DNA of 64,000 bases from positions 806,001 through 870,000 of the forward strand of contig NZ_FZOU01000001.1 in the NCBI RefSeq assembly GCF_900188085.1. The letters run 5' to 3'. Shown piece by piece: positions 1 to 64,000 of this stretch (position 1 is the first letter of the stretch; every line of letters starts with the position of its first letter). The stretch comes from Granulicella rosea. Its GTDB lineage: Bacteria > Acidobacteriota > Terriglobia > Terriglobales > Acidobacteriaceae. Below the pieces are notes generated by a model, which was given only the letters and a program-made list of their open reading frames with translations, was not told the DNA's origin and ran no database searches. Both the position numbers and the translations under genes were made by a program.

Positions 1-1
1 G

Positions 2-925
2 TTGTCCGTGGGAGACGTTCGCGGCATCGTCGGGACGCCTGCGGTGATGGTGAACGGTGCGCCGGAGGTTATGGTGCAGGGCGGGGAAGCGGGGCTCGGA
101 TGGCAGCCGAATCTGCGGATTCCATTGCATGGGCGGAAGGAGTTGAGCGGTAAGCTGGAGTTCGCCATCGACCTGACGCTGAACGGGACGGAGATGTTCA
201 GCATGGCGCCGGTTGGCGACTCCAACCATGTGGAGTTGAGTTCGGCGTGGCCTTCGCCGTTGTTTGCCGGCAAGTTTTTGCCACGGAATAGGACAGTGAG
301 TCGCGACGGGTTTACCGCGTCATGGGATGTTTCGTCATTGGCCACGGGAACGCAGGTTCAGATGGTCTCGGCCAAGCCGATCGATACGATGGATGTGAGC
401 CTGCTGACGCCGATCGATCCCTACAAGCTGAGCGACCGCGCGACGAAGTACGGCATCCTGTTCGTTGTGCTGACCTTCGGCGGTTTCTTCCTCTTCGAGA
501 TGTTGAAGGAGCTGCCGATCCACCCGGTGCAGTACCTGCTGGTGGGCTTCGGTCTGGCAATTTTCTTCCTGCTGCTGGTCAGTTTCTCGGAGCATATCGC
601 GTTCGCGCTGGCGTACATGATCGCGAGCGTCGCATGCATTGGACTGCTGACATTTTATCTCTCGTATGTCCTGCGAGCCGTCGCGCGCGGCGTCGGCTTC
701 GGCGCGATGCTGGCGACGCTGTATGCAGCGGTGTACGGTCTGCTGATCAGCGAGGACAACGCGCTCATCCTTGGCTCGCTGCTGCTCTTCGCTGTGCTGG
801 CCGCAGTGATGGTCGTTACGCGCAAGGTGGATTGGTACAAGGCCGGCGGTGAGTTGCTCAAGGCTGCTGCGCCTGCTCCTTCGCCGATGCCAGTGGGGGA
901 AGGTGCGGGCAAGATTGTAGGGTAG
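2..925 (+). CDS. creD: CreD-like inner membrane protein, 5' truncated by window edge
   Basis: This is the C-terminal part of a CreD family cell-envelope integrity protein; the reading frame is open to the window edge, so the true start lies outside. About 130 residues of periplasmic domain (starting near a DVRGI motif) are followed by a cluster of hydrophobic segments from about residue 145 to 275. The segment containing RATKYGILF and then HPVQYLLVGF matches the typical CreD membrane core. CreD is a CreBC-regulon membrane protein in enterobacteria, linked to envelope stress and beta-lactam response; its biochemical role is unknown. No CreB/CreC genes are visible here. The family call is fairly sure; regulation in this organism cannot be judged. 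Confidence 0.85.
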   Translation: MSVGDVRGIVGTPAVMVNGAPEVMVQGGEAGLGWQPNLRIPLHGRKELSGKLEFAIDLTLNGTEMFSMAPVGDSNHVELSSAWPSPLFAGKFLPRNRTVSRDGFTASWDVSSLATGTQVQMVSAKPIDTMDVSLLTPIDPYKLSDRATKYGILFVVLTFGGFFLFEMLKELPIHPVQYLLVGFGLAIFFLLLVSFSEHIAFALAYMIASVACIGLLTFYLSYVLRAVARGVGFGAMLATLYAAVYGLLISEDNALILGSLLLFAVLAAVMVVTRKVDWYKAGGELLKAAAPAPSPMPVGEGAGKIVG

Positions 926-939
926 TCGTCACAAAAGCC

Positions 940-967
940 AAGGGCACGGCTTATGAGCCGTGCCCTT
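940..967. terminator. Bidirectional hairpin terminator between creD and the small membrane gene
   Basis: A perfect 12-bp stem (940-951 with 956-967) closes a 4-nt loop between the converging creD and the small minus-strand gene. On the minus strand the stem is followed by GGCTTTTGTG, a fair T-rich tail; the plus-strand tail is poor in T. Confidence 0.7.
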
Positions 968-993
968 CGCTTGCAAACTCTATCGAAGAACTC

Positions 994-1104
994 TTACCAG
1001 GTCGGCATCCACGAGCAGATGCATGTGACGAAGATGACGCCGTAGGCGATGACCAGGAGCCCCCACCAGCGCTCCAGAAACGATGCTTCAGAGTGTGCAC
1101 TCAT
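994..1104 (-). CDS. 36-residue single-pass membrane protein (uncharacterised)
   Basis: A short ORF encodes 36 residues: a charged N terminus (MSAHSEASFLERWW), one hydrophobic segment of about 16 residues, then two cysteines and a tryptophan-bearing tail ending SWMPTW. The start is supported by a good Shine-Dalgarno (AAGGGAG, 8 nt before the ATG), and the gene ends just before the shared hairpin terminator at 940-967. It has its own leader between creD and the methyltransferase gene. I do not recognise a named family. The RBS, terminator and membrane-like composition argue that it is real and not a random ORF. Function unknown. Confidence 0.6.
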   Translation of the reverse strand: MSAHSEASFLERWWGLLVIAYGVIFVTCICSWMPTW

Positions 1105-1148
1105 TCGAAAATCTCCCTTTTGCCCGCTTTTAAACCCGCTTCTCCATC

Positions 1149-1940
1149 CTAACCGAGATTGGGGTTGGCCTCAATCGGCTTGCGGCCGGTGAAGCGGTAG
1201 ACGGCGCACTCCTCGTCGCCGGTCGAGCCGTACTCTTTTTGCGCGGCGATGGCGGCGAGGTCGGCGATATGGTCCTCGGTGCTCATCGCCACCTTGCCGA
1301 AGAAGAGCTGCGTAAAGGCCGGGTTGTGGTCGAGCACCGGCGCGTGTTCGGAGTTGACGTAGAGCAGGTCGAACTCGCCCGCGCGGTCGTGGAAGGCGTG
1401 CTCGACGCGCCGCAGCAGGCGCCGCAGGACGGGCGCCTCGAACGGGTGGAACATGAAGGCGAGCACGGGGCCTTTGGGCAGGTCGAACTCCAGCGCGTCT
1501 ATCTGAACTACCCTTGCTGGCGCAAGGGGTGCTGCATGCAGCGGAAAGATTTCGAGGTTCGCCTCGGCGATGTCGGCGAGCGCGGGGTTCATCTCCACGC
1601 CGATGACGGCCTTGAACGGCTGCAGCGAGGCCGCGAGCATGGCGCGTCCCTTGCCCGCGCCGAAGTCAACGAAGGTGTAGCGTTCGAGCGGATAGAGCGG
1701 CGCCGGTTTGAGTAACTGCCACAGGTCGATCAGCGTATCCAGGATGCTGGGCGCGACGCCGTAGTAGGCGGTGATGTGCTCGTCGTTGGGGTGGCCGATG
1801 AGGAGCTCGCGCTGCGGGATCAGGCCGCTGGTATCGACCCCGTAGGCCGTATCGAAGGGATGGATCGGGTGCTCGGAGGCGGGGGCGGGCGGTGGGACGA
1901 GCTTGGGCTTGCGCGGCGTTCTGGGTTTCGCGGGAGGCAT
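1149..1940 (-). CDS. Class I SAM-dependent methyltransferase
   Basis: The 263-residue product has a proline/lysine-rich N terminus of about 25 residues and a Rossmann-type methyltransferase core. The SAM-binding glycine loop appears as VDFGAGKGRAM near residue 115, followed by an acidic strand end (VIGVEMN). The open frame runs further upstream, but the ATG at 1940 is preferred because the upstream part overlaps the SufT-like gene and a GGAG lies just before this ATG. The substrate cannot be told from sequence. It is the last gene of a minus-strand run from the CPBP protease down, separated from the SufT-like gene by 20 nt, so it is probably co-transcribed. Confidence 0.8.
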   Translation of the reverse strand: MPPAKPRTPRKPKLVPPPAPASEHPIHPFDTAYGVDTSGLIPQRELLIGHPNDEHITAYYGVAPSILDTLIDLWQLLKPAPLYPLERYTFVDFGAGKGRAMLAASLQPFKAVIGVEMNPALADIAEANLEIFPLHAAPLAPARVVQIDALEFDLPKGPVLAFMFHPFEAPVLRRLLRRVEHAFHDRAGEFDLLYVNSEHAPVLDHNPAFTQLFFGKVAMSTEDHIADLAAIAAQKEYGSTGDEECAVYRFTGRKPIEANPNLG

Positions 1941-1960
1941 TGTCTCCAGTTTAGCCCGCA

Positions 1961-2344
1961 CTACCGGATGCGGTTGTTCAGGATGGGAAACTGCGGCTGG
2001 TCGAGCTTCAGGATGCGGCGGCCCTCGCGGGAGATGAGCTGCGGCGTCCACACGGGCGTCTCGTGCAGATGGATGGTCGTCCGCGAGATCTCAAAGATGC
2101 CGGCGAGCCGGTTCTGGATCTGCGCGGTCAGTTGCGCCTGCTTGCCCTCGTCGTCGCCGGTGGGGATCAGGTCGAGCGTCAGCAGATGCCGCTGGGGCAC
2201 GCCGGCGATGCCCGCGCCGGGCACGTCGAGGTCCGGCGCAAGGGCGATCCGCTGAACCAGACCGAGGTCCACGATGTTCAGCGGGATCTCGGGGTCGTAG
2301 CAGTCGCGCAGGGCGGCGATCACGTTGTCTTCCGTGAAGCTCAT
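1961..2344 (-). CDS. SufT/PaaD-type iron-sulfur assembly factor (DUF59/MIP18 family)
   Basis: A 127-residue protein of the DUF59 (MIP18) family, recognised by the N-terminal signature CYDPEIPLNIVDLGLV. Proteins of this family (SufT, PaaD, eukaryotic CIA2) help deliver or mature Fe-S clusters in client proteins. Its start overlaps the ispA stop by one base (TGATG), which implies translational coupling. No other suf genes are in the window, so the link to Fe-S assembly rests on the family alone; the many Fe-S or cluster-requiring products elsewhere (NadA, ferredoxin) are plausible clients. The C-terminal 30 residues are less typical of the family. Confidence 0.8.
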   Translation of the reverse strand: MSFTEDNVIAALRDCYDPEIPLNIVDLGLVQRIALAPDLDVPGAGIAGVPQRHLLTLDLIPTGDDEGKQAQLTAQIQNRLAGIFEISRTTIHLHETPVWTPQLISREGRRILKLDQPQFPILNNRIR

Positions 2345-3276
2345 CAGTTTTTGCGCGCCGTCAGGTACTGGGCGAGCGCCTTGAGCGGCGCGGCTGCCTC
2401 GCCGAAGGGCGTGAGCGCGTCGAAGGCGTCGGCGATGAGCTGTTCTGCGTCCTGGATCGACCGCTCGATGCCGTAGACGGCGGGCCACGTGGCCTTGTCG
2501 GCGGCGGTGTCCTTGCCGGCGGTCTTGCCCAATTGGGCGGAGTCCTGCGTCATGTCCAGCACGTCGTCGACGATCTGGAAGGCGAGGCCGGCCTTTTCGC
2601 CGAAGGTGCGCAGGCGGGCGATCGTGTCTTCGCTGGGCTGCGCGCTGCCGTAGAGTCCTCCGGCGACGATGCTGACCGTGATGAGCGCGCCGGTCTTGGC
2701 GCGGTGGATGGCCTCGACCATGGCGGCGGTGGGCTTTACGCCCTCGCCTTCGATGTCCATCACCTGTCCGCCGATCATGCCGGGGGCGAGCGAGGTTTCG
2801 AGGTCTCCCACGCGGCCGACGCCGGTTCCGACGGCGATCGCCACCTCGCGCAGCACGGCGACGACGGTCGCGGGCGCGGCGGGCAGGCTGGCGATGGTCT
2901 GGAAGGCGAGCGTCTGCAGCGCGTCGCCGGCGAGGATGGCGGTCGCCTCGCCGAAGGCGACGTGGCAGGTCGGCTGACCGCGGCGCAGGTCGTCGTTGTC
3001 GAGCGCGGGCAGATCGTCGTGGATCAGCGAGTAGGTGTGCAGCATCTCGAGCGCGGCGCCGAGGTCGGCCACGCCTTCGGGCAGCGTTCCCGCGACCATG
3101 CGCGCGGCTTCGATGCAGAGGATCGGACGCAGCCGCTTGCCGCCCGCGAAGGTGCTGTGGCGCATGGCGCGGTGGATGGAGTGCGGGAGCGTGTCGGGGC
3201 CGGGAAGCAGGCGTTCAAGAGCCTGATCGGTGAGCGCGGCGCCAGAGCTGAGGAGGTCTTTCACGTTGAGGGCCAT
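2344..3276 (-). CDS. ispA: Polyprenyl (farnesyl/geranylgeranyl) diphosphate synthase
   Basis: The 310-residue protein is a trans-isoprenyl diphosphate synthase, which condenses isopentenyl diphosphate with allylic diphosphates to make C15 or C20 chains for lipid carriers and quinones. Visible motifs are GGKRLRP, the first aspartate-rich motif HDDLPALDND near residue 86, and the second, FQIVDDVLD, near residue 235. The six-residue spacing in the first motif (DDxxxxD) is that of bacterial short-chain synthases. The start is the ATG at 3276, preceded only by a weak RBS. It follows the membrane-protein gene by 11 nt and overlaps the SufT-like gene downstream. Chain length (C15 or C20) is not settled by sequence alone. 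Confidence 0.9.
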   Translation of the reverse strand: MALNVKDLLSSGAALTDQALERLLPGPDTLPHSIHRAMRHSTFAGGKRLRPILCIEAARMVAGTLPEGVADLGAALEMLHTYSLIHDDLPALDNDDLRRGQPTCHVAFGEATAILAGDALQTLAFQTIASLPAAPATVVAVLREVAIAVGTGVGRVGDLETSLAPGMIGGQVMDIEGEGVKPTAAMVEAIHRAKTGALITVSIVAGGLYGSAQPSEDTIARLRTFGEKAGLAFQIVDDVLDMTQDSAQLGKTAGKDTAADKATWPAVYGIERSIQDAEQLIADAFDALTPFGEAAAPLKALAQYLTARKN

Positions 3277-3287
3277 CACATTCGATT

Positions 3288-4985
3288 TTACGCGACTGCG
3301 CGCGATGCGGCTGGCCGCCGTCCGCGGTAGAGGGCGAAGAGCGCGAGGCTGACGACCGAGATGGCGTCGCCGACCGCTCGGTCGGGCATCTGCCACGGTT
3401 TTGCCTCCTTCACGAGGATGCTGGACGGACCGGCGGGCAGAGGCAGGGCGAGCAGGCCGTCCGCGCGTTCGACCCTCGCGGGAAAGATCTGGCCGTTGCG
3501 CGTCACACGCCAAGAGGGGTAGGCGCGCAGGTTCAGAACGAGCGTCTCCGGCTGCGGCAGGTTGAGCGTAAGTTGACGCGGAGCGGGGCCAGGCGCCGTC
3601 TGCACCGGCTGGGCGTAGGCGGCCTGTGGAGGCAGGAGCCAGTAGGGCGGGTCGGCGTGCTTCAGGGAGTCGTTATCGGCGGGGGCGGGGGTATATTCGT
3701 CGGTGGGATCGGTTCCGGCGGGGGAGTGAAAGAGCGCCAGGCGCGCCTCGACCGTGTCGGCCGGGTCGCAGGGCTGGGCGAAGTTGCGGTAGGCGGGCAG
3801 GATCAACGCAGCTGCCCCGGCCAGTGCGACGGCGGTCAGGGACAAGGGTTTCAGACGCAGTGGATTCAATGCCTTGGCGGCGGCGAGGCCGAAGACGGCT
3901 GCCAGAATGGCGAGGATGCGCCACGGGAACTGCAGGAAGGCGAGCTTGGGCGCGTGCTGCCAGACGGGTAGCGCGATGGGGGTGAGGAGCAGGGCGATGG
4001 TGCCGGTTAAAGCGCCCAGCGCGAAAGCTGGGTTACTCCTTGCGAAAAACAAATACGGGGATCCTTCGCTTCGCTCAGGATGACGGACTTTTGGGGCGAG
4101 CCATGAAAAGGCAAGTGAAAGGATGGCGGCTGCGAGCAGGATGACGGCAATGACCGAGGCCGTATGAAGCACGTCGTCGTGCGGGCCGTCGCCGGTGATG
4201 TGGAAGAGTGTGTTGTCAGCGATGCGCATGCCGGGGATGACGGCCATGGCGACCTGCACGTACTTCTGTTCGGCGGCCGCGGGCAGCAGGTAGAAGGCGA
4301 TGGAGCAGAGGCCGAGCATCAGTCCTCCGCATCCGTTGGCGGCGAGCTTGAGGCGTCTGCCTGCGGGCGTCTGCGCCAGCCGGATGGCGCCGAGAAATGC
4401 CAGCGCGTAGCAGCCCATCACGCCTGCGGGTGCGTTGGTCAGCCACAGCAGCGCGACCGGCAGGGCGATGGCCGGTGCGGTAACCTCCTCGGCGAGGATG
4501 GCCTGCAGGAGCAGCGGCATCCATGCGGCGGCCAGCAGCTCGGCATAGGCAGTGCGCTCGTACGCGGTGAAGAGCATGTAAGGATTCGCGAGGTAGAGGA
4601 TCGCGGCCAGCGTCGCCGCCGTTGGTCCGGCGTAGACGCGCGCCAGCCGGTGCAGAGCCAGGCCGCTCGCGGTCAGGGCCAGCCAGGTGTAGGCGATGGG
4701 CGCAAACTTCCACGGCAGGAGCAGACCCAGCAAAGCGCCGATCAGCCAGGAGAGCGGCGGGTAAAAGACGAAGCGCGGCTCGCCGGCGTTCCATGCCGGG
4801 GTGTCGGCCCACTGGGGCATGTGGCCGTGGAGAAGCTGTTGCCCGGCCTCCATCCAGCTCAGGATGTGGAAGTCGAAGTCGTGCCCGCAGGAGCAGCCAT
4901 GCAGGATCAGCGGCAGGACTGCGACGAGCGCCGCAAGCGGGATCAGGGCCAGGTGCAGGCGCGGGTTGGTGCGAGGGGCAGGCAT
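3288..4985 (-). CDS. Large polytopic membrane protein carrying a repeat-derived loop
   Basis: The 565-residue protein has about ten hydrophobic segments in its first 390 residues and a soluble C-terminal domain of about 130 residues, followed by a final hydrophobic segment. The layout resembles GT-C-like or YfhO-type integral membrane proteins, including an early large loop after the first helix (HDFDFHILSW). The catalytic family cannot be named with confidence. At about residues 301-316 a loop between two helices reads RHPERSEGSP and is encoded by a dispersed genomic hairpin repeat, so this segment is probably an insertion and not ancestral. The gene lies 32 nt after the acylase gene and 11 nt before ispA, all on the minus strand. 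Confidence 0.65.
   Translation of the reverse strand: MPAPRTNPRLHLALIPLAALVAVLPLILHGCSCGHDFDFHILSWMEAGQQLLHGHMPQWADTPAWNAGEPRFVFYPPLSWLIGALLGLLLPWKFAPIAYTWLALTASGLALHRLARVYAGPTAATLAAILYLANPYMLFTAYERTAYAELLAAAWMPLLLQAILAEEVTAPAIALPVALLWLTNAPAGVMGCYALAFLGAIRLAQTPAGRRLKLAANGCGGLMLGLCSIAFYLLPAAAEQKYVQVAMAVIPGMRIADNTLFHITGDGPHDDVLHTASVIAVILLAAAILSLAFSWLAPKVRHPERSEGSPYLFFARSNPAFALGALTGTIALLLTPIALPVWQHAPKLAFLQFPWRILAILAAVFGLAAAKALNPLRLKPLSLTAVALAGAAALILPAYRNFAQPCDPADTVEARLALFHSPAGTDPTDEYTPAPADNDSLKHADPPYWLLPPQAAYAQPVQTAPGPAPRQLTLNLPQPETLVLNLRAYPSWRVTRNGQIFPARVERADGLLALPLPAGPSSILVKEAKPWQMPDRAVGDAISVVSLALFALYRGRRPAASRAVA
4052..4087. repeat. Dispersed hairpin repeat inside a coding region (PERSEGS type)
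   Basis: Read on the minus strand this stretch contains GTCATCCTGAGCGAAGCG followed by AAGGATCC, a short palindromic repeat that I know as common in acidobacterial intergenic DNA. Its arms are ATCCT (4061-4065) and AGGAT (4077-4081). A related hairpin lies at 9835-9863. Here it is in frame within the membrane protein gene and encodes RHPERSEGSP. Confidence 0.7.
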
Positions 4986-5017
4986 CGATGGTTGAAGGTT
5001 AGGATACAGGGCGCCCG

Positions 5018-7792
5018 TCAGCGGGGAGTCAGCGTCAGGTTATGCGTTGCGGCAGCCGTCACGGCCTGCTCGCTGAAGGGCAGTTTGAAGGTCGCGGCCT
5101 TGTACCAGGCGGGAAACTGGTCGGCGAACCATGGGCTGGCCGGGTTGCCGGACTCGCCCATGACCACGTTCAGGGTCGATTCGTCGAGGTTCGCAAAATC
5201 GACCGTCAGACGCTCGGACGGCCCGAAGCTGCGGTCGACCTGCTTCACCGTGGAGTGGTCGCCGGAGAGCGGGTGCGCGCCGCTGCCGATGGGCCAGCCA
5301 AGCAGCCGGCGAAGCCATGTGGAGGCCTCGAAGACCGGGTGTTCGATCTCGAAGGGATGAACCTTGCCGTAGCGCCACGTGCTCAGGTCGCTGGGCGCGT
5401 GCGCATCGTTCAGGCCCTTGTCGAGTGCGGAGGCCATGAGGTCGTCCCATGTCTTGAAGGCCGGGGGCAGCCAACGCGCGGGCGTGTGCGCGACGATCTG
5501 TTCGAGCGCATAGTCCTTCTGGTTCCAGAGGTAGAGCTCGCCGAGGTCGTCTTTGGGCGATGCGCCGGAGACGTGCGTGCTGAGCAGGATCTGCCACAGA
5601 GCCCGGTGCGCGGCGGCGACGATGGCCGGGGCCGCGGCGTCGGCATCCATGCGGCCGTTCCACTTGCGCAGCAGATCGGCGGCCTGGCGCAGACCCTTCT
5701 GCTCGCGGGCCGGGCGGGCAGCCAGCGCGGCGCTGTGGTCGATCGCATAGGCGAAGCGCTGCGCCAGCACATGGTCGAAGTCGGAGTAGACGTCGTTCTG
5801 GAGCGCCAGCATGTCGGTCGCGGTGAGCTTGTTGTGCGCGGTCAGAAAGTGCCAGATGCGCTCGTTGCGATAGGGTGCGGCCCAGTTGTCGGCGATCCGG
5901 TAGGGGTAGTCGTCGGGCGTGATGCGTGCGTTGGCGGTGGCGAGCACGCCGCCCGCGGGGTCGAAGACCTGCGGCATCTGGTCGAATGGAATGTAGCCGG
6001 ACCACTCGTTCGCCGCCGTGGCCTGTACGGGGACCGAGCTGATCGGAGCGCCGATGGGGACGACCGCGGGCTTCGGTTCGTTCGATCCAATCCCGATTGG
6101 CGAAAGCGGACTCTCGTCCGAGGGCAGAATGGTCTTGCCGATGGGCGGCTCGATCTTCGGCACCGCGATGTCGGCGGGGATGACCGCCGGCGCGGGCTGG
6201 TGCGGCCCGCGAATGGGCACGCGGCCGATGGCGTGGTAGCCGATGTGGCCCTGGTCGTCGGCGTAGACGGCGTTCTGCGCCGGGCCGCCGAAGCCGCTGA
6301 CCGCGGCCGTGAAGCTCGGCCAGTCGTGCGCGCTGTCGACGGCGAAGAGCGGCATGGGCACGAGGGCGGGGTCGTATGCGGTCCAGCGCAGAGCGATGCC
6401 GCGGCTCTCGCCGGGCAGGATTGGAGTCAGGATCGGGGTTTCGATCCCGCCATGGACGGTGGCCGTCACGTCGAGCGAGACATCCTTACCGCCGCGCACC
6501 TGGATCGTCTCGGGGTGATGCGCGACCGGTTGCCAGGCGCCGTCCGTAGTCTGGAACTCGGTCGCCGCGCCCGTGCCGCGCGTCTGCTCGATGTAGAGAT
6601 CCTGCACATCGGCGAAGAGGTAGGTGATGCCCCAGGCGATATGGCGGTTGTGGCCGACGACGACGAAGGGCACGCCGGGCAGCGAGACGCCCGCGACGTC
6701 GAAGTCGTCCGGGCCCGAAAGGCCGATCTCGTACCAGGTGTCTGGCACGCCGAGGTGCAGGTGCATGTCGTCTGAAAGCAACGGTTTACCGGAGGCAGTG
6801 CGCGAGCCGGCGACGACCCAGTCGTTCGAGCCGGAGGTGCAGGTGGGACAGCTTGCGCCAAGGCTGCTGTGCAGCTCGCGCAGGCGGTCGATCGCGTCGC
6901 CGACTGGCTGGTTCCGGGCGAACAAATTCTGCGACTCGTCGAGCGGCACCTCCTCGATGGGCGGGCCTTCGATGGTCAGGTCGAGCACGCCGGCGGCGGG
7001 CGGATGGTCGCGCCAGGAGCCGACGGGGTAGAGATCGGCGGCAAGCTGCGCCGGCAGCCGCGCGGAGAGCGCCTCGCGGGCGAGCTTCTGCGGGAAGGCG
7101 TTGGTCAGGTCTTCGAACATGGCAAGCGAGACCAGCAGGGAATCGCGCGGCGTCCAGGGCGCGGGCTCATAGTGCAGGACGCGGAACTCGACCGGAAGAT
7201 GCCCGCTGGCGCGCTGGGTCTCCATCGCCGCGTTGACGCCCTGGGCGTAGAGCGTCAGCCAGTGGAGCTGGTCGGCAGGCAGCGCGGCCAGGGCGCGATC
7301 GGCGGAGGCGCGAATCTGCAGCGTACGCTGGGTGCGGTCGTGCGCGACGAGCTTCGAACCGAGGATGGCGGCCAGCTCGCCCGCGGCGTGGCGGCGGATC
7401 ATGTCCATCTGCCACAGGCGATCCTGCGCGGTGGTGTAGCCCTGCGCGAGGACGAGGTCGTCCATGCTGGCGGCGCGCAGGTGGGGCACGCCATGCGCGT
7501 CGCGCTGGACCGTGACCGGCGAGGTGAGGCCGGGGACGGCGAGCGAGCCGTCGATCTGGGGCAGCGCGTCGGTTGCGGCGCGGCGAAGCCAGTGGCGTCC
7601 GCCGATCGCCCCTCCAGCCGCAAGCAGCGGGATGAGGACGGCGGCGGCGACTCCGATCTTCAGCAGGCTGCCGGGGCCTCGGCGCCTCGGCCGATCTTCC
7701 GGCTCCGCAGCGGAGGCGCGGGTAAAGAGCCGTGGTTCCGAATCGTGCGCGGAGTCTGGATCGTGCGCGGGGGTAGGATCGCTGAAGCTCAT
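5018..7792 (-). CDS. Penicillin acylase family N-terminal nucleophile hydrolase
   Basis: The 924-residue protein belongs to the penicillin amidase (peptidase S45) family, which hydrolyses amide bonds of acylated amines such as beta-lactams or acyl-homoserine lactones after self-cleavage into alpha and beta chains. A cytoplasmic N terminus of about 45 residues precedes one membrane anchor (residues about 46-65), so the enzyme probably faces the periplasm. The alpha-chain signature VPHLRA and QGYTTAQDRLWQMD follow. The nucleophile is Ser322 in GSNDWVVAG, preceded by the expected glycine cleavage site. The C-terminal PLSGDHSTV region also fits. It starts 3 nt after the CPBP protease gene and is probably co-transcribed with it. 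The natural substrate is unknown. Confidence 0.9.
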   Translation of the reverse strand: MSFSDPTPAHDPDSAHDSEPRLFTRASAAEPEDRPRRRGPGSLLKIGVAAAVLIPLLAAGGAIGGRHWLRRAATDALPQIDGSLAVPGLTSPVTVQRDAHGVPHLRAASMDDLVLAQGYTTAQDRLWQMDMIRRHAAGELAAILGSKLVAHDRTQRTLQIRASADRALAALPADQLHWLTLYAQGVNAAMETQRASGHLPVEFRVLHYEPAPWTPRDSLLVSLAMFEDLTNAFPQKLAREALSARLPAQLAADLYPVGSWRDHPPAAGVLDLTIEGPPIEEVPLDESQNLFARNQPVGDAIDRLRELHSSLGASCPTCTSGSNDWVVAGSRTASGKPLLSDDMHLHLGVPDTWYEIGLSGPDDFDVAGVSLPGVPFVVVGHNRHIAWGITYLFADVQDLYIEQTRGTGAATEFQTTDGAWQPVAHHPETIQVRGGKDVSLDVTATVHGGIETPILTPILPGESRGIALRWTAYDPALVPMPLFAVDSAHDWPSFTAAVSGFGGPAQNAVYADDQGHIGYHAIGRVPIRGPHQPAPAVIPADIAVPKIEPPIGKTILPSDESPLSPIGIGSNEPKPAVVPIGAPISSVPVQATAANEWSGYIPFDQMPQVFDPAGGVLATANARITPDDYPYRIADNWAAPYRNERIWHFLTAHNKLTATDMLALQNDVYSDFDHVLAQRFAYAIDHSAALAARPAREQKGLRQAADLLRKWNGRMDADAAAPAIVAAAHRALWQILLSTHVSGASPKDDLGELYLWNQKDYALEQIVAHTPARWLPPAFKTWDDLMASALDKGLNDAHAPSDLSTWRYGKVHPFEIEHPVFEASTWLRRLLGWPIGSGAHPLSGDHSTVKQVDRSFGPSERLTVDFANLDESTLNVVMGESGNPASPWFADQFPAWYKAATFKLPFSEQAVTAAATHNLTLTPR

Positions 7793-7795
7793 GCT

Positions 7796-8788
7796 CTACT
7801 GCTGAGTGTAAATGCCCGCGCCGCCGCGGCGAGGCAGGGTGATGTGGATCGCGAGGCAGACCAGCGCCAGGGTGGGAATGACGAAGATGCTGCCCTCCGG
7901 CCCGGTCGTGCCGCCGGAGAGCAGGGGCGAACCGGTGGGGTGCGTGTTGAGCAGGTGGCCCGCGACCATGCCGCCGGAGTCGGCGACGCCGTAGAGGTAC
8001 GATTGCGCCCAGTCCCACGCGGCGTGGAAGCCGATCGCCCACCAGAGCGTGCCGGTGCGCCATAGGCTGAAGACGAAGGTCAGGCCCGCAACGCCGACGG
8101 CGAGGATACCGATGAAGGTCTCGCCCGGATTGCCGGTGTGCAGGTACATGAAGAGCGCGGCGGAGAGCAGGATGGCCGTGATCCAGAAGGCGATCGTGTC
8201 GGCGTGCGGGCTGTCGGGCGCCACGCGCAGCACCAGCCTGCGGATGCCGCGCGCGGCGGTGTACTGGATGTAGCCGCGGGTGAGGAACTCCTCGAAGAAG
8301 CCGACGAGCAGGAAGGCAAGCAGCCATTTCGCGCCGAGGCCGACCGCGTTCGCGCCGTGCAGGCTGACTCCGTCGAAGGCCAGCAGATGCGTGGCGAACA
8401 GGCAGCCGATGAGCAGCGAGAGCGCCGCCAGTCCCCAGGCGAGGCCGGCCAGAAAGTCGCCCAACCAGCGCCGCGCGGACAGGCCGTAGATGCCGAAGCG
8501 GCGGCGTTCGATGAGCGACATCAGCCATGCGGCAAGCGCGAAGATGGCGAAGTTGCCTCCGTCGGTGAGCAGAACGCGAGTCCAGGTCATCGGCGCATGG
8601 GCTCCCATGCCGCGCATGAGGTGAAGCTGGCGGACGAGCATATGCCAGAGCGTCGCAAAGCCGGCGACAAAGGCGAAGAAGAGCAGGACGCTCCAGCCGG
8701 CGCGCAGGCCGTCGTCGCCGATGAAGAGGTTGTGCAGCGGGTGCTTCCGGGGTTGGGGGGATTCCGAATACATGGGTGCTTCGATCAT
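7796..8788 (-). CDS. CPBP (Abi/CAAX-like) intramembrane metalloprotease
   Basis: The 330-residue polytopic membrane protein carries the CPBP motif 1 as EEFLTRG, followed by a motif with conserved histidine after WAIGFH and AAWDWAQS. These glutamates and histidines form the presumed metal site of Rce1-like intramembrane proteases. About eight hydrophobic segments are visible. The ATG at 8788 is chosen; the ATG at 8773 is also possible, and a further upstream start would run into the promoter of the divergent DHH gene. It is the first gene of the minus-strand run continuing into the acylase. Substrates are unknown. Confidence 0.82.
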   Translation of the reverse strand: MIEAPMYSESPQPRKHPLHNLFIGDDGLRAGWSVLLFFAFVAGFATLWHMLVRQLHLMRGMGAHAPMTWTRVLLTDGGNFAIFALAAWLMSLIERRRFGIYGLSARRWLGDFLAGLAWGLAALSLLIGCLFATHLLAFDGVSLHGANAVGLGAKWLLAFLLVGFFEEFLTRGYIQYTAARGIRRLVLRVAPDSPHADTIAFWITAILLSAALFMYLHTGNPGETFIGILAVGVAGLTFVFSLWRTGTLWWAIGFHAAWDWAQSYLYGVADSGGMVAGHLLNTHPTGSPLLSGGTTGPEGSIFVIPTLALVCLAIHITLPRRGGAGIYTQQ

Positions 8789-8843
8789 ACTTGGCTGCCG
8801 GTATGCTGGAGGAGTCGCCCGCATATGGGCCAAGGGAGTTGCT

Positions 8844-9821
8844 TTGAATCTTCGGGTCTTCTATCACGACAAGTGTTTCGACGGCGCATGCTCGGCCTCG
8901 CTGTTCACGCGGTTTCATCGCCAGTGCATCGGCACGGCCGCGGGGTACGAGTATCGCGGGCTGCTGCACAAGGCCGGCGGCCTGTTCGACGAGTCGGCAT
9001 TTTCGCCGGAGGAGAATGCCATCGTGGACTTCAAATACTCTCCCTCGCCGCTGATTACGTGGTGGTTCGATCACCATCGCAGCGCCTTTCAGACGCCGGA
9101 GGAGTTAGCCCAGTTCGAGGCGCAGCAGGCTGACGGGAGTAAGTCGATGCGGCATTTCTTCGATCCGACTTATACCTCCTGCACCAGCTTTATCGCGCAT
9201 ATTGGTAAGACGAGGTTCGGCTTCGATGTAAGTGGGTTGGAAGATCTTATCTATTGGGCGGACATCGTCGACGGAGCGAAGTACGAGAGCGCGAAGGCCG
9301 CGGTCGAGATGGGCGAGCCAGCGATGAAGCTGACCATGGTGATCGAGAGTTCGAGCGATCCGGACCTTGTGCCGCGCATCATTCCGCTGCTCACCGAGAT
9401 GAGCCTGCAGCAGGTGCTCGACCAGCCCTTCCTGCAGGAGCTGGTGGAGCCGCTCCTGGCCAAGCACCGGACCGAGATCGAACTCATCCGGTCCCGCGCG
9501 CAGCTCGTCGATGGCGCGATCTTCTTCGACATCACGGATAAACCGACCGAGGGTTACAGTAAGTTCATCCCGTACTACTTACATCCCGACGCGACTTATA
9601 CCGTGGGCCTGAGTAAGTCGAGCTTTCGGACGAAAATATCGGTGGGAACCAATCCCTGGACGACACGGCCTGTGTCGGAGCTGATCGACCTGTCGAAGAT
9701 CTGCGAGCGCTACGGCGGCGGCGGCCATGCGCGGGTGGGGGCGATCAGCTTCCCGCTTGACCAGGCGGACGATGCGCGCAGGGCTGCGGCGGAGATTGTC
9801 GCGGAGCTGCGCCGAGGCTAG
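8844..9821 (+). CDS. DHH family phosphoesterase
   Basis: The 325-residue protein is a DHH/DHHA1 phosphoesterase. The name motif is at residues 76-78 (WWFDHHRS), early aspartates lie in FYHDKCFDG, and the DHHA1 glycine-rich substrate motif is YGGGGHARVGA near residue 290. Family members hydrolyse short oligonucleotides (NrnA), cyclic dinucleotides or polyphosphate; this sequence does not decide which. The start is a TTG at 8844, chosen because a strong AAGGGAG lies 5 nt upstream and no ATG precedes the first motif closely. It is divergent from the CPBP gene and followed by a hairpin. Confidence 0.85.
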   Translation: MNLRVFYHDKCFDGACSASLFTRFHRQCIGTAAGYEYRGLLHKAGGLFDESAFSPEENAIVDFKYSPSPLITWWFDHHRSAFQTPEELAQFEAQQADGSKSMRHFFDPTYTSCTSFIAHIGKTRFGFDVSGLEDLIYWADIVDGAKYESAKAAVEMGEPAMKLTMVIESSSDPDLVPRIIPLLTEMSLQQVLDQPFLQELVEPLLAKHRTEIELIRSRAQLVDGAIFFDITDKPTEGYSKFIPYYLHPDATYTVGLSKSSFRTKISVGTNPWTTRPVSELIDLSKICERYGGGGHARVGAISFPLDQADDARRAAAEIVAELRRG

Positions 9822-9834
9822 AGCATAAGAAGAT

Positions 9835-9863
9835 CGTCATCCTGAACTGCATTCAGGATGACG
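9835..9863. terminator. Hairpin between convergent DHH and rseP genes, repeat-related
   Basis: A perfect 12-bp stem (9835-9846 with 9852-9863) with a 5-nt loop sits between converging genes. The arms contain GTCATCCTGA, the same core as the dispersed repeat at 4052-4087. It probably acts as a bidirectional transcription stop and is also a copy of that repeat family. Confidence 0.65.
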
Positions 9864-9879
9864 GACGTTTGTGGAGTGG

Positions 9880-11238
9880 CTACAGCTTCAAATGCCCGGG
9901 CAGCTTGGAGATGTCGTTGAAGATGACCATCGCGGCGAAGATCAGCAGGCAGACGAAGGCGACCTGGTAGACGCGCTCCTTGATCTGCTGGTTGATGTCG
10001 CGCCGGATAACGGATTCGACCGCCAGGAAGGTGATCATGCCGCCGTCGAGGATCGGGATCGGCAGCAGGTTGAAGATGCCGAGGTTGATGCTGATGACCG
10101 CCATCAGCTCCATCAGCGTCCAGTAACCCTGCTTTGCGGCGGAGTCGACCTGCTGGCCGATGCCGATCGGACCGGAGAGCGCCGCCGGCGAGACGCGTCG
10201 CTGGAACAGGCCCTTGAGCACCGATTTGATCAGAAGCGCGTTCTTCAGGTTGTAGGCCCATGCCTCGGAGACCGCGGCGGGGAAGGCCAGCTTGTCGACC
10301 TTCACCGGGGGGCGCAGGTAACTGAAGCCGAGCCGGTAACCGGTGGTGCCGTCGCCGCCGGGCATCTTTTGCGGCGTGATCGGCTGTTGCAGCGTGTGGC
10401 CGTTGCGCACGAGGCTGAGGACGGATGGCTTGCCGTTCTGGTCCTGCAGATAGGCGAGCAGGGCCGGAACGCTGTGGATGGAGATGCCGTCGATGCCGGC
10501 GATCAGGTCTCCCGGCTGCAGACCGGCCGCGGCTGCGGGAGTATCGGGCGTCACCCGGTCGACCTTCACGGGCGCATCCTGGTAGCGCGGCGCGAGGCCG
10601 ATGTGGCCCAGCAGCGCCGGAATATCGCCGTTGACGGCGTCATCCTTGGTGCCGGCGACGAGGATGGTGGTGTCGAAGCGCTGGCCGTCGTGCGTATAGG
10701 AGAACGGAACCGTGCGGCCGACGTTCAGCAGCGACTGCGTGACGATCGTCTCCCAGTCCGGATTCTCGGCGTTGTCGTAGTGGACGATGGTGTCGCCGGG
10801 GTGGATGCCGGTCTTCGCGGCGGGTGTGTTCACCAGCGTGTAGTCGTTGCGCGCCGCACCGCTCAGGTAGGCGTCGGTCTCATGGTGGTTCATGTAGACG
10901 ACGGTCATGATGAACAGCGCGAGGATGAAGTTCGCGACTGGCCCTGCGAGCGCGACCAGCACGCGCTGCCAGCGGGGGTGCGCGTTGAACTCGCCGGGGT
11001 CGCCCGTGGGGGCCTCGCCAGGGTTGTCGCCCGCCATCTTCACATAGCCGCCGAGCGGCAGGAGCGAGAGCCGGTAGTCCGTATCGCCGCGGCGGAAGCC
11101 GAAGAGCCGCTTGCCGAAGCCGATGGAAAACGTCTCGACACGGATGCCGCAGAGCTTGGCGACCGCAAAGTGGCCGAACTCATGGACGAGCACCATGATG
11201 CCAAGGACGATCAGAAGACGAATAATGGCGATGATCAT
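9880..11238 (-). CDS. rseP: RseP site-2 zinc metalloprotease
   Basis: The 452-residue inner-membrane protease has the zinc motif HEFGH at residues 19-23 in its first helix and the third metal ligand in NLLPIPILDGG near residue 390. Two PDZ-like regions lie between them (around residues 130-200 and 230-300). RseP cleaves anti-sigma factors and other membrane substrates within the bilayer; it is often annotated EcfE/YaeL. Its start overlaps the dxr stop by 4 nt (ATGA). The order dxr-rseP is conserved in bacteria. No RseA homologue is recognisable here; the ECF sigma factor at 25942-26640 is not next to a membrane anti-sigma gene. Confidence 0.95.
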   Translation of the reverse strand: MIIAIIRLLIVLGIMVLVHEFGHFAVAKLCGIRVETFSIGFGKRLFGFRRGDTDYRLSLLPLGGYVKMAGDNPGEAPTGDPGEFNAHPRWQRVLVALAGPVANFILALFIMTVVYMNHHETDAYLSGAARNDYTLVNTPAAKTGIHPGDTIVHYDNAENPDWETIVTQSLLNVGRTVPFSYTHDGQRFDTTILVAGTKDDAVNGDIPALLGHIGLAPRYQDAPVKVDRVTPDTPAAAAGLQPGDLIAGIDGISIHSVPALLAYLQDQNGKPSVLSLVRNGHTLQQPITPQKMPGGDGTTGYRLGFSYLRPPVKVDKLAFPAAVSEAWAYNLKNALLIKSVLKGLFQRRVSPAALSGPIGIGQQVDSAAKQGYWTLMELMAVISINLGIFNLLPIPILDGGMITFLAVESVIRRDINQQIKERVYQVAFVCLLIFAAMVIFNDISKLPGHLKL

Positions 11239-12422
11239 AGGGAAACGTGCGCCTCGGTGATGCTGTGGCTGGCGATGACCTCGCGTGCGACGGTGCGGGC
11301 CATCCGGTCGGCGGCAAGCACCTCGGAGATAGACGCGGGGCGAGCGGCAGGGGTTAGCTCCAGCACACGCTCGATTGTACGCGGGATGCCGAGGAAGGGT
11401 ATCTCGTGCGAAAGAAAGGCGGCTACGGCGATCTCGTCGGCGGCGTTCAATGCAATGCAGGCAGACGGCCCGGCGTCCGCGGCCTCATACGCCAGACGCA
11501 GGCAAGGGAAGCGTGCGAGGTCGGGCTGGCTGAAGTCGAGATGCGAGAGCAGACTGAGGTCGAAGGTCAGGTCCGACTTCGGACGCTCGGGGTAGGCCAG
11601 CGCGTAGAGGATCGGCAGGCGCATGTCCGTAACCGAGATCTGCGCCAGGATGCTGCCGTCGATGAACTCGACCAACGAGTGCACGGTCGACTGCGGATGC
11701 ACCGTCACGCGCACCTGCGCTGCCGGTAAGTCGAACAAACGGCAGGCCTCGATGACCTCGAAGCCCTTGTTCATCATGGTCGCGGAGTCGATGGTGATGC
11801 GTTGTCCCATTACCCAGGTGGGATGCTTGAGCGCCTGCGCCGGGGTGATGCCGGCGAAGTCCGCCGCCGGGGTGTTGCGGAAAGGCCCGCCGGATGCGGT
11901 CAGCCAGACCTGCTTGACCTCCGCCGGCGCGCCGCCCCGCATGCACTGATGCACGGCGTTGTGTTCGGAATCGATCGGCAGCAGGGCCACGCCTTTTTCG
12001 CGCGCGGCCGCGATGATGAGGTCACCCGCCGCGACGAGGCACTCCTTGTTGGCGAGGCCGATGGTCTTGCCCGCCTGCACGGCCGCGTACGTCGCCTCCA
12101 ACCCGGCCACACCCACAATCGCGGAAACGACGAACTCGATCTCCGGGTGCGTGGCGACGGCGACGGTGCCCGCCGTGCCCCAGACGACCTCGACGCCGGG
12201 AATGTCCGCGCTTTTCAGACGAGCCCGGAGCTCGGCGGCATGGGCCTCGGTCGCGATGGAGAGAAGCGTTGGCCGCCAGCGCTTCGCCTGCTCGAAGGCT
12301 GCGTCGACGTTCGAGCCCGCGGCCAGCGCGACGGGCAGGTAGCGGTCGGGAAACGACTCGCAGATAGATAGGGTTGATGCGCCGATGGAGCCGGTCGAGC
12401 CGAGAATCGCGATCTTCTTCAC
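11235..12422 (-). CDS. dxr: 1-deoxy-D-xylulose-5-phosphate reductoisomerase
   Basis: The 395-residue enzyme converts DXP to 2-C-methyl-D-erythritol 4-phosphate with NADPH, the committed step of the MEP isoprenoid pathway. Visible features are the dinucleotide motif ILGSTGSIG at the N terminus, LANKECLVAAG, PIDSEHNA (metal/substrate site), TASGGPFR and MNKGFEVIEA. A GTG at 12422 gives the usual N terminus starting MKKIAILG; the frame stays open upstream but shows no family match there. With IspA at 2344-3276 and UppS at 14999-15931, it marks a complete logic for polyprenyl lipid carriers in this stretch. Confidence 0.95.
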   Translation of the reverse strand: MKKIAILGSTGSIGASTLSICESFPDRYLPVALAAGSNVDAAFEQAKRWRPTLLSIATEAHAAELRARLKSADIPGVEVVWGTAGTVAVATHPEIEFVVSAIVGVAGLEATYAAVQAGKTIGLANKECLVAAGDLIIAAAREKGVALLPIDSEHNAVHQCMRGGAPAEVKQVWLTASGGPFRNTPAADFAGITPAQALKHPTWVMGQRITIDSATMMNKGFEVIEACRLFDLPAAQVRVTVHPQSTVHSLVEFIDGSILAQISVTDMRLPILYALAYPERPKSDLTFDLSLLSHLDFSQPDLARFPCLRLAYEAADAGPSACIALNAADEIAVAAFLSHEIPFLGIPRTIERVLELTPAARPASISEVLAADRMARTVAREVIASHSITEAHVSL

Positions 12423-12596
12423 TTTGGTATTTTCGCAGATTTGAGGCTTGGGTGCTCTGTCGCGTAGCGAGAAGGCGGATGGACGCCTGAGCGGCCGATC
12501 TGATGAATTGGGTGGCGCAGAGAGCGATGAGGATGGCCGACTGGTCCGACCTCGATCCTTGTTTTTATTCATTTATCTGCTTGATTCTCAATTTTA

Positions 12597-12626
12597 TTGA
12601 CATCGACGTGCGAATACCGGTAGATT
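12597..12626 (+). promoter_or_regulatory. Candidate sigma-70 promoter for the GH28 gene
   Basis: Within the 371-nt divergent gap between dxr and the GH28 gene (12423-12793) there is TTGACA at 12597-12602 and TAGATT at 12621-12626 with an 18-nt spacer. The gap is also AT-richer than its surroundings. I saw nothing else convincing in it. The match is by eye only. Confidence 0.45.
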
Positions 12627-12793
12627 TTCTCCGCTTTATGCATAGGGCTCGAAGCGGTGACGAACAGATGGTTAGACCACGGACTCACCGGATTGGCCGT
12701 CCGGCAGGAGTTCGATCAGGTCTCGCACCTCATCCGCAATCCTCCCGGAGTGCTCCCCTCCGGGCGTCTCACCCACTTTTTTGGAGAATATGC

Positions 12794-14053
12794 ATGCAAC
12801 GTACGATCAAGACCGCACTTGGCTGCAGTGTCGTTTCCTGTTTCCTTACCCTCGGCGCCGCGGCGCAGACCTACGCGACCGGCGACTCCCGCACGGTCGG
12901 CACGCCGAGCTACCCTGCCGTTTGCCAGACGCTCACGGCGCAGTTCTCGACCTCTCAGCGTTCGTCGCCCCCTACGTCGGACGACACGAGCCGTCTTCAA
13001 ACGGCGCTGAACGCCTGTGCCGGAACGGGCAAGAGCGTCGTGCTGGCCTCGTCTGGCTCCGATAACGCTTTCTACTCCGACAAGCTTACGGTCAACGGCG
13101 AGGGACTGGTGGTGGATAGCGGTGTGACGCTCGAAGGGAACAACAGCTACTCCAGCCAATCGGAGCTTATCTACATCGAGGGTACGAACTCGTTTCTGGG
13201 TGGAACCGGCGCAATCGACGGGCGTGGCGACCTGTCCGCGATCTCCGGAACGCCGCGTCTGGTGCAGACGAACAGCGCCAATAACTTCATCGCCTACCAG
13301 ATCACGCTTCAGCAGGCAGCACACCCGAATCTGTACATCCAGGGCGGCAACGGCGCGACGGTCTACGGGGTCACGATCCTGACTCCTGCCACTCGCGCCA
13401 ATGCGGATGGCATCGACATCGATAGCATCGCCAATGTCTCGGTGATCAACTCCTCGATCGAGGCCGGCGACGACGGCATCGCGGTCAAGACGAACGCCTC
13501 GGCGGCCTCGAACATCACGGTGAAGGGAACGAAGCTTTACGGAACGCATGGCCTGTCGATCGGCAGTCAGACCTTCGATGGTGTAACAAACGTGCTTTTC
13601 ACGGGCAACTATGTCTACGGCAACGATCACAGCGGCACGGCCTCGGGCGACGCCAACGCGATCAATATCAAGACGGATAGCGAGTGCGGCGGGCTGGTGA
13701 AGCAGGTCACCTATCAAAACACCTGCATCACCAATGCGAAGCACCTGATCGTGGTGAACGCGGCCTATGGAAGCTGCAGCGGAACCTCGGGCACGCCCCA
13801 GTTTCAGGACATCCTCGTGAATGGGGTCAAGTCGGTCTCGTCGATCTCGGGCGCCTATACAGAGCTCGCGGGATACAACTCCAGCAACCTTGCCCAGGTC
13901 TATCTTGCGAACATCAGCCTCGATGTCACGACGCAGTCGGGCGACAAGGACGCAACGGTCTATCTGGATAACTCGAACATCACGCCGTCGGGCACGGGCG
14001 TGACGACGTCCACCTTTACCACGTCGGGTTCCGTGCCGACCTGTTCGTTCTAG
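12794..14053 (+). CDS. Secreted GH28 polygalacturonase-like glycosidase
   Basis: The 419-residue protein begins with a cleavable signal peptide (about 24 residues ending GAAAQ) and continues as a parallel beta-helix of glycoside hydrolase family 28, which hydrolyses pectic polysaccharides. The family motifs appear in order: NADGIDID near residue 204, GDDGIAVK with the catalytic aspartates at 226-227, GTHGLSIGS with His252, and AINIKTD in place of the usual RIK. The A/N replacing Arg in the last motif may alter substrate preference. Start ATG at 12794 has GGAG 7 nt upstream. It lies on the opposite strand between dxr and cdsA, splitting that cluster, which suggests later insertion. Confidence 0.85.
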   Translation: MQRTIKTALGCSVVSCFLTLGAAAQTYATGDSRTVGTPSYPAVCQTLTAQFSTSQRSSPPTSDDTSRLQTALNACAGTGKSVVLASSGSDNAFYSDKLTVNGEGLVVDSGVTLEGNNSYSSQSELIYIEGTNSFLGGTGAIDGRGDLSAISGTPRLVQTNSANNFIAYQITLQQAAHPNLYIQGGNGATVYGVTILTPATRANADGIDIDSIANVSVINSSIEAGDDGIAVKTNASAASNITVKGTKLYGTHGLSIGSQTFDGVTNVLFTGNYVYGNDHSGTASGDANAINIKTDSECGGLVKQVTYQNTCITNAKHLIVVNAAYGSCSGTSGTPQFQDILVNGVKSVSSISGAYTELAGYNSSNLAQVYLANISLDVTTQSGDKDATVYLDNSNITPSGTGVTTSTFTTSGSVPTCSF

Positions 14054-14068
14054 CCCGAACAGGCGGAG

Positions 14069-14104
14069 ACGCCCGGTCTCTCCGTTGGTGGAGGAACCGG
14101 GCGT
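14069..14104. terminator. Bidirectional terminator between GH28 gene and cdsA
   Basis: A 9-bp perfect stem (14069-14077 with 14096-14104), with further pairing of CTCC and GGAG inside the loop, lies between the two converging genes. Confidence 0.65.
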
Positions 14105-14116
14105 ATTCGTCCAATG

Positions 14117-14950
14117 TTAGCGGAACAACCCCTGCCAGTCTTTCAGCAACAGCACGTACCAGAGCACCGGCGCGGCGAGCAGCAAAGCGTCGATGCGGTC
14201 GAGGATGCCGCCGTGTCCGGGCAGCATCGTGCCGGAATCTTTGACGCCGGCTCCGCGCTTGATCGCCGACTCCAGCAGGTCGCCGAGCTGGGCGGCGATG
14301 TTCAGGATCATCGCCAGCAGCAACATCTGCCACGCCGGAATGTCGATGTGCAGGCCGGTCCAGCCGCGGTTCGAGAGGTGGATGCCGAGGTAATAGATGC
14401 CCATGCCGAAGACCACGCTGCCGACGATGGACGCGATCGAACCCTCCCAGGTCTTGTTCGGGCTCAGCCGGGTGAGCTTGCGCCTGCCGAAGTTTTTGCC
14501 GATGTAGAGAGCCGCGATGTCGCCCGACCAGACGCAGACGAAGAGGAAGATGAGCAGGCCGGTCCCGTCCTCGTGGTTGCGGATCAGCGGCAGCAGCGTC
14601 AGCGGATACACAATATAGATAAGCGAAAAGAGTCCGAGCGAGGCGTCCGGCAGCACGCGTTCGAGGGGCGCGCGAAAGCCGGACCAGGCCAGCAGCACGA
14701 ATGCCAGCAGCGACAGCACGGGCAGCTCGAACTCCGTCAGCTTGATGGTGAAGTAGAAGACGATCAGCGTGGCCGAGATGATCCACCACATCGGAATGTG
14801 GACGCCGGTCTCATGCGCCAGCGCGCGGTACTCGATTGCGGCCAGGCATGCGACCAAGGCCGCAGCCAGCGCGATACCCCAGACCGGGCCGTAAAAGACG
14901 AGGGAGACGACGGCGGCGATCAGGACGATGGCAGTGAGGATTCGTTTCAT
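14117..14950 (-). CDS. cdsA: Phosphatidate cytidylyltransferase
   Basis: The 277-residue polytopic membrane enzyme makes CDP-diacylglycerol from phosphatidate and CTP, the branch point of phospholipid synthesis. The C-terminal family signature is visible as SAIKRGAGVKDSG followed by LPGHGGILDRID, and SPNKTWEG precedes it. About eight hydrophobic segments cover the N-terminal two thirds. The gene follows uppS by 48 nt on the minus strand, the usual gene order, but the next expected gene (dxr) is separated by the GH28 insertion. Confidence 0.95.
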   Translation of the reverse strand: MKRILTAIVLIAAVVSLVFYGPVWGIALAAALVACLAAIEYRALAHETGVHIPMWWIISATLIVFYFTIKLTEFELPVLSLLAFVLLAWSGFRAPLERVLPDASLGLFSLIYIVYPLTLLPLIRNHEDGTGLLIFLFVCVWSGDIAALYIGKNFGRRKLTRLSPNKTWEGSIASIVGSVVFGMGIYYLGIHLSNRGWTGLHIDIPAWQMLLLAMILNIAAQLGDLLESAIKRGAGVKDSGTMLPGHGGILDRIDALLLAAPVLWYVLLLKDWQGLFR

Positions 14951-14998
14951 TGGGCTTCCAGCAGGATACCGTATCGTCCGCCGTCAGATTGACGGGTG

Positions 14999-15931
<933 letters not shown>

Positions 15932-15977
15932 AGCGGATTGAGCCGTGCAATGGGAGACATGCCCGCTAAACAGTCCA

Positions 15978-16009
15978 GCGCGCCGCCCCCGGAGAGAGGA
16001 ACGGCGCGC
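15978..16009. terminator. Possible terminator downstream of the zinc-ribbon/HTH gene
   Basis: GC-rich 8-bp arms (15978-15985 with 16002-16009) form a hairpin with a 16-nt loop just after the HTH gene stop and before uppS. No T-tract follows, so factor-independent termination is uncertain. Confidence 0.35.
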
Positions 16010-16028
16010 CGTTGCAGGTGGTTTGAAG

Positions 16029-16562
16029 CTAGGCGGTCCGGCGGCGGCCTGCGGCCAGTTCGCGGACGTGGTTCAGGAAGATCGACCGCTGCAGCGTATC
16101 GAGCTGCGAGGTGTAGGCGGCGATCTCGGCGAGGAACGGGTCGGTCATCAGCATGGCCGTCTCGTTGGAGTGGCGGCCGTTGGCGTCGCGCAGCAGGGTC
16201 GAGATGTCGACCTGCAGCGCTCGGGCCAGGCGGTCGAGCGAAGAGAGCGTCGGCATCGCCTTGCCGTTCTCGATCTTCGAGATATAGGTGCGAGGTACGC
16301 CCATCCGCGTCGCGAGCTGACGCTGCGAGAGATTGCGGACGTGCCGGAGGTCGCGGACGGCATGTGCGACCTGGAGTCCGCCATCTTCGGCGACAGGTGT
16401 CGGCACCAGCGCCAGTGGAGCTGCCGCCGGTACGGGGACCGGGACTTCCAGGCACTTCTTGCAGCGCCGGCACGTCGCCGTAGCGGTGCGGAACTGCACA
16501 AGGCTGCAATGGTCGCAACGCAGGACCTCACGTTGTTCAACTGACGCCATCATGGTAGCCAT
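16029..16562 (-). CDS. Zinc-ribbon plus XRE-type HTH transcriptional regulator
   Basis: The 177-residue protein joins an N-terminal cysteine cluster (CDHC, then CRRCKKC; residues about 16-36) to a Cro/CI-type helix-turn-helix at about residues 70-125 (NLSQRQLATRMGVPRTYISKIENG). The cysteines could bind zinc and act as a ribbon or redox/metal sensor; this is inference. A proline/alanine linker separates the two parts and a C-terminal helix of about 45 residues may dimerise. Two further ATG codons close to the first (16553, 16550) could be the true start. It sits upstream of uppS on the same strand and may regulate itself or that cluster. Confidence 0.75.
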   Translation of the reverse strand: MATMMASVEQREVLRCDHCSLVQFRTATATCRRCKKCLEVPVPVPAAAPLALVPTPVAEDGGLQVAHAVRDLRHVRNLSQRQLATRMGVPRTYISKIENGKAMPTLSSLDRLARALQVDISTLLRDANGRHSNETAMLMTDPFLAEIAAYTSQLDTLQRSIFLNHVRELAAGRRRTA

Positions 16563-16800
16563 AGATTGTGTATTGCGGGCGGATTCCAGAGCAAGGTACC
16601 GCAGCCCACGTCCGATAACGGCCGGGAGATGAGCCTAGAATGACACCGGGTGCCCGATGAGTCAAGGGAATCTCAGTCGATACGCCTAGAAATGCCAAAG
16701 AAACCCGAAGTGGGAACCAGGGTAGTAAACAGTATTCGCCCCGGCAATGACATTTCAGCGACATTCCACGTTTGGGGGATGATGGGGATGGAGGTTTTGC

Positions 16801-17406
16801 ATGAGCGAAGGGCATACACGGGCTGCTGCGCTGGCCCTGATGGAGGAGTGGACGGCGGGCGAATCGCTGCGCAAGCATGGGCTGTCGGTCTCGTTTTCGA
16901 CTGCGGCGTACGGCCGGCTGGAGGCTGCGCGGCTTGGTCTGCCGGGTTCGGAAGCGGACGAGTTTGTAGACCGTTACGCCTGCGCGGGGCTGCTGCATGA
17001 CTTCGACTACGAGCGGCACCCGGCGGCGGAGGAGCATCCGTTCATTGGTGTCGCGTACCTGCGCGAGCGCGGCTGGCCGGAGGAGATACTGCACGCCATT
17101 CTTGCGCACGCCGACTACTCAGGCGTAAAGCCGGAGACGCATCTCGACCGCGCGCTGTTTGCCTGCGATGAGCTTTCCGGTTTTCTGACGGCCTGCGCGC
17201 TGGTGAAGCCGACGAAGTCCATCCACGACGTGGAGGTCGCGGGCGTGAAGAAGAAGATGAAAGACAAGGGCTTTGCCCGCGCCGTGAAGCGCGAGGACAT
17301 GACCCTCGGCGCGGAGCTGCTGGGGGTGTCGATCGACGAGCACATCGGGGTCTGTCTGCGGGCGCTGCAGGAGCATGCGGCGGAGCTTGGGCTGGCGGGC
17401 GTCTGA
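16801..17406 (+). CDS. HD-domain (HDIG-type) putative phosphohydrolase
   Basis: The 201-residue protein has an HD domain: a conserved histidine around residue 26 (LRKHGLSVS) and the metal motif LLHDFDYE near residue 64, followed by HPFIGV and ILAHADYSG with further histidines. This arrangement matches HDIG proteins related to predicted hydrolases often paired with nucleotide metabolism. The exact substrate is unknown. The ATG at 16801 has GGAGG upstream. The 238-nt gap before it, divergent from the HTH gene, shows no clear motif. It converges on the M1 peptidase gene with only 6 nt between stops. Confidence 0.75.
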   Translation: MSEGHTRAAALALMEEWTAGESLRKHGLSVSFSTAAYGRLEAARLGLPGSEADEFVDRYACAGLLHDFDYERHPAAEEHPFIGVAYLRERGWPEEILHAILAHADYSGVKPETHLDRALFACDELSGFLTACALVKPTKSIHDVEVAGVKKKMKDKGFARAVKREDMTLGAELLGVSIDEHIGVCLRALQEHAAELGLAGV

Positions 17407-17412
17407 GGTGGG

Positions 17413-19140
17413 TTAGGTCTTGCTGACGTTGACGAAATAGAGGTCTGTCGCGACGCTGAACTGCTCCTTCGTCAGCGGCGTCTTCAGCACCTGCCACTGC
17501 TGCGTCGGCGTGATGACCTGCCAGTGGCCGGGCGTCCCGACGCGGATGGGCAGGTTGAAGCCCTGCTCCTCGGCCTGCCACTTATAGTTCACCGTGCCGG
17601 TGGCGGGGTCGAAGTTCAGCTCAAGACAAGGGATGGCCGTGTGGCGCAGGTACTGGTTGAAGACCGGCGTCAGGTTGCGGTGAGTGCGCTCGTTCCACCA
17701 GGCGACTACCTGCTCGGTGTCGATGTTCCGATACTTGAAGTGCTGGTAGAAGTCGTGCAGGAGCGCGAACCAGCGCGCGTCGGCGCCGGGTTTGTCGTCG
17801 TCCAGCATGCTGCGCAGGGTCGCGATCATCAGCGCGCCCTTGAAGTACATGTCCTGCGGCGGAGTCGCCTCCACGCCGCGTTCGGTGACGATGGGTTCGC
17901 GGTTTTTGACCTTGGCGCGCCAGCCGGTGATGTACTTCATCGCGTCCGGCTTGCCGTAGTGGTACTCGACGTAGAGGCTTTCGATATAGGTGTCCCATGC
18001 CTCGTGGATCCACATGTCGGCTTCGTCGTTGGCGGTGATGGAGTTGCCGAACCACTCGTGGCCGCTCTCGTGGACGATGATGAAGTCGAAGCGCGGGCTG
18101 ATGCCGACGTGGGTCCAGTCGACGTGCAGATAGCCGTTGTCGAACTGGTTGCCGTAGGCGACGGCTGACTGGTGCTCCATGCCGGCGTACGGCACTTGCA
18201 CCAGCTTGTAGCCGTCGCGCGCGAAGGGGTATTCGCCGAGGTAGTGCTCGAAGGCGTCGAGCATTCCTTTCGCCTGAGCGAACTGCTTCTTCGCCTTGTC
18301 GAGATCGGCGGGCAGCGCGTAGAAGTCCATGTCGAGGCCGTTGTGCGTGTCCGAAAAATGCGCGTAGCCGGCGATGTTCAACGCCACGTCGTAGCTGTTG
18401 ATCGGGTAGCTGACGTGCCAGTCCCAACGGGTGTAGCCGTCGCCAAGGTCGGTCTTGCCGACGAAGCGGCCGTTCGAGACATCGGTCAGCGTGCTGGGCA
18501 CGGCGACGGAGATGTCCATCGACTCGACCTCGTCGCGCCACTGATCCTTGCTGGGCCACCAGATGCTGGCGCCGTCGTCCTCGCAGGCGGTGAAGATCCA
18601 CGGCGAGCCGGTGGGATCTTTTTCGAAGCTCATACCACCGAATCGGCCTTTGGCGACGGGGTTGCCGGAGTAGTGGAAGTCGATCGTGTAGGTCTGGCCC
18701 TTGCGCAGGGTCTGGGGGAAGTCGATGAAGACGGCGCCCTCGTCGCGCGTGTACTTCAGCTCGGTCGCGCCCATCAGGATGCGGTCAACCTTCAATCCGG
18801 GCGTCAGGTCGATCTGGATGCGGCTGCCGTCCGCGAGCATGCGGAAGCGGATGGTGTTCTTACCCGCGATGGACTTCGCGACGGGGTCGACGCGGACGTC
18901 GAGGTGGTAATAGAGCAGGTCGTTGTTGGCGCGGTAGGGGCCATAGGCGCCGCGAAGGATCTGAGCGCGGTTCGGCGTGGCCGGAGGCGGGGCGGGCGTA
19001 TTCGCGGTTGCCGCGACTGTCGCCGGCGGGGTCGCGACGGGCGGCTTCACTGTCTGCGCGGGAAGTGTGGCCGAGGCCAGAATAGCGAAGCACGCAAGGC
19101 GGGTGATCGAAGGAATGTCCACAGACCTAAGTTTATGCAC
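17413..19140 (-). CDS. M1 family aminopeptidase, secreted
   Basis: The 575-residue zinc aminopeptidase carries a signal peptide (residues about 1-29, ending LPAQ), a proline/alanine-rich stretch, and the M1 core. The exopeptidase motif is GMEHQ instead of the common GAMEN; the zinc motif is HESGHEWFGN near residue 356, with the third ligand in EAWDTYIES about 20 residues later. It probably trims peptides in the periplasm. The start is a GTG only 3 nt after the stop of the GGDEF gene, so translation is likely coupled. The domain is shorter than full-length aminopeptidase N, lacking the C-terminal helical domain. Confidence 0.88.
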   Translation of the reverse strand: MHKLRSVDIPSITRLACFAILASATLPAQTVKPPVATPPATVAATANTPAPPPATPNRAQILRGAYGPYRANNDLLYYHLDVRVDPVAKSIAGKNTIRFRMLADGSRIQIDLTPGLKVDRILMGATELKYTRDEGAVFIDFPQTLRKGQTYTIDFHYSGNPVAKGRFGGMSFEKDPTGSPWIFTACEDDGASIWWPSKDQWRDEVESMDISVAVPSTLTDVSNGRFVGKTDLGDGYTRWDWHVSYPINSYDVALNIAGYAHFSDTHNGLDMDFYALPADLDKAKKQFAQAKGMLDAFEHYLGEYPFARDGYKLVQVPYAGMEHQSAVAYGNQFDNGYLHVDWTHVGISPRFDFIIVHESGHEWFGNSITANDEADMWIHEAWDTYIESLYVEYHYGKPDAMKYITGWRAKVKNREPIVTERGVEATPPQDMYFKGALMIATLRSMLDDDKPGADARWFALLHDFYQHFKYRNIDTEQVVAWWNERTHRNLTPVFNQYLRHTAIPCLELNFDPATGTVNYKWQAEEQGFNLPIRVGTPGHWQVITPTQQWQVLKTPLTKEQFSVATDLYFVNVSKT

Positions 19141-19143
19141 GAA

Positions 19144-20634
19144 TCAGCGTGCGGGGAACTGGCGCAGGACCGGACTCGACTGCACCAGGGTGGGCAGCGC
19201 GTGAGCGCCGGAGATGTCGCGTTTATTGCGTTTGGCCTCGTACATCAGCTTGTCGGCGCGGCCGATGATGGACTCCAGCGTCTGCGGCGCGCGGTGGTCC
19301 GCGGTGACGTGGCCGAAGCTGAAGCTGAGCGGGCGTTCGCCCTCGGCCTTTACGTTGGCGGCGTCGACCATCTTCTGCAGCCGGTAGGTGGCGACGGCGA
19401 TCTCGGCGGCGGTGGCCTTGCCGGCGACGACGAACTCGTCTCCGCCCAGCCGGCCGGTGATGTCGGTCTCGCGGAAGTTCTGCAACAGCAGGGCGGACAT
19501 GCGCTGCAGGATCTCGGAGCCGGTCTCGTGGCCGAGCGTGTCGTTGATGATCTTGAGGTTGTCGATGTCGATGAAGAGCAGCGAGAAGGGCTCGCCCGAA
19601 CGGCGCGAGACGCGCAGCGCCTGCTCGGCCAGCAGGAAGAAGCCGCGCCGGTTGTAGACGCCGGTGAGGGGGTCGCGCAGGGAGAGCTCGCGGACCTCGT
19701 GCTCCAGCCCGGCCACGCGCCGCGAGAGAACAATCACCAGGCAGAAGGCCAGCAGCGCGACTACCGACGTCGCCACCGCCATCGCGTAGACGGGCGAAAG
19801 CAGGTGCAGGCGGCTGACGCCGAGCAGTAACGACATCAGCACGAAGGGCATCAGCAGGGCGAACGGCGCCGCCAGCCGGGCCGTCGCGCCGGCGATGCCC
19901 ACGCCCAGCAGAATGCCGAAGGAACCGTACTCCGCGCGCCGGTTGAAGGTCGTGAAGGTGAGGCAGAGCAGCACCAGCAGCGTCTGCGGCGAGACGCGGT
20001 GCGTCGACTCGGGCCCCAGAAGCTGGGCCGCGCCGAAGAAGTAGCCGGAGATATAGATGAGCATCAGCATGGAGTTCACCATGGTGAGCACGTCGGCCAG
20101 GTTCGAGACCCAGCCCTTGCGCGTGCGCAGGCAGCACAGCACGACGCCCAGCAGTACAAAACCCCACGAGGTCTGCGCGGACATTCTGCCGGGGTGTGCG
20201 CCGAGCGGATCGGACGCAAGCAGGCGGTCGATGTGAAAGGAGATACCGTAAAGATTCTCGATCACGCAGAGCGAGCCGATGAAGGCGACCAGCGTGGCCA
20301 GCGCGCGGCTCAGTTTCAGATCTCGCCGGGGGCGTAGCGGCTGCGAGAGCAGGAGGCTCGCGACGCAGAGCAGGCCGCACAGCGCGGTGTTGGCCTTCAT
20401 GAGCTGCCAGCCGTCGGGCATGTGACGCCCCAGCGGCGCGATGAGCCACGCCAGCAAAGTCACGCCGGAGATCAGCGCCGCGACGAAGATAACCAGTCGC
20501 TGTAGCGAGGCGAGCACCGACAGCACATGATTGTCGGGCTGGTTGGGCGAGATCGGAAGCGGAGTCTTGTTCAGCACAGGGTTCGAACCCTTCTTGTTGA
20601 GGCAGTCAAAAGGATGCAAGCCGGATTTCGGCAT
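19144..20634 (-). CDS. Membrane-bound GGDEF diguanylate cyclase
   Basis: The 496-residue protein has about seven hydrophobic segments in its first 300 residues (a MASE-like sensor region) and a C-terminal GGDEF domain. The active-site motif is intact as RLGGDEF near residue 396, and DPLTGVYNRRGF opens the domain, so it should make cyclic di-GMP. No inhibitory RxxD motif is evident just before the active site. A short tail follows. It precedes the M1 peptidase on the same strand by 3 nt; the reason for that pairing is not obvious. The 249-nt gap on its 5' side holds a short hairpin near 20672-20689 but nothing else I can name. Confidence 0.9.
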   Translation of the reverse strand: MPKSGLHPFDCLNKKGSNPVLNKTPLPISPNQPDNHVLSVLASLQRLVIFVAALISGVTLLAWLIAPLGRHMPDGWQLMKANTALCGLLCVASLLLSQPLRPRRDLKLSRALATLVAFIGSLCVIENLYGISFHIDRLLASDPLGAHPGRMSAQTSWGFVLLGVVLCCLRTRKGWVSNLADVLTMVNSMLMLIYISGYFFGAAQLLGPESTHRVSPQTLLVLLCLTFTTFNRRAEYGSFGILLGVGIAGATARLAAPFALLMPFVLMSLLLGVSRLHLLSPVYAMAVATSVVALLAFCLVIVLSRRVAGLEHEVRELSLRDPLTGVYNRRGFFLLAEQALRVSRRSGEPFSLLFIDIDNLKIINDTLGHETGSEILQRMSALLLQNFRETDITGRLGGDEFVVAGKATAAEIAVATYRLQKMVDAANVKAEGERPLSFSFGHVTADHRAPQTLESIIGRADKLMYEAKRNKRDISGAHALPTLVQSSPVLRQFPAR

Positions 20635-20883
20635 CGCGATCGAATCAGCTCTTCTTTCATCATGCTAATGACAGAGCCGCAGCGGCTCTATGGTACTTTC
20701 GTGCGACGGGCGCGTATCCTTTATCGGCACGAAGGCGCGATTGGGTGATAGCTGCTGAATTGTCAGGTTTTTTGGCCGCCCGATAGGTCCGGCTTCACGC
20801 CTGTGGACTCTTCGACCCCGGCACTTCGGTTGAGTGGGTTGCGCCCTGGGGAGAGAGGTGCTCACTCATTCCGTACGGAGATT

Positions 20884-22746
20884 CTACGGCCTTTTCCGCA
20901 AGAGTGCCAGAAAATCCACAGCCCGGCGTGTGTTCAGCAGGTCGTCCGCCGTCAGCCAGGCGCGGCGCAGTTGAACGATTCCGTGGTGCATCTGGTCGAG
21001 CTCGCCGGTGGCGTGGGCGTCGGTGTTGATGACGAGTTTCACGCCTAACTCCTTTGCCAGCCGCAGATGCAGGTCGTTCAGATCGGCGCGGGCGGGGGCT
21101 GCGTTGTGCTCGACGGCTACGCCCAGCTCGGCGGCGCGGCGCAGGATGGCGGTGATGTCGATGGCGTAGGGCTCGCGCTTGAGCACTTTGCGGCCGGTCG
21201 CGTGGCCGAGGATGTTGACGTAGGGGTTTTCGAGCGCGCGCAGCACCCGCGCGGTCATGACGTCGATCGGCTGGTCGAAGCGCGAGTGGACGCTCGCGAC
21301 GACGATGTCCATCTGGGCGAGGGTCGCGTCTTCGAGGTCGAGTTCTCCCTCGGCGAGGATGTCGACCTCGATGCCGGGCAGGACGCGGAAGGCCGCGGTG
21401 GGCGGCTGCGGTTCGATGACCTCGCCGTAGTGGGTGAGGCGGATGTCGCCGGCCTTGGCATTGCGGTAGCGCAGCCACTGCGGGCCTTTTTCCTGGGCGA
21501 AGAGCTCGGCCAGCTCCGCGTCGACCTCGCGGATGCGCCGGATGTGGGCGAGCGCCCGCACATCGTCCAGGCCGTTCGTCATGGCGAGGTTCTTGCTGTG
21601 GTCGGTGATCGCGATGTATTCGAGCCCGCGCGCGATGGCCGCCTTGGCCATGTCGAGGATGGTGGCCGTGCCGTCGCTTTCGACGGTGTGCATGTGCAGG
21701 TCGCCGCGCAGATCGCGCAGCGTGATGAGCTTCGGCAGGGTGTGCGCGGCGGCGGCTTCGATCTCGCCGCAGTTCTCGCGCAGCTCCGGCGGAATGTAGT
21801 CGAGGTCGAGCGCGTTGTAGATCTCTTCCTCGCTTGCGGCGGCGACGATGGCGTTGTCTTCGAGCCGCAGCAGCGCGTATTCGGAGAGCGTCAGGCCGCG
21901 CTTCAGCGCTCGCTGCCGCAGCGCGACGTTGTGGTGCTTGGACCCCGTAAAATATTGCAGCGCAGCGCCATAGCTCGCGCGCGGAAGCAGCCGTACGTCC
22001 ACCTGCAGGTTGTTGCGCAGGGTAAAGGTGACCTTATTCTGTCCGCGCGCCATCAGCTTGTCGATCAGCGGCAGGGTGGCGACGTGCTCGACTGCGGCGG
22101 CGACGACGTCCGCCTCGCAGGCCGGTCCGGTGGCGAGCAGGTCCAGGTCGCCGACGGTCTCGCGTCCGCGGCGCAGGCTGCCTGCTGGCGTCACCTGGTC
22201 GATGCCGGGGAAGGCGAGGATCAGCTTGGCGATGCGTTCGGCGAACTCCTTCGCCTCGTCGATGCGGAAGCGGCTGGAGTTGCGGCGATAGTCTTCGATG
22301 CCCTTTAACAGCTTGGCGGTGAACTTCTCGCCCATGCGAGGGAGCGTATTCAGATGGCCGGCTCTGGCGGCGGCTTCGAGCGCGTCGATATCGCCGACCT
22401 GCAGCGCGGACCAGACCAGCGCGACGGTCTTCGGCCCCATGCCGGGCAGGCGCAGCAGCTCGAGCATGGTCGGCTTGTACTTCGTCATCAGCTCGTCGCG
22501 CAGCGGCATGGAGCCGGTGGCGACGAGGTCGCGGATGTTCGCGGCCATGCCCTTGCCGATGCCGGGGATGGCGAGCAGCAGCTTGGGGTCGGCGTCTGGC
22601 GTGGCGAGCGGCGCCAGTTGCGCGGTCTGCTGCTCGATCGCCTCGGCGGCGCGCCGGTAGGAGCGGATGCGGAACGGGTCGGCGCCGTCGATCTCCAGCA
22701 ATGCGGCGGTCTCATCGAGCAGACGTGCGAGTGTGATGTTGTCCAT
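20884..22746 (-). CDS. polX: DNA polymerase/3'-5' exonuclease PolX (Pol beta plus PHP)
   Basis: The 620-residue enzyme combines helix-hairpin-helix DNA binding (IPGIGKGMA, LPGMGPKTV; residues about 60-110), a family X polymerase core with the catalytic pair in GDLDLLATG near residue 200, and a C-terminal PHP nuclease domain (DLHMHTVESDG near residue 345, AITDHS, EVDIL, SVHSRFD, NTDAHAT). It acts in base-excision and gap repair. Between the PHP motifs there is an extra segment of about 40 residues (around QWLRYRNAKAGD) not present in typical PolX, which fits the length above the usual 570. Its promoter side touches the csp terminator. Confidence 0.92.
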   Translation of the reverse strand: MDNITLARLLDETAALLEIDGADPFRIRSYRRAAEAIEQQTAQLAPLATPDADPKLLLAIPGIGKGMAANIRDLVATGSMPLRDELMTKYKPTMLELLRLPGMGPKTVALVWSALQVGDIDALEAAARAGHLNTLPRMGEKFTAKLLKGIEDYRRNSSRFRIDEAKEFAERIAKLILAFPGIDQVTPAGSLRRGRETVGDLDLLATGPACEADVVAAAVEHVATLPLIDKLMARGQNKVTFTLRNNLQVDVRLLPRASYGAALQYFTGSKHHNVALRQRALKRGLTLSEYALLRLEDNAIVAAASEEEIYNALDLDYIPPELRENCGEIEAAAAHTLPKLITLRDLRGDLHMHTVESDGTATILDMAKAAIARGLEYIAITDHSKNLAMTNGLDDVRALAHIRRIREVDAELAELFAQEKGPQWLRYRNAKAGDIRLTHYGEVIEPQPPTAAFRVLPGIEVDILAEGELDLEDATLAQMDIVVASVHSRFDQPIDVMTARVLRALENPYVNILGHATGRKVLKREPYAIDITAILRRAAELGVAVEHNAAPARADLNDLHLRLAKELGVKLVINTDAHATGELDQMHHGIVQLRRAWLTADDLLNTRRAVDFLALLRKRP

Positions 22747-22760
22747 AAAAAGGGTGAGGC

Positions 22761-22797
22761 AAAAAACAAACGGCAGCCGCTTATCCGGCTACCGTTT
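22761..22797 (-). terminator. Rho-independent terminator of the cold-shock gene
   Basis: On the minus strand a stem with one mismatch (arms 22768-22779 and 22786-22797, loop CTTATC) is followed by a T-rich run (22761-22767). It lies downstream of the cold-shock gene and just before the polX start. Confidence 0.8.
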
Positions 22798-22861
22798 CAG
22801 TATATGCATCTTCTTTCAGGGCTTCGTGGAGGGAGAAGTCTGTGTTGAGGAGCGGGTCTGC

Positions 22862-23080
22862 TCAAACCGCTTCCTTGACCCGGGTCACCTGGTCCGCCTG
22901 CGGTCCTTTGGAGCCCTGGATCACGTCGAACTCAACCTCGTCGCCTTCCTTCAAGCTCTTGTATCCATCCAACTGAATCGAGCTGTAGTGGACAAAGACG
23001 TCAGGACCGCCATCGCGTCCGAGAAAGCCGTACCCCTTCGCGTTGTTGAACCATTTGACCTGACCTTTATATTGCGCCAT
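22862..23080 (-). CDS. Cold-shock domain RNA chaperone (CspA family)
   Basis: The 72-residue protein is a single cold-shock OB-fold with the RNA-binding motifs KGYGFLGR (RNP1) and VFVHYSSI (RNP2). Family members bind single-stranded nucleic acids and aid translation at low temperature. The start has an AGAGGG Shine-Dalgarno, and a long leader of up to 176 nt separates it from the NUDIX gene; such leaders in csp genes often fold and control expression, though no cold-box is recognisable here. A strong terminator follows at 22761-22797. Confidence 0.95.
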
Positions 23081-23256
23081 AAGAAACCCTCTTTTCCTTG
23101 CCTTTCGCGCCTGTACTTCGGCTCATGTCGTTAGGACGCGAACAAAAGAAAGAAGGTTTTTCCGACGGGCTTGCGAGTCATGTTTGCCGGAAAATTCGCT
23201 ATCGTATGTCGCCTGCATGACGTATGATGCGCGGCTGGCCGGAAAATGGGTGCGTT

Positions 23257-23874
23257 TTACTTCTTTCGGTTGGCCGCATAGAGCATGACGGAGAGGATCG
23301 TCTTGCCGTCCAGCACCTTGCCGGACTCGATCATGCCGATCAGTTCGGAGAGGGGGATGTGGAGCAGGTCGATCTTCTCGTCTTCCTCGGGCTGGGCGAC
23401 GCCGGCGCGGATGTCTTCGGCGAGGAAGACCTGCATGGTCTCGGAGAGGAAGCCGGGGCTGGCGAAGTAGCGGACGAGCTTCGACCAGCGCCTGGCGCGG
23501 AAGCCGGTCTCTTCGATCAGCTCGCGCTTGGCGGCGGCCAACGGCGCCTCGCCCGGCTCAATGCGCCCCGCGGGAAGCTCCAGCAGGAACTGGCCGGCGG
23601 CGTGGCGGTACTGGCGCTCGATGAGGATGGTCGGATCGGCGGGATTTTTGCTCGTATCGACCGCAAGGATGATGACCGAGCCGTTATGGCGGATGACGTC
23701 GCGGGTGCTGGTGACGCCGCCGGGCTCGGTGACCGTGTCGGTGGTGACGGAGAAGACCTTACCCTTGTAGGAGACCCTCGACTTCAGCACAACGGCTTTG
23801 GTGGACGGCTTCGCGGCTTTGGCGGGCTTTTTGACGGGAAGGCTGGACTTTGCGGCTTTTTTCAGAGCGCTCAT
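23257..23874 (-). CDS. NUDIX hydrolase, ADP-ribose pyrophosphatase-like
   Basis: The 205-residue protein has a complete NUDIX box, GRIEPGEAPLAAAKRE continuing LIEETGF, near residues 100-122, and the upstream beta-strand pattern of ADP-sugar pyrophosphatases (RQYRHAAGQFLLELPAG). These enzymes cleave ADP-ribose or related nucleoside diphosphates. The first 25-30 residues are an alanine/lysine/proline-rich extension absent from typical members, which may mediate binding to nucleic acid or be disordered. It is upstream of the cold-shock gene on the same strand, with a gap of 176 nt. Confidence 0.88.
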   Translation of the reverse strand: MSALKKAAKSSLPVKKPAKAAKPSTKAVVLKSRVSYKGKVFSVTTDTVTEPGGVTSTRDVIRHNGSVIILAVDTSKNPADPTILIERQYRHAAGQFLLELPAGRIEPGEAPLAAAKRELIEETGFRARRWSKLVRYFASPGFLSETMQVFLAEDIRAGVAQPEEDEKIDLLHIPLSELIGMIESGKVLDGKTILSVMLYAANRKK

Positions 23875-23952
23875 GGGGCTACGGTATCATTCTGCGTCGG
23901 GAGTATGCGCAGGCGCATCCAAAAACCTGATGACTTCTAGTAAGGTTCAGAT

Positions 23953-25557
23953 ATGAGCGCTGAGTGTTTCCCCATGTCCGTGCTGCCGCACCTCTCCGCG
24001 CTCTACGGAGATTACCTGGCGGCTGCTGAACCGGTTCGTGGCTGGTACGGCTCGGAGCCGCTCTCCGGCTGGATGGGCCGGGCTGTCGCGGTCGCCGAAC
24101 CGGCGAAGCTGGCCGACGCGCTCGCGCTGCAGGCTGCGGAGTTTGGCGCGGCGCCGGCGACGCTGGCGAACATCGAACGTCTTCGCGCCGGTGCGCGCGC
24201 CGTCGTTACGGGCCAGCAGGTGGGGCTCTTCGGCGGGCCGCTGTTCACGCTGCTGAAGGCTGCTACCGCCATCGCGCGCGCGGCGGAGGCGGAACGCACG
24301 ACGGGCGTGCCGCATGTGCCGGTCTTCTGGCTCGCGACCGACGACCACGACCTGGCCGAGGTCGACCAGGTGGCGCTGCTCTCGAAGCACGCCGTTGAGA
24401 CGCTGAGAGTTGGGCTGACCTCGAATGGCTCGCCGGTCGGCGAGGCGCCGCTTGGCCCTGAGATCTCGCAGGTGCTCGACCAGGCCAGCGAACTGCTTGG
24501 CTGGGCGCCGGTCTGCGATCTGCTGCGGGAGTGTTACGAGCCTCGCGAAGGCTATGCGCCGACGTTGGGCGGAGCCTTCGGCCGCCTGATGACGCGGCTC
24601 TTCGCCGGGCATGGGCTGGTGGTGATGGATGCCGCCGGACACTATTTCCACGCACTGGGCGCGTCCGCCTTGCGCGCTGCGATCGCGCGCGCCGGCGAGC
24701 TTGAGGCTGCGCTGCTCGCCCGCACGGCGGAGCTGGAGTCGCTTGGCTACCACGCCCAGGTGCTGGTGAAGCCCGGCTCCTCGCTGCTCTTCCTGCTCGA
24801 CGCGACGACCAGGCAGCGGCTTCTCCTGCGGCATCTGGCGGACGGTAGCTGGAAGGCGGGGAATCAGACGTTCACGACTGGCGAACTGCTGCAGATTCTT
24901 GAGGATGCCCCGGAGCGCATCAGTCCGAACGCATTGCTGCGACCGATCTTTCAGGACGTCATCCTGCCCACGGTCGCCTATATCGGCGGACCGGCGGAGA
25001 TCGCCTACTTTGCCCAGAGCGCGGTGCTCTATCAGGCTATTCTCGGGCGTCTGACGCCGGTGCTGCCGCGGCTTTCAGCGACGTTGATCGAGCCGGCCAT
25101 CGGCGCGCTGCTGGCCCAGCATGAACTTCAGCTACCCGATGTGATGACCACGTCCGAGGCATTGGCGCAGAAGCTGGGCGCGCGCGCCATGCCGATCGAA
25201 GGCAAGCGGAAGATCGCCGCCGTCGGCAACGCGATGGACGCGGAATTGACTGTGCTGACGGAGTATCTGGCATCGATGGACGAAAGCCTCGGCCGCTCGG
25301 CGGCTGTTTCGGGCTCGAAGATGCGCTACCAGATGAATCGCCTGCGCCGCATGGCCGCGACCTTCGAACTGCAGAAGGAAGCCAGCCTGCGCAAGCACGC
25401 CGATGCGTTGACACTGAATCTCTTCCCGAACGCCCACCCTCAGGAGCGTCTGCTGGCCGGGGTATGGTTCCTTGCCCGAAACGGCGAGGATCTGGTGGAT
25501 CGCTTCGTTCAGGAGGCGGCTGAGATGTGCGCCGGGCATGCGGTGGTGCGGTTGTAG
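23953..25557 (+). CDS. bshC: Bacillithiol biosynthesis cysteine-adding enzyme BshC
   Basis: The 534-residue protein matches BshC (cysteine ligation to glucosaminyl-malate, last step of bacillithiol synthesis). Characteristic segments are VTGQQVGLFGGPLFT near residue 87, FWLATDDHDLAE near residue 125 (with the HD pair), PNALLRPIFQD, YIGGPAEIAYFAQ and a C-terminal coiled-coil region ending in a basic helix with NLFPNAHPQER. The start ATG at 23953 has a weak AAGG upstream. BshA and BshB are not in this window. It implies a bacillithiol-type thiol in this organism, an inference resting on one gene. Confidence 0.92.
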   Translation: MSAECFPMSVLPHLSALYGDYLAAAEPVRGWYGSEPLSGWMGRAVAVAEPAKLADALALQAAEFGAAPATLANIERLRAGARAVVTGQQVGLFGGPLFTLLKAATAIARAAEAERTTGVPHVPVFWLATDDHDLAEVDQVALLSKHAVETLRVGLTSNGSPVGEAPLGPEISQVLDQASELLGWAPVCDLLRECYEPREGYAPTLGGAFGRLMTRLFAGHGLVVMDAAGHYFHALGASALRAAIARAGELEAALLARTAELESLGYHAQVLVKPGSSLLFLLDATTRQRLLLRHLADGSWKAGNQTFTTGELLQILEDAPERISPNALLRPIFQDVILPTVAYIGGPAEIAYFAQSAVLYQAILGRLTPVLPRLSATLIEPAIGALLAQHELQLPDVMTTSEALAQKLGARAMPIEGKRKIAAVGNAMDAELTVLTEYLASMDESLGRSAAVSGSKMRYQMNRLRRMAATFELQKEASLRKHADALTLNLFPNAHPQERLLAGVWFLARNGEDLVDRFVQEAAEMCAGHAVVRL

Positions 25558-25597
25558 TCGCCACCCACGCAGCGCCGATATCTGGACGCTTTCAAAA

Positions 25598-25628
25598 GCA
25601 AAAGCCCTCCGGACTGGAGGGCTTTTGC
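25598..25628. terminator. Strong bidirectional terminator after bshC
   Basis: A perfect 13-bp stem (25598-25610 with 25616-25628) with a 5-nt loop lies between the converging bshC and the small acidic gene. Each arm carries four A or T bases, giving a T-run within the distal arm on both strands. Confidence 0.85.
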
Positions 25629-25645
25629 TCGTTCTGGCGAACGCT

Positions 25646-25945
25646 TCAGGCGTTTGCGGCTACCGGGCCGCCTTCATCCTCGCTGTTCAGCTTCTTCTGG
25701 ATATTGAGCCAGACGTCGTCGCTGGGCTCGACCTCAGGCTGCTCGTCGAAGAGGCTGCGGGCATGCGTCGCGATGGTTTCGAGATCGCGCACGAGCGCGG
25801 CTGCGTCGGGGTTGGCCGCGAGGAACTTCTGGAGCCGGGGGTCTTCGCTGACGCGTCCATCGCCCGAGGCAAACAGGTCGGGGAGGACGGTTTCGAAGTC
25901 GGCGGCTGTCATGTTTTCGAAGTCGATGTTATTCAGGTCGCTCAC
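25646..25945 (-). CDS. Small acidic protein coupled to an ECF sigma factor (candidate regulator)
   Basis: The 99-residue product is acidic and has no hydrophobic membrane segment or signal peptide. It contains [19 protein letters not shown], a helical pattern, and a conserved-looking [11 protein letters not shown] near the C terminus. Its GTG start overlaps the end of the sigma gene by 4 nt (GTGA) and has an excellent AAGGAGG Shine-Dalgarno inside that gene. The position next to an ECF sigma gene suggests a soluble anti-sigma or accessory factor, but no zinc-binding HxxxCxxC motif is present. I do not recognise a named family. Confidence 0.7.
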
Positions 25946-26640
25946 TGCAGGACCTCCTTGGGGGCCGAGTTGGCCAGGGGGCTGCTCTGCTGCTGGGCCT
26001 GGCGAAGAAGCTCACGTAGCTTGAGACGAGCTTTGTGAAGCTGCGACTTACTGTTCCCGGTGGAACAGTCGAGCATCGTAGCGATTTCGTTATGTTCGAA
26101 TCCCTCCACGTCGTGGAGTACGAAGACCATCCGATAGCCCGGCGGCAGCGATGCGACGGCGCGCTCGAGCGCGACGCGGTCGACCGAGCCGGTCAGGTTC
26201 AGGTCGCGGCTGCCGAAGTCGCGCTTCGGCGCGTCCTCTTCCGACGGGTTGATCGTCTCTTCGAGCGAAACCAGATTCAGACCCTTCTTGCGCAGGTGCA
26301 TGAGCACAAGATTCACAGTCAGCCGGTGCAGCCAGGTGGAGAAGGCGCTCTCGCCGCGAAAGCTGCCGAGCTTGCGGAAGAGATGCAGAAAGGCCTCCTG
26401 CGTCATGTCTTCGGCCTCGGAGACGTTGCCCAGCATGCGGAGGCAGAGCGTATACACGCGGCGCTTGTGCAGCGCGTAGAGCTTCGAAAACGCCTCGGCA
26501 TCGCCGTTCTTGGCGGCCTCGATGGCCTCGGCCTCACCGGCGATGGGCGGGTTGCGCTTGAACAGGCCAGGCTTGGGCTTGGCTTGCTCCGGAGCGACTT
26601 CGGGTACAGCCTGGACAGGCAGCGTTTCAATAGGGTTCAT
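25942..26640 (-). CDS. ECF-type RNA polymerase sigma factor
   Basis: The 232-residue protein has sigma region 2 ([24 protein letters not shown], with the [14 protein letters not shown] core) and region 4 ([23 protein letters not shown], followed by [17 protein letters not shown]), the layout of group 4 sigma factors. It has an extra N-terminal tail of about 50 residues rich in proline, lysine and glutamate. The ATG at 26640 is chosen; a GTG at 26682 in frame is also possible, neither with a strong RBS. It overlaps the downstream small acidic gene. Its targets cannot be read from the window. Confidence 0.9.
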
Positions 26641-26826
26641 GGACTCGATTCTCAGAGCGGCTATCTCCAAACTTATGCTCACCGGGACACCGCTCCGCGA
26701 AGGCCGCCGGAGCGACCCCCACCCAGATGGTAGCGTATCCCGGAGGAAAGGGATGGTGCATCTGTCTGTCAGAGTGAGTTTTGCGCAAAATAGTTGTATC
26801 GCATGGAGCTTCTGGGCGTCCGCGCT

Positions 26827-27939
26827 TCACGAGCCAATGAAGCGAGCGTAGAGCGTCCGAGCGAGGGCGATGTCGGTGGTTCCCTGCACCAGCGCACGGC
26901 CGTCGGGAAAGAGCGTGACCGTATGCGGACCGCGGCGGAAGCGCAGCAGCAGGTCGTTCGAGCGCAGGTCTTCGAGGTCGGTGTGGCGGGCGAGCCGCTC
27001 GCGCATCCGGGCGAAGTCGACCGGCCGGTGATGCTCATGGATCTGCACGGAGTTGCGCCCGCAGAGCGTGATGTGCGGGCGTCCGACGCCGGCCAGGTGC
27101 GCGAACTCGCGGCGCCCGCAGACGGCGCAGCCGGGGCCCGGCTTCGCGGTCGAGATCTGCGAGAACTCGTTGGTCCAGAGATCGTGCGAGAGCAGCGTGC
27201 GGCGCATCTTCTCCGGCTGGCCGGTCAGCAGCTTCAGGGCTTCGGTCACCTGGATGGAGGCCGCGTAGTTGACGGCAGTGGAGAGGATGCCGGCCGTGTC
27301 GCAGGTCTCGACCGGACCCGATGGCGGCTTGGGAAACAGGCAGGCGAGACAGGCGGTTGGCTCATACGCTGAACCCTTCGGCAGGACGTTCATGGTCGCC
27401 GCGTATCCGCCGATAGCGGCAGCATAGATCCAGGGTTTGCCGGTCTCGACGCAGAGGTCGTTGACGAGGTAGCGGGTCTCGAAGTTGTCGGTCGCGTCCA
27501 GCACGAGGTGCGCCGGGCCGAGCAGCTCGTGGATGTTCGCGGGGACGAGGTCGGCGATGTGCGCGTCGACCTGGACGGAGGAGTTGAAGAGCGCGATCTT
27601 GCGCCGTGCGGCCTCGGCCTTGGGCAGGGCGGCGAGGGCGTCGGCCTCGTCGAAGAGGATCTGCCGCTGGAGGTTGGACGACTCGACGTAATCCCGGTCG
27701 ATGAGCGTGAGGTGGCCGACGCCCGCGCGCGCCAGCAGGGAGGCGGCCGCCGCTCCGGTCGCGCCGACGCCCACGATGGCGACATGAGCCCGCGCGAGCC
27801 GCTGCTGGCCCTCGGCGCCGATGCCGGGGAAGAGGATCTGGCGCGAATACCGGTCTTTGATCTCGTCTGTGATCCCTTCGCGGATCGGTTCACGCGGAAG
27901 AGCTTCTTGGAGCGGTGCGGTGGCGACGGGAGACGACAT
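26827..27939 (-). CDS. moeB: MoeB/ThiF/HesA-type adenylyltransferase
   Basis: The 370-residue E1-like enzyme activates the C-terminal glycine of a ubiquitin-like sulfur carrier (MoaD or ThiS) by adenylation. The nucleotide motif GVGATGAAAAS is near residue 58, with RYSRQILFPGIG and ESSNLQRQ as family marks. Two zinc cysteine pairs are present: CLAC and CAVC. A C-terminal region after residue 285 resembles a ubiquitin-fold or rhodanese-like extension but lacks an obvious active cysteine. MoaD is at 43401-43658, so the genes are not adjacent. Whether it serves MoaD, ThiS or both is unclear. Confidence 0.8.
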   Translation of the reverse strand: MSSPVATAPLQEALPREPIREGITDEIKDRYSRQILFPGIGAEGQQRLARAHVAIVGVGATGAAAASLLARAGVGHLTLIDRDYVESSNLQRQILFDEADALAALPKAEAARRKIALFNSSVQVDAHIADLVPANIHELLGPAHLVLDATDNFETRYLVNDLCVETGKPWIYAAAIGGYAATMNVLPKGSAYEPTACLACLFPKPPSGPVETCDTAGILSTAVNYAASIQVTEALKLLTGQPEKMRRTLLSHDLWTNEFSQISTAKPGPGCAVCGRREFAHLAGVGRPHITLCGRNSVQIHEHHRPVDFARMRERLARHTDLEDLRSNDLLLRFRRGPHTVTLFPDGRALVQGTTDIALARTLYARFIGS

Positions 27940-28147
27940 GGTGACGAAGGCCTGCCTTGCTACTCCCCCGCAGCCCTGTCCCGGTGGAGTCGATTAGTCT
28001 TAGTATAAGGACTTGCGCCGGCCCGGTCGAAGACCGGAGTTGGCGGGGTGACCCCGCGGCTGCTTTCCGCATCCTAAGGCGCATAGCACCAACGCATTTA
28101 CAACGTGGGAGCAGTTCAAGACATTGGCGGTCAACCGAGTGGGACAA

Positions 28148-31100
28148 ATGCGTCTGGGGTCTGGCAACGCCGAGGAAGACGTCCGGTTCAGCCCGTCGCG
28201 TCGCCGCGTATGGGCTGCGGTGGGTCTGTTTCTGGCCAGCGGATGCGCTGGATTCGCGCATGCCCAGTCCACTCCCGGCGGGGTCGGGTCGCCTGCCACG
28301 CTGACCTCCGGCGACCAGCCGAATATCCCCGCAACCGTTCCCCAGGCATCGCAGGCCGCGACTCCGAATGCGCCCGACAAGCCAGCGGAACCGGAGGGTC
28401 TCGGCCCGGCCCTGCCTCCGCTGGCGACGAACCTCGCGCAGTGGAAGGGGCTTACTGTCGATGCCATCAAATATGACGGCGTGATCTTCGAGAAGAGCGA
28501 CCGCCTGACCGGCGAGCTGACCCAGAAGGCCGGGCAGCCGCTGGACCCGCAGAAGGTGCAGCAGACGACGCGGCGCCTCTTCGCCACGGGCCGCTACATG
28601 AACATCGCCGTACGCGGCGAGCGGCATGGCGACTCCGTCACGCTGATCTTCACCGGCGTGGCGCGCTACTACGTCGGACGGGTGCAGATCGACGGCGTAA
28701 AGAGCGACCAGTTGACCTCGCTGCTGGAGTACGGCAGCAAGCTGAATCCGGGCGTGGCCTTCAACGACTCCGATGTGTCCGCGGGTACCGACGCGCTGAA
28801 GGGCGTGCTGCAGCAGAACGGCTACTACCAGCCGAAGATTGTCGCGAAGACGGAGCGTGACGACGCGGGCCAGCAGGTCAACGTCACCTACACGGTCGAC
28901 ATTGGCCCGCAGGCGCGCATCGGCGCCGTGAAGATCACGGGCGACGACCCCGGCGTGACGGAGCCGCAGTTTCGCAAGAAGGGCAAGCTGAAGCAGCGCA
29001 GCAAGGTCAATCGACAGACCACGAGCAATGCGCTCGACAACATGCGCAAGTTCTATCAGAAGAACAACCGGCTGGAGGCGACGACGACGCTGCGCAGCTC
29101 CACCTACGACCCCTCCGCGAAGACGCTGAACTACGAGTTCCAGGCCAGCCAGGGGCCGATCGTGAAGGTGGTGGTCGAGGGCGCGAAGGTCTCGAAGAGC
29201 CGCCTGCATCTGCTGGTGCCGATCTTCGAAGAGGGTACGATCGACAACGATCTGCTGAACGAAGGCACGCACAATATCAAGGACTTCATGCAGCAGCAGG
29301 GCTACTTCGACGTGACGGTCGCGGTGAAGGTGATCGGGGACGAAAAGGCGCCGACGCGAACGGTGCTCTATACGGTCGACAAGGGTCTGAAGCACAAGGT
29401 GCTGACGGTCGAGGTGAAGGGAAACAAGTACTTCGGTTCGGAGCTGTTGAAGGAGAGCCTGCGGGTGCAGAAGGCGGACGCCTACCTGCGCAGCGGCCGT
29501 TATAGCCAGTCGCTGGTGACGTCGGATGAGAAGTCGATGGAGGCGCTCTACCGCTCGAACGGCTTCAACCAGGCGAAGGTGACCTCTTCGGTGAAAGACA
29601 CCGAGACCGTGAACGGCAAGCCGTTGAAGATTGCGCAGATCGGCGTGGTCTACACCGTCGCGGAGGGTCCACAGCAGACCTTCGGCGGCGTCGACCTGCA
29701 TGGCGTCGACCCCAGCCGGCAGGATGTCGTCAACGGTCTGTTGAACGCCCGCGACGGCCAGCCCTTCTCGCTGATCACGCTCTCGGGAGACCGCGACGCG
29801 ATCCTCGCCTACTACCTTTCGAACGGCTTTGACCAGGCGCGCATCGAGGTGAAGCAGGAGGTCGAAGGGCAGGATCCATCGAAGACGGATGTGAACTTCA
29901 ATGTCTCCGAGGGCAAGCAGGTCTTCATCGGGCACACGCTGCTTTCGGGCATCAAGCATGTGAAGCCCGACGTAGTGAACCAGCAGTTACGCGTGCATCC
30001 GGAGGATCCGCTCGACCAGAGCGCGCTGCTCGAGACGCAGCGGAATCTTTACAACCTCGCGGTCTTCAACGAGGTCGTGGCCGCGGTGCAGAATCCCACC
30101 GGCGACGCCGAGCAGAAGAACGTGCTGGTGCAGTTGACCGAGGCCAAGCGCTGGGATGTGACCTACGGCTTCGGCTTCGAGGCGCAGACTGGTACGCCGA
30201 CTGCCTCAACGCTGAACGCCGCGTCCGAGACGCTGGTGGGCGATGCGAAGACCAGCCAGGAGGGAAAGCCCGGCATCAGCCCGCGCGTCACGCTCGATGT
30301 CACGCGTCTGCTCTTCCGCGGAAAAGATGAGACGCTTGCCTTCCACGGCACCTACGGCCTGCTGGAGCGGGTTGCGACCGTCACCTTCCAGAACCCGCAT
30401 CTGCGCAACAGCAAGAGCTTCGCGCTGCAGCTTTCGGGCGGCTACTCGAACGTGCAGAACATTACGACCTTCGCCTCGTCCACGTTGCAGGGCGACATCC
30501 GCGTGACGGAGAAGCTGACGCGCAAGGATACATTCATCTACGACTTCCAGTATCGCCGCGTGGCGGTCGACCCGGATAGCCTGCAGGTCTCGGCAAACCT
30601 GATCCCGCTGCTCTCGCAGCCGGTGCGCGTGGGCGGGCCTGGCATTACGTGGTTTCACGATACGCGTACGCCGAGCGCGCTCGATGCGTACAAGGGCTCC
30701 TATACCTCGGTGCAGGACTTCTTCGCCAGCTCGAAGTTCGGCTCGCAGACCGACTTCAACCGCGTGGATGTGACGAACTCCACGTACTACACCTTCGGCA
30801 AGCATAAGTATGTCTTCGCGCGTAGCACGCGCTTCGGCTTCATTACCTCCTTCGGCGACAATCCGAACGCCACCAGCACGTCCTGCGTTGGCATCCTGCT
30901 GCAGACCAATGCGAGCTGCCAGCCCACGCCGCTGCCCGAGCGTCTGTACGCCGGCGGCGCGACCTCGCATCGCGGTTTCCCCATCAACGGCGCCGGGCCT
31001 CGCGACCTGCAGACCGGCTTCCCGGTGGGCGGTTCGGGCGCGTTCGTCAATACGTTCGAGTTGCGTCTGCCCGCGCCGACGCTGCCGTATGTGGGCTCGA

Positions 31101-31429
31101 GCGTCAGCTTCGTACTCTTCCACGATATGGGCAACGTCTTCCAGAATGTGTCGGACGTCTTCCCCAGCTTCACCAAGTTTCACCAGCCGAACGAGCAGAC
31201 CTGCGAGAACGTCAGCCAGACCTTCGGCACCTGCAACTTCAACTACTTCTCGCATGCAATCGGTATCGGCGCGCGGTATAAGACGCCGGTTGGTCCCATC
31301 CGCGTGGACTTTCCGTACAACCTGAATCCGCCGCGTTATCCCGTCATTCTCGACTTCGGCAACCGGCCGCCGTACGTGGGCCAGGCAAGCCACTTCAACT
31401 TCTTCTTCAGCATCGGACAGTCCTTCTAA
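28148..31429 (+). CDS. bamA: BamA/Omp85 outer-membrane assembly protein with about seven POTRA repeats
   Basis: The 1093-residue protein has a signal peptide (about residues 1-40), a low-complexity stretch, and then repeated POTRA-type domains. Each begins with a strand such as LTVDAIKYDG, YVGRVQIDGV, IGAVKITGDD, VKVVVEGAKV, LTVEVKGNKYFG, FGGVDLHGVD and FIGHTLLSGI; I count seven, against five in E. coli BamA. The C-terminal third, ending FNFFFSIGQSF, is the 16-strand barrel with the Omp85 pattern (GGATSHRGFP). It inserts barrel proteins in the outer membrane. It is followed immediately by the SurA-like and tamB genes. The preferred start is ATG 28148; a TTG at 28124 is possible. Confidence 0.9.
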   Translation: MRLGSGNAEEDVRFSPSRRRVWAAVGLFLASGCAGFAHAQSTPGGVGSPATLTSGDQPNIPATVPQASQAATPNAPDKPAEPEGLGPALPPLATNLAQWKGLTVDAIKYDGVIFEKSDRLTGELTQKAGQPLDPQKVQQTTRRLFATGRYMNIAVRGERHGDSVTLIFTGVARYYVGRVQIDGVKSDQLTSLLEYGSKLNPGVAFNDSDVSAGTDALKGVLQQNGYYQPKIVAKTERDDAGQQVNVTYTVDIGPQARIGAVKITGDDPGVTEPQFRKKGKLKQRSKVNRQTTSNALDNMRKFYQKNNRLEATTTLRSSTYDPSAKTLNYEFQASQGPIVKVVVEGAKVSKSRLHLLVPIFEEGTIDNDLLNEGTHNIKDFMQQQGYFDVTVAVKVIGDEKAPTRTVLYTVDKGLKHKVLTVEVKGNKYFGSELLKESLRVQKADAYLRSGRYSQSLVTSDEKSMEALYRSNGFNQAKVTSSVKDTETVNGKPLKIAQIGVVYTVAEGPQQTFGGVDLHGVDPSRQDVVNGLLNARDGQPFSLITLSGDRDAILAYYLSNGFDQARIEVKQEVEGQDPSKTDVNFNVSEGKQVFIGHTLLSGIKHVKPDVVNQQLRVHPEDPLDQSALLETQRNLYNLAVFNEVVAAVQNPTGDAEQKNVLVQLTEAKRWDVTYGFGFEAQTGTPTASTLNAASETLVGDAKTSQEGKPGISPRVTLDVTRLLFRGKDETLAFHGTYGLLERVATVTFQNPHLRNSKSFALQLSGGYSNVQNITTFASSTLQGDIRVTEKLTRKDTFIYDFQYRRVAVDPDSLQVSANLIPLLSQPVRVGGPGITWFHDTRTPSALDAYKGSYTSVQDFFASSKFGSQTDFNRVDVTNSTYYTFGKHKYVFARSTRFGFITSFGDNPNATSTSCVGILLQTNASCQPTPLPERLYAGGATSHRGFPINGAGPRDLQTGFPVGGSGAFVNTFELRLPAPTLPYVGSSVSFVLFHDMGNVFQNVSDVFPSFTKFHQPNEQTCENVSQTFGTCNFNYFSHAIGIGARYKTPVGPIRVDFPYNLNPPRYPVILDFGNRPPYVGQASHFNFFFSIGQSF

Positions 31430-32170
31430 ATGCGCACAGCGATCCCCAATCCGGCAAGGCTGACCATGAGGGCGATCCTCCTGGCGGCGCTGTGCCTGCC
31501 CTGCGCGGCCCAGACTCTGCCAGCGGCTCCTTCGGCTCCCGCGAGCGCGGGACAGAGCGTGGTGCTCGATCGCGTCGTCGCCGTCGTGAATGGTGAGCTG
31601 GTGCTCGAAAGCGATATCGACGAGGAGCGCCGGTTCGAGGCCTTCCAGCCGTTTGCGCACACCGAGGCCTTCAGCCGCGACAAGGCCATCGAGCGTCTCG
31701 TCGACCGCACGCTGATCTTGCAGCAGGCGCGCATGCAGCCGGACGACGACACCTCGGACGCTGAGGTCGATGCGCAGCTCGATCAACTGCGCAAAGAGAT
31801 GCCGGCCTGCCGCGGGCAGCACTGCGACACCGACGCCGGATGGGCGAAGTTCGTCAACGAGCACGGCTTCACCGTGCAGGAGCTGCACGACCGGTGGAAG
31901 GAGCGCATGGTGGTGCTCAAGTTCATCGAGCTGCGCTTCCGGATGGGCATCCGCATTACGCCGGAGGAGATCAAGGCGTACTACGACAAGACGCTGGTCC
32001 CGTCGTTTGCGCGGCAGAAGGCCACGGCGCCAGCGCTCGATACGATCTCCGACCGCATTCAGGAGATTCTGCTGCAGCAGCAGGTCGGCGCGCTGCTCGA
32101 CGAATGGCTGAAGTCGCTGAAGGCGCAGGGCTCGGTGCGGATGATCAAGCCGGAGGAGGTGGCGCCATGA
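31430..32170 (+). CDS. SurA-like periplasmic chaperone lacking the PPIase domain
   Basis: The 246-residue protein carries a signal peptide (about residues 1-28) and the N-terminal SurA chaperone fold (VVLDRVVAVVNGELVLESDIDEE near residue 43, then ERLVDRTLILQQA). The parvulin PPIase domain present in SurA and PpiD is absent, so it is likely a chaperone only, handing outer-membrane proteins to the BAM complex. Its start codon directly follows the bamA stop (TAA-ATG), and its stop overlaps the tamB start by 4 nt. The alternative start at 31466 (MRAILLAAL) would shorten the signal peptide. Confidence 0.85.
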   Translation: MRTAIPNPARLTMRAILLAALCLPCAAQTLPAAPSAPASAGQSVVLDRVVAVVNGELVLESDIDEERRFEAFQPFAHTEAFSRDKAIERLVDRTLILQQARMQPDDDTSDAEVDAQLDQLRKEMPACRGQHCDTDAGWAKFVNEHGFTVQELHDRWKERMVVLKFIELRFRMGIRITPEEIKAYYDKTLVPSFARQKATAPALDTISDRIQEILLQQQVGALLDEWLKSLKAQGSVRMIKPEEVAP

Positions 32171-35100
32171 TATTCGACGCAAAGCCAACTCCTGAATCGA
32201 ACGAGCCTGAAGCGACACCGGCGGCGAAGAAGCGTCGCAGCTTTCTGAACAAGCTCGCGCATGTCACGGGACTCGCGGTCACAAGCTTTGTGCTGCTCTT
32301 GCTGATCGCCCTGATCGGCGTCTCCTGGTACACGACGACGGACGACTTCCAGAAGCGCGTGGGCGCCAAGGTCGTCAGCCTGCTGGAAGACGCGACCGGC
32401 GGCAGGGTGGAGCTGGGTCACATCAGCCTCAGCTTGTGGAGCCTTGCGGTCGAGGTCGACGGGCTTGTCATCCACGGACTGGAAGGCCCGAACGAGGCGC
32501 CGTACCTTGCGGCGAAGCGCATTCTGGTGCGGGTGCAGTTGAACAACATTCTGCAGCATGCGCAGGGTAAGGGCGTCGGTTCGCCTGTCGGGCTGAACCT
32601 GCTGCATGTCGACGACCCGCATGTTCACCTGATCGTCGACAAGGACGGCAAGACCAATCAGCCCGTTCCGAAGACCGTGACCAAGAGCACGAAGCCGGTC
32701 ATCGACACGCTGATGGATCTGCGCGCGCGGCATGTGGAGCTGGTCGACGGCGTCGCGCTGTTGAACGACCGCGCGATCCCGTTCAACCTGACGGCGAACG
32801 ACCTGGACGCCGAGGTGCATTATGTTCCGCCCACGAGCGACAAGCCGGAGCGCTATGTCGCGATGGTCGACCTGAGCGACCTGCGCACGCAGATGGCGAA
32901 GCAGCCCGAGGCCAAGTCGCATCTGCATCTCGAAGCCGAGGTGGGCCGCGACATGGCCGCGCTGACGAAGTTCGACTTTCACACCGGCCAGGACTCCGAC
33001 CTGACGGCGTCGGCCTCGCTCGACCACTTCGCCAATCCGGTGTGGCAGGCGAAGCTGGCGGGCACGCTCGAGTTGAAGCAGATATCCATCATGGCCGCGG
33101 TGGATGGGCTGGCCGCGGGCACGATCGACCTGAACGTCGCCGGGCATAGCTGCAACACGGCGCCGGTCGTGGCGCAGCGGCATCCTCGGTTCTGGGAACG
33201 CAGCCATCCGAAGGCGGCCGCGCCGAGCGCGAAGGTTTTGCCGCCCGATCCCGATTGCCAGGCTGGCTATCTGCTCGTCGGCAGTGCGAAGCTGCACAAC
33301 GCCGCGTACGTGGACCAGTACGTTCGCTTCCACGATATCGACGCCGGCGCGCAGCTGAACATTACGCCGGCGGAGCTGCTCTTCAGCGCCTTGACCGCGA
33401 GCCTGCCCAATGGCGGCGGCAAGGTCGCCGGTGAGATGAAGATTATGAACTGGCTCGGCGAGGCGCCGGCGGATACGCCGACCAGCTCGCCCACCGTCGC
33501 CGGCGCCGCGACGACCGCGAACAAGACCGCCGTCGCCGTTGGGGCGACGCCCACCGCCAGCACCACGCCAAGCGTGCCGAAGGTCGCGCCCGCGCATGCC
33601 TATGTCACGGTCACGGTCGACCACATCCCGCTGCGCACGATCATGGACGACACCGCGCCGAAGGGCTACGGCGACCTTGGCTTCGACACCTCGATCACCG
33701 GCCCAGTGAAGGTAGAGTGGGGCGGCGCGGTGACGGACATCTCGGACACCGTGCTGGTCGATGCGGATCTCGACCTGACGCCGACCGGCATTATCCGCAA
33801 GACGGCTTACTCGAACGTGCCGGTGAGCGGCAAGATCCTGGGCCACTACGACGGCAAGCGCGAGGTCGTGAATATCCAGAAGCTCGACCTGCAGACGCGC
33901 TCGACCACGTTGACCGCCAACGGCGTGCTGGGCGTCAACATCGGCGATCCGCTGACCGCTCTACAAGTGGATATGAACGTGCGCGACTTTGGTGAATTCG
34001 ACCAGTTGCTGCGTACGCTCGAGCTCACAGGAGCGAACGGCACGAAGGGCGCGGCCGCGATCCCCGCCGTGCTGCATGGTTCAGCGACCTTCCACGGCAC
34101 GGCGTCGGGCGAGATTGCGAAGCTCGATGTGAAGGGGCACCTCGTCGCGAATAACTTCGAATTCAAGCTGGTGACGCCTGCCACGCCTCCGCCGCCCGAG
34201 CCGAAGAACATGCTGGCGAAGATGATGAAGTCGAGCGCGCCGGTCGCGCCTCCACCTCCGCCGAGCGTGATTGACGTGCAGATCGATTCGCTGGTGGCCG
34301 ACGCGGAGTACACGCCCTCGGCGCTGGCGGTCGGCAGCTCGACCATCAAGCGGGGAAGCGCGGTGCTGAACGTCGCCGGTTCCTTCAAGCCGCGCGTGGT
34401 GATGCATCGCAAGACGCCCGAGTACTTCTGGGACGGCGGCATGCAGACCGACGTGACGGTGAAGCTGGCCAACGCGCAGGTCGTCGATGTGCTGCAGATT
34501 GCGGGCCAGCAGGAGAAGGTGCCGGTGACCGGCATCGTCAATGTAAACGCGCATGCCGCAGGTTTGCTGAAGACGCTCGCGGGCGGCGGCAACATCACGC
34601 TGACCAACGGCGTCGCTTATGGCGAGCCGTACGACTCTGTCTCGGTCGATGCGAACGTGCAGGGCAGGCAGGTCGAAGCCACGAAGATCGCGCTTGTGAT
34701 GCACGGCGTCGGCATCGCGGGCAACGGCGGCTACAACCTCGACAGCGAGAAGGTGCACGCGCATCTTGCGGGCGACAACCTTGTGCTCTCGAAGTTCAAG
34801 ACGGTTGCGACGGCGATGCCGGATGTGGACGCGGTCGCCAGCCTCGTCGCCGACGCGGATGGCACGTTGAAAGAGCCGGGGCTGAAGGCGAATGTGCGGC
34901 TTGCCAATGCGACGGTCGAAGGCAGGCCGATCGGCGAAGCCACGGTGAATGCGCACAGCGAGAAGGACCTCGTCTATTACGATCTGACCTCGACGCTGGT
35001 CGGCGCGAAGATCGTGGCAAACGGCCAGACCAGCCTCGCGGGCGACTACCAGACGCAGGCGAAGCTGACCATTGCAGGGCTCGACATCGGCACTCCGCTG

Positions 35101-36675
35101 GCGCTCTTCCAACCCGATGGCGTCAAGGCAAAGTCGAACATCTCGGGCACGATTACCATCTCCGGTCCGGCGAAGACGCCGACGGCGCTGGTCGGTTCGG
35201 CGCAGTTCGACAACTTCGAGATCACCTCGCAGAACATCACGCTGAAGACGGCGGAGAGCCTGCGCATCGGTCTGCGCAATGGCCTTGCGACGCTCGACCA
35301 GGTACACATCACGGGGCAGGATACGGACATGCGCGCCAGCGGCTCGGCGCAGGTCTTCGGCGCGGTCGACGCAAAGACGGGCAAGCCCGATCCAATGGGC
35401 GGCAAGCTGGACGTGAAGGCGCTGGGTAGCGTCAGCCTCGCGCTGCTCCACACCTTCGATCCGGACATCACCGCGAACGGCAAGATGGTCTTCTCGGTCG
35501 GCGCAGGCAACAAGGTGATGGACCCTGCCCTGACGGGCAAGATCGACTTCCAGAACGTGAACCTCGCCATGGACGGCATCCCCAACGGCCTGAGCAATAT
35601 GAACGGCACGCTGGTCTTCAACGAGGACCGTCTGAATGTGCAGAACCTGGTCGCCACGACCGGCGGCGGACAGGTGAAGATCGGCGGCTTCATCACCTAT
35701 CGCAAGGGTCTTTATGCGGACCTCAATGCGACAGCCGACGTCGTGCGCGTGCGCTACTACGGCTTGAGCGCGACAGCGAACGCAACGCTGCGGCTGCAGG
35801 GCGGGCCGAACAGCGCGGTGCTGAGCGGCAATGTTCTCCTGACGCGCTTCGGCGTCGGCGCGGATGTGGACTTCGCGGCGTTTTCGAGCGCCGGCGGCGT
35901 CTCGGCCCCGCCTGATCCGGATGCGGCGACGAACAAGATTCAGCTCGATGTGAAGATCACCAGTTCGCCGCAGCTCGACTTTCAGAACTCCTACGCGAAG
36001 CTGGCCGGCACGGTGAACCTGAACATCCGCGGCACCATCGCGGAGCCGACGGTGCTCGGCCGGATCCAGATCACCGACGGCAGCGCGACCTTTGCCGGCA
36101 CGCAGTATCAACTGCAGCGCGGCGATATCTACTTCACCAACCCCGTGCGTATCGACCCGGTGATCGACCTCGACGCTACGGCGCGGGTCGAGACCTACGA
36201 CGTCACCGTCGGCCTGCACGGCACGGCCAGCAACTTCAAGCCGACCTATCGTTCGGAGCCGCCGCTCAGCGAGGCCGACATCTTCGCACTGCTTGCGCTC
36301 GGCCGCACCCAGGAAGAGGCGCAGATTTATCAGGAGCAGCAGGTGCAGTCGGGCACCGATCCAACGACCAGCTCGCTGCTGGGCGGCGCGTTGAACGCCA
36401 CGGTCTCGAATCGCGTCTCGAAGCTCTTCGGCGTGGGTAGCGTGAAGATCGATCCGGCGTTCGTCGGCACGCTCGGCAACTCGAGCGCGCGCATCACGGT
36501 GCAGCAGCAGCTCTCGCGGCAACTCACCCTCACCTACGCGACCAACGTCAACTCTTCGGCGGAGCAGTTGATCTCGCTGCAGTATCAACTGAACCCCAGC
36601 ATGTCGATCGTCGCGACGCGCGACGAGACGGGCGTCTTCTCGATCGTCTACAAGATCCGCCGGCGCTATCGCTAG
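32167..36675 (+). CDS. tamB: TamB (translocation and assembly module) family protein
   Basis: The 1502-residue protein has a single N-terminal membrane helix (about residues 36-57) and a long repetitive beta-rich groove, ending in the DUF490 domain with the signature PPLSEADIFALLALG near residue 1375 and a final strand pattern LTYATNVN. TamB/AsmA-type bridges carry phospholipids to the outer membrane and assist barrel assembly. It lies in one operon with bamA and the SurA-like gene (4-nt ATGA overlap). Runs of proline and alanine around residues 430-480 and 680-700 look like linkers. A separate tamA was not found; the adjacent Omp85 could serve both roles. Confidence 0.92.
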   Translation: MIFDAKPTPESNEPEATPAAKKRRSFLNKLAHVTGLAVTSFVLLLLIALIGVSWYTTTDDFQKRVGAKVVSLLEDATGGRVELGHISLSLWSLAVEVDGLVIHGLEGPNEAPYLAAKRILVRVQLNNILQHAQGKGVGSPVGLNLLHVDDPHVHLIVDKDGKTNQPVPKTVTKSTKPVIDTLMDLRARHVELVDGVALLNDRAIPFNLTANDLDAEVHYVPPTSDKPERYVAMVDLSDLRTQMAKQPEAKSHLHLEAEVGRDMAALTKFDFHTGQDSDLTASASLDHFANPVWQAKLAGTLELKQISIMAAVDGLAAGTIDLNVAGHSCNTAPVVAQRHPRFWERSHPKAAAPSAKVLPPDPDCQAGYLLVGSAKLHNAAYVDQYVRFHDIDAGAQLNITPAELLFSALTASLPNGGGKVAGEMKIMNWLGEAPADTPTSSPTVAGAATTANKTAVAVGATPTASTTPSVPKVAPAHAYVTVTVDHIPLRTIMDDTAPKGYGDLGFDTSITGPVKVEWGGAVTDISDTVLVDADLDLTPTGIIRKTAYSNVPVSGKILGHYDGKREVVNIQKLDLQTRSTTLTANGVLGVNIGDPLTALQVDMNVRDFGEFDQLLRTLELTGANGTKGAAAIPAVLHGSATFHGTASGEIAKLDVKGHLVANNFEFKLVTPATPPPPEPKNMLAKMMKSSAPVAPPPPPSVIDVQIDSLVADAEYTPSALAVGSSTIKRGSAVLNVAGSFKPRVVMHRKTPEYFWDGGMQTDVTVKLANAQVVDVLQIAGQQEKVPVTGIVNVNAHAAGLLKTLAGGGNITLTNGVAYGEPYDSVSVDANVQGRQVEATKIALVMHGVGIAGNGGYNLDSEKVHAHLAGDNLVLSKFKTVATAMPDVDAVASLVADADGTLKEPGLKANVRLANATVEGRPIGEATVNAHSEKDLVYYDLTSTLVGAKIVANGQTSLAGDYQTQAKLTIAGLDIGTPLALFQPDGVKAKSNISGTITISGPAKTPTALVGSAQFDNFEITSQNITLKTAESLRIGLRNGLATLDQVHITGQDTDMRASGSAQVFGAVDAKTGKPDPMGGKLDVKALGSVSLALLHTFDPDITANGKMVFSVGAGNKVMDPALTGKIDFQNVNLAMDGIPNGLSNMNGTLVFNEDRLNVQNLVATTGGGQVKIGGFITYRKGLYADLNATADVVRVRYYGLSATANATLRLQGGPNSAVLSGNVLLTRFGVGADVDFAAFSSAGGVSAPPDPDAATNKIQLDVKITSSPQLDFQNSYAKLAGTVNLNIRGTIAEPTVLGRIQITDGSATFAGTQYQLQRGDIYFTNPVRIDPVIDLDATARVETYDVTVGLHGTASNFKPTYRSEPPLSEADIFALLALGRTQEEAQIYQEQQVQSGTDPTTSSLLGGALNATVSNRVSKLFGVGSVKIDPAFVGTLGNSSARITVQQQLSRQLTLTYATNVNSSAEQLISLQYQLNPSMSIVATRDETGVFSIVYKIRRRYR

Positions 36676-36775
36676 CGCCGGCGGTTGCCGGGAATCCTCC
36701 TTGAACCGCGCCGCATCAAACCGCTCGAAAGTGGGTTTACTCCCACAGGAAGTAACGCGGGCAAAGGAGATCTCC

Positions 36776-37546
36776 ATGTCTACAACGAAAACGATTTCAA
36801 GACTTGCATTCGCCGCCGTGATGGCTGCTGGGTTGATGGCCGCGCGTCCATCGCTGGCGCAGGTCAATGCCGACCCGGTCGTGCAGGCCGATGTAAACAA
36901 AGCGCTCGATAAGAAGCAGTTCGCCAACGTCAAAGGCGTGGCGCACAACGGTATCGTCACCCTGACCGGAACGGTCGATGTGTACGCCCAGAAGGAGGAT
37001 GCCGACAAGCGCATTCACCATCTGAAGACGGTCGCGAGCGTGCAGAACATGATTCAGGTTGGCGGGCCGCAGGTCGAAGACGCGACGCTGCGCAACAAGC
37101 TGGCCGAGAAGATCAGCTACGACCGCGTAGGCTACGGCACGACCGCGTTCAACTCCTTCACGATCGGTGTGCAGGACGGCGTGGTGACGCTGGGTGGCAC
37201 GGCCTACGGCCCGGTCGACAAGGACTCGGCGATCAGTCTGGTGGCGAACTACCCCGGCGTGAAGGATGTGGTGGACAACATCGAAGTCGCGCCGCTCTCG
37301 CCGAACGACGACCGCATCCGCATCGCGGAGGCTCGCTCCATCTACGGCTTTCCGACGCTGAACCGTTACGCGATCGACCCGGCGAAGCCGATCCGGATCA
37401 CGGTGGTCAACGGTAATGTCACGTTGAACGGCGTGGTCGACAGCAAGATGGACAGAGACACGGCGAACATCCGTGCGAACGCTGTACCGGGGGTGTTCAA
37501 GGTGACGAACAACCTGCAGGTGGCGAGCGCGGCGGGCGGCAACTGA
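36776..37546 (+). CDS. Periplasmic protein with three BON domains
   Basis: The 256-residue protein has a signal peptide (MSTTKTISRLAFAAV onward, ending LAQ near residue 28) and three tandem BON domains: residues about 35-95 (GIVTLTGTV), 103-170 (GVVTLGGTAYG) and 200-250 (GNVTLNGVV). BON proteins (like OsmY) bind phospholipid membranes or protect the periplasm during osmotic stress. Start ATG 36776 has AAAGGAGA upstream. It is 100 nt after tamB and probably has its own promoter, but a strong terminator follows. Expression in stress is an inference from the family. Confidence 0.85.
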   Translation: MSTTKTISRLAFAAVMAAGLMAARPSLAQVNADPVVQADVNKALDKKQFANVKGVAHNGIVTLTGTVDVYAQKEDADKRIHHLKTVASVQNMIQVGGPQVEDATLRNKLAEKISYDRVGYGTTAFNSFTIGVQDGVVTLGGTAYGPVDKDSAISLVANYPGVKDVVDNIEVAPLSPNDDRIRIAEARSIYGFPTLNRYAIDPAKPIRITVVNGNVTLNGVVDSKMDRDTANIRANAVPGVFKVTNNLQVASAAGGN

Positions 37547-37570
37547 CCTCGTTCTGGGCTTGAAGGGAAG

Positions 37571-37602
37571 AGGCTCCGCAGTGCGCGGAGCCTTTGTTTT
37601 TA
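37571..37602 (+). terminator. Rho-independent terminator after the BON gene
   Basis: A perfect 9-bp stem (37571-37579 with 37585-37593) with a 5-nt loop is followed by TTGTTTTTA. The T-run overlaps the stop codon of the converging RDD gene. Confidence 0.9.
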
Positions 37603-38145
37603 TGCGATGCCCGACTCGTCCGCAGCCGCGAGTTCCAGCCGCTTCGCCCCGTCGCGCACGTCCACAACGATGGTCTCCGCGATGCGGTCGTGAACGCACA
37701 TGCGATTGCGGTTGATCCAGAACTGCACGAAGCCGAAGCCGCCTTCGAGGAATGACGCGCCGTAACCCAGGGCGCGTTCGATCGCCTGCCACCAGCCGAT
37801 TTCGTGGTGCGTCAGCGATATAACGCGCAGCTTCATGATGCGTTTGCCGATGGTCTGGCCCTTGCCGAGCTTCAGAGCGATGGCGAAGTACAGGGCCGAT
37901 TCGGCCAGTTCTTCAAGTTTGTGCGCCATCTCCACGACGAGCGACAGCATCGAGACCGCCTCATGCGTCTCCACCTTCTTGCTGTGATGGTGGAAGGGAA
38001 ACATGAGAACGGCGGTGATCACGTAGACGATGGTGAGGTCGATGACGAAGGCCCACGCGCGCTGCCGGAACCCGGCCAGCGGCAGACCGTTCAATGAATC
38101 GACACGCGCCGTCTCGTGGGCGTGGAAGTACCTGGTTTTGGGCAT
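37600..38145 (-). CDS. RDD family membrane protein
   Basis: The 181-residue protein starts its core with GFRQRAWAFVIDLTIVYV, the R-D-D type motif of RDD proteins, and has about three hydrophobic segments, including the TIGKRIMKLRVI loop typical of the family. RDD proteins are small membrane proteins, some involved in ion exchange or osmotic tolerance; the role of this one is unknown. The C-terminal 35 residues are charged. It is divergent from the UbiA gene and converges on the BON gene. Confidence 0.8.
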   Translation of the reverse strand: MPKTRYFHAHETARVDSLNGLPLAGFRQRAWAFVIDLTIVYVITAVLMFPFHHHSKKVETHEAVSMLSLVVEMAHKLEELAESALYFAIALKLGKGQTIGKRIMKLRVISLTHHEIGWWQAIERALGYGASFLEGGFGFVQFWINRNRMCVHDRIAETIVVDVRDGAKRLELAAADESGIA

Positions 38146-38192
38146 CGTGGCTCCATCTTAGCGAATCTTCGCCCATCCGCTAACATAGAAGC

Positions 38193-39062
38193 ATGGCTTC
38201 ACTGACGAAAAGCACCGCGACCACCCTCGAGATGATCAAGTGGGAGCATTCCATCTTCGCCCTGCCCTTTGCGCTGACCGGCGCCGTTCTTGCCGCGCAG
38301 GGCGTTCCCACGCTGCGCGCGCTGCTGTGGATCGTCGTCTGCATGGTCTCGGCGCGCTCGGCGGCAATGGCCTTCAACCGGCTGGCGGACGCGGAGCTCG
38401 ACGCCGCGAACCCGCGCACGGCGATGCGAGCCATCCCCGCCGGAGCTCTCAGCTCGAAGTTCGTCGGCGGCTTCGTGGTCGTCTGCTCGCTGATCTTCTT
38501 CTTGGGTGCGGCGATGCTCAACCCTCTGACGCTCAAGCTCTCGCCCATCGCGCTGATCGTGGTGCTGGCCTACAGCTATATGAAGCGCATCACACGCTGG
38601 TCGCACCTGGTGCTGGGGCTCGCGCTGGGCATCGCGCCTTCGGCGGCCTGGGTCGCGGTGCGGGGCTCGCTCGATCCGCGCATCGTCGTGCTGACGGCGG
38701 TGGTCATCCTGTGGGTCGGCGGCTTCGACATGCTCTATGCCTGCCAGGACTTCGAACACGACCGCAAGGTCGGACTGAACAGCGTCCCACAGGCCTTTGG
38801 GCTCGAAGGCGCCTTCTGGCTCGCGCGCGGAATGCACCTGCTGGCGGTGGTGTTCATGGTTTGGCTGGTCGTGCTCTTTCACCTGGGATGGCCCGCGGCC
38901 GCGGGCATCGGCGTCGTGACGCTGCTGCTGGCATACGAGCACAGCATCATCTCGCCGCACGATCTGCGCCGGATGAACGCGGCATTCTTCACGTTGAACG
39001 GGATTATCTCGGTGGTGTTCTTTCTGTCGTTTGCGGCGGCGGTGCTGGCGCATCGCGCATAA
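38193..39062 (+). CDS. UbiA family prenyltransferase (quinone synthesis)
   Basis: The 289-residue polytopic enzyme has both aspartate motifs of the UbiA family: NRLADAELDAANPRT near residue 62 and YACQDFEHDRKVG near residue 185. About eight membrane helices are seen. It attaches a polyprenyl chain to an aromatic acceptor, in ubiquinone or in menaquinone synthesis by the futalosine route (MqnP). The sequence fits either; acidobacteria mostly use menaquinone, so MqnP is my preferred reading. It stands alone between the RDD and CsbD genes, with a terminator at its end. Confidence 0.85.
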   Translation: MASLTKSTATTLEMIKWEHSIFALPFALTGAVLAAQGVPTLRALLWIVVCMVSARSAAMAFNRLADAELDAANPRTAMRAIPAGALSSKFVGGFVVVCSLIFFLGAAMLNPLTLKLSPIALIVVLAYSYMKRITRWSHLVLGLALGIAPSAAWVAVRGSLDPRIVVLTAVVILWVGGFDMLYACQDFEHDRKVGLNSVPQAFGLEGAFWLARGMHLLAVVFMVWLVVLFHLGWPAAAGIGVVTLLLAYEHSIISPHDLRRMNAAFFTLNGIISVVFFLSFAAAVLAHRA

Positions 39063-39066
39063 GAAA

Positions 39067-39086
39067 GCCCACCGCTGAGGGTGGGC
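39067..39086. terminator. Hairpin terminator between ubiA-type and csbD-type genes
   Basis: A perfect 7-bp stem (39067-39073 with 39080-39086) with AAAG and CTTT flanks lies between the converging genes and extends the pairing on both strands. Confidence 0.75.
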
Positions 39087-39107
39087 CTTTCTCATACTTG
39101 AAATTTT

Positions 39108-39443
39108 CTACTGTACCTGTCGAATATCCCGCTCATCATGCGGGTGTTCGATGCGATGCACGACATGCTTGACGGCTTCGCTGGCCCGCTCCGCGCCCGC
39201 GACGATATTGTCGCGAAGATGCGCGCCGGTCTCTTCCGCTTCGATCTTGGCCTTCGTCGCTTTGGGCTTCGCGACGCGCTTTGTAGCATCCTTCACGCTT
39301 CCGGCGGCTTCTTTCGCGCTACCCTTTACCTGCTGGGCCGCGCCCGCGTTCGCGAGCTTCTGGTCGCCGATCGCCTCGCCAGTCTTCTGCTTTACCTTGC
39401 CTACGATCTTATCGATTGCGCCTTCTACATTTTCTTTTGCCAC
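39108..39443 (-). CDS. CsbD-like stress-response protein
   Basis: The 111-residue protein matches the CsbD family (N-terminal ENVEGAIDKIVGKVKQKTGEA, then QVKGSAKEAAGSVKDA), a small hydrophilic, helical, lysine- and alanine-rich general stress protein. The C-terminal third, with histidines (HVVHRIEHPHDE), is an addition to the core family. The start is a GTG with a GGAGG Shine-Dalgarno 6 nt upstream. It lies in tandem with the lmo0937-type gene on the same strand, and both families are stress-associated. Molecular function is unknown. Confidence 0.85.
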   Translation of the reverse strand: MAKENVEGAIDKIVGKVKQKTGEAIGDQKLANAGAAQQVKGSAKEAAGSVKDATKRVAKPKATKAKIEAEETGAHLRDNIVAGAERASEAVKHVVHRIEHPHDERDIRQVQ

Positions 39444-39485
39444 GTTATGCCTCCAACAGAGTTACATCCGATGTAAGAAGTAGAA

Positions 39486-39512
39486 GGGTGGACGCAAGCC
39501 CGGCGTCCACCC
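39486..39512. terminator. Hairpin after the lmo0937-type gene
   Basis: A perfect 10-bp stem (39486-39495 with 39503-39512) with a 7-nt loop lies between the lmo0937-type gene and csbD-type gene. It could terminate the former on the minus strand. The T-tail is short. Confidence 0.6.
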
Positions 39513-39529
39513 CGTGCTGCCGGCCGAGG

Positions 39530-39679
39530 CTATAACGCGCGACGGCCGGAGAGCAGGTTGAAGATCAGCACGATGATCGCAAGGACCAGCAGAACGTGAA
39601 TCCAGCTGCCGAGCGTGTAACCGCTGACGATTCCAAGAAGCCAAAGGATGAAGAGGATTACCGTGATCGTCCAAAGCAT
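39530..39679 (-). CDS. lmo0937-family small membrane protein
   Basis: The 49-residue protein has two hydrophobic segments (MLWTITVILFILWLLGIV; then VLLVLAIIVLIFNLL) joined by SGYTLGSWIH and ends in a basic tail SGRRAL. This is the pattern of the widespread lmo0937 family of tiny membrane proteins, function unknown, found near CsbD and other stress genes. The start ATG has GGGAG 7 nt upstream. It was easily missed because a longer shadow frame runs through it. It follows pheA divergently. Confidence 0.8.
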   Translation of the reverse strand: MLWTITVILFILWLLGIVSGYTLGSWIHVLLVLAIIVLIFNLLSGRRAL

Positions 39680-39853
39680 GTCGTATCTCCCGTGGGTGGC
39701 TCGGCAATCGAATCTGCCATAAGCCTTCAACTTGTTGCAGGCTGTCGATCCGTTCGACGGCAACCCGCGCCATGTGGTAAGAGGCGCGGTATCAACATCG
39801 AGTTGTACAGGACTGTAAAATGCAGGTTGAGTTTGTAGAGGGAGAGTGCAGGA

Positions 39854-40681
39854 ATGCGGCGGATTGCAATTCAGGGTGAACTCGGTTCGAACAGTCATAT
39901 GGCGGCGCTGGCTATGCCTGGCATCGCCGGAGGCCAGATCGAGATCGTCGGATGCGCGCTTTCGGCCGAGGTCTTCGAACGTGTGATCGCGGGCGATGTG
40001 GACGCGGCCGTCCTGCCGATCGAGAACAGCCTGCACGGCTCGGTCGCCGAGCACTACGACCTGCTGCTCGACCATCCGATCCACATCGGACGCGAGAGCC
40101 TGATCCACATCCGCCACAATGTCATCGCGATGCCGGGCGTTTCGCTTGCGGATATCCGCCGGGTGCTCTCGCATCCGGTGGCGCTCTCGCAGTGCCGCCG
40201 CTGGCTGGCCGCGCACGCGCCGCGGATCGAAGCCGTACCCTTCTACGACACCGCCGGCAGTGTGAAGCACCTGATGGCGCAGGGACTCCGCGATACGGCC
40301 GGGGTCGCTCCAGCGCTCGCCGCGCGGCAGTACGGGGCGGAGATCCTCGTGCCCGACATTCAGGATCACGCCGAAAACTACACCCGCTTCTACCTGCTCG
40401 AACGGGACACCGCGCCCGTTCCGGCCCATCCGGATAAGGTCTCCATCGCCTTTTCGGTCGAGCACCGCCCCGGAACGCTGATGCAGGCGCTCGAGGAGTT
40501 TCGCAGCGCAGGGCTGAACCTGACCCGAATCGAGTCCCGCCCCGTCCACGGCAGCCCGTGGGAGTACGTCTTTTACGTGGACGCGCGGTTCGAGAGCATC
40601 CCGCAGCTCGAGGGCGCGCTCGAGGGGCTGCGGCGGCATACGCAGCAGTTCAAGGAACTGGGGCGCTACCCGGCGGCGTGA
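39854..40681 (+). CDS. pheA: Prephenate dehydratase
   Basis: The 275-residue enzyme converts prephenate to phenylpyruvate in phenylalanine synthesis. The catalytic domain (residues about 1-180) holds the TRF motif in NYTRFYLL, and an ACT regulatory domain follows (residues about 195-270) with the ESRP motif that binds phenylalanine. No chorismate mutase domain is fused, unlike in enterobacteria. GAGGGAGAG lies upstream of the start. It stands alone, so end-product inhibition through the ACT domain is the main control visible. Confidence 0.92.
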   Translation: MRRIAIQGELGSNSHMAALAMPGIAGGQIEIVGCALSAEVFERVIAGDVDAAVLPIENSLHGSVAEHYDLLLDHPIHIGRESLIHIRHNVIAMPGVSLADIRRVLSHPVALSQCRRWLAAHAPRIEAVPFYDTAGSVKHLMAQGLRDTAGVAPALAARQYGAEILVPDIQDHAENYTRFYLLERDTAPVPAHPDKVSIAFSVEHRPGTLMQALEEFRSAGLNLTRIESRPVHGSPWEYVFYVDARFESIPQLEGALEGLRRHTQQFKELGRYPAA

Positions 40682-40863
40682 GCCGTGACCAAAGTCCTGT
40701 TTCAGATGGATTCAAGCCTGCTCCCGCTCCCGCCGATAACGGGAAAATGATAAGCTGCGCCCGGTCTCATCTGCGTCTAAATATTGAGCGGAAGCATCGG
40801 TTTGCGACTTCGTGTAAAGTTGCTGCATCGAATAGCTGATAACTTGATAGAAGGACACTCAAC

Positions 40864-43311
40864 ATGCCAAGCGATTTCGTAAGCGTCATCAAGCCGACAG
40901 CAAAGACCGGAGAGGTCGTCAGCCACATCGAGGGCGGCAGCTCCGCGGTACCCGTACTTCCGGTACGCGATACCGTACTGTTTCCGCACGCCGTTCTCCC
41001 CCTCACCGTGGGCCGGGAGAGCTCCATTCAGCTCATCCAGTCGCTTGGCGAGGAGAAGACGATTCTTGTCGTCGCCCAGCGCGACGCGCGGCTCGACACC
41101 CCTAACCCGCCTGATTTGTATGCGATCGGCACCCGTGCGACCGTTCACAAGGTCGTGAAGATGCCGAATCAGAGCCTCTTCGTCTTCACCGAAGGCAACC
41201 AGCGCGTGCGTCTTGGCGCGTTCAATCAGATGCAGCCGTTCATGATGGCCGAGTATGAGGTCATCGAGGAGGCGGAGCCGGAGAAGTCGCCGGAGCTGGA
41301 GGCGTTGCAGCGGAATGTCGTGAGTCAGTTCCAGACCATCGTCACCTCGTCGCCGACGCTTTCGGACGACCTGCAGACGATCGCGATCAACATCGACGAG
41401 CCGGGCCGCCTGGCGGACTTCATCGCCTCCTCGCTGCCTTTCCTTACCACGGTCGACAAGCAGGAACTGCTTGAATTGGCAGGGGTTGTGGCGCGCCTTG
41501 AACGCATCAACCAGCATCTTGCCAAGGAACTCGAAGTCCAGCAGCTACGCAACAAGATTCAGTCCGAGGTGCAGGATTCGGTGCAGTCCTCGCAGCGCGA
41601 CTACTATCTGCGCGAGCAGTTGAAGGCGATTCAGAAGGAGCTGGGCGACCTCGACGACACCCAGAAGGACATCGCCGAGCTGAGGGAGAAGATCGAAGCC
41701 GCCGGCATGCCGGAGGAGACCAAGAAGGACGCTCTGAAGGAGCTTGCGCGTCTGAGCCGGATGAACCCCGCAGCGGCGGATTATTCACTCACGCGCAACT
41801 ACGTGGAGTGGCTGGCCGTGCTGCCGTGGGCGAAGACCAGCGCCGGTGAGGTCGACATCCTGAAGGCGAAGGAGTTCCTCGACGAGGATCACTATGGTCT
41901 GAAGAAGGTGAAGGACCGCATTCTGGACTACCTCTCCGTCCGCCGTCTGAAGCCGGACATGAAGGGGCCGATCCTATGTTTTGTTGGACCTCCGGGCGTC
42001 GGTAAGACCTCTCTGGGCCGTTCGATCGCACGTGCGCTGGACCGCAAGTTCTCGCGCATCTCGCTCGGCGGCATGCACGACGAGGCGGAGATCCGCGGAC
42101 ATCGCCGGACGTACATCGGCGCGCTGCCCGGCCAGATCATCCAGCACCTGAAGCGGGTAGAGGTGAAGGACCCGGTGTTTATGCTGGACGAGATCGACAA
42201 GCTGGGCCGCGACTTCCGTGGCGACCCCGCGAGCGCGTTGCTCGAGACGCTGGATCCGGAGCAGAACTCAACCTTCCGGGACAACTACCTCGACCAGCCA
42301 TTCGATCTTTCGAAGGTGCTCTTCATCTGCACGGCCAACCAGCTCGACACGATTCCGGGTCCGCTGCTCGACCGCATGGAGATCATCGAGTTGACCGGTT
42401 ACACCGAGGAGGAGAAGGTCGCGATCGCCGAGAAGTACCTGATTCCACGGCAGATCAAGGAGAACGGCATCACGGTGGAGAATATCGAGTTCCCGCGTGA
42501 GTCGGCTGCTCTGGTGGCTCGGCACTACACCCGCGAGGCTGGCGTACGTAAGCTCGAACAGCAAATCGGCACGGTCTGCCGTAAGGTGGCGCGCAAGATC
42601 GCGGAGGGTCACGGCGCAAAGATCGTCATCACGCCGGAGATCATCCACGAGTTCCTGGGCGGCATCAAGGTGCGTGTGGACACGGAGATCGCCGAGCGGA
42701 CGAAGCGTGCGGGCGTGGCGGTCGGTCTGGCCTGGACGCCAGCGGGCGGCGACATTCTCTTCATCGAGGCGAGCCGCATGAAGGGCAAGGGCAGCTTCAC
42801 CATCACCGGTCAGATCGGCGATGTGATGAAGGAGTCGATGCAGGCCGCGCTGACGTGGGTTCGGTCGAACGCCGAGTCGCTCGGCCTCGACGCGGACTTC
42901 ACCAAAGACGTCGATCTGCACATCCACGTGCCGGCCGGCGCGATTCCGAAGGATGGACCTTCGGCCGGCGTCACCATGGCGACGGCTCTGGTGTCGCTGC
43001 TGACCGACCAGCCGATCCGGCCGCTGCTCGCCATGACCGGCGAGATCACGCTGACCGGAAACGTACTGCCGGTCGGAGGCATCAAGGAGAAGTTTCTTGC
43101 GGCCAAGCGCGCCGGGGTTCGCGACGTCATTCTGCCGGTCGACTGCAAGCAGCAGGTGGACGAGGATCTGACGCCGGAGCAGACGGCTGGCATCGCGATC
43201 CACTATGCGACGCACATCGAGGACGTCCTGGCGGTTGCATTGCCGAAGACGGTTATCGAGGTGGTCAAGGCGGAGGAGCTGCGCGAAGAGGTTCTGAGCG
43301 CGACGGCCTAA
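40864..43311 (+). CDS. lon: ATP-dependent Lon protease
   Basis: The 815-residue protease has the LON substrate-binding N domain (residues about 30-220), an AAA+ module with Walker A GPPGVGKT at residues 375-382 and Walker B LDEIDK, and the C-terminal protease with the catalytic dyad Ser700 (DGPSAG) and Lys741 (GGIKEKF). It degrades damaged and regulatory proteins in the cytoplasm. AAGGA precedes the start. The 182-nt gap before it shows no clear CIRCE or heat-shock element; regulation is not apparent. A strong hairpin follows. Confidence 0.97.
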
Positions 43312-43327
43312 ACTGTAACGGAGGCTT

Positions 43328-43375
43328 GCCCCACGATCGGCGCGGAGGTCTCGCGCCTGCCGTGGGGCTTTCTCC
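43328..43375 (+). terminator. Terminator after lon
   Basis: Outer arms GCCCCACG (43328-43335) and CGTGGGGC (43361-43368), an inner GGCGCG/CGCGCC pair, and a following TTTCT form a long hairpin. Confidence 0.75.
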
Positions 43376-43400
43376 ATTTAAGGGTTGATACCATAGCTAG

Positions 43401-43658
43401 GTGCATATCGATGTCCTCTACTTCGGGGTTCTGAAAGAACTCTTCCAAACCAGCCAGACGCAGGTCGAGCTCCCCGGCGGGGCGAACGTCGGCGAGCTGG
43501 TGAATCTTTTGCAAAAAACCACGTCTAATCAGACGTCGCCGTGGCGCTCGCTCGCCGTGGCGGTCAATCGCGAGTACGCGGGGATGGACACGATGCTGCA
43601 GGATGGGGACGAGGTCGCGCTGCTGCCACCGGTAAGCGGAGGCAGCCCATGCGCGTAG
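43401..43658 (+). CDS. moaD: MoaD molybdopterin synthase sulfur carrier with residues after GG
   Basis: The 85-residue ubiquitin-like protein starts at a GTG (HIDVLYFGVLKEL) and carries the sulfur as thiocarboxylate in molybdopterin synthesis. The family normally ends in a terminal Gly-Gly; here LPPVSGG is followed by four more residues, SPCA, because the frame continues into the start of moaE (10-nt overlap). Either the extra residues are removed or a read-through is tolerated. MoaE follows directly; MoeB, which would adenylate it, is at 26827-27939. A sequencing error at the end cannot be ruled out. Confidence 0.85.
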   Translation: MHIDVLYFGVLKELFQTSQTQVELPGGANVGELVNLLQKTTSNQTSPWRSLAVAVNREYAGMDTMLQDGDEVALLPPVSGGSPCA

Positions 43659-44095
43659 AGATACTCGACAGCGTGCTGCCGACGGACGAGGTGCTGGCGG
43701 AGATCAAGGCTGGCGCGGACGGCGCGGTGTGCGTCTTTGACGGCATCGTGCGCAACAACACGCGCGGACGGCAGACGCTCTATCTCGACTACGAGGCCTA
43801 TCGGGAGATGGCGCTCGATCAGATGCAGGCGCTCGCGGCCGAGGCTGTGACGAAGTTTGCCGTGCGGGATGTGGCTCTGCTGCACCGGTTGGGACGGCTC
43901 GAGATCGGCGAGTCGAGCGTGCTGATCGTGGTGGCGAGCGCGCATCGCGGCGCCGCCTTCGACGCCTGCCGCTGGCTGATCGACACGCTCAAGAAGCAGG
44001 TGCCGATCTGGAAGAAGGAGACGTTTGTCGATGGCGCCGTGTGGGCGGATGGCGAGCCGTTTCCCGAGCAGATTGCGATTGGAGCGCAGGAATAA
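43649..44095 (+). CDS. moaE: MoaE molybdopterin synthase large subunit
   Basis: The 148-residue protein is the catalytic subunit that receives sulfur from MoaD to make molybdopterin from precursor Z. Typical motifs are GAVCVFDGIVRNNTRGR near residue 25, LDYEAYREMA, LHRLGRLEIGE, ASAHRGAAF and the KKQVPIWKKE segment with active-site lysines. Its start overlaps the moaD end by 10 nt, and it follows lon and moaD on the plus strand. No moaA/moaC genes are in the window. Confidence 0.93.
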   Translation: MRVEILDSVLPTDEVLAEIKAGADGAVCVFDGIVRNNTRGRQTLYLDYEAYREMALDQMQALAAEAVTKFAVRDVALLHRLGRLEIGESSVLIVVASAHRGAAFDACRWLIDTLKKQVPIWKKETFVDGAVWADGEPFPEQIAIGAQE

Positions 44096-44139
44096 GCTAC
44101 CGTGCTGAATGAGGGCTACAAAGCGCTTCAGGTGGAAGC

Positions 44140-44192
44140 ATGGGGCTTTAGCCCCATGAACTCGCGTACCCGATGGAAAAGGGCTTTAGCCC
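44140..44192. repeat. Two short hairpin repeats with core GGGCTTTAGCCC
   Basis: A palindrome (ATGGGGC-TTTA-GCCCCAT) at 44140-44157 and a second GGGCTTTAGCCC at 44181-44192 lie in or next to the start of the VWA gene. The core is a short dispersed motif of the kind common in acidobacterial genomes, recalled from memory. The first copy includes the ATG at 44156. Confidence 0.55.
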
Positions 44193-45127
44193 TGGGCTTG
44201 TTCGCGGTTGCCACATGCGCCCACGCCCAGGCTCCCATCGTCCGCCACGATCCGTCGCTCAATCAGGATCTGCCTACCCAGACCATCCGCACGCAATCCC
44301 GCCTGGTCAACGTCGCGCTGAACGTGGCCGACGAAAAGGGCGCACCGGTAGGAGGCCTTACCCGCGACGACTTCGAGGTGCTCGAAGACGGCAAGCCGCA
44401 GAAGATCGCCTTCTTCGACAAGGAGTCCACCACGCCGCTCTCGATCGTGATGGCGATCGACACCAGCGGCAGCCTGCTGCGCGACGAGCATCTGGAGAAG
44501 GAGGCGGCAAAGAAGTTCGTCCGCGCGCTCCTCCGCGATCAGGATGAGCTGGATCTGATGGAGTTCTCCGACACCGTGCACGAGATCGTCTCCTTCACCG
44601 GCGACAAGAAGCGAATTGAAGAGGGTCTGAACCAACTGGAGCGCGGTTCCGCCACGGCCGTCTTCGACGCCATCTATCTCGCGTCGGACCGCCTCGCGAC
44701 AACCTCCGAGGCCGCCGGCCGCCGCCGCGTGCTGGTGATGATCACCGATGGCGGCGACACTGTTAAGAACGGCACACGGTATCCGCAGGCCATCGAACGC
44801 GCCCAGCGCGCGGGCGTCATGGTTTACTCGCTGATCGTCGTGCCCATCTGGGCCGACGCCGGCCGCAACACCGGCGGCGAGCACGCGCTGATCCAGATGG
44901 CCGACGACACCGGCGGCAAGTACTACTACGTCCAGGACGCCAAGGACCTGGCGCCGGCCTACGCCAAGGTCTCCGAAGACCTGCGGACGCAGTACACCGT
45001 GGGCTACTACGCGCCGGATCACGGCCACGACGATTCGCTGCGGACGATCAAGATCCGGATGAAGGACCCGGCGCTGCGCGGCAAATACACGCTGCGGTAT
45101 CGGACGGGGTACTACGCGAAGCGCTGA
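44156..45127 (+). CDS. Secreted VWA-domain protein (acidobacterial type)
   Basis: The 323-residue protein has a signal peptide (residues about 1-25, ending AHAQA), a segment rich in aspartate with DDFEVLEDGKPQKI, and a von Willebrand factor type A domain with the metal site DTSGS near residue 105, then ITDGGDT. Such proteins are numerous in acidobacteria and may bind metal ions or proteins outside the membrane; function here unknown. The start could be ATG 44156 or GTG 44102; the first lies inside a hairpin repeat. It converges with the YdeI-like gene 8 nt later. Confidence 0.8.
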   Translation: MNSRTRWKRALALGLFAVATCAHAQAPIVRHDPSLNQDLPTQTIRTQSRLVNVALNVADEKGAPVGGLTRDDFEVLEDGKPQKIAFFDKESTTPLSIVMAIDTSGSLLRDEHLEKEAAKKFVRALLRDQDELDLMEFSDTVHEIVSFTGDKKRIEEGLNQLERGSATAVFDAIYLASDRLATTSEAAGRRRVLVMITDGGDTVKNGTRYPQAIERAQRAGVMVYSLIVVPIWADAGRNTGGEHALIQMADDTGGKYYYVQDAKDLAPAYAKVSEDLRTQYTVGYYAPDHGHDDSLRTIKIRMKDPALRGKYTLRYRTGYYAKR

Positions 45128-45135
45128 ACTCCCGC

Positions 45136-45786
45136 TCAGCCGTTCTGATACTTCCAGTTCCTCTGCTTGCCCTCGGCGATCCATTCCAGTGCGGTGGCGA
45201 TCCGGCTGTCGCGGGTGGCGTCGCGCTTGGCGTCGGCGATCCACTCGATATACTCGCGTCTGCAGCTTGGGCTGAACGCCGCGAATGCCGCGGCGGCCTT
45301 CTTGTTCGTCTTCAGCGCGGCGTCGAAGGCGGGTGGTATTGTGAGGGCCTCCTTGGGGGCCTTCACGACGCGATTGCTGGAGGCCATCGGGCTGACGTAC
45401 TCGCCCTTTTCGATGGAGGCCGCGGCCTGCCTGATCCAGCCGAGCATGAGCTTGTCGGCGGGCAGGTCGTTCAGGCTGGTAATGCGGCCGAGCGAGCCCA
45501 TCGCGCCATCCTGCAGGGCGCCGGCTTCGGTCAGGATGGCGGCCATCTCCTGCCCCCAGAAGCCAAAGCTGCAGTGCTCCTTGAAGGCGGAGATGTTGCA
45601 CAGGATGACGCCCTTGTACTCGAAGAACGGACGGCTCCACTTGATGGTCTCGTTCACCTCCGGGCACGCCTTGTGGATGAGCTTGCGCAGGTGCAGCAGG
45701 ATGGGGATGGCGAAGGGCTGCGCCTTGTCGATATAGGCGTCGATCTTGGAATTCAGAGCTGTGGCATTGAGGACTTCGGTCGGCAT
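45136..45786 (-). CDS. YdeI/OmpD-associated family protein with DUF1801 domain
   Basis: The 216-residue protein has an N-terminal DUF1801 domain (residues about 15-110, with ETIKWSRPFFEYKGVILCNISAF) and a C-terminal YdeI-type OmdA region (AAFAAFSPSCRREYIEWIADAK, then R(I/V)AT...EGKQRNWKYQ). Related proteins are linked to tolerance of bacteriocins or polymyxin, or to quinone stress; the role here is unsure. The start is ATG 45786, divergent from the inositol monophosphatase gene with 63 nt between. Confidence 0.8.
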   Translation of the reverse strand: MPTEVLNATALNSKIDAYIDKAQPFAIPILLHLRKLIHKACPEVNETIKWSRPFFEYKGVILCNISAFKEHCSFGFWGQEMAAILTEAGALQDGAMGSLGRITSLNDLPADKLMLGWIRQAAASIEKGEYVSPMASSNRVVKAPKEALTIPPAFDAALKTNKKAAAAFAAFSPSCRREYIEWIADAKRDATRDSRIATALEWIAEGKQRNWKYQNG

Positions 45787-45849
45787 CGGTCTACCCCCGC
45801 AATTCACAACAGGATATGCGAACTTCGCCGCCAAAGGTAAAGTAAGTGC

Positions 45850-46728
45850 ATGGGACCGTTTGAATACGCCAATACTGCCGCCGAGATCGCCATCGAAGCC
45901 GGCGCGCTGCTCAAGAGCTTCTACGAACGTGGCGTCGCGACCGAGTACAAGGGCGATGTCGACCTGGTCACCGAGGCTGACCGCGCCAGCGAAAAGCTGA
46001 TCGTCTCGCGGCTGCTGGAGGCGTTTCCCGAACATGGAATCTACGGCGAAGAAGGCACGCGCGACCGGCTGGACGGCGAGTTTCGCTGGTACGTCGATCC
46101 GCTCGACGGCACGACGAACTTCGCGCATGGCTTCCCGGCCTTCTGCGTCGTGCTGGGGCTGGAACAACGCGCGGAGGGGCTGGCGCCGGACGCGGACGGC
46201 GAGATCGTCGCCGGAGTCGTCTACGACCCGCTGCGCGACGAGCTCTTCGTGACCGAAAAGGGCAAGGGCGCGTGGCTGAACGGGCGGCAGATTCATGTCT
46301 CGAAGACGCGCCACCTGCAGGAGGCGCTGACCGGCACGGGCTTCCCGTCGAAGAAGCGGCACGAGAGCCCGAACATCCACTTCTATCAGGAGTTCACGCT
46401 GCGGTCGCATGGGGTGCGGCGGGCCGGTTCGGCTGCGCTCGATCTGGCGTACGTCGCCTGCGGCCGGCTGGACGGGTACTGGGAGTTCAAGCTGAATCCG
46501 TGGGACACGAGCGCCGGTTCGCTGCTGGTGACCGAGGCCGGCGGCACGATCAGCCACTTCGACGGCGGCAAGTTCACGCTCGATAGCAGGGAGGTCTTCG
46601 CGACCAACGGGCTGATCTTCGACGAGATGAAGACGCTGTTCGAGGAGATGTTCGCAGGCCGCGAGCTGACGCCGATCCCGACGCCTGCGGAGTTCAAGGC
46701 GAGGCGCGAAGCCGCGGAGGGCCAGTGA
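45850..46728 (+). CDS. Inositol monophosphatase family protein
   Basis: The 292-residue phosphatase has the metal-binding motifs of the IMPase/FIG family: GEEG near residue 72, WYVDPLDGTTNF near residue 82, and NPWDTSAGSLLVTEAGG near residue 216. Family members dephosphorylate inositol 1-phosphate, 3'-phosphoadenosine phosphate (CysQ) or fructose bisphosphate; this sequence looks closest to IMPase/SuhB types. It is the first gene of an operon with a small membrane protein (4-nt GTGA overlap) and a NUDIX gene (8-nt overlap). Confidence 0.9.
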   Translation: MGPFEYANTAAEIAIEAGALLKSFYERGVATEYKGDVDLVTEADRASEKLIVSRLLEAFPEHGIYGEEGTRDRLDGEFRWYVDPLDGTTNFAHGFPAFCVVLGLEQRAEGLAPDADGEIVAGVVYDPLRDELFVTEKGKGAWLNGRQIHVSKTRHLQEALTGTGFPSKKRHESPNIHFYQEFTLRSHGVRRAGSAALDLAYVACGRLDGYWEFKLNPWDTSAGSLLVTEAGGTISHFDGGKFTLDSREVFATNGLIFDEMKTLFEEMFAGRELTPIPTPAEFKARREAAEGQ

Positions 46729-46913
46729 AGTCCGGGGTCGTACGGCAGCGGTTGCTGGGGCTCCTTCTGCTTCTGCTTGGCGGCATCAACGTGTTCTCCC
46801 GGGTCCCACGCGGCGGCCCGCAAACTGTCATCCACTACATTGCCGCCGGCGCGATGCTGGCGTTGGGGCTGTGGCTGATCGCGCAGAAGCCGAACGGGCA
46901 GACCCGTGCGTAG
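46725..46913 (+). CDS. Small hydrophobic membrane protein in the IMPase operon
   Basis: The 62-residue product starts at a GTG that overlaps the IMPase stop (GTGA) and has two hydrophobic segments (LLGLLLLLLGGINVF and HYIAAGAMLALGLWLIA) ending in a basic tail. It fits tightly between two real genes, overlapping the NUDIX start by 8 nt, which supports translation. I do not recognise a family; function unknown. Confidence 0.65.
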   Translation: MKSGVVRQRLLGLLLLLLGGINVFSRVPRGGPQTVIHYIAAGAMLALGLWLIAQKPNGQTRA

Positions 46914-47358
46914 GCGCCATACCGCTCGCGTGCTGGTGCTTGACCCGGCGGGCGAGGTGCTGCTGATCCGCTTCGTCATCCCGCGGCCCGGCGGCGAGTT
47001 CGTCTTCTGGGCTGCGCCGGGTGGCGAGATCGAACCGGGCGAGACGCCCATGCAGGCCGCCGTGCGCGAGCTTCAGGAAGAGCTTGGACTGACGCTCGAG
47101 GTCGAAGGACCGATCCGGATTCAGGAGAATGTCTTCGAGCACGAAGGCGAGTTGCGGGCCAATACGGACTACTTTTTCAAGGCCGATTGTGAGCGCGAAA
47201 AGCCTCGTCTTATCGGACTGACTGAGTCCGAAATCGCGATCATGAAGGAGCTGCGGTGGTGGTCCGCTCCGCAGCTTGAAGTTGCGGAAGAGCGCGTATT
47301 TCCTGAGGATTTGCACGATTGGCTGAACGCGATCGCGGCCGCGAAGCGCCCTGGTTGA
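46906..47358 (+). CDS. NUDIX hydrolase
   Basis: The 150-residue protein has a full NUDIX box, GGEIEPGETPMQAAVRE then LQEELGL near residues 39-61. The compact form and the tail with WWSAPQLEV resemble MutT/NTP-pyrophosphatase types with unknown nucleotide substrate. The start is a GTG at 46906, overlapping the small membrane gene by 8 nt. Its position in the IMPase operon suggests a role in nucleotide or sugar-phosphate housekeeping, but that is inference. Confidence 0.85.
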   Translation: MRRRHTARVLVLDPAGEVLLIRFVIPRPGGEFVFWAAPGGEIEPGETPMQAAVRELQEELGLTLEVEGPIRIQENVFEHEGELRANTDYFFKADCEREKPRLIGLTESEIAIMKELRWWSAPQLEVAEERVFPEDLHDWLNAIAAAKRPG

Positions 47359-47385
47359 CAGGGAAGAGGTATACCGTAAGATTCG

Positions 47386-47415
47386 GGTTGGGCGGGGCTG
47401 CTGAGTCCTGCTAGA
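47386..47415 (+). promoter_or_regulatory. Candidate promoter for the ferredoxin gene
   Basis: TTGGGC at 47386-47391 and TAGAAT at 47410-47415 with an 18-nt spacer, 60 nt before the ferredoxin start. By-eye match only. Confidence 0.45.
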
Positions 47416-47475
47416 ATCGTCTTCTAACGACAGTTTCAGTCGGCGAGATTTGAACCAATAAGGGAGATTTACCAG

Positions 47476-47736
47476 ATGGCATATGTGATTGCGGAACCCT
47501 GCATCGGCACCAAGGACACAGCCTGTGTGGACGCCTGCCCGGTGGATTGCATCCACCCCAAGAAGGATGAGTCCGGGCACGGCGACTCCGAACAGCTCTT
47601 CATCGACCCGGTCGAGTGCATCGACTGCGGCGCCTGCGTTCCGGTCTGCCCGGTCTCGGCCATCTACGCCGGCGACGATCTGCCGGAAAAGTGGGCTGCC
47701 TTCCAGGATAAGAACGCCGCTCACTTCGGCCGCTAG
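47476..47736 (+). CDS. fdxA: Seven-iron ferredoxin (3Fe-4S / 4Fe-4S)
   Basis: The 86-residue ferredoxin has the cysteine pattern of the FdxA family: Cys9, Cys17 and Cys21 (EPCIGTKDTACVDACPVDC) followed by the second set CIDCGACVPVCP around residues 48-58. Such proteins hold one 3Fe-4S and one 4Fe-4S cluster and carry electrons at low potential. The start follows an AGGGAG Shine-Dalgarno. It has its own candidate promoter and a clear terminator, so it is monocistronic. Confidence 0.93.
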   Translation: MAYVIAEPCIGTKDTACVDACPVDCIHPKKDESGHGDSEQLFIDPVECIDCGACVPVCPVSAIYAGDDLPEKWAAFQDKNAAHFGR

Positions 47737-47753
47737 TTTTCGCTTGTTCCAGG

Positions 47754-47783
47754 ACGCGCAGCCCTTTGTGGCTGCGCGTTTTC
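47754..47783 (+). terminator. Rho-independent terminator after the ferredoxin gene
   Basis: A perfect 10-bp stem (47754-47763 with 47770-47779), loop CTTTGT, followed by TTTCC, 17 nt after the stop. Confidence 0.85.
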
Positions 47784-47881
47784 CATTCCGGGAATATGTG
47801 CAAGGAATTCAGGATGCGGGTCGTATGGCGCCATGCGTAGAATGTCTCCCACGCGGATTTGTCCGCGGCGAAGGAGCGCCC

Positions 47882-48331
47882 ATGAAAACGCTTGCTCAAC
47901 CGCGTGATCTCCGCGAATTGCAGGGCCGCCTCGCCGAGTTGACTCCGGCGGACGCTCCACGCTGGGGCCGGATGTCGGTCGGCCAGATGGTATGCCATCT
48001 GCGCGAGGCATTCTCGGCGCCGCTGGGCGAGCGTTCGGTTGCGCCGGTCAAGCCGCCGATTCCCGGCCCGTTCATCAAGTGGCTGGCGCTCTCGGTTCCT
48101 ACGGCGTGGCCCAAGATCGTACCGGCTCCGCTGGAGCTGAAGATCTCCGGCTGCCCTGCGCCGGTCTCGCACGTCGACGACCGCGTGGGTGTGCAGGCGA
48201 AGATGCTGCAGTTTGCCGACCGCCGGGAGATTGCCGCGCCGCACCCGTTCTTCGGACGTATGACCACCGAGGACTGGATGCGCTGGGGCTATCTGCACAC
48301 CGACCATCACCTGCGTCAGTTTGGACGCTGA
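47882..48331 (+). CDS. DUF1569 / DinB-like small protein
   Basis: The 149-residue protein fits the DUF1569 family, a DinB-like four-helix fold: MSVGQMVCHLREAF near residue 32 provides the first histidine, and HTDHHLRQF at the C terminus provides the others, a pattern that suggests metal binding. No enzymatic function is assigned. The ATG at 47882 has AAGGAG 5 nt upstream. It is 3 nt from recO on the same strand, so the two are probably translated together. Confidence 0.75.
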   Translation: MKTLAQPRDLRELQGRLAELTPADAPRWGRMSVGQMVCHLREAFSAPLGERSVAPVKPPIPGPFIKWLALSVPTAWPKIVPAPLELKISGCPAPVSHVDDRVGVQAKMLQFADRREIAAPHPFFGRMTTEDWMRWGYLHTDHHLRQFGR

Positions 48332-48334
48332 CGC

Positions 48335-49096
48335 ATGGCCGACCGCACCATCCCCCATATCGGCGAGGCGATCGTCCTCCGTTCGTGGCCGTTCCTCGAG
48401 GCCGACCTGCTGGTCAGCATCTTCACGCGCGAGCAGGGCCGCATCAAGGGTGTCGCGCGCCATGCGATGAAATCCCGCCGCCGCTTCGGTGGCGCGCTGG
48501 AGCCGATGACGCACGTTCGCGCGACCTACGCGGAGCGCCCGCGAAATCACATCGCGCAGGATCTCGTCCGGCTGGATGCCTTCGAGATCATCACCTCGCC
48601 GCTGACCCGGCCGATCGACTACGCGCGCACGGCGGCGCTGCAGATGATCGCCGAGATCCTCGAAGAGGCGTTGCCCGAGCAGGCGCCCGAGGACGCCGTC
48701 TTCCGGCTGGCGCTGGCCGTGCTGGACGAGCTTCAGATCGGCCGCGTCTGGATGCCGATCACGTACTTCTGCCTGTGGATGAACCGCCTGATGGGCTGGA
48801 TGCCGGAGCTGGGCAAGTGCGTCGTCTGCGGGGAGGACCTGCGCGGGCAGACGGTGTGGTATTCTCCGAACGCCGACGGCGTGACCTGCTACGACGACCG
48901 CCGCGCGAACAGCCACCCGCTCTCTGCCGCGTCGGTCGCGGAGGCGCAGCGGATGTTCCGCGGAACGGTCGCGGGTTTAGCTCAGGAAGACTGGCCGAAG
49001 GTGCGCGGGGCGGAGCTGCGGCGGTTCGCCATCGACACGCTGGAGCGGCATCTGGAACGGCAGCTGCGCAGCGCGCGGGCTTTGGGGCGGGCGTGA
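48335..49096 (+). CDS. recO: RecO recombination mediator
   Basis: The 253-residue protein is a DNA repair protein of the RecFOR pathway, helping RecA displace SSB from single-stranded DNA. It has the N-terminal OB-fold (AIVLRSWPFLEADLLVSIFT then GVARHAMKSRRRFGG) and a zinc-like region with CVVCGEDL near residue 164 and a later lone cysteine (GVTCYDD), so the usual four-cysteine site is incomplete. It follows the DUF1569 gene by 3 nt and ends 1 nt from the converging lipoprotein gene. Confidence 0.92.
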   Translation: MADRTIPHIGEAIVLRSWPFLEADLLVSIFTREQGRIKGVARHAMKSRRRFGGALEPMTHVRATYAERPRNHIAQDLVRLDAFEIITSPLTRPIDYARTAALQMIAEILEEALPEQAPEDAVFRLALAVLDELQIGRVWMPITYFCLWMNRLMGWMPELGKCVVCGEDLRGQTVWYSPNADGVTCYDDRRANSHPLSAASVAEAQRMFRGTVAGLAQEDWPKVRGAELRRFAIDTLERHLERQLRSARALGRA

Positions 49097-49097
49097 T

Positions 49098-49451
49098 TCA
49101 GGGAAGCGTAGTGCGCTTGAGTACGAGATTGTTCTTCAAACCGATGGTCCCCCCAAAGTCCGCAAATGAATAATCCAGCTCCGCTGCTTTCGCTCCCCGA
49201 TTGTGGCGGACGAGCCTGTATTTCCCCTGTTCCACGATTTCGCCGGTCGAATCGTTCCAGACGGTGCAATCGTTGGCGTCATGAACGTCGTCGATGGAGC
49301 AGTAAATGTAGGCGCCACCATCGGCGCCTCCCGCCCAAATTGCTTTAGCGGGAACCCCCGCCGGGTAATGGGATGGCCTCAGTTCAGCGCTTCTGCAACC
49401 CACGCCGTACATTCCGACCGAGACGATCAAAAGAATCACTTTGCACTTCAT
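49098..49451 (-). CDS. Uncharacterised lipoprotein
   Basis: The 117-residue product has a lipoprotein signal peptide ([19 protein letters not shown] with cysteine 19 as the lipidation site). The mature part is small, with [18 protein letters not shown] (two cysteines) and charged strands. No family is recognised. Codon use is somewhat less GC-rich than its neighbours, which may point to later acquisition. It lies between recO and glyQ on the opposite strand. Confidence 0.6.
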
Positions 49452-49531
49452 GTATAGCCCCGCGATCGAAAGCCGATAAAGGACAGCTTCATCCGTTTAG
49501 AATCGACCAGACGATAGTAATTGGAGAACCG

Positions 49532-50491
49532 ATGCAGTCCGTTGCAGAAAAGCAAACACCCCTGACCTTCCAGCAACTCCTCTTCAAGCTCCAGACCTTC
49601 TGGGCGGAGCGGGGCTGCGTGCTCCAGCAGCCGTACGACGTCGAGGTCGGCGCGGGTACGATGTCGCCCGACACCTTCCTGCGCGTACTGGGGCCGAAGC
49701 CGGTCCGCATCGCCTATGCGCAGCCCTCGCGGCGGCCGGCCGATGGACGTTACGGCGAAAACCCCAACCGGCTCTTCCGCCACACGCAGTTTCAGGTGAT
49801 CCTGAAACCGCCACCGGTGCGCATCCAGGAGATGTATTTGGAATCGCTCGAGGCCATCGGGATCGACCTGAGCGAACACGACCTGAAGTTTGAAGAGGAC
49901 AACTGGGAGTGGCCGGTGGGCGGCGCCTGGGGCGTCGGCTGGCAGGTGATGCTGGACGGCCTCGAGATCTCGCAGTTCACCTACTTCCAGCAGTGCGGCG
50001 GCATGGATCTGGACCCGATCTGCGGCGAGATTACCTATGGGCTGGAGCGTATCGCGGGCTTCCTGCAGGATGTGGATTCGATCTACGACATCGTCTGGGC
50101 GGTCGAGCCGGATACTGGTCGCAAGGTCACGTATGGCGACATTCGTCTGCCGGAGGAGCAGCAGTACTCGGCCTATGGCTTCGACTATGCCGACGTGCCG
50201 AAGCTGTGGGAGCACCTGAATCTCTATGAGGCCGAGTGCCTGGGGCTGCTCGAACAGGCCAAATCCATTGTCGAGATGGACGAACTGAAGAAGCTGCGCT
50301 TCCCAGTGCTTGGAGCCTACGAACTGGCGCTGAAATGCTCGCACCTGTTCAATCTGCTGGATGCTCGTGGAGCTATTTCGGTGACCGAGCGCGTGGGCGT
50401 GATGGCGCGGATTCGTACTCTGGTCGTGGGTGTGGCCAAGGCTTACGCGGCACAGGGTGAAGCGTTGGCTATGCCTTCCAGGGAAGTGTAA
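49532..50491 (+). CDS. glyQ: Glycyl-tRNA synthetase alpha subunit
   Basis: The 319-residue catalytic subunit of the two-part bacterial glycyl-tRNA synthetase. Family motifs include [19 protein letters not shown] near residue 11, [30 protein letters not shown] segment ([18 protein letters not shown]) and [20 protein letters not shown]. The start ATG at 49532 has TTGGAG upstream. The glyS gene follows after 129 nt, with a small ORF between them. Confidence 0.96.
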
Positions 50492-50493
50492 CG

Positions 50494-50628
50494 ATGCTCG
50501 AATGCATGATTGAGCAGTTTGGTGACGTGGTTCTAGGGTGGGCATTCGAGTCGCTGGCGCGGTTCATCGGTCGCCGTGTATCTCCGGCGAAGCCGGAATT
50601 AGTGAGATTGGGAATAACAAATGTCTGA
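50494..50628 (+). CDS. 44-residue ORF between glyQ and glyS (uncertain)
   Basis: A short ORF (MLECMIEQFGDVVLGWAF onward) starts 2 nt after the glyQ stop, with GGGAAG as a possible Shine-Dalgarno, and its stop lies 5 nt past the glyS start, so it would be translationally coupled. The codons include several rare ones (ATA, CTA, TTA), so it may instead be a non-coding spacer. No family recognised; low confidence. Confidence 0.3.
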   Translation: MLECMIEQFGDVVLGWAFESLARFIGRRVSPAKPELVRLGITNV

Positions 50629-52732
50629 GTTTTTATTTGAAATCGGTCTTGAAGAGATCCCCGCGCGCATGATCGCCGCCGCCGAGGCGGAGTTGCTGCG
50701 CCGCACCGTTGCACTGCTCGAACGCGAACGCCTCATCCCGGCAGGAGCGGCGGCGAAGAGCTTCTCCACCCCGCGCCGTCTCGCCGTACTCATCCACCAT
50801 GTTGCCGAGAGGCAGGACGACGTCGCCGAGGAACTTACCGGGCCTGCGACGAAGATTGCGTTCAAGGACGGAGCACCGGGGCCGGCGGCCATCGCGTTTG
50901 CGAAGAAGGCTGGCATCGCGGTCGAAGAGCTGAAGGTCATCCAGACGCCCAAGGGCGAATACATCGCCGCGACAACCGTGAAGCCCGGCCGTACCGCCGC
51001 CGAGGTGATTGCGGCCGAGTTGCCGAAGGAGCTTTCGGCGATCTACTGGCCGAAGAATATGCACTGGCGTCCGGGCCGTCCGTCGAATCCGGACCGCTTC
51101 GTGCGTCCGGTGCGCTGGCTGGTTGCGCTGCTCGGCCATGCGATTGTGCCGGTGGAGTTCGGCGGCTATACGGCGTCGGACGTGACCTACGGCCACCGCG
51201 TGCTGCAGGGGCCGGCGCCGGTTCAGGTCAAGTCGCCCGCAAGCTACGCCGCGACCCTGAACGAGGCCTTTGTGATGGCCGATGTGGAGCTGCGCCGCCA
51301 CACCATCCGCAAGGCGCTCGACCATGTCTGCCGGACGATTCAGTCGCCCGCGGGCTGCCGCTGGCGCGAGGATCACGCGCTGGTCGACAAGCTGACGCAC
51401 CTGACGGAGTGGCCGTCAGTGATCGCCGGCGCCTTCGACCCCGAGTACCTGACCCTGCCCGAAGAGGTGCTCGTCACGGTGATGCGCGACCACCAGAACT
51501 ACTTCGCGGTCGAGGACAAGGAAGGCAAGCTCGCGGCTCACTTCCTCGCGGTACTAAACACCGTGCCGGATGAGCGTGCGGCGGTGACGATCCAGCATGG
51601 CAATGCGCGTGTGCTTCGGGCGCGGTTCAACGATGCGCGGTTCTTCTGGGAGTTCGACCAGCGAACGCCGTTCGCGGAGCGGGTTGATCTGCTTGAGAAC
51701 GTGACCTTCCAGAAAGACCTTGGCAGCTACGCAGTGAAGTCGAGCCGGGTTGTTACGGTTTCCGGTAAGCTCGGCGCGGCTGTTTCGGGCAAAGGATTTG
51801 CGTTCCATTCCGAAGCTCTGCTCGACGCGGCGAAGCTCGCCAAGGTGGACCTGACCTGCGAGCTGGTGAAGGAGTTTACCGAGCTTCAGGGTATTATCGG
51901 CGGGCTGTATGCGCGTGCCGCGGGACTGAGTGAGACTACCGCCGCCGCGATCTATGACCAGTACACGCCGGCCTCGATGGAGGACCGCATTCCATCGACG
52001 GCCGAGGGCTGCCTGCTCGGGATCGCGGATCGTATCGACACGATTGCTGGCATGTTCTCGCTTGGGCTTGAGCCCACGGGGTCGAAGGACCCCTTCGCGC
52101 TGCGCCGTGCGGCAAACTCGATTGTGAAGATTCTCGCCGACTCGCAGCTTCCGCTGACGCTGAGCGAGGTGATTGCCGCGGCTTCTCCTTCGGATGAGGT
52201 TGCGGCGAAACTGAAGGCATTCTTTGCGGAGCGTCTGGACTTCTTCCTGCGCGAGGCGAAGGGGCAGGCGTATGACGTGGTGAAGGCGGTGCTCGCCGTT
52301 GGCGCTGACGATCCGCGCGATGCCGTTGCGAGGGCGGAGGCGGTGAGCGCCGTTCGTTCGAGTGACGACTTTGCGGCAGTCAGCGCGGCTTTCAAACGCA
52401 TGAAGAATATTCTTGCGCAGGCGGCGGAGAAGTCCGTCGCGGCTGCCGCTTCGGTCGACGATAGCCTTTTGACGGACCCGTCCGAGAAGGCGCTTGCGGA
52501 GCACTCCGCGATCCTTGCGGGGAATGTTCAGCGGCTGCGCGCTGCCGGCGATTTTAAGGCTGCGCTCGAAGCCATCGCGACATTGCGGTCGCAGGTCGAT
52601 GCGTTCTTCGAGGCTGTGATGGTCATGGCCCCGGAGCCGGAGATTCGCGCCAACCGGCTTGCCTTGTTGCAGAAAGTTTTGGCCGACTTTTCCGGGATCG
52701 CGGAGTTCTCGGAGATTGTCACGGCGGGTTAG
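50621..52732 (+). CDS. glyS: Glycyl-tRNA synthetase beta subunit
   Basis: The 703-residue subunit binds tRNA(Gly) and works with GlyQ. It begins FLFEIGLEEIPARMI and contains the HD-like domain pattern (LVDKLTHLTEWPSVI, VMRDHQNYFAVED), SMEDRIPSTAEGCLLGIADRIDTIAGMF and the anticodon-binding C-terminal region. It is shorter than some beta subunits at the C terminus but intact. It follows glyQ and the small intervening ORF. Confidence 0.96.
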   Translation: MSEFLFEIGLEEIPARMIAAAEAELLRRTVALLERERLIPAGAAAKSFSTPRRLAVLIHHVAERQDDVAEELTGPATKIAFKDGAPGPAAIAFAKKAGIAVEELKVIQTPKGEYIAATTVKPGRTAAEVIAAELPKELSAIYWPKNMHWRPGRPSNPDRFVRPVRWLVALLGHAIVPVEFGGYTASDVTYGHRVLQGPAPVQVKSPASYAATLNEAFVMADVELRRHTIRKALDHVCRTIQSPAGCRWREDHALVDKLTHLTEWPSVIAGAFDPEYLTLPEEVLVTVMRDHQNYFAVEDKEGKLAAHFLAVLNTVPDERAAVTIQHGNARVLRARFNDARFFWEFDQRTPFAERVDLLENVTFQKDLGSYAVKSSRVVTVSGKLGAAVSGKGFAFHSEALLDAAKLAKVDLTCELVKEFTELQGIIGGLYARAAGLSETTAAAIYDQYTPASMEDRIPSTAEGCLLGIADRIDTIAGMFSLGLEPTGSKDPFALRRAANSIVKILADSQLPLTLSEVIAAASPSDEVAAKLKAFFAERLDFFLREAKGQAYDVVKAVLAVGADDPRDAVARAEAVSAVRSSDDFAAVSAAFKRMKNILAQAAEKSVAAAASVDDSLLTDPSEKALAEHSAILAGNVQRLRAAGDFKAALEAIATLRSQVDAFFEAVMVMAPEPEIRANRLALLQKVLADFSGIAEFSEIVTAG

Positions 52733-52754
52733 CGTCTGTTGCGATTCAGATGCG

Positions 52755-52879
52755 AAAAGCAGATCCTCTTCGAGGATGACAAACAAGAGAGACAGAGCAA
52801 GAAGGGCAAGAGCAAAGGCAACGGCGAATCGATCGCCGTTGCCTTTCTTGTTTGTCATTCCCGCAGGGAATCTGCTTTT
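52755..52879. repeat. 125-bp palindromic dispersed element with terminal inverted repeats
   Basis: The element has 10-bp perfect terminal inverted repeats (AAAAGCAGAT at 52755-52764, ATCTGCTTTT at 52870-52879) and an inner pair (GACAAACAAG at 52778-52787, CTTGTTTGTC at 52847-52856). The intervals between the two pairs each carry their own small hairpin. There is no ORF inside. The structure resembles a small MITE-like or REP-type repeat. It also holds the 14-bp terminator stem at 52814-52846. Confidence 0.65.
52814..52846. terminator. Terminator after glyS
   Basis: A perfect 14-bp stem (52814-52827 with 52833-52846), loop ATCGA, followed by CTTGTTTG. It lies inside the palindromic element downstream of glyS. 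Confidence 0.8.
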
Positions 52880-52952
52880 CCCTTGCTCGCGGGATCAAAC
52901 CAGCGCCTCCGCATCGGCCCATCGTGGGCGGTCGAAGGCGTAGGATTAACCC

Positions 52953-54488
52953 ATGGATGGGTTTGAGTTTCTCGTGGTGGGCGGCGGCATTGCGGGTCTG
53001 AGTGCGGCGATTCGGTTGGCGGGGCGGGGCAGGGTTCTGGTGGTTACCAAGGATGCGCTGGCGGAGTCCAACACCGCTTACGCGCAGGGCGGAATTGCCG
53101 TGGCGATGGGCGGCGATGAGGATGTCTCGCTGCATCTTTCGGACACGGTCGCGGCGGGCGACGGGCTGGTGAACCGGCAGGCCGCGAAGATGCTGGTCGA
53201 GCAGGGACCGAAGCGCGTGGACGAGCTGCTGGCGTGGGGGACAGGCTTCGACCGCGGCGCGGCGGGCGAGTTGCTGCGCACGCGTGAAGGGGCGCACAGC
53301 CTCTCGCGCATACTGCATGCGAATGGCGATGCGACCGGGCGGGAGATTGCGCGGTCGCTGCTGAAGCATGCGCGCGGCATCCCGGTGATCACGTTGATGG
53401 AAGATACGACGACCGTCGAGCTGACGGTCGAGGAGGGCCGCGTCGTCGGCGCGCTGCTGCTGGGGGCCGATGGCAAGCTCTTCTCCGTGCGGGTGCGGGC
53501 GGTGCTGCTGGCGAGCGGTGGCGCGGGGCAGGTCTACTCCGACACGACCAACCCGGCGGTCGCGACGGGCGACGGCATCGCGATGGCGTATCGCGCCGGC
53601 GCGGAGCTTGAGGATATGGAGTTCTACCAGTTCCACCCGACGGCTTTCGCGAAGGAGGGCGCGCCGCGCTTCCTGATGAGCGAGGCGCTGCGCGGCGAGG
53701 GCGCCTGGCTGGTGAATGCGGCGGGCGAGCGTTTCATGAGCCGGTATCATCCTCAGTTGGAGCTTGCGCCGCGCGACGTGGTGGCTCGGGCGATCACACG
53801 CGAAGGGCTGGCCGGGCCGGTCTATCTCGACATGCGCCATGTGGAGATAGACCTGGCGGCGCGGTTTCCCGGCATCTCGGCGTTTCTTGCGAAGTACGGG
53901 CTGAAGCTCAACCGCGACCTGATTCCGGTGCGTCCGGCGGCGCACTACCTGATGGGCGGGATCAAGACCGACCTGCATGGCCGCACCTCCGTTCCCGGAC
54001 TTTTTGCGGCGGGTGAGGCGGCGTGTACGGGCGTCCACGGCGCGAACCGGCTGGCGAGCAATTCGCTGCTGGAGGGGCTGGTCTTTGGGGCTTCGGCCGC
54101 CGAGACGATGGCCGAAGAGCAGGGAGCAGGGACTCAAGATAAGGGAGTAGGGAAGACGGCGCCGCCTGTGCCGGTCGATCCGGCGGCGCTGGAGGTCTGG
54201 ATTGCGAAGCTGCGCAAGCTGATGTGGGAGGATGCCGGGTTGCTGCGCGATGGCGATGGGCTGCGGCGGGCGCAGGGGCGGCTGGACGGGATGATTCGGG
54301 GTTGCCCGCGGGGCGTGACCCGGCGAGAGGTCGAGGCGCGCAACCTGCTGACGGTCGCGTCGGTGATGGTGGAGTCGGCGCTGGGACGCGAGGAGAGCCG
54401 CGGCGCTCACTACCGTAGCGACTTCACGGGGCACTGGCCCGTGGCGAAACATTCCGTGATGGCAAAGGGGCGGCTGCGGTTCCAGTAG
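52953..54488 (+). CDS. nadB: L-aspartate oxidase
   Basis: The 511-residue FAD enzyme oxidises L-aspartate to iminoaspartate, the first step of de novo NAD synthesis. Motifs are the N-terminal FAD loop VVGGGIAGLSAA, SNTAYAQGGIAV, FYQFHPTA, SEALRGEGAWLVN, RPAAHYLMGGI and GANRLASNSLLEGLV. A short alanine/proline insert lies around residue 395-410 (AGTQDKGVGKTAPP). Its partner nadA is at 58647-59813, about 4 kb on, with the PepSY, TerC and Tat genes on the other strand between them. No riboswitch was seen before nadB. Confidence 0.95.
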   Translation: MDGFEFLVVGGGIAGLSAAIRLAGRGRVLVVTKDALAESNTAYAQGGIAVAMGGDEDVSLHLSDTVAAGDGLVNRQAAKMLVEQGPKRVDELLAWGTGFDRGAAGELLRTREGAHSLSRILHANGDATGREIARSLLKHARGIPVITLMEDTTTVELTVEEGRVVGALLLGADGKLFSVRVRAVLLASGGAGQVYSDTTNPAVATGDGIAMAYRAGAELEDMEFYQFHPTAFAKEGAPRFLMSEALRGEGAWLVNAAGERFMSRYHPQLELAPRDVVARAITREGLAGPVYLDMRHVEIDLAARFPGISAFLAKYGLKLNRDLIPVRPAAHYLMGGIKTDLHGRTSVPGLFAAGEAACTGVHGANRLASNSLLEGLVFGASAAETMAEEQGAGTQDKGVGKTAPPVPVDPAALEVWIAKLRKLMWEDAGLLRDGDGLRRAQGRLDGMIRGCPRGVTRREVEARNLLTVASVMVESALGREESRGAHYRSDFTGHWPVAKHSVMAKGRLRFQ

Positions 54489-54490
54489 AG

Positions 54491-54982
54491 CTAGAGCACC
54501 GTCATCAGAACCGGGATGACCGCGCCAAGGATCAGCAGCGCGGTGATAGCAATCCTGTTGCGCGAATACTTGTACGCCATGTAGATGCCGCTGAAGGTCG
54601 AGACGAAGAGACTGATCGCCACGAGCAGGAAGAAGTATTTGAGCGGCATGGGGTTGTGCGGTGCGACCGGCGGCGGGGCAGGGCTGGCTACGCTTACCGG
54701 CGCCTGACTCTTCTCGTTGGCGTGGTCGACTGCCTTCGGCGCGGGCGGCTTCGGCTTGTTCACCACCGGGGTCTGATTTTTGTGGATCTGGCCCAGGATG
54801 ACGATCCACTGCGCCGGCTTGTAGCTTGCGGCGGGCTTATAGGGCGTGCCTTTGCCGGGTTCGTGCAAGGAAAAGGTCTGCAGCGCGCCGGTGAGCGCGA
54901 AGAAGAGGATGGCCGGCGCGACGAAGACGCCGATGTACAGATGCGTCAGGCGCATGGCTTTCAGGACGGAGGCTGTCGACAT
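54491..54982 (-). CDS. PepSY-associated transmembrane protein
   Basis: The 163-residue protein has a first membrane segment (about residues 13-38) with the PepSY-TM pattern MRLTHLYIGVFVAPAILFF...TGALQTF, a proline/lysine-rich central loop, and two more hydrophobic segments near the C terminus. Such proteins are often tied to metal or flavin-linked membrane reductases, but the usual PepSY repeats are missing, so it is a reduced form. Its stop lies 2 nt beyond the end of nadB, on the opposite strand. Confidence 0.7.
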   Translation of the reverse strand: MSTASVLKAMRLTHLYIGVFVAPAILFFALTGALQTFSLHEPGKGTPYKPAASYKPAQWIVILGQIHKNQTPVVNKPKPPAPKAVDHANEKSQAPVSVASPAPPPVAPHNPMPLKYFFLLVAISLFVSTFSGIYMAYKYSRNRIAITALLILGAVIPVLMTVL

Positions 54983-55041
54983 GCGTTCAGTCTAACGTGC
55001 GTCAGCTCTGCCGAATCTGAATTTGCGGTCATCTTCCGTCG

Positions 55042-55968
55042 TTACGCGGCTCGTTTGGGCACGGCGAGCGAGAGTCCGATGGTGATCGCGAGCATCCCGA
55101 CGATGACCGCGAGCGACACCAGCGGGCCGACCTCGACCATCCGCGCGGCGAGCATCTTGAAGGCGGCGAAGCCGAGGATCGCGGCCAGTCCGTAGTGCAG
55201 GAAGCGAAGCTGTTTGAGCAGGTTGGCGAGCAGGAAGAAAAGACTGCGCAGCCCCATGACGGCGAGGATGTTCGAGGTATAGGCGAGAAACGGGTCGCGG
55301 GTGATCGAGAGCACGGCGGGGATGGAGTCGAGCGCGAAGACGACGTCGGTCAACTCGATCGCGACCAGGCAGAGGAAGAGCATGGTGACGACGCGGCGGC
55401 CGTTTTCGACGGTAAAGAAGCAGTCCTGCTTCATCGAGACGGGGTGGATGCGCGAGAGCCAGGAAACCCAGCCCGGCGTTCTGGCTTCCTCTTCCTCTTT
55501 TTCGGGCATCACAAGGCGGATGGCGGCGAAGAGCAGGATCGCGCCGAAGACGTAGCTGATCCAGTGGAAGTGTTCGAGCAGGCCGAGGCCGGCGGCGATG
55601 AAGCCTCCGCGCATGACGATGGCGCCGGCGACGCCCCAGAAGAGCACGCGCGGCTGAAGCACGGGTCGAATCTGGAAGAGCTTGAAGAGCAGCAGGAAGA
55701 CGAAGAGGTTGTCGATCGAAAGCGCCTCTTCGATGGCGTAACCGGCGAGAAACTGTGTCGCCTGGGCTCCGTCGCGCGTCTGCCAGACCCAGCCGCCAAA
55801 GGCCAGCGCCGCCGCGATCCACAGGATGGTGGCGACGATGGAGGTGCGCTGCTGCTTCGCATCCGGCTCGCGCCTGCTGGGCCGTCGAGCGTAGAGCAGC
55901 TCCATCGCCAGCAGCACGATCAGCAGGATATGAAAGCCGATCCAGTGGGAGAGCGGGGTTGCGGGCAT
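55042..55968 (-). CDS. TerC family membrane protein
   Basis: The 308-residue polytopic protein is a TerC/Alx-type integral membrane protein: EEALSIDNLFVFLLLF near residue 85 and ELTDVVFALDSIPAVLSI near residue 205 hold the conserved acidic residues. Family members export manganese or take part in metal ion and secretion-related homeostasis. Nine or so helices are visible. The start ATG 55968 was chosen since the open frame upstream has no family match. It follows the QC-like gene on the same strand. Confidence 0.88.
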   Translation of the reverse strand: MPATPLSHWIGFHILLIVLLAMELLYARRPSRREPDAKQQRTSIVATILWIAAALAFGGWVWQTRDGAQATQFLAGYAIEEALSIDNLFVFLLLFKLFQIRPVLQPRVLFWGVAGAIVMRGGFIAAGLGLLEHFHWISYVFGAILLFAAIRLVMPEKEEEEARTPGWVSWLSRIHPVSMKQDCFFTVENGRRVVTMLFLCLVAIELTDVVFALDSIPAVLSITRDPFLAYTSNILAVMGLRSLFFLLANLLKQLRFLHYGLAAILGFAAFKMLAARMVEVGPLVSLAVIVGMLAITIGLSLAVPKRAA

Positions 55969-55994
55969 GCTTCTATCGTAAGGCAAGCAAACGG

Positions 55995-56987
55995 CTAGCG
56001 CTGGTCGATCAGCTTGATCATCTCGAGGAAGAGGTCGCCCGCGGTCTGGAGGGATTGCGGGCTGATCTTGTCGATGGTGTCGAGCGCGGTGTGGTGGTAG
56101 CCGCCCTCGGGGTGGTCCTGCGTCGGCGGGCCGTACTCGATGTCGATGATGTCGAGCACCGGGACGCCGCGCTTCTGGAACGGCAGATGGTCGTCCTCGA
56201 CCGCGGTGACGTTCTTGAAGACGCTGGAGGTATGGCCGGTGTTCTTCGCGGCCTTCGAGAGCAGGTCGATCAGCCACGGCGTGGAGTTTTGATCCTGATC
56301 GATGTTCAGGTCGCGGTCGCCGATCATGTCGGCCACCATGAAGGCTTTGATCTTGCCGAGCGTGCCGTCCTGCGACCACTTGGCCGCGAGATGGCGCGTG
56401 CCGTAGAGGGAATCGGAGTTCGACCAGTTCTTGACCGCCTCCTCGCCGTCGTCGAAGACCAGCCAGACGCTATACCCCGTCGGCGGATGCGCGCGCAGGT
56501 AGGCGCCGATCTCCATCAGCAGGGCGGAGGTGCAGGCGCCGTCGTTGGCGCCGACGAAGTTGATGTCGCGCAGCGGCCAGTTGGTCTCGTAGTGGCTGGC
56601 GATGACGATGACGCCGTCCTTCTTGCCGGGGTAGCGGACGATGTAGTTGCGTAGCGACTGCTGGCCGGCGGGCGTGCTGGCCGAGAAGCTGTCGGTCTCG
56701 AAGCGGCCGGCGGCGATCTCCGGTGCGAAGTGCGCCTTGATGAAGTTTTCTGCCGCGAGGTGGCCGGGGGAGCCGTTGAAGCGCTTGGGCGCGGCGGCGA
56801 GGAACTCTTTGGTGAGGTTGTAGGTCGCTGCGCCGCTGATGTGACCTGCCGGGGCCGCGGCAGGTCTTTGTGCCTGAGCCGAAGGGAGAAGAGCCAAGGT
56901 CGTCGCGAGCGTGAGCAGTGTACGTCCCACCCATCGTCCGATGATGCCGGTCGATGGATGGGGCACCCGATCATTTGAGGTCTGCAT
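55995..56987 (-). CDS. Secreted M28-type glutaminyl cyclase-like enzyme
   Basis: The 330-residue protein has a Sec-type signal peptide (about residues 1-40, ending AQAQ) and a zinc-dependent M28 fold. The segments DDGEEAVKNWSNSDSLYG, VGANDGACTSALLM and HHTALDTIDKIS correspond to the metal and catalytic positions of animal glutaminyl-peptide cyclotransferases (QC), and the WS..DSLYG..HLA run is characteristic. It may form N-terminal pyroglutamate on exported proteins or act as an aminopeptidase. The start overlaps the tatC stop by one base (TGATG), so it is translationally coupled to tatC. Confidence 0.78.
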   Translation of the reverse strand: MQTSNDRVPHPSTGIIGRWVGRTLLTLATTLALLPSAQAQRPAAAPAGHISGAATYNLTKEFLAAAPKRFNGSPGHLAAENFIKAHFAPEIAAGRFETDSFSASTPAGQQSLRNYIVRYPGKKDGVIVIASHYETNWPLRDINFVGANDGACTSALLMEIGAYLRAHPPTGYSVWLVFDDGEEAVKNWSNSDSLYGTRHLAAKWSQDGTLGKIKAFMVADMIGDRDLNIDQDQNSTPWLIDLLSKAAKNTGHTSSVFKNVTAVEDDHLPFQKRGVPVLDIIDIEYGPPTQDHPEGGYHHTALDTIDKISPQSLQTAGDLFLEMIKLIDQR

Positions 56988-57769
56988 CACGATTTCAGCT
57001 CCTTGCGCTTGCGGTGGTCCGGGTGGACGAAGTACGCGACGCCCACGCCCAGCAGGTAGAGCACCAGCATCGGCGAGGCGAAGATGCACATGCTGATGGG
57101 GTCGGGCAGCGGGCAGATGACCGCCGAGATGATGAAGATGATCAGGATCGCGTAGCGGATGTGCTTGAGCAGGAACTTCGCGTCCACGATGCCGAAGAGC
57201 GAGAGAAAGAAGATAAGGATCGGCAGCTCGAAGCAGATGCCCAGGCCCAGGATGATCGCGAGGAAGAAGCCGGTGTAGTCCTCGATCGTAATCATGTGGG
57301 TGAAGTTCTTGCCCATCTCCTGAATGAGCACGACCATCGCGCCAGGCAGCACCCAGCGATAGCCGAACCAGGCTCCGGAGAGGAAGAGCGTCACCGTCGC
57401 GCCCATGAACGGCCAGACGTAGCGCTTCTCGTGCGCATACATGCCGGGCGAGATGAACAGCCACACCTGATAAAGGATGAACGGGCTCGCGATGATCGCG
57501 CCGAAGACGACCGAGGCCTTGATATAGAGGTTCAGCGCGTCGGTGGGGTGCGTCATCGTCATCTTCAGGCCGATGTCGGTCAGCGGCTTCTGAAGATAGT
57601 TGACCAGTTGCACGCGGAAGAGCCATGCGACGCCGAAGCCGGCGAGCAGGAACAGAATCATGCGGATGAGCCGCTTGCGCAGCTCGTCCAGATGCTCCAT
57701 CAGGCTCATGCCGGGCAGTTCGGCGCGGTCGGAGATGTTCGACCGTACGTCGTCGATGAGATCAGCCAT
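56987..57769 (-). CDS. tatC: Sec-independent protein translocase TatC
   Basis: The 260-residue protein has six membrane helices and the TatC marks MEHLDELRKRLIRM near residue 23, SPFILYQVWLFISPGMYAHEKRY near residue 95 and FELPILIFF. It is the receptor for twin-arginine signal peptides. It overlaps the tatB-like gene upstream by 8 nt and the QC-like gene downstream by 1 nt. The tight operon suggests co-regulation of export and the cyclase. Confidence 0.96.
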   Translation of the reverse strand: MADLIDDVRSNISDRAELPGMSLMEHLDELRKRLIRMILFLLAGFGVAWLFRVQLVNYLQKPLTDIGLKMTMTHPTDALNLYIKASVVFGAIIASPFILYQVWLFISPGMYAHEKRYVWPFMGATVTLFLSGAWFGYRWVLPGAMVVLIQEMGKNFTHMITIEDYTGFFLAIILGLGICFELPILIFFLSLFGIVDAKFLLKHIRYAILIIFIISAVICPLPDPISMCIFASPMLVLYLLGVGVAYFVHPDHRKRKELKS

Positions 57770-58304
57770 GCAGGTGCGCCTCGGCGTTCTGGTCTTGCTC
57801 GTGTGCTTCGTGGGCCGGGGGAATTGCGTCGAAGACAGGCGACAGGGAGGTCGACGAGCCGGAGCGTCCGACGGGCAGGCCGGTAGCCGGCGGCATCAGG
57901 TTCAGGTCGCCGGAGGTGGCGATCGGCAGCGGCGCAGGTTCCGGCGCTGCCGCGTGGATGCGGTTCTCGAGCTCCGCCTCGGCTACCGTCTCGGAGCTCA
58001 GGGGCGCCTCGGAGTCCGCAACCGTGTCGAGCGATTGCGTCGGCATATGCGGATGCTCGGGCTCGGGGATGTCGAGCGCCGGGGCGATGGGCGCGGCGGC
58101 CTCCATGGCGGCGATCTGCTTCTGCCGTTCGGCCTGCTCGGAGAGACGCAGCTCCTCGTCCATCTGCATGCGGAATTCGTTCGAGGCGCGGCGGAACTCG
58201 GCCATCAGTTTGCCGATCTGGCGCGCGAGTTCGGGCAGCTTCTTCGGTCCGAAGAGCAGCAGCGCGATGACGAAGATGACGGCACTGTCTTGAAAGCTGG
58301 GCAT
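57762..58304 (-). CDS. tatB: TatA/TatB family translocase subunit
   Basis: The 180-residue protein has one N-terminal membrane helix (about residues 6-20) with the hinge GPKKLPELARQIGKL, an amphipathic helix, and a long proline/alanine-rich acidic tail. The length and tail favour TatB over TatA; no separate tatA gene is visible. It overlaps tatC by 8 nt and begins the minus-strand Tat operon, divergent from nadA. Confidence 0.85.
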   Translation of the reverse strand: MPSFQDSAVIFVIALLLFGPKKLPELARQIGKLMAEFRRASNEFRMQMDEELRLSEQAERQKQIAAMEAAAPIAPALDIPEPEHPHMPTQSLDTVADSEAPLSSETVAEAELENRIHAAAPEPAPLPIATSGDLNLMPPATGLPVGRSGSSTSLSPVFDAIPPAHEAHEQDQNAEAHLHG

Positions 58305-58486
58305 ACGCAGACCCCATGATACGGCTTACCGGTTGACGGAACAAATGGCGGGTCTGGATTCACGCTGATGTAAAATAGACGTTGTAGAGGGATTCGGCGT
58401 GGCCTGGGGGCGTGTGCGTAGAACGTGCATCGTTTTTCGGTATGCGGGGTCTAATTGAGTGCGGCCATCTGGCCGCGGTCAGTACG

Positions 58487-58642
58487 GGTTGCAACATCCC
58501 CGTGGGTTGGCGTTCCGACGTATATATCGGCGGAACGTAGCGCATCCACTGCAACCTTTTGCAGGAAACGGCTTTCAACATCCCCGTTTCACGAGCGGAA
58601 AGCGCGCCTTGCGCGAACGACTCGGTGAGACTGAAGGCGGAG
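58487..58642 (+). promoter_or_regulatory. Tandem NAD+-I (nadA motif) riboswitch
   Basis: Two similar RNA domains precede nadA. Domain 1 (58487-58556) has P1 GGTTGC/GCAACC, then the conserved CAACATCCCCGT, a P2 pair GTGG/CCAC, and a P3 hairpin (CGTTCCG at 58511-58517 with CGGAACG at 58531-58537). Domain 2 (58571-58638) repeats CAACATCCCCGT, with P1 GCTTTC/GAAGGC, P2 GTTTCAC/GTGAGAC (one wobble) and a further GCGC stem. This matches the NAD+-I riboswitch known from acidobacterial nadA leaders. The last P1 strand overlaps the AAGGCGGAG Shine-Dalgarno of nadA, so ligand binding should block translation. Upstream, 58305-58486 holds only a small hairpin (58461-58476). Confidence 0.93.
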
Positions 58643-58646
58643 TAGA

Positions 58647-59813
58647 GTGAACGGACTCGTGGAGTTGGAAGAGCTGGCGGCAACGGCCGTCGCTCCGGTC
58701 TCAGGTGAGGCGTGTGCGCTGGAGAACTACCTGGCGCAGCCGGATCACACCATGGACGCGCGCATTGCAGCGGCGCGGGCGAAGCTGGGCACGGACGTCG
58801 TCCTGCTGGGGCACCACTATCAGCGCGACGAGGTGATCCGGTTCGCGGACTTCACCGGCGACAGCTATAAACTTTCTAAAATCGCCGCCTCGACCGACGC
58901 GAGGTACATCCTGTTCTGCGGCGTTCACTTTATGGCCGAGAGTGCGGACGTGCTCGCGAAGCCGTGGCAGCAGGTGATTCTGCCGGACCTGAACGCCGGC
59001 TGTTCGATGGCCGATATGGCCGAGATCGGGCAGGTGGAAGACTGCTGGGATTCGCTGGAGCGGCTGGGCGTCAAAAATCTGATGCCGCTCACCTATATGA
59101 ACTCCGCCGCCGACATCAAGGCCTTCTGCGGCGAGCGCGGCGGCTTGGTCTGCACCTCGTCGAACGCTCGCGGAGCGTTCGAGTGGGCGTTTGAGCGCGC
59201 CGAAAAGATTCTCTTCCTGCCCGATCAGCACCTCGGCCGCAACACTGCCTGGGCGATGGGCATACCGCTCGACGAGATGGTCGTCTGGGACCCCTATATG
59301 TTGAACGGCGGCACGACGCCCGAGCGGCTGGCGCGGGCAAAGGTCATCTTGTGGAAGGGCCACTGCTCGGTCCACCAGCGCTTTCTGCCTGAGCATGTCG
59401 ATCGCGTTCGCCGCGAAGAACCCGGCATGCAGGTCATCTGCCACCCGGAGTGCCGCTGGGAGGTCTGCCAGAAGGCCGACTACCTCGGCTCGACCGAGCG
59501 CATCATCGAGATCATCGAGCAGGCGCCGGAGGGTTCGAGCTTCGCTATCGGTACGGAGATCCACCTCGTCAACCGGCTGGCGGCGCGCTTCGCCCCGCTG
59601 GGCAAACGAGTCATTACGCTCGACGATTCAGGCTGCCTGTGCACGACGATGTACCGGATCAGCCCGGCGCATCTGGCCTGGTCGCTCGAAAACCTCGTCG
59701 CGGGCGAGGTGGTGAACCAGATCAAGGTGTCGGACGAGACCAAGCACTGGGCGCGCGTGGCGCTGGACCGGATGCTCGAGGTCAAGGCCGCGACGCCGGT
59801 GATTCGGCTTTAG
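58647..59813 (+). CDS. nadA: Quinolinate synthase
   Basis: The 388-residue 4Fe-4S enzyme condenses iminoaspartate with dihydroxyacetone phosphate to quinolinate in NAD synthesis. Motifs: LGHHYQRDEVIRFADFTGDS near residue 52, LPDLNAGCSMADM near residue 115, CTSSNA, LPDQHLGRNTA, WKGHCSVH and HPECRWEVCQKADYLGSTE. The cluster cysteines fall in NAGC, VCTSSNA and near DSGCLC. The start is a GTG with GGAG 4 nt upstream, inside the riboswitch's last helix. It is followed after 12 nt by the DUF2203 gene. Confidence 0.96.
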   Translation: MNGLVELEELAATAVAPVSGEACALENYLAQPDHTMDARIAAARAKLGTDVVLLGHHYQRDEVIRFADFTGDSYKLSKIAASTDARYILFCGVHFMAESADVLAKPWQQVILPDLNAGCSMADMAEIGQVEDCWDSLERLGVKNLMPLTYMNSAADIKAFCGERGGLVCTSSNARGAFEWAFERAEKILFLPDQHLGRNTAWAMGIPLDEMVVWDPYMLNGGTTPERLARAKVILWKGHCSVHQRFLPEHVDRVRREEPGMQVICHPECRWEVCQKADYLGSTERIIEIIEQAPEGSSFAIGTEIHLVNRLAARFAPLGKRVITLDDSGCLCTTMYRISPAHLAWSLENLVAGEVVNQIKVSDETKHWARVALDRMLEVKAATPVIRL

Positions 59814-59825
59814 TTTGGAGATGCC

Positions 59826-60257
59826 GTGAGCAAGACTTTCACCTTGAGCGAGGCTCAGACGCTGGTGCCCGTGCTCGACGCCCTGGTGCGCCGGGCGCGG
59901 GAGGCGGCGCTGCGCGGCAGCGTTCTGGACGAGGAGATGCAGCGGCTGAACCAGCGCATCTTCCTTTCGGGCGGACTGCACGTCGACGTTCCCGCCGCCG
60001 CGCGCCGCCGGGCCGAGCACGACAAGGCCGCGCAGCAGACCAAGTCGACCATCGAGGAGATCGCCGAGATCGGCGCCGAGATCACCGATCTCGAGGCCGG
60101 AACGCTCGAACTGCCGTGCGCCACCGAGGGCCGTGTGGTGCAGCTTTGCTGGCGGCTGGGCGAGACGGAGATTCTGCACTGGCGCGAGATCGACGATGAG
60201 ATGGATGTGCGGCGGAATCTGACGCGCGGATTCGGACGCGGCCAGCGGCTTCAATAA
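59826..60257 (+). CDS. DUF2203 family protein
   Basis: The 143-residue protein matches the DUF2203 family: FTLSEAQTLVPVLDALVRRAREA at the start, then a long charged helix and the C-terminal motif VQLCWRLGETEILHWREIDD. Function unknown; members often sit with NAD or coenzyme genes. The start is a GTG, TTTGGAG upstream, 12 nt after nadA, so it is probably in the nadA operon and under the same riboswitch. Confidence 0.8.
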   Translation: MSKTFTLSEAQTLVPVLDALVRRAREAALRGSVLDEEMQRLNQRIFLSGGLHVDVPAAARRRAEHDKAAQQTKSTIEEIAEIGAEITDLEAGTLELPCATEGRVVQLCWRLGETEILHWREIDDEMDVRRNLTRGFGRGQRLQ

Positions 60258-60434
60258 CGCGAAAGCAAGAGCGGATCCCTGCGCGAGTCACATTCAAGGT
60301 GGCGCCCGATGTCTCCGCGACGGAACTTTAATATTGGCGGAGCGCCATTTCGAGCGCGGCTACGTCGAACGGGAGAGCCTGCCGCGGCAACGGTACAGAC
60401 CTGAAGATGAAGGCGGACCGCGCGGGATCGGCTC

Positions 60435-60462
60435 GAACTTGAGAGGATGAACTTGAGAGGCT
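60435..60462. repeat. Tandem 14-bp duplication upstream of the propeller gene
   Basis: The unit GAACTTGAGAGG occurs at 60435-60446 and again at 60449-60460, 14 nt apart, just before the gene start. It duplicates a Shine-Dalgarno-like GAGAGG. The rest of the 213-nt gap (60258-60470) shows nothing clear. Confidence 0.6.
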
Positions 60463-60470
60463 TTGACGGC

Positions 60471-61625
60471 ATGAAGGTACAGGGAATGAAGCGGCTGGGA
60501 ACAGCCATGGCTGGACTTGCGATGTTGGCCCTGACCGGATGCGCGGGCTTCTTCGTCTCCACCAGCAGCACGTCGACCTCGACGACCGCCACGGCGGGCG
60601 ACTATGTTTACGCGTTGAACCCGACGACCAGCACGCTGAGCGCCTACACGGTCGGCTCGGGGACGCTGACGGCGATCTCCGGCTCGCCGTACACGCTGGC
60701 TTCGACCGTCGCGCCGCTATCGGTTTGCGTCTCCGGGTTGAACACGATCGTTTACGTCGGCGGCACAGGCGGGATCTACGGCTATTTGATCGGCACGAAC
60801 GGCGCGCTGACGCAGATCAGCAGCGGCGCCGCGCTCGCCACCGCGGCTGTCGCGCGCATCGCGTGTTCGCCCGACGGCAACTGGCTGGTGGCGCTCGATT
60901 CCGCCAACGCGCAGGTGGACGAGTATCAGATCGCCACCTCCACCGGCTTGCTGACCTCCGTGTCGTCCGTGGCATACAGCTACACCTCGGGCCTGACGCC
61001 TTCGCTTGCGAGCATCCGCTTCTCGCCCCTGGCCGGATACGTGATTGCGGCGCTGGGTAATGCCGGCACCGCCGTGTACACCTTCAACACCTCGACCGGC
61101 GCGCTGGCCTCCGCCTACACGATCAATCCCAGCACGACGACCATCAACCACAATGCGGTGACCGTCAACAGCACCGACACGATGCTCTATATTGCGGAGA
61201 GCGGATCGAGCGCGGGCGTCCTGACCTACACCCTGGGCACGACCACGGTCTCGGGCAGCACCACGCCGGTCGCGGCAGGGACCGCGCCCTACTCGGTCGA
61301 ACTGTCGAAGACGAACGGTTTTCTTTATGTGGGCAACTATGGCACGGCCTCCACGGGAACGCCGGGCAGCATCTCGCAGTACTCGTTTGAAAACAGCGTG
61401 CCGACGGCGCTGAGTCCCGCGTCGGTCTCCTCCTCGGGCTACGTGGTGACGATGGCGCGAGACAACTCGGGCAGTTATCTGCTGGCGGGGCTGGGCGGCG
61501 TCACGACCGATCTGGTCATGTACGACTTCTCCTCGTCGACCACGGGAACGCTGGTCAGCACGGCCTCGCAGGCCACGTCTTCGGCCAATACCGGGGCAGG
61601 ATTGCAGATTGCCACCACCCATTGA
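60471..61625 (+). CDS. Lactonase-like beta-propeller lipoprotein
   Basis: The 384-residue product has a lipoprotein signal (MKRLGTAMAGLAMLALTGC, with LTGC lipobox), a serine/threonine-rich linker, and repeats of about 45-50 residues with YVYALNPTTSTLSAYTV-like and FLYVGNYGTAS blades, the pattern of YncE/lactonase seven-bladed propellers. The substrate is unknown. Three in-frame ATG codons (60447, 60471, 60486) make the exact start uncertain; 60471 is chosen because a GAGAGG lies upstream. Confidence 0.75.
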   Translation: MKVQGMKRLGTAMAGLAMLALTGCAGFFVSTSSTSTSTTATAGDYVYALNPTTSTLSAYTVGSGTLTAISGSPYTLASTVAPLSVCVSGLNTIVYVGGTGGIYGYLIGTNGALTQISSGAALATAAVARIACSPDGNWLVALDSANAQVDEYQIATSTGLLTSVSSVAYSYTSGLTPSLASIRFSPLAGYVIAALGNAGTAVYTFNTSTGALASAYTINPSTTTINHNAVTVNSTDTMLYIAESGSSAGVLTYTLGTTTVSGSTTPVAAGTAPYSVELSKTNGFLYVGNYGTASTGTPGSISQYSFENSVPTALSPASVSSSGYVVTMARDNSGSYLLAGLGGVTTDLVMYDFSSSTTGTLVSTASQATSSANTGAGLQIATTH

Positions 61626-61675
61626 TCGCTACCTGCGTCGATGCAGATGGTAGTCTGCAAACGGATAAGAAATCG

Positions 61676-62953
61676 ATGCGGCGTGTGCAAGGTTTGAAGG
61701 TTCTGGGTGTTTCTACCGCTGTGCGGCGTCGGCTGGCGCTCGCGGCCCTGTCTGTTTCACTATTGCCGCTAGCGCTGGCGGGCTGTTCGCGGCTGAAGCC
61801 GAAGCCGCCGGATGTGTATGTCTATGTGACGTCGAAGCAGGGGTATCTGCGCGACCGGGTGGCGGCTGTCTCGAACCGCACCGGGCAGGTGCAGAACGGC
61901 GACAAGCTGAAGGTGCTGGACCACGCGCGGAAGTTCGTGAAGGTGCAGACGGCCAAGGGCGAGATTGGCTGGATCGAAGAGCGAGCGCTCGCGCCGGCCG
62001 AGGTGCCAGGCGAGTTCGACGCGCTGAAGGAAGCGCATAAGAACGATCCGGCGGTCGCGTCCGCGGTCGTGCGCGACGAGGTCTATCTTCACCTGAAGCC
62101 CGGTCGCGAGACCGAAAAGTTCTACCGGCTGCAGGAGGGCGAGAAGCTGAAGCTGCTGTCGCGCGCGACGCTCGAACGCCTGATGCCGGGGCAGTCGCCG
62201 GGCGTGCGGGCGCAGCGCGCGATTCCGCAGGCGGCCGGCACGAACGCGGCGATCAAGCCGAAGGAGGGCGACGAAGCCGCGACGACGAAGGTTCCCGCGC
62301 CTGGCGCCGCGGCCGCGAAGGACGCGCCCGTACCTCCACCGCCGACGATGGAGGACTGGTGGCTGGTGCGCGACTCGCAGGGGCGCACAGGCTGGATGTT
62401 CGCCCGCATGATGGATGTGGATGCGCCGGACTCGCTGACGCGCTACGCCGAGGGCCAGCGCATCGTCGGCGCGTACGTGCTCACAACGGTGAACGACCCC
62501 GACGCCGAGCAGGCGGACAAGAACATCCCCATCTATGTAACCGTGATGAGCCCGTACAAAGCCGGCCTGCCGTACGACTTCGACCAGGTGCGCGTCTTTA
62601 CCTGGAGCGTGAAGAAGCATCGCTACGAGACCGGTTTCCGAGAGCGCAACATCGAGGGATTCCTGCCGATGTCGATCAAGGTGGCTCCGGACCCGACGGC
62701 CAAGCCGGGCTCTCCACAGGCCGCGCCCGCGCCGACCTTCAGCTACCGCGTGCTCTCGGCCGACTCCGGCCCGGTCGTCCCCGACCCGGAGACCGGTTTA
62801 ATTACGCCGGGCAAGACCATCACCAAGACCTTCCGGCTGGAGAACAACTATGTCCGCCGGGTCACCCAGCCGGGCGCGCCGCCGGTGATGGAGGCGCATC
62901 CCGACCCGATCGTCGATAAGAAGAAGGATGCGAAGGGGAAGAAGAAAAAGTAG
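61676..62953 (+). CDS. Lipoprotein with two bacterial SH3-type regions
   Basis: The 425-residue protein has a lipoprotein signal (LALAGC near residue 38), then an SH3b-like domain (YLRDRVAAVSNRTGQVQNGDKL, WIEERALA) and a second SH3b-like region (LHLKPGRETEKFYRLQEGEKLKLLSR, then WWLVRDSQGRTGWMF). Between them is an alanine/proline-rich stretch. The tail is lysine-rich (KKKDAKGKKKK). SH3b domains often bind cell-wall peptides. It is 50 nt after the propeller gene and may be co-transcribed. Confidence 0.75.
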   Translation: MRRVQGLKVLGVSTAVRRRLALAALSVSLLPLALAGCSRLKPKPPDVYVYVTSKQGYLRDRVAAVSNRTGQVQNGDKLKVLDHARKFVKVQTAKGEIGWIEERALAPAEVPGEFDALKEAHKNDPAVASAVVRDEVYLHLKPGRETEKFYRLQEGEKLKLLSRATLERLMPGQSPGVRAQRAIPQAAGTNAAIKPKEGDEAATTKVPAPGAAAAKDAPVPPPPTMEDWWLVRDSQGRTGWMFARMMDVDAPDSLTRYAEGQRIVGAYVLTTVNDPDAEQADKNIPIYVTVMSPYKAGLPYDFDQVRVFTWSVKKHRYETGFRERNIEGFLPMSIKVAPDPTAKPGSPQAAPAPTFSYRVLSADSGPVVPDPETGLITPGKTITKTFRLENNYVRRVTQPGAPPVMEAHPDPIVDKKKDAKGKKKK

Positions 62954-62955
62954 TG

Positions 62956-63453
62956 CTACTGGAAGTCGGGCTTCCACCAGGGGAGCGGCATCGCGAAGTA
63001 GACGATCTCTCCGGGTGCGGCTCCAATCTTCAGCCTGGTGCTGCATTCATTGCCGGGGACGAAGCCCTGACGCAGCACTGTGGCTACATCCAGCAGTGGA
63101 GAGCCAGTCATGTTGCAGTCGGTATAGGGGATTCTCCCCGGCTCCTTGCCCATCTTCGGACCTCCACGAAGCAGGAAGGTTGTCGCGTTTGCGGGAACGT
63201 CGACTCGTGCGGAACCCGTCCCGTCGATGTGGAGCACAATGTCGGTCGACTCTTCGGTATGCCCTGCTTTGTTCCGGCCTGTTTTGCCTGGCTCCTCCAA
63301 CAAAAATGTGACGGTGACATTTCGATTTGTCATCGGCTTTCCGGTTTTGCCGTGGACGAGCCGGATGGTGAGCTGCTGTGCAGAGATGACAGGGCCGAGC
63401 ATGGCCAGTCCTGCAAGAGCGACGAGCATTCGAATGTGCCGGTGACCAGCCAT
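62956..63453 (-). CDS. Secreted protein of unknown function
   Basis: The 165-residue product has a signal peptide (about residues 1-25, ending VISAQ) and a domain with QLTIRLVHGKTGKPMTNRNVTVTF, which looks like a beta-sandwich or prealbumin-type fold. Two cysteines (DCNMT and ECSTR) could form a disulfide. No named family. The start ATG 63453 has AGGAGA upstream. It converges with the SH3b gene, 2 nt between stops. Confidence 0.6.
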   Translation of the reverse strand: MAGHRHIRMLVALAGLAMLGPVISAQQLTIRLVHGKTGKPMTNRNVTVTFLLEEPGKTGRNKAGHTEESTDIVLHIDGTGSARVDVPANATTFLLRGGPKMGKEPGRIPYTDCNMTGSPLLDVATVLRQGFVPGNECSTRLKIGAAPGEIVYFAMPLPWWKPDFQ

Positions 63454-63481
63454 GGACTGTTCTCCTGAAAATCTTCGATCG

Positions 63482-64000
63482 CTACGCGTAAAAATCTCGA
63501 ATCGCTGCGACCACCGTCTCCTGCTCGTCCGTACGCAGCTCCGGATACATCGGCAGAGCGAGCACCTCGGCGGCGGCACGTTCCGTTTCGGGAAAGTCGC
63601 CTGCCTTGTAGCCCAGCGACTGCAGACTCTCCTGCAGGTGCAGCGGCAGGGGATAGTAGATCTCCGTGCCGATCCTGCGTTCGGTCAGATAAGCCCGCAG
63701 CTCATCGCGGCGCGGCGCACGGATGACATATTGATGGAAGACGTGCTGGGCGCGGCGGTCGGTCCACGGCAGGACGATACCTTCCGCAACCGTAGGACCG
63801 GTGAGTCCGGCAGCGAGAAAGAGCTGGTTGTAGTTCGCGGCCAGATTGCGCCGCTGCTGATTCCACTCCGGCAAATAGCGGAGTTTGATCTCCAGCACCG
63901 CGGCCTGGATCGTGTCGAGCCGCGAGTTCCAGCCCACCTCGTCGTGAAAGTAGCGCCGCCGCATGCCGTGGGCGCGCAGCATGCGCATCCGCTCGTCGAG
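63482..64000 (-). CDS. DegT/DnrJ/EryC1/StrS-type aminotransferase, truncated by window edge
   Basis: The C-terminal 173 residues of a PLP-dependent sugar aminotransferase family protein; the 5' end lies outside the window. GWNSRLDTIQAAVL and the final EIYYPLPLHLQESL, then LALPMYPELRTDEQE segments are typical of the family, which transaminates nucleotide-linked keto sugars for surface polysaccharides or antibiotic sugars. The catalytic lysine lies in the missing part. The gene follows the secreted protein gene on the same strand. Confidence 0.88.
   Translation of the reverse strand, partial: LDERMRMLRAHGMRRRYFHDEVGWNSRLDTIQAAVLEIKLRYLPEWNQQRRNLAANYNQLFLAAGLTGPTVAEGIVLPWTDRRAQHVFHQYVIRAPRRDELRAYLTERRIGTEIYYPLPLHLQESLQSLGYKAGDFPETERAAAEVLALPMYPELRTDEQETVVAAIRDFYA

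What the first reader, a model, noticed from the sequence alone, without database searches (positions are those of the whole stretch)
58487..58642. Tandem NAD+-I riboswitch controlling nadA, with domain 2 overlapping the Shine-Dalgarno
Two domains share CAACATCCCCGT and matching P1/P2/P3 helices, with compensatory pairs (P2 is GTGG/CCAC in domain 1). This is the nadA motif, a recently described NAD+-sensing RNA found mostly in Acidobacteria. The P1 strand GAAGGC of domain 2 overlaps the AAGGCGGAG Shine-Dalgarno, so ligand binding should repress nadA and probably the following DUF2203 gene. Two domains of unequal P3 could bind NAD+ with different affinity.
Basis: partly seen in the sequence, partly recalled or inferred. 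Interest (0 to 1): 0.8.

Follow-up and report, generated by a model that had tools for sequence, protein, structure and literature searches.

The report
Tandem NAD+ riboswitch before nadA
In front of the NAD-making gene nadA lie two consecutive copies of a known NAD+-sensing RNA motif, the second covering part of the ribosome-binding site, so that NAD+ binding is predicted to switch the gene off; it is an ordinary member of a known class that happens to bear on the open question of what the second copy does.

Summary
The finding is correct and already explained. Window 58487-58556 and 58571-58638 both match Rfam RF03013 (nadA / NAD+-I riboswitch; 57.6 and 46.6 bits, gathering 37.5), the only two matches in the genome, directly upstream of nadA (GTG 58647) with DUF2203 12 nt after nadA. 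The 3' strand of the second P1 (58632-58638) covers AAGGC of the Shine-Dalgarno stretch AAGGCGGAG. New member of a known kind; NAD+ binding and translational OFF control come from published work, not from a test here. Comparison adds: (1) all 129 parsed tandems precede NadA, and in 127 of 129 the predicted Shine-Dalgarno duplex begins inside P1'. (2) In 150 domain 2 copies the J1 bulge is nearly invariant, but the J2 GYG that clamps it in domain 1 is in place in only 16, and 9 copies have a loop of 4-6 nt in place of everything above a 5-bp P1a'. (3) In the window's genus the linker can pair with the domain 1 P1 strand in 36 of 38 tandems (15.6 by shuffle), but this is minor at equilibrium and at chance outside the genus.

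The parts
58487..58556 (+). Domain 1 of the tandem NAD+-I riboswitch
   Evidence: RF03013, 57.6 bits
58487..58493 (+). Domain 1 P1, 5' strand (pairs with 58550-58556)
   Evidence: 7 of 7 pairs
58494..58501 (+). Domain 1 J1 bulge ACAUCCCC (ligand pocket by published structures)
   Evidence: sequence; alignment
58502..58508 (+). Domain 1 P1a, 5' strand (pairs with 58543-58549; last pair U.C)
   Evidence: 6 of 7 pairs
58540..58542 (+). Domain 1 J2 GYG (here GCG), partner of C13 and C14 by published structures
   Evidence: sequence; kept in 127 of 130 parsed rows
58549..58564 (+). Possible anti-P1 hairpin CUGCAA-CCUU-UUGCAG formed by the P1 3' strand and the linker, exclusive with P1
   Evidence: weak
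58557..58570 (+). Linker between the domains
   Evidence: sequence
58571..58638 (+). Domain 2 of the tandem NAD+-I riboswitch
   Evidence: RF03013, 46.6 bits
58571..58577 (+). Domain 2 P1', 5' strand GCUUUCA
   Evidence: 7 of 7 pairs with 58632-58638
58578..58585 (+). Domain 2 J1 bulge ACAUCCCC
   Evidence: sequence; same word in 136 of 150 copies
58586..58592 (+). Domain 2 P1a', 5' strand (pairs with 58625-58631)
   Evidence: 7 of 7 pairs
58593..58624 (+). Domain 2 apical part: GAG/CUC, internal loop, CGCG hairpin, bulged G 58624; no GYG
   Evidence: sequence
58632..58638 (+). Domain 2 P1', 3' strand UGAAGGC, overlaps the Shine-Dalgarno
58634..58642 (+). Shine-Dalgarno stretch AAGGCGGAG
   Evidence: sequence
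58647..59813 (+). nadA, quinolinate synthase, GTG start
   Evidence: TIGR00550, PF02445
59826..60257 (+). DUF2203 gene, likely on the same mRNA
   Evidence: PF09969; conserved neighbour

Best explanation
The leader at 58487-58638 holds two domains that match the NAD+-I (nadA) riboswitch model in front of nadA, and it likely represses nadA translation when NAD+ or another ADP-bearing nucleotide is bound. Domain 1 has the published pocket elements (P1 with its C6-G pair, ACAUCCCC bulge, GYG in J2) and is the likely sensor. Ligand binding there is inferred to favour folding of domain 2, whose P1' helix (complementarity seen in the sequence) pairs AAGGC of the Shine-Dalgarno; closing P1' would block ribosome entry 8 nt before the GTG. 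Domain 2 keeps the bulge bases but not the J1-J2 clamp, so it is likely a weak or non-binding partner that serves as the expression platform. DUF2203 is likely co-regulated through a shared mRNA.
For: Both domains above the Rfam cut-off, the only matches in the genome. NadA downstream. 129 of 129 parsed tandems precede NadA, start codon 6-12 nt after P1' in 125 of 129. Predicted Shine-Dalgarno duplex begins inside P1' in 127 of 129. Compensatory changes in domain 1 P1 and P1a and in domain 2 P1a' (partly favoured by the parser, which demanded pairing). No terminator-like site between domain 2 and the GTG. Predicted free leader leaves P1' mostly open (0.08) and the Shine-Dalgarno 0.68 unpaired. 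Published binding and repression for the class (PMC10702441, PMC7708056, PMC7297122).
Against: No binding or expression test here. The class does not discriminate NAD+ from ADP/ATP in vitro (PMC10702441). The last P1a pair of domain 1 is U.C. P1' itself shows no compensatory change, only U.G/U-A at pair 3, so the Shine-Dalgarno helix is not proved by covariation. The structure prediction of the long leader is only moderately more stable than shuffles (z -1.99), and its best fold does not contain P1'.
Confidence: 0.8

Rival explanations
1. Two-threshold sensor: both domains bind NAD+ independently, domain 1 at micromolar and domain 2 at millimolar level, and only the second binding closes the Shine-Dalgarno (model of PMC7708056).
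For: A8, C9, A10, C12, C14 and C15 of the domain 2 bulge are the same in 150 of 150 copies, as expected of a used pocket; a crystal structure and weak binding of domain 2 are reported (PMC7708056).
Against: GYG is in place in only 16 of 150 domain 2 copies and 9 copies have lost everything above P1a'; PMC10702441 found one ligand per full-length RNA and none on domain 2.
Confidence: 0.3
2. The physiological signal is ADP/ATP (energy charge) rather than NAD+.
For: Full-length RNA binds ADP and ATP as well as or better than NAD+ (PMC10702441).
Against: 129 of 129 parsed tandems precede nadA; PMC7708056 states that the motif is never found with genes of ADP/ATP synthesis.
Confidence: 0.15
3. The linker acts as an anti-P1 strand that competes for the domain 1 P1 3' strand and raises the ligand level needed; a genus-specific refinement that adds to the main model.
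For: In the window's genus 36 of 38 tandems can form it against 15.6 by shuffled linkers, mean energy -6.98 against -2.94 (29 of 31 distinct linker/P1 combinations against 13.0). In the window its probability is 0.38 or 0.33, the highest of the 36 genus members.
Against: At chance outside the genus (11 of 91 against 12.2). Linkers of other genera (10 nt or more) behind genus arms form it in 299 of 646 trials. Mean equilibrium probability in the genus 0.05, above 0.2 in 4 of 36. The window's own linker is not significant on its own (p 0.065). Members of one genus are not independent.
Confidence: 0.2
4. The leader is a static structured 5' end that limits nadA translation without sensing a ligand.
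For: No ligand was tested here; P1' covers the Shine-Dalgarno in any case.
Against: Domain 1 keeps the pocket and clamp bases, which a static hairpin would not need; ligand binding is published for the class.
Confidence: 0.05

Closest known systems
NAD+-I riboswitch (nadA motif, Rfam RF03013)
   Same: Both domains above the family's cut-off, tandem order, ACANCCCC bulge, GYG in domain 1, nadA downstream, ribosome-binding site in P1' of domain 2
   Different: Nothing that sets it apart; 14-nt linker with a possible anti-P1 strand, and UCG in place of GYG in domain 2 (loss of J2 in domain 2 is already reported in general terms, PMC7708056)
NAD+-II riboswitch (pnuC motif)
   Same: Senses NAD+-related compounds (abstract starts of PMC7749635 and PMC10085692, search listing)
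   Different: Different fold with a long-range pseudoknot, precedes pnuC; no match in the window
Tandem glycine riboswitch
   Same: Two homologous aptamers with one expression platform in the second; PMC10702441 draws the parallel
   Different: Unrelated sequence and fold; there both aptamers bind ligand

Membership tests
NAD+-I riboswitch (RF03013) | Covariance-model score above the gathering cut-off | tested here: met
   57.6 and 46.6 bits against 37.5
NAD+-I riboswitch (RF03013) | Two domains in tandem | tested here: met
   58487-58556 and 58571-58638, 14-nt linker
NAD+-I riboswitch (RF03013) | 8-nt ACANCCCC bulge after a 7-bp P1 with C6-G in each domain | tested here: met
   Both domains, 7 of 7 P1 pairs
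NAD+-I riboswitch (RF03013) | 7-bp P1a and GYG in J2 of domain 1 | tested here: met
   GCG at 58540-58542; P1a 6 of 7 standard pairs, last is U.C
NAD+-I riboswitch (RF03013) | Located before a gene of NAD+ synthesis | tested here: met
   NadA
NAD+-I riboswitch (RF03013) | Ribosome-binding site in P1' of domain 2 | tested here: met
   UGAAGGC 58632-58638 overlaps AAGGCGGAG 58634-58642
NAD+-I riboswitch (RF03013) | Binds NAD+ (ADP moiety) and represses the gene | not testable with these tools
   Needs in-line probing or calorimetry and a reporter

The most novel reading that the evidence does not exclude
Domain 2 of NAD+-I riboswitches is a stripped-down pocket kept by selection for a contact of its own, not by the domain 1 clamp: its GCUUUCA-ACAUCCCC-GU arm is nearly frozen (position 11, free in domain 1, is U in 143 of 150 domain 2 copies) while J2 and P1b are lost, down to tetraloop-like caps. 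Its bulge docks onto ligand-bound domain 1 and so carries the signal to the Shine-Dalgarno, with a genus-specific linker strand that competes for P1 setting the threshold.
Probability: 0.35. Interest if true: 0.55.

Novelty: new member of a known kind. Interest (0 to 1): 0.3.

Why it matters
The locus itself adds one more NAD+-I riboswitch. What is useful is the comparative pattern: published work disagrees on whether domain 2 binds a ligand, and natural domain 2 copies that lack everything above P1a' (for example L182, L186, L221, L260) are small, ready-made test objects. If such a copy still regulates, the J1-J2 clamp is not needed in domain 2, and its conserved bulge must contact either the ligand weakly or domain 1.

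Tried and rejected
Antisequestor inside the domain 2 loop: the window has GAAAGC that could pair with GCUUUC of P1', but over 129 tandems the longest run is no better than in shuffled loops (mean 4.66 against 5.00 for 38 genus members, 4.31 against 4.33 for 91 others; window itself p 0.32). Rejected as a general device.

Antisequestor in the nadA coding start: the window's best fold pairs the P1' 5' strand with the early coding region, but over 129 tandems such pairing is weaker than in synonymous-codon shuffles (mean -8.68 against -9.66; p <= 0.05 in 1 and p >= 0.95 in 20 of 129; window itself p 0.067). Rejected as a general device.

Terminator: none is called between domain 2 and the GTG in the scan of 58250-60450 (3 sites against 1.3 expected: one at the end of nadA, two overlapping ones at 58410-58430 upstream of domain 1; no promoter-like site). 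Transcriptional control is not favoured.

Single-domain versions: nine family genomes gave one hit. Three (G401, G480, G561) gave a second hit, below the cut-off, under laxer filters. Five (G476, G499, G518, G524, G550) show pieces of the other domain in the sequence (G518 ends at a contig edge, and for G524 only the 3' arm of domain 1 was seen). G678 (30.2 bits, below cut-off) looks like chance. The two hits outside the family (G116, G276; 27.7 bits each) look like chance inside other sequence. No single-domain case was shown, and none was excluded beyond the genomes listed.

Dropped or doubtful rows: 1 false row (in L201) was dropped from 130 parsed. In L269 domain 1 looks mis-assigned (34-nt gap), and L008 has an odd 27-nt linker; both were kept, but not counted with the genus. 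The parser demanded a near-consensus J1 and pairing, so the J1 and pairing counts are biased. The 150 were anchored on GCUUUCA, the P1' 3' strand and P1a' pairing instead, plus a J1-like word upstream (1 of 151 dropped for lacking it). Of 177 whole-genome loci 33 held no parsed tandem: 30 show a domain 2 with a domain 1 arm upstream by eye (some are repeats of one genome), 2 are the chance hits, 1 is a contig end. Of the 45 same-genus genomes with hits, 38 are in the linker test.

The founding paper (Malkowski 2019) is not held under its DOI and is known here only through later papers.

Full report
What is there. Two stretches on the + strand, 58487-58556 and 58571-58638, match Rfam RF03013 (nadA riboswitch) at 57.6 and 46.6 bits (gathering 37.5), E 6.5e-11 and 1.1e-7 for the whole window. 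With permissive filters over 50000-64000 no other family reaches its cut-off. A search of the whole genome (24 contigs, 5.29 Mb) lists these two matches only. The next gene is NadA (GTG 58647, 388 aa; TIGR00550 and PF02445), then DUF2203 (59826; PF09969) 12 nt later. tatA (57762-58304, PF02416) runs the other way, so the leader likely begins a transcript of its own (inference; the promoter scan found nothing).

Anatomy. Numbering follows the domain 1 crystal structure (PMC7297122, Results part 1). Domain 1: P1 GGUUGCA/UGCAACC, J1 ACAUCCCC, P1a GUGGGUU/CAUCCAC (last pair U.C), G23 G24 opposite A35 G36 C37 G38, P1b CGUUCCG/CGGAACG. The bases named there for contacts to the ADP moiety and for the C13-G38 and C14-G36 clamp are present. 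Domain 2: P1' GCUUUCA/UGAAGGC, the same J1, P1a' GUUUCAC/GUGAGAC, then GAG/CUC with one bulged G (58624) and UCG in place of GYG, so the C14-G36 contact cannot form. AAGGCGGAG (58634-58642) begins inside P1'; the GTG starts 8 nt after P1'.

Relatives. Of 396 genomes of the phylum 38 match, 36 above cut-off; all 36 are in the window's family and each has two hits (strict filters). In the family 241 of 398 match, 239 above cut-off.

A parser found 130 distinct tandems, 129 after one false row was dropped. NadA follows in 129 of 129. DUF2203 is found in 106; of the other 23, 18 had less than 2400 nt of DNA and 5 had enough. The first in-frame start codon lies 8 nt after P1' in 64, and 6-12 nt in 125 of 129. 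A predicted duplex with a 16S tail string (recalled) begins inside P1' in 127 of 129. Domain 1 P1, domain 1 P1a and domain 2 P1a' show compensatory changes among 122 distinct rows; P1' does not, apart from U.G/U-A at pair 3. That is expected if its 3' strand is fixed by the Shine-Dalgarno (inference), but it also means covariation does not prove P1'.

Where domain 2 differs. In domain 1 GYG is kept in 127 of 130 parsed rows; the other three are the false row, L269 (doubtful) and L285. In 150 domain 2 copies found without prescribing J1, A8, C9, A10, C12, C14 and C15 are the same in all 150, C13 in 141 (U 6, A 3) and U11 in 143; yet GYG is at its place in 16 and a G at position 38 in 52, and nine copies have an apical loop of only 4-6 nt on a 5-bp P1a'. 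In domain 1, position 11 is U 56%, A 31%, C 12%, G 2%. One family genome (G561, L303) has lost P1b and J2 in both domains and still precedes an open NadA frame. Loss or change of J2 in domain 2 is in print (PMC7708056, sections 17 and 21). I did not meet the cap-only copies in the sections I read, but the founding paper was not available, so I do not claim that they are new.

Mechanism. Published models agree that closing P1' hides the ribosome-binding site and disagree on whether domain 2 binds ligand (PMC7708056: about 35-fold weaker than domain 1; PMC10702441: none detected, one ligand per full-length RNA, no discrimination against ATP). The invariant bulge of domain 2 argues that it is under selection; the missing clamp argues that it does not work as a copy of domain 1. 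I favour domain 1 as the sensor and domain 2 as the expression platform with a weak or indirect role. Energy calculations on 58487-58690 give P1' 0.08 and the Shine-Dalgarno 0.68 unpaired without ligand, in keeping with a ligand-dependent OFF switch but no proof; the leader is only moderately more stable than shuffles (z -1.99). Two general antisequestors were tested and rejected.

Linker. In the window CUGCAA (58549-58554) can pair with UUGCAG (58559-58564), which excludes P1. In the genus 36 of 38 tandems can form a like hairpin (15.6 by shuffle), elsewhere 11 of 91 (12.2 by shuffle); linkers of other genera put behind genus arms do so in 299 of 646 trials. At equilibrium it is minor (genus mean 0.05 over 36; window 0.33), and the window's linker alone is not significant (p 0.065). 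It could act during transcription, once the linker is made; that is a guess.

Distribution. Of 20 family genomes without a hit that I examined (157 of 398 had none; some of the 20 were taken), 10 have a NadA 53-57% identical to the window's and 10 have none at E 1e-20. NadA behind the tandem is at least 66.5% identical, median 75.6% (122 alignments over 300 aa, the window's own copy among them). So in this sample the switch goes with one NadA lineage.

Papers, and what I saw: PMC10702441 (abstract, Introduction, junction section, Discussion part 1), PMC7708056 (abstract, sections 17 and 21), PMC7297122 (abstract, Results part 1), PMC9481103 (passages), PMC7749635 and PMC10085692 (start of abstract in the search listing). 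Searches for literature.

Verdict. A true and ordinary NAD+-I riboswitch; what interest it has lies in the comparative constraint on domain 2.

Noticed in passing
59826-60257: DUF2203 follows NadA in 106 of 129 riboswitch tandems; such a steady partner of nadA suggests a role near NAD synthesis.
   Followed up: partly
58593-58624 and same-genus relatives: Many same-genus domain 2 apical arms share an asymmetric internal loop (5' CGAA-like, 3' ACGA-like) between AGG/CCU- or GAG/CUC-type pairs and the end hairpin (listing); role unknown.
   Followed up: no
L303 (G561): A very short tandem in which both domains lack P1b and J2, still in front of an open NadA frame.
   Followed up: partly
L302, L306: Domain 1 copies with a long insertion above P1a, which the Rfam model misses at default settings.
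   Followed up: partly
L313-L322: Family genomes without the motif that still have NadA carry a divergent one (53-57% identical to the window's).
   Followed up: partly
52953-54488: nadB (L-aspartate oxidase, TIGR00551) lies 4 kb upstream on the same strand and has no RF03013 match of its own.
   Followed up: no
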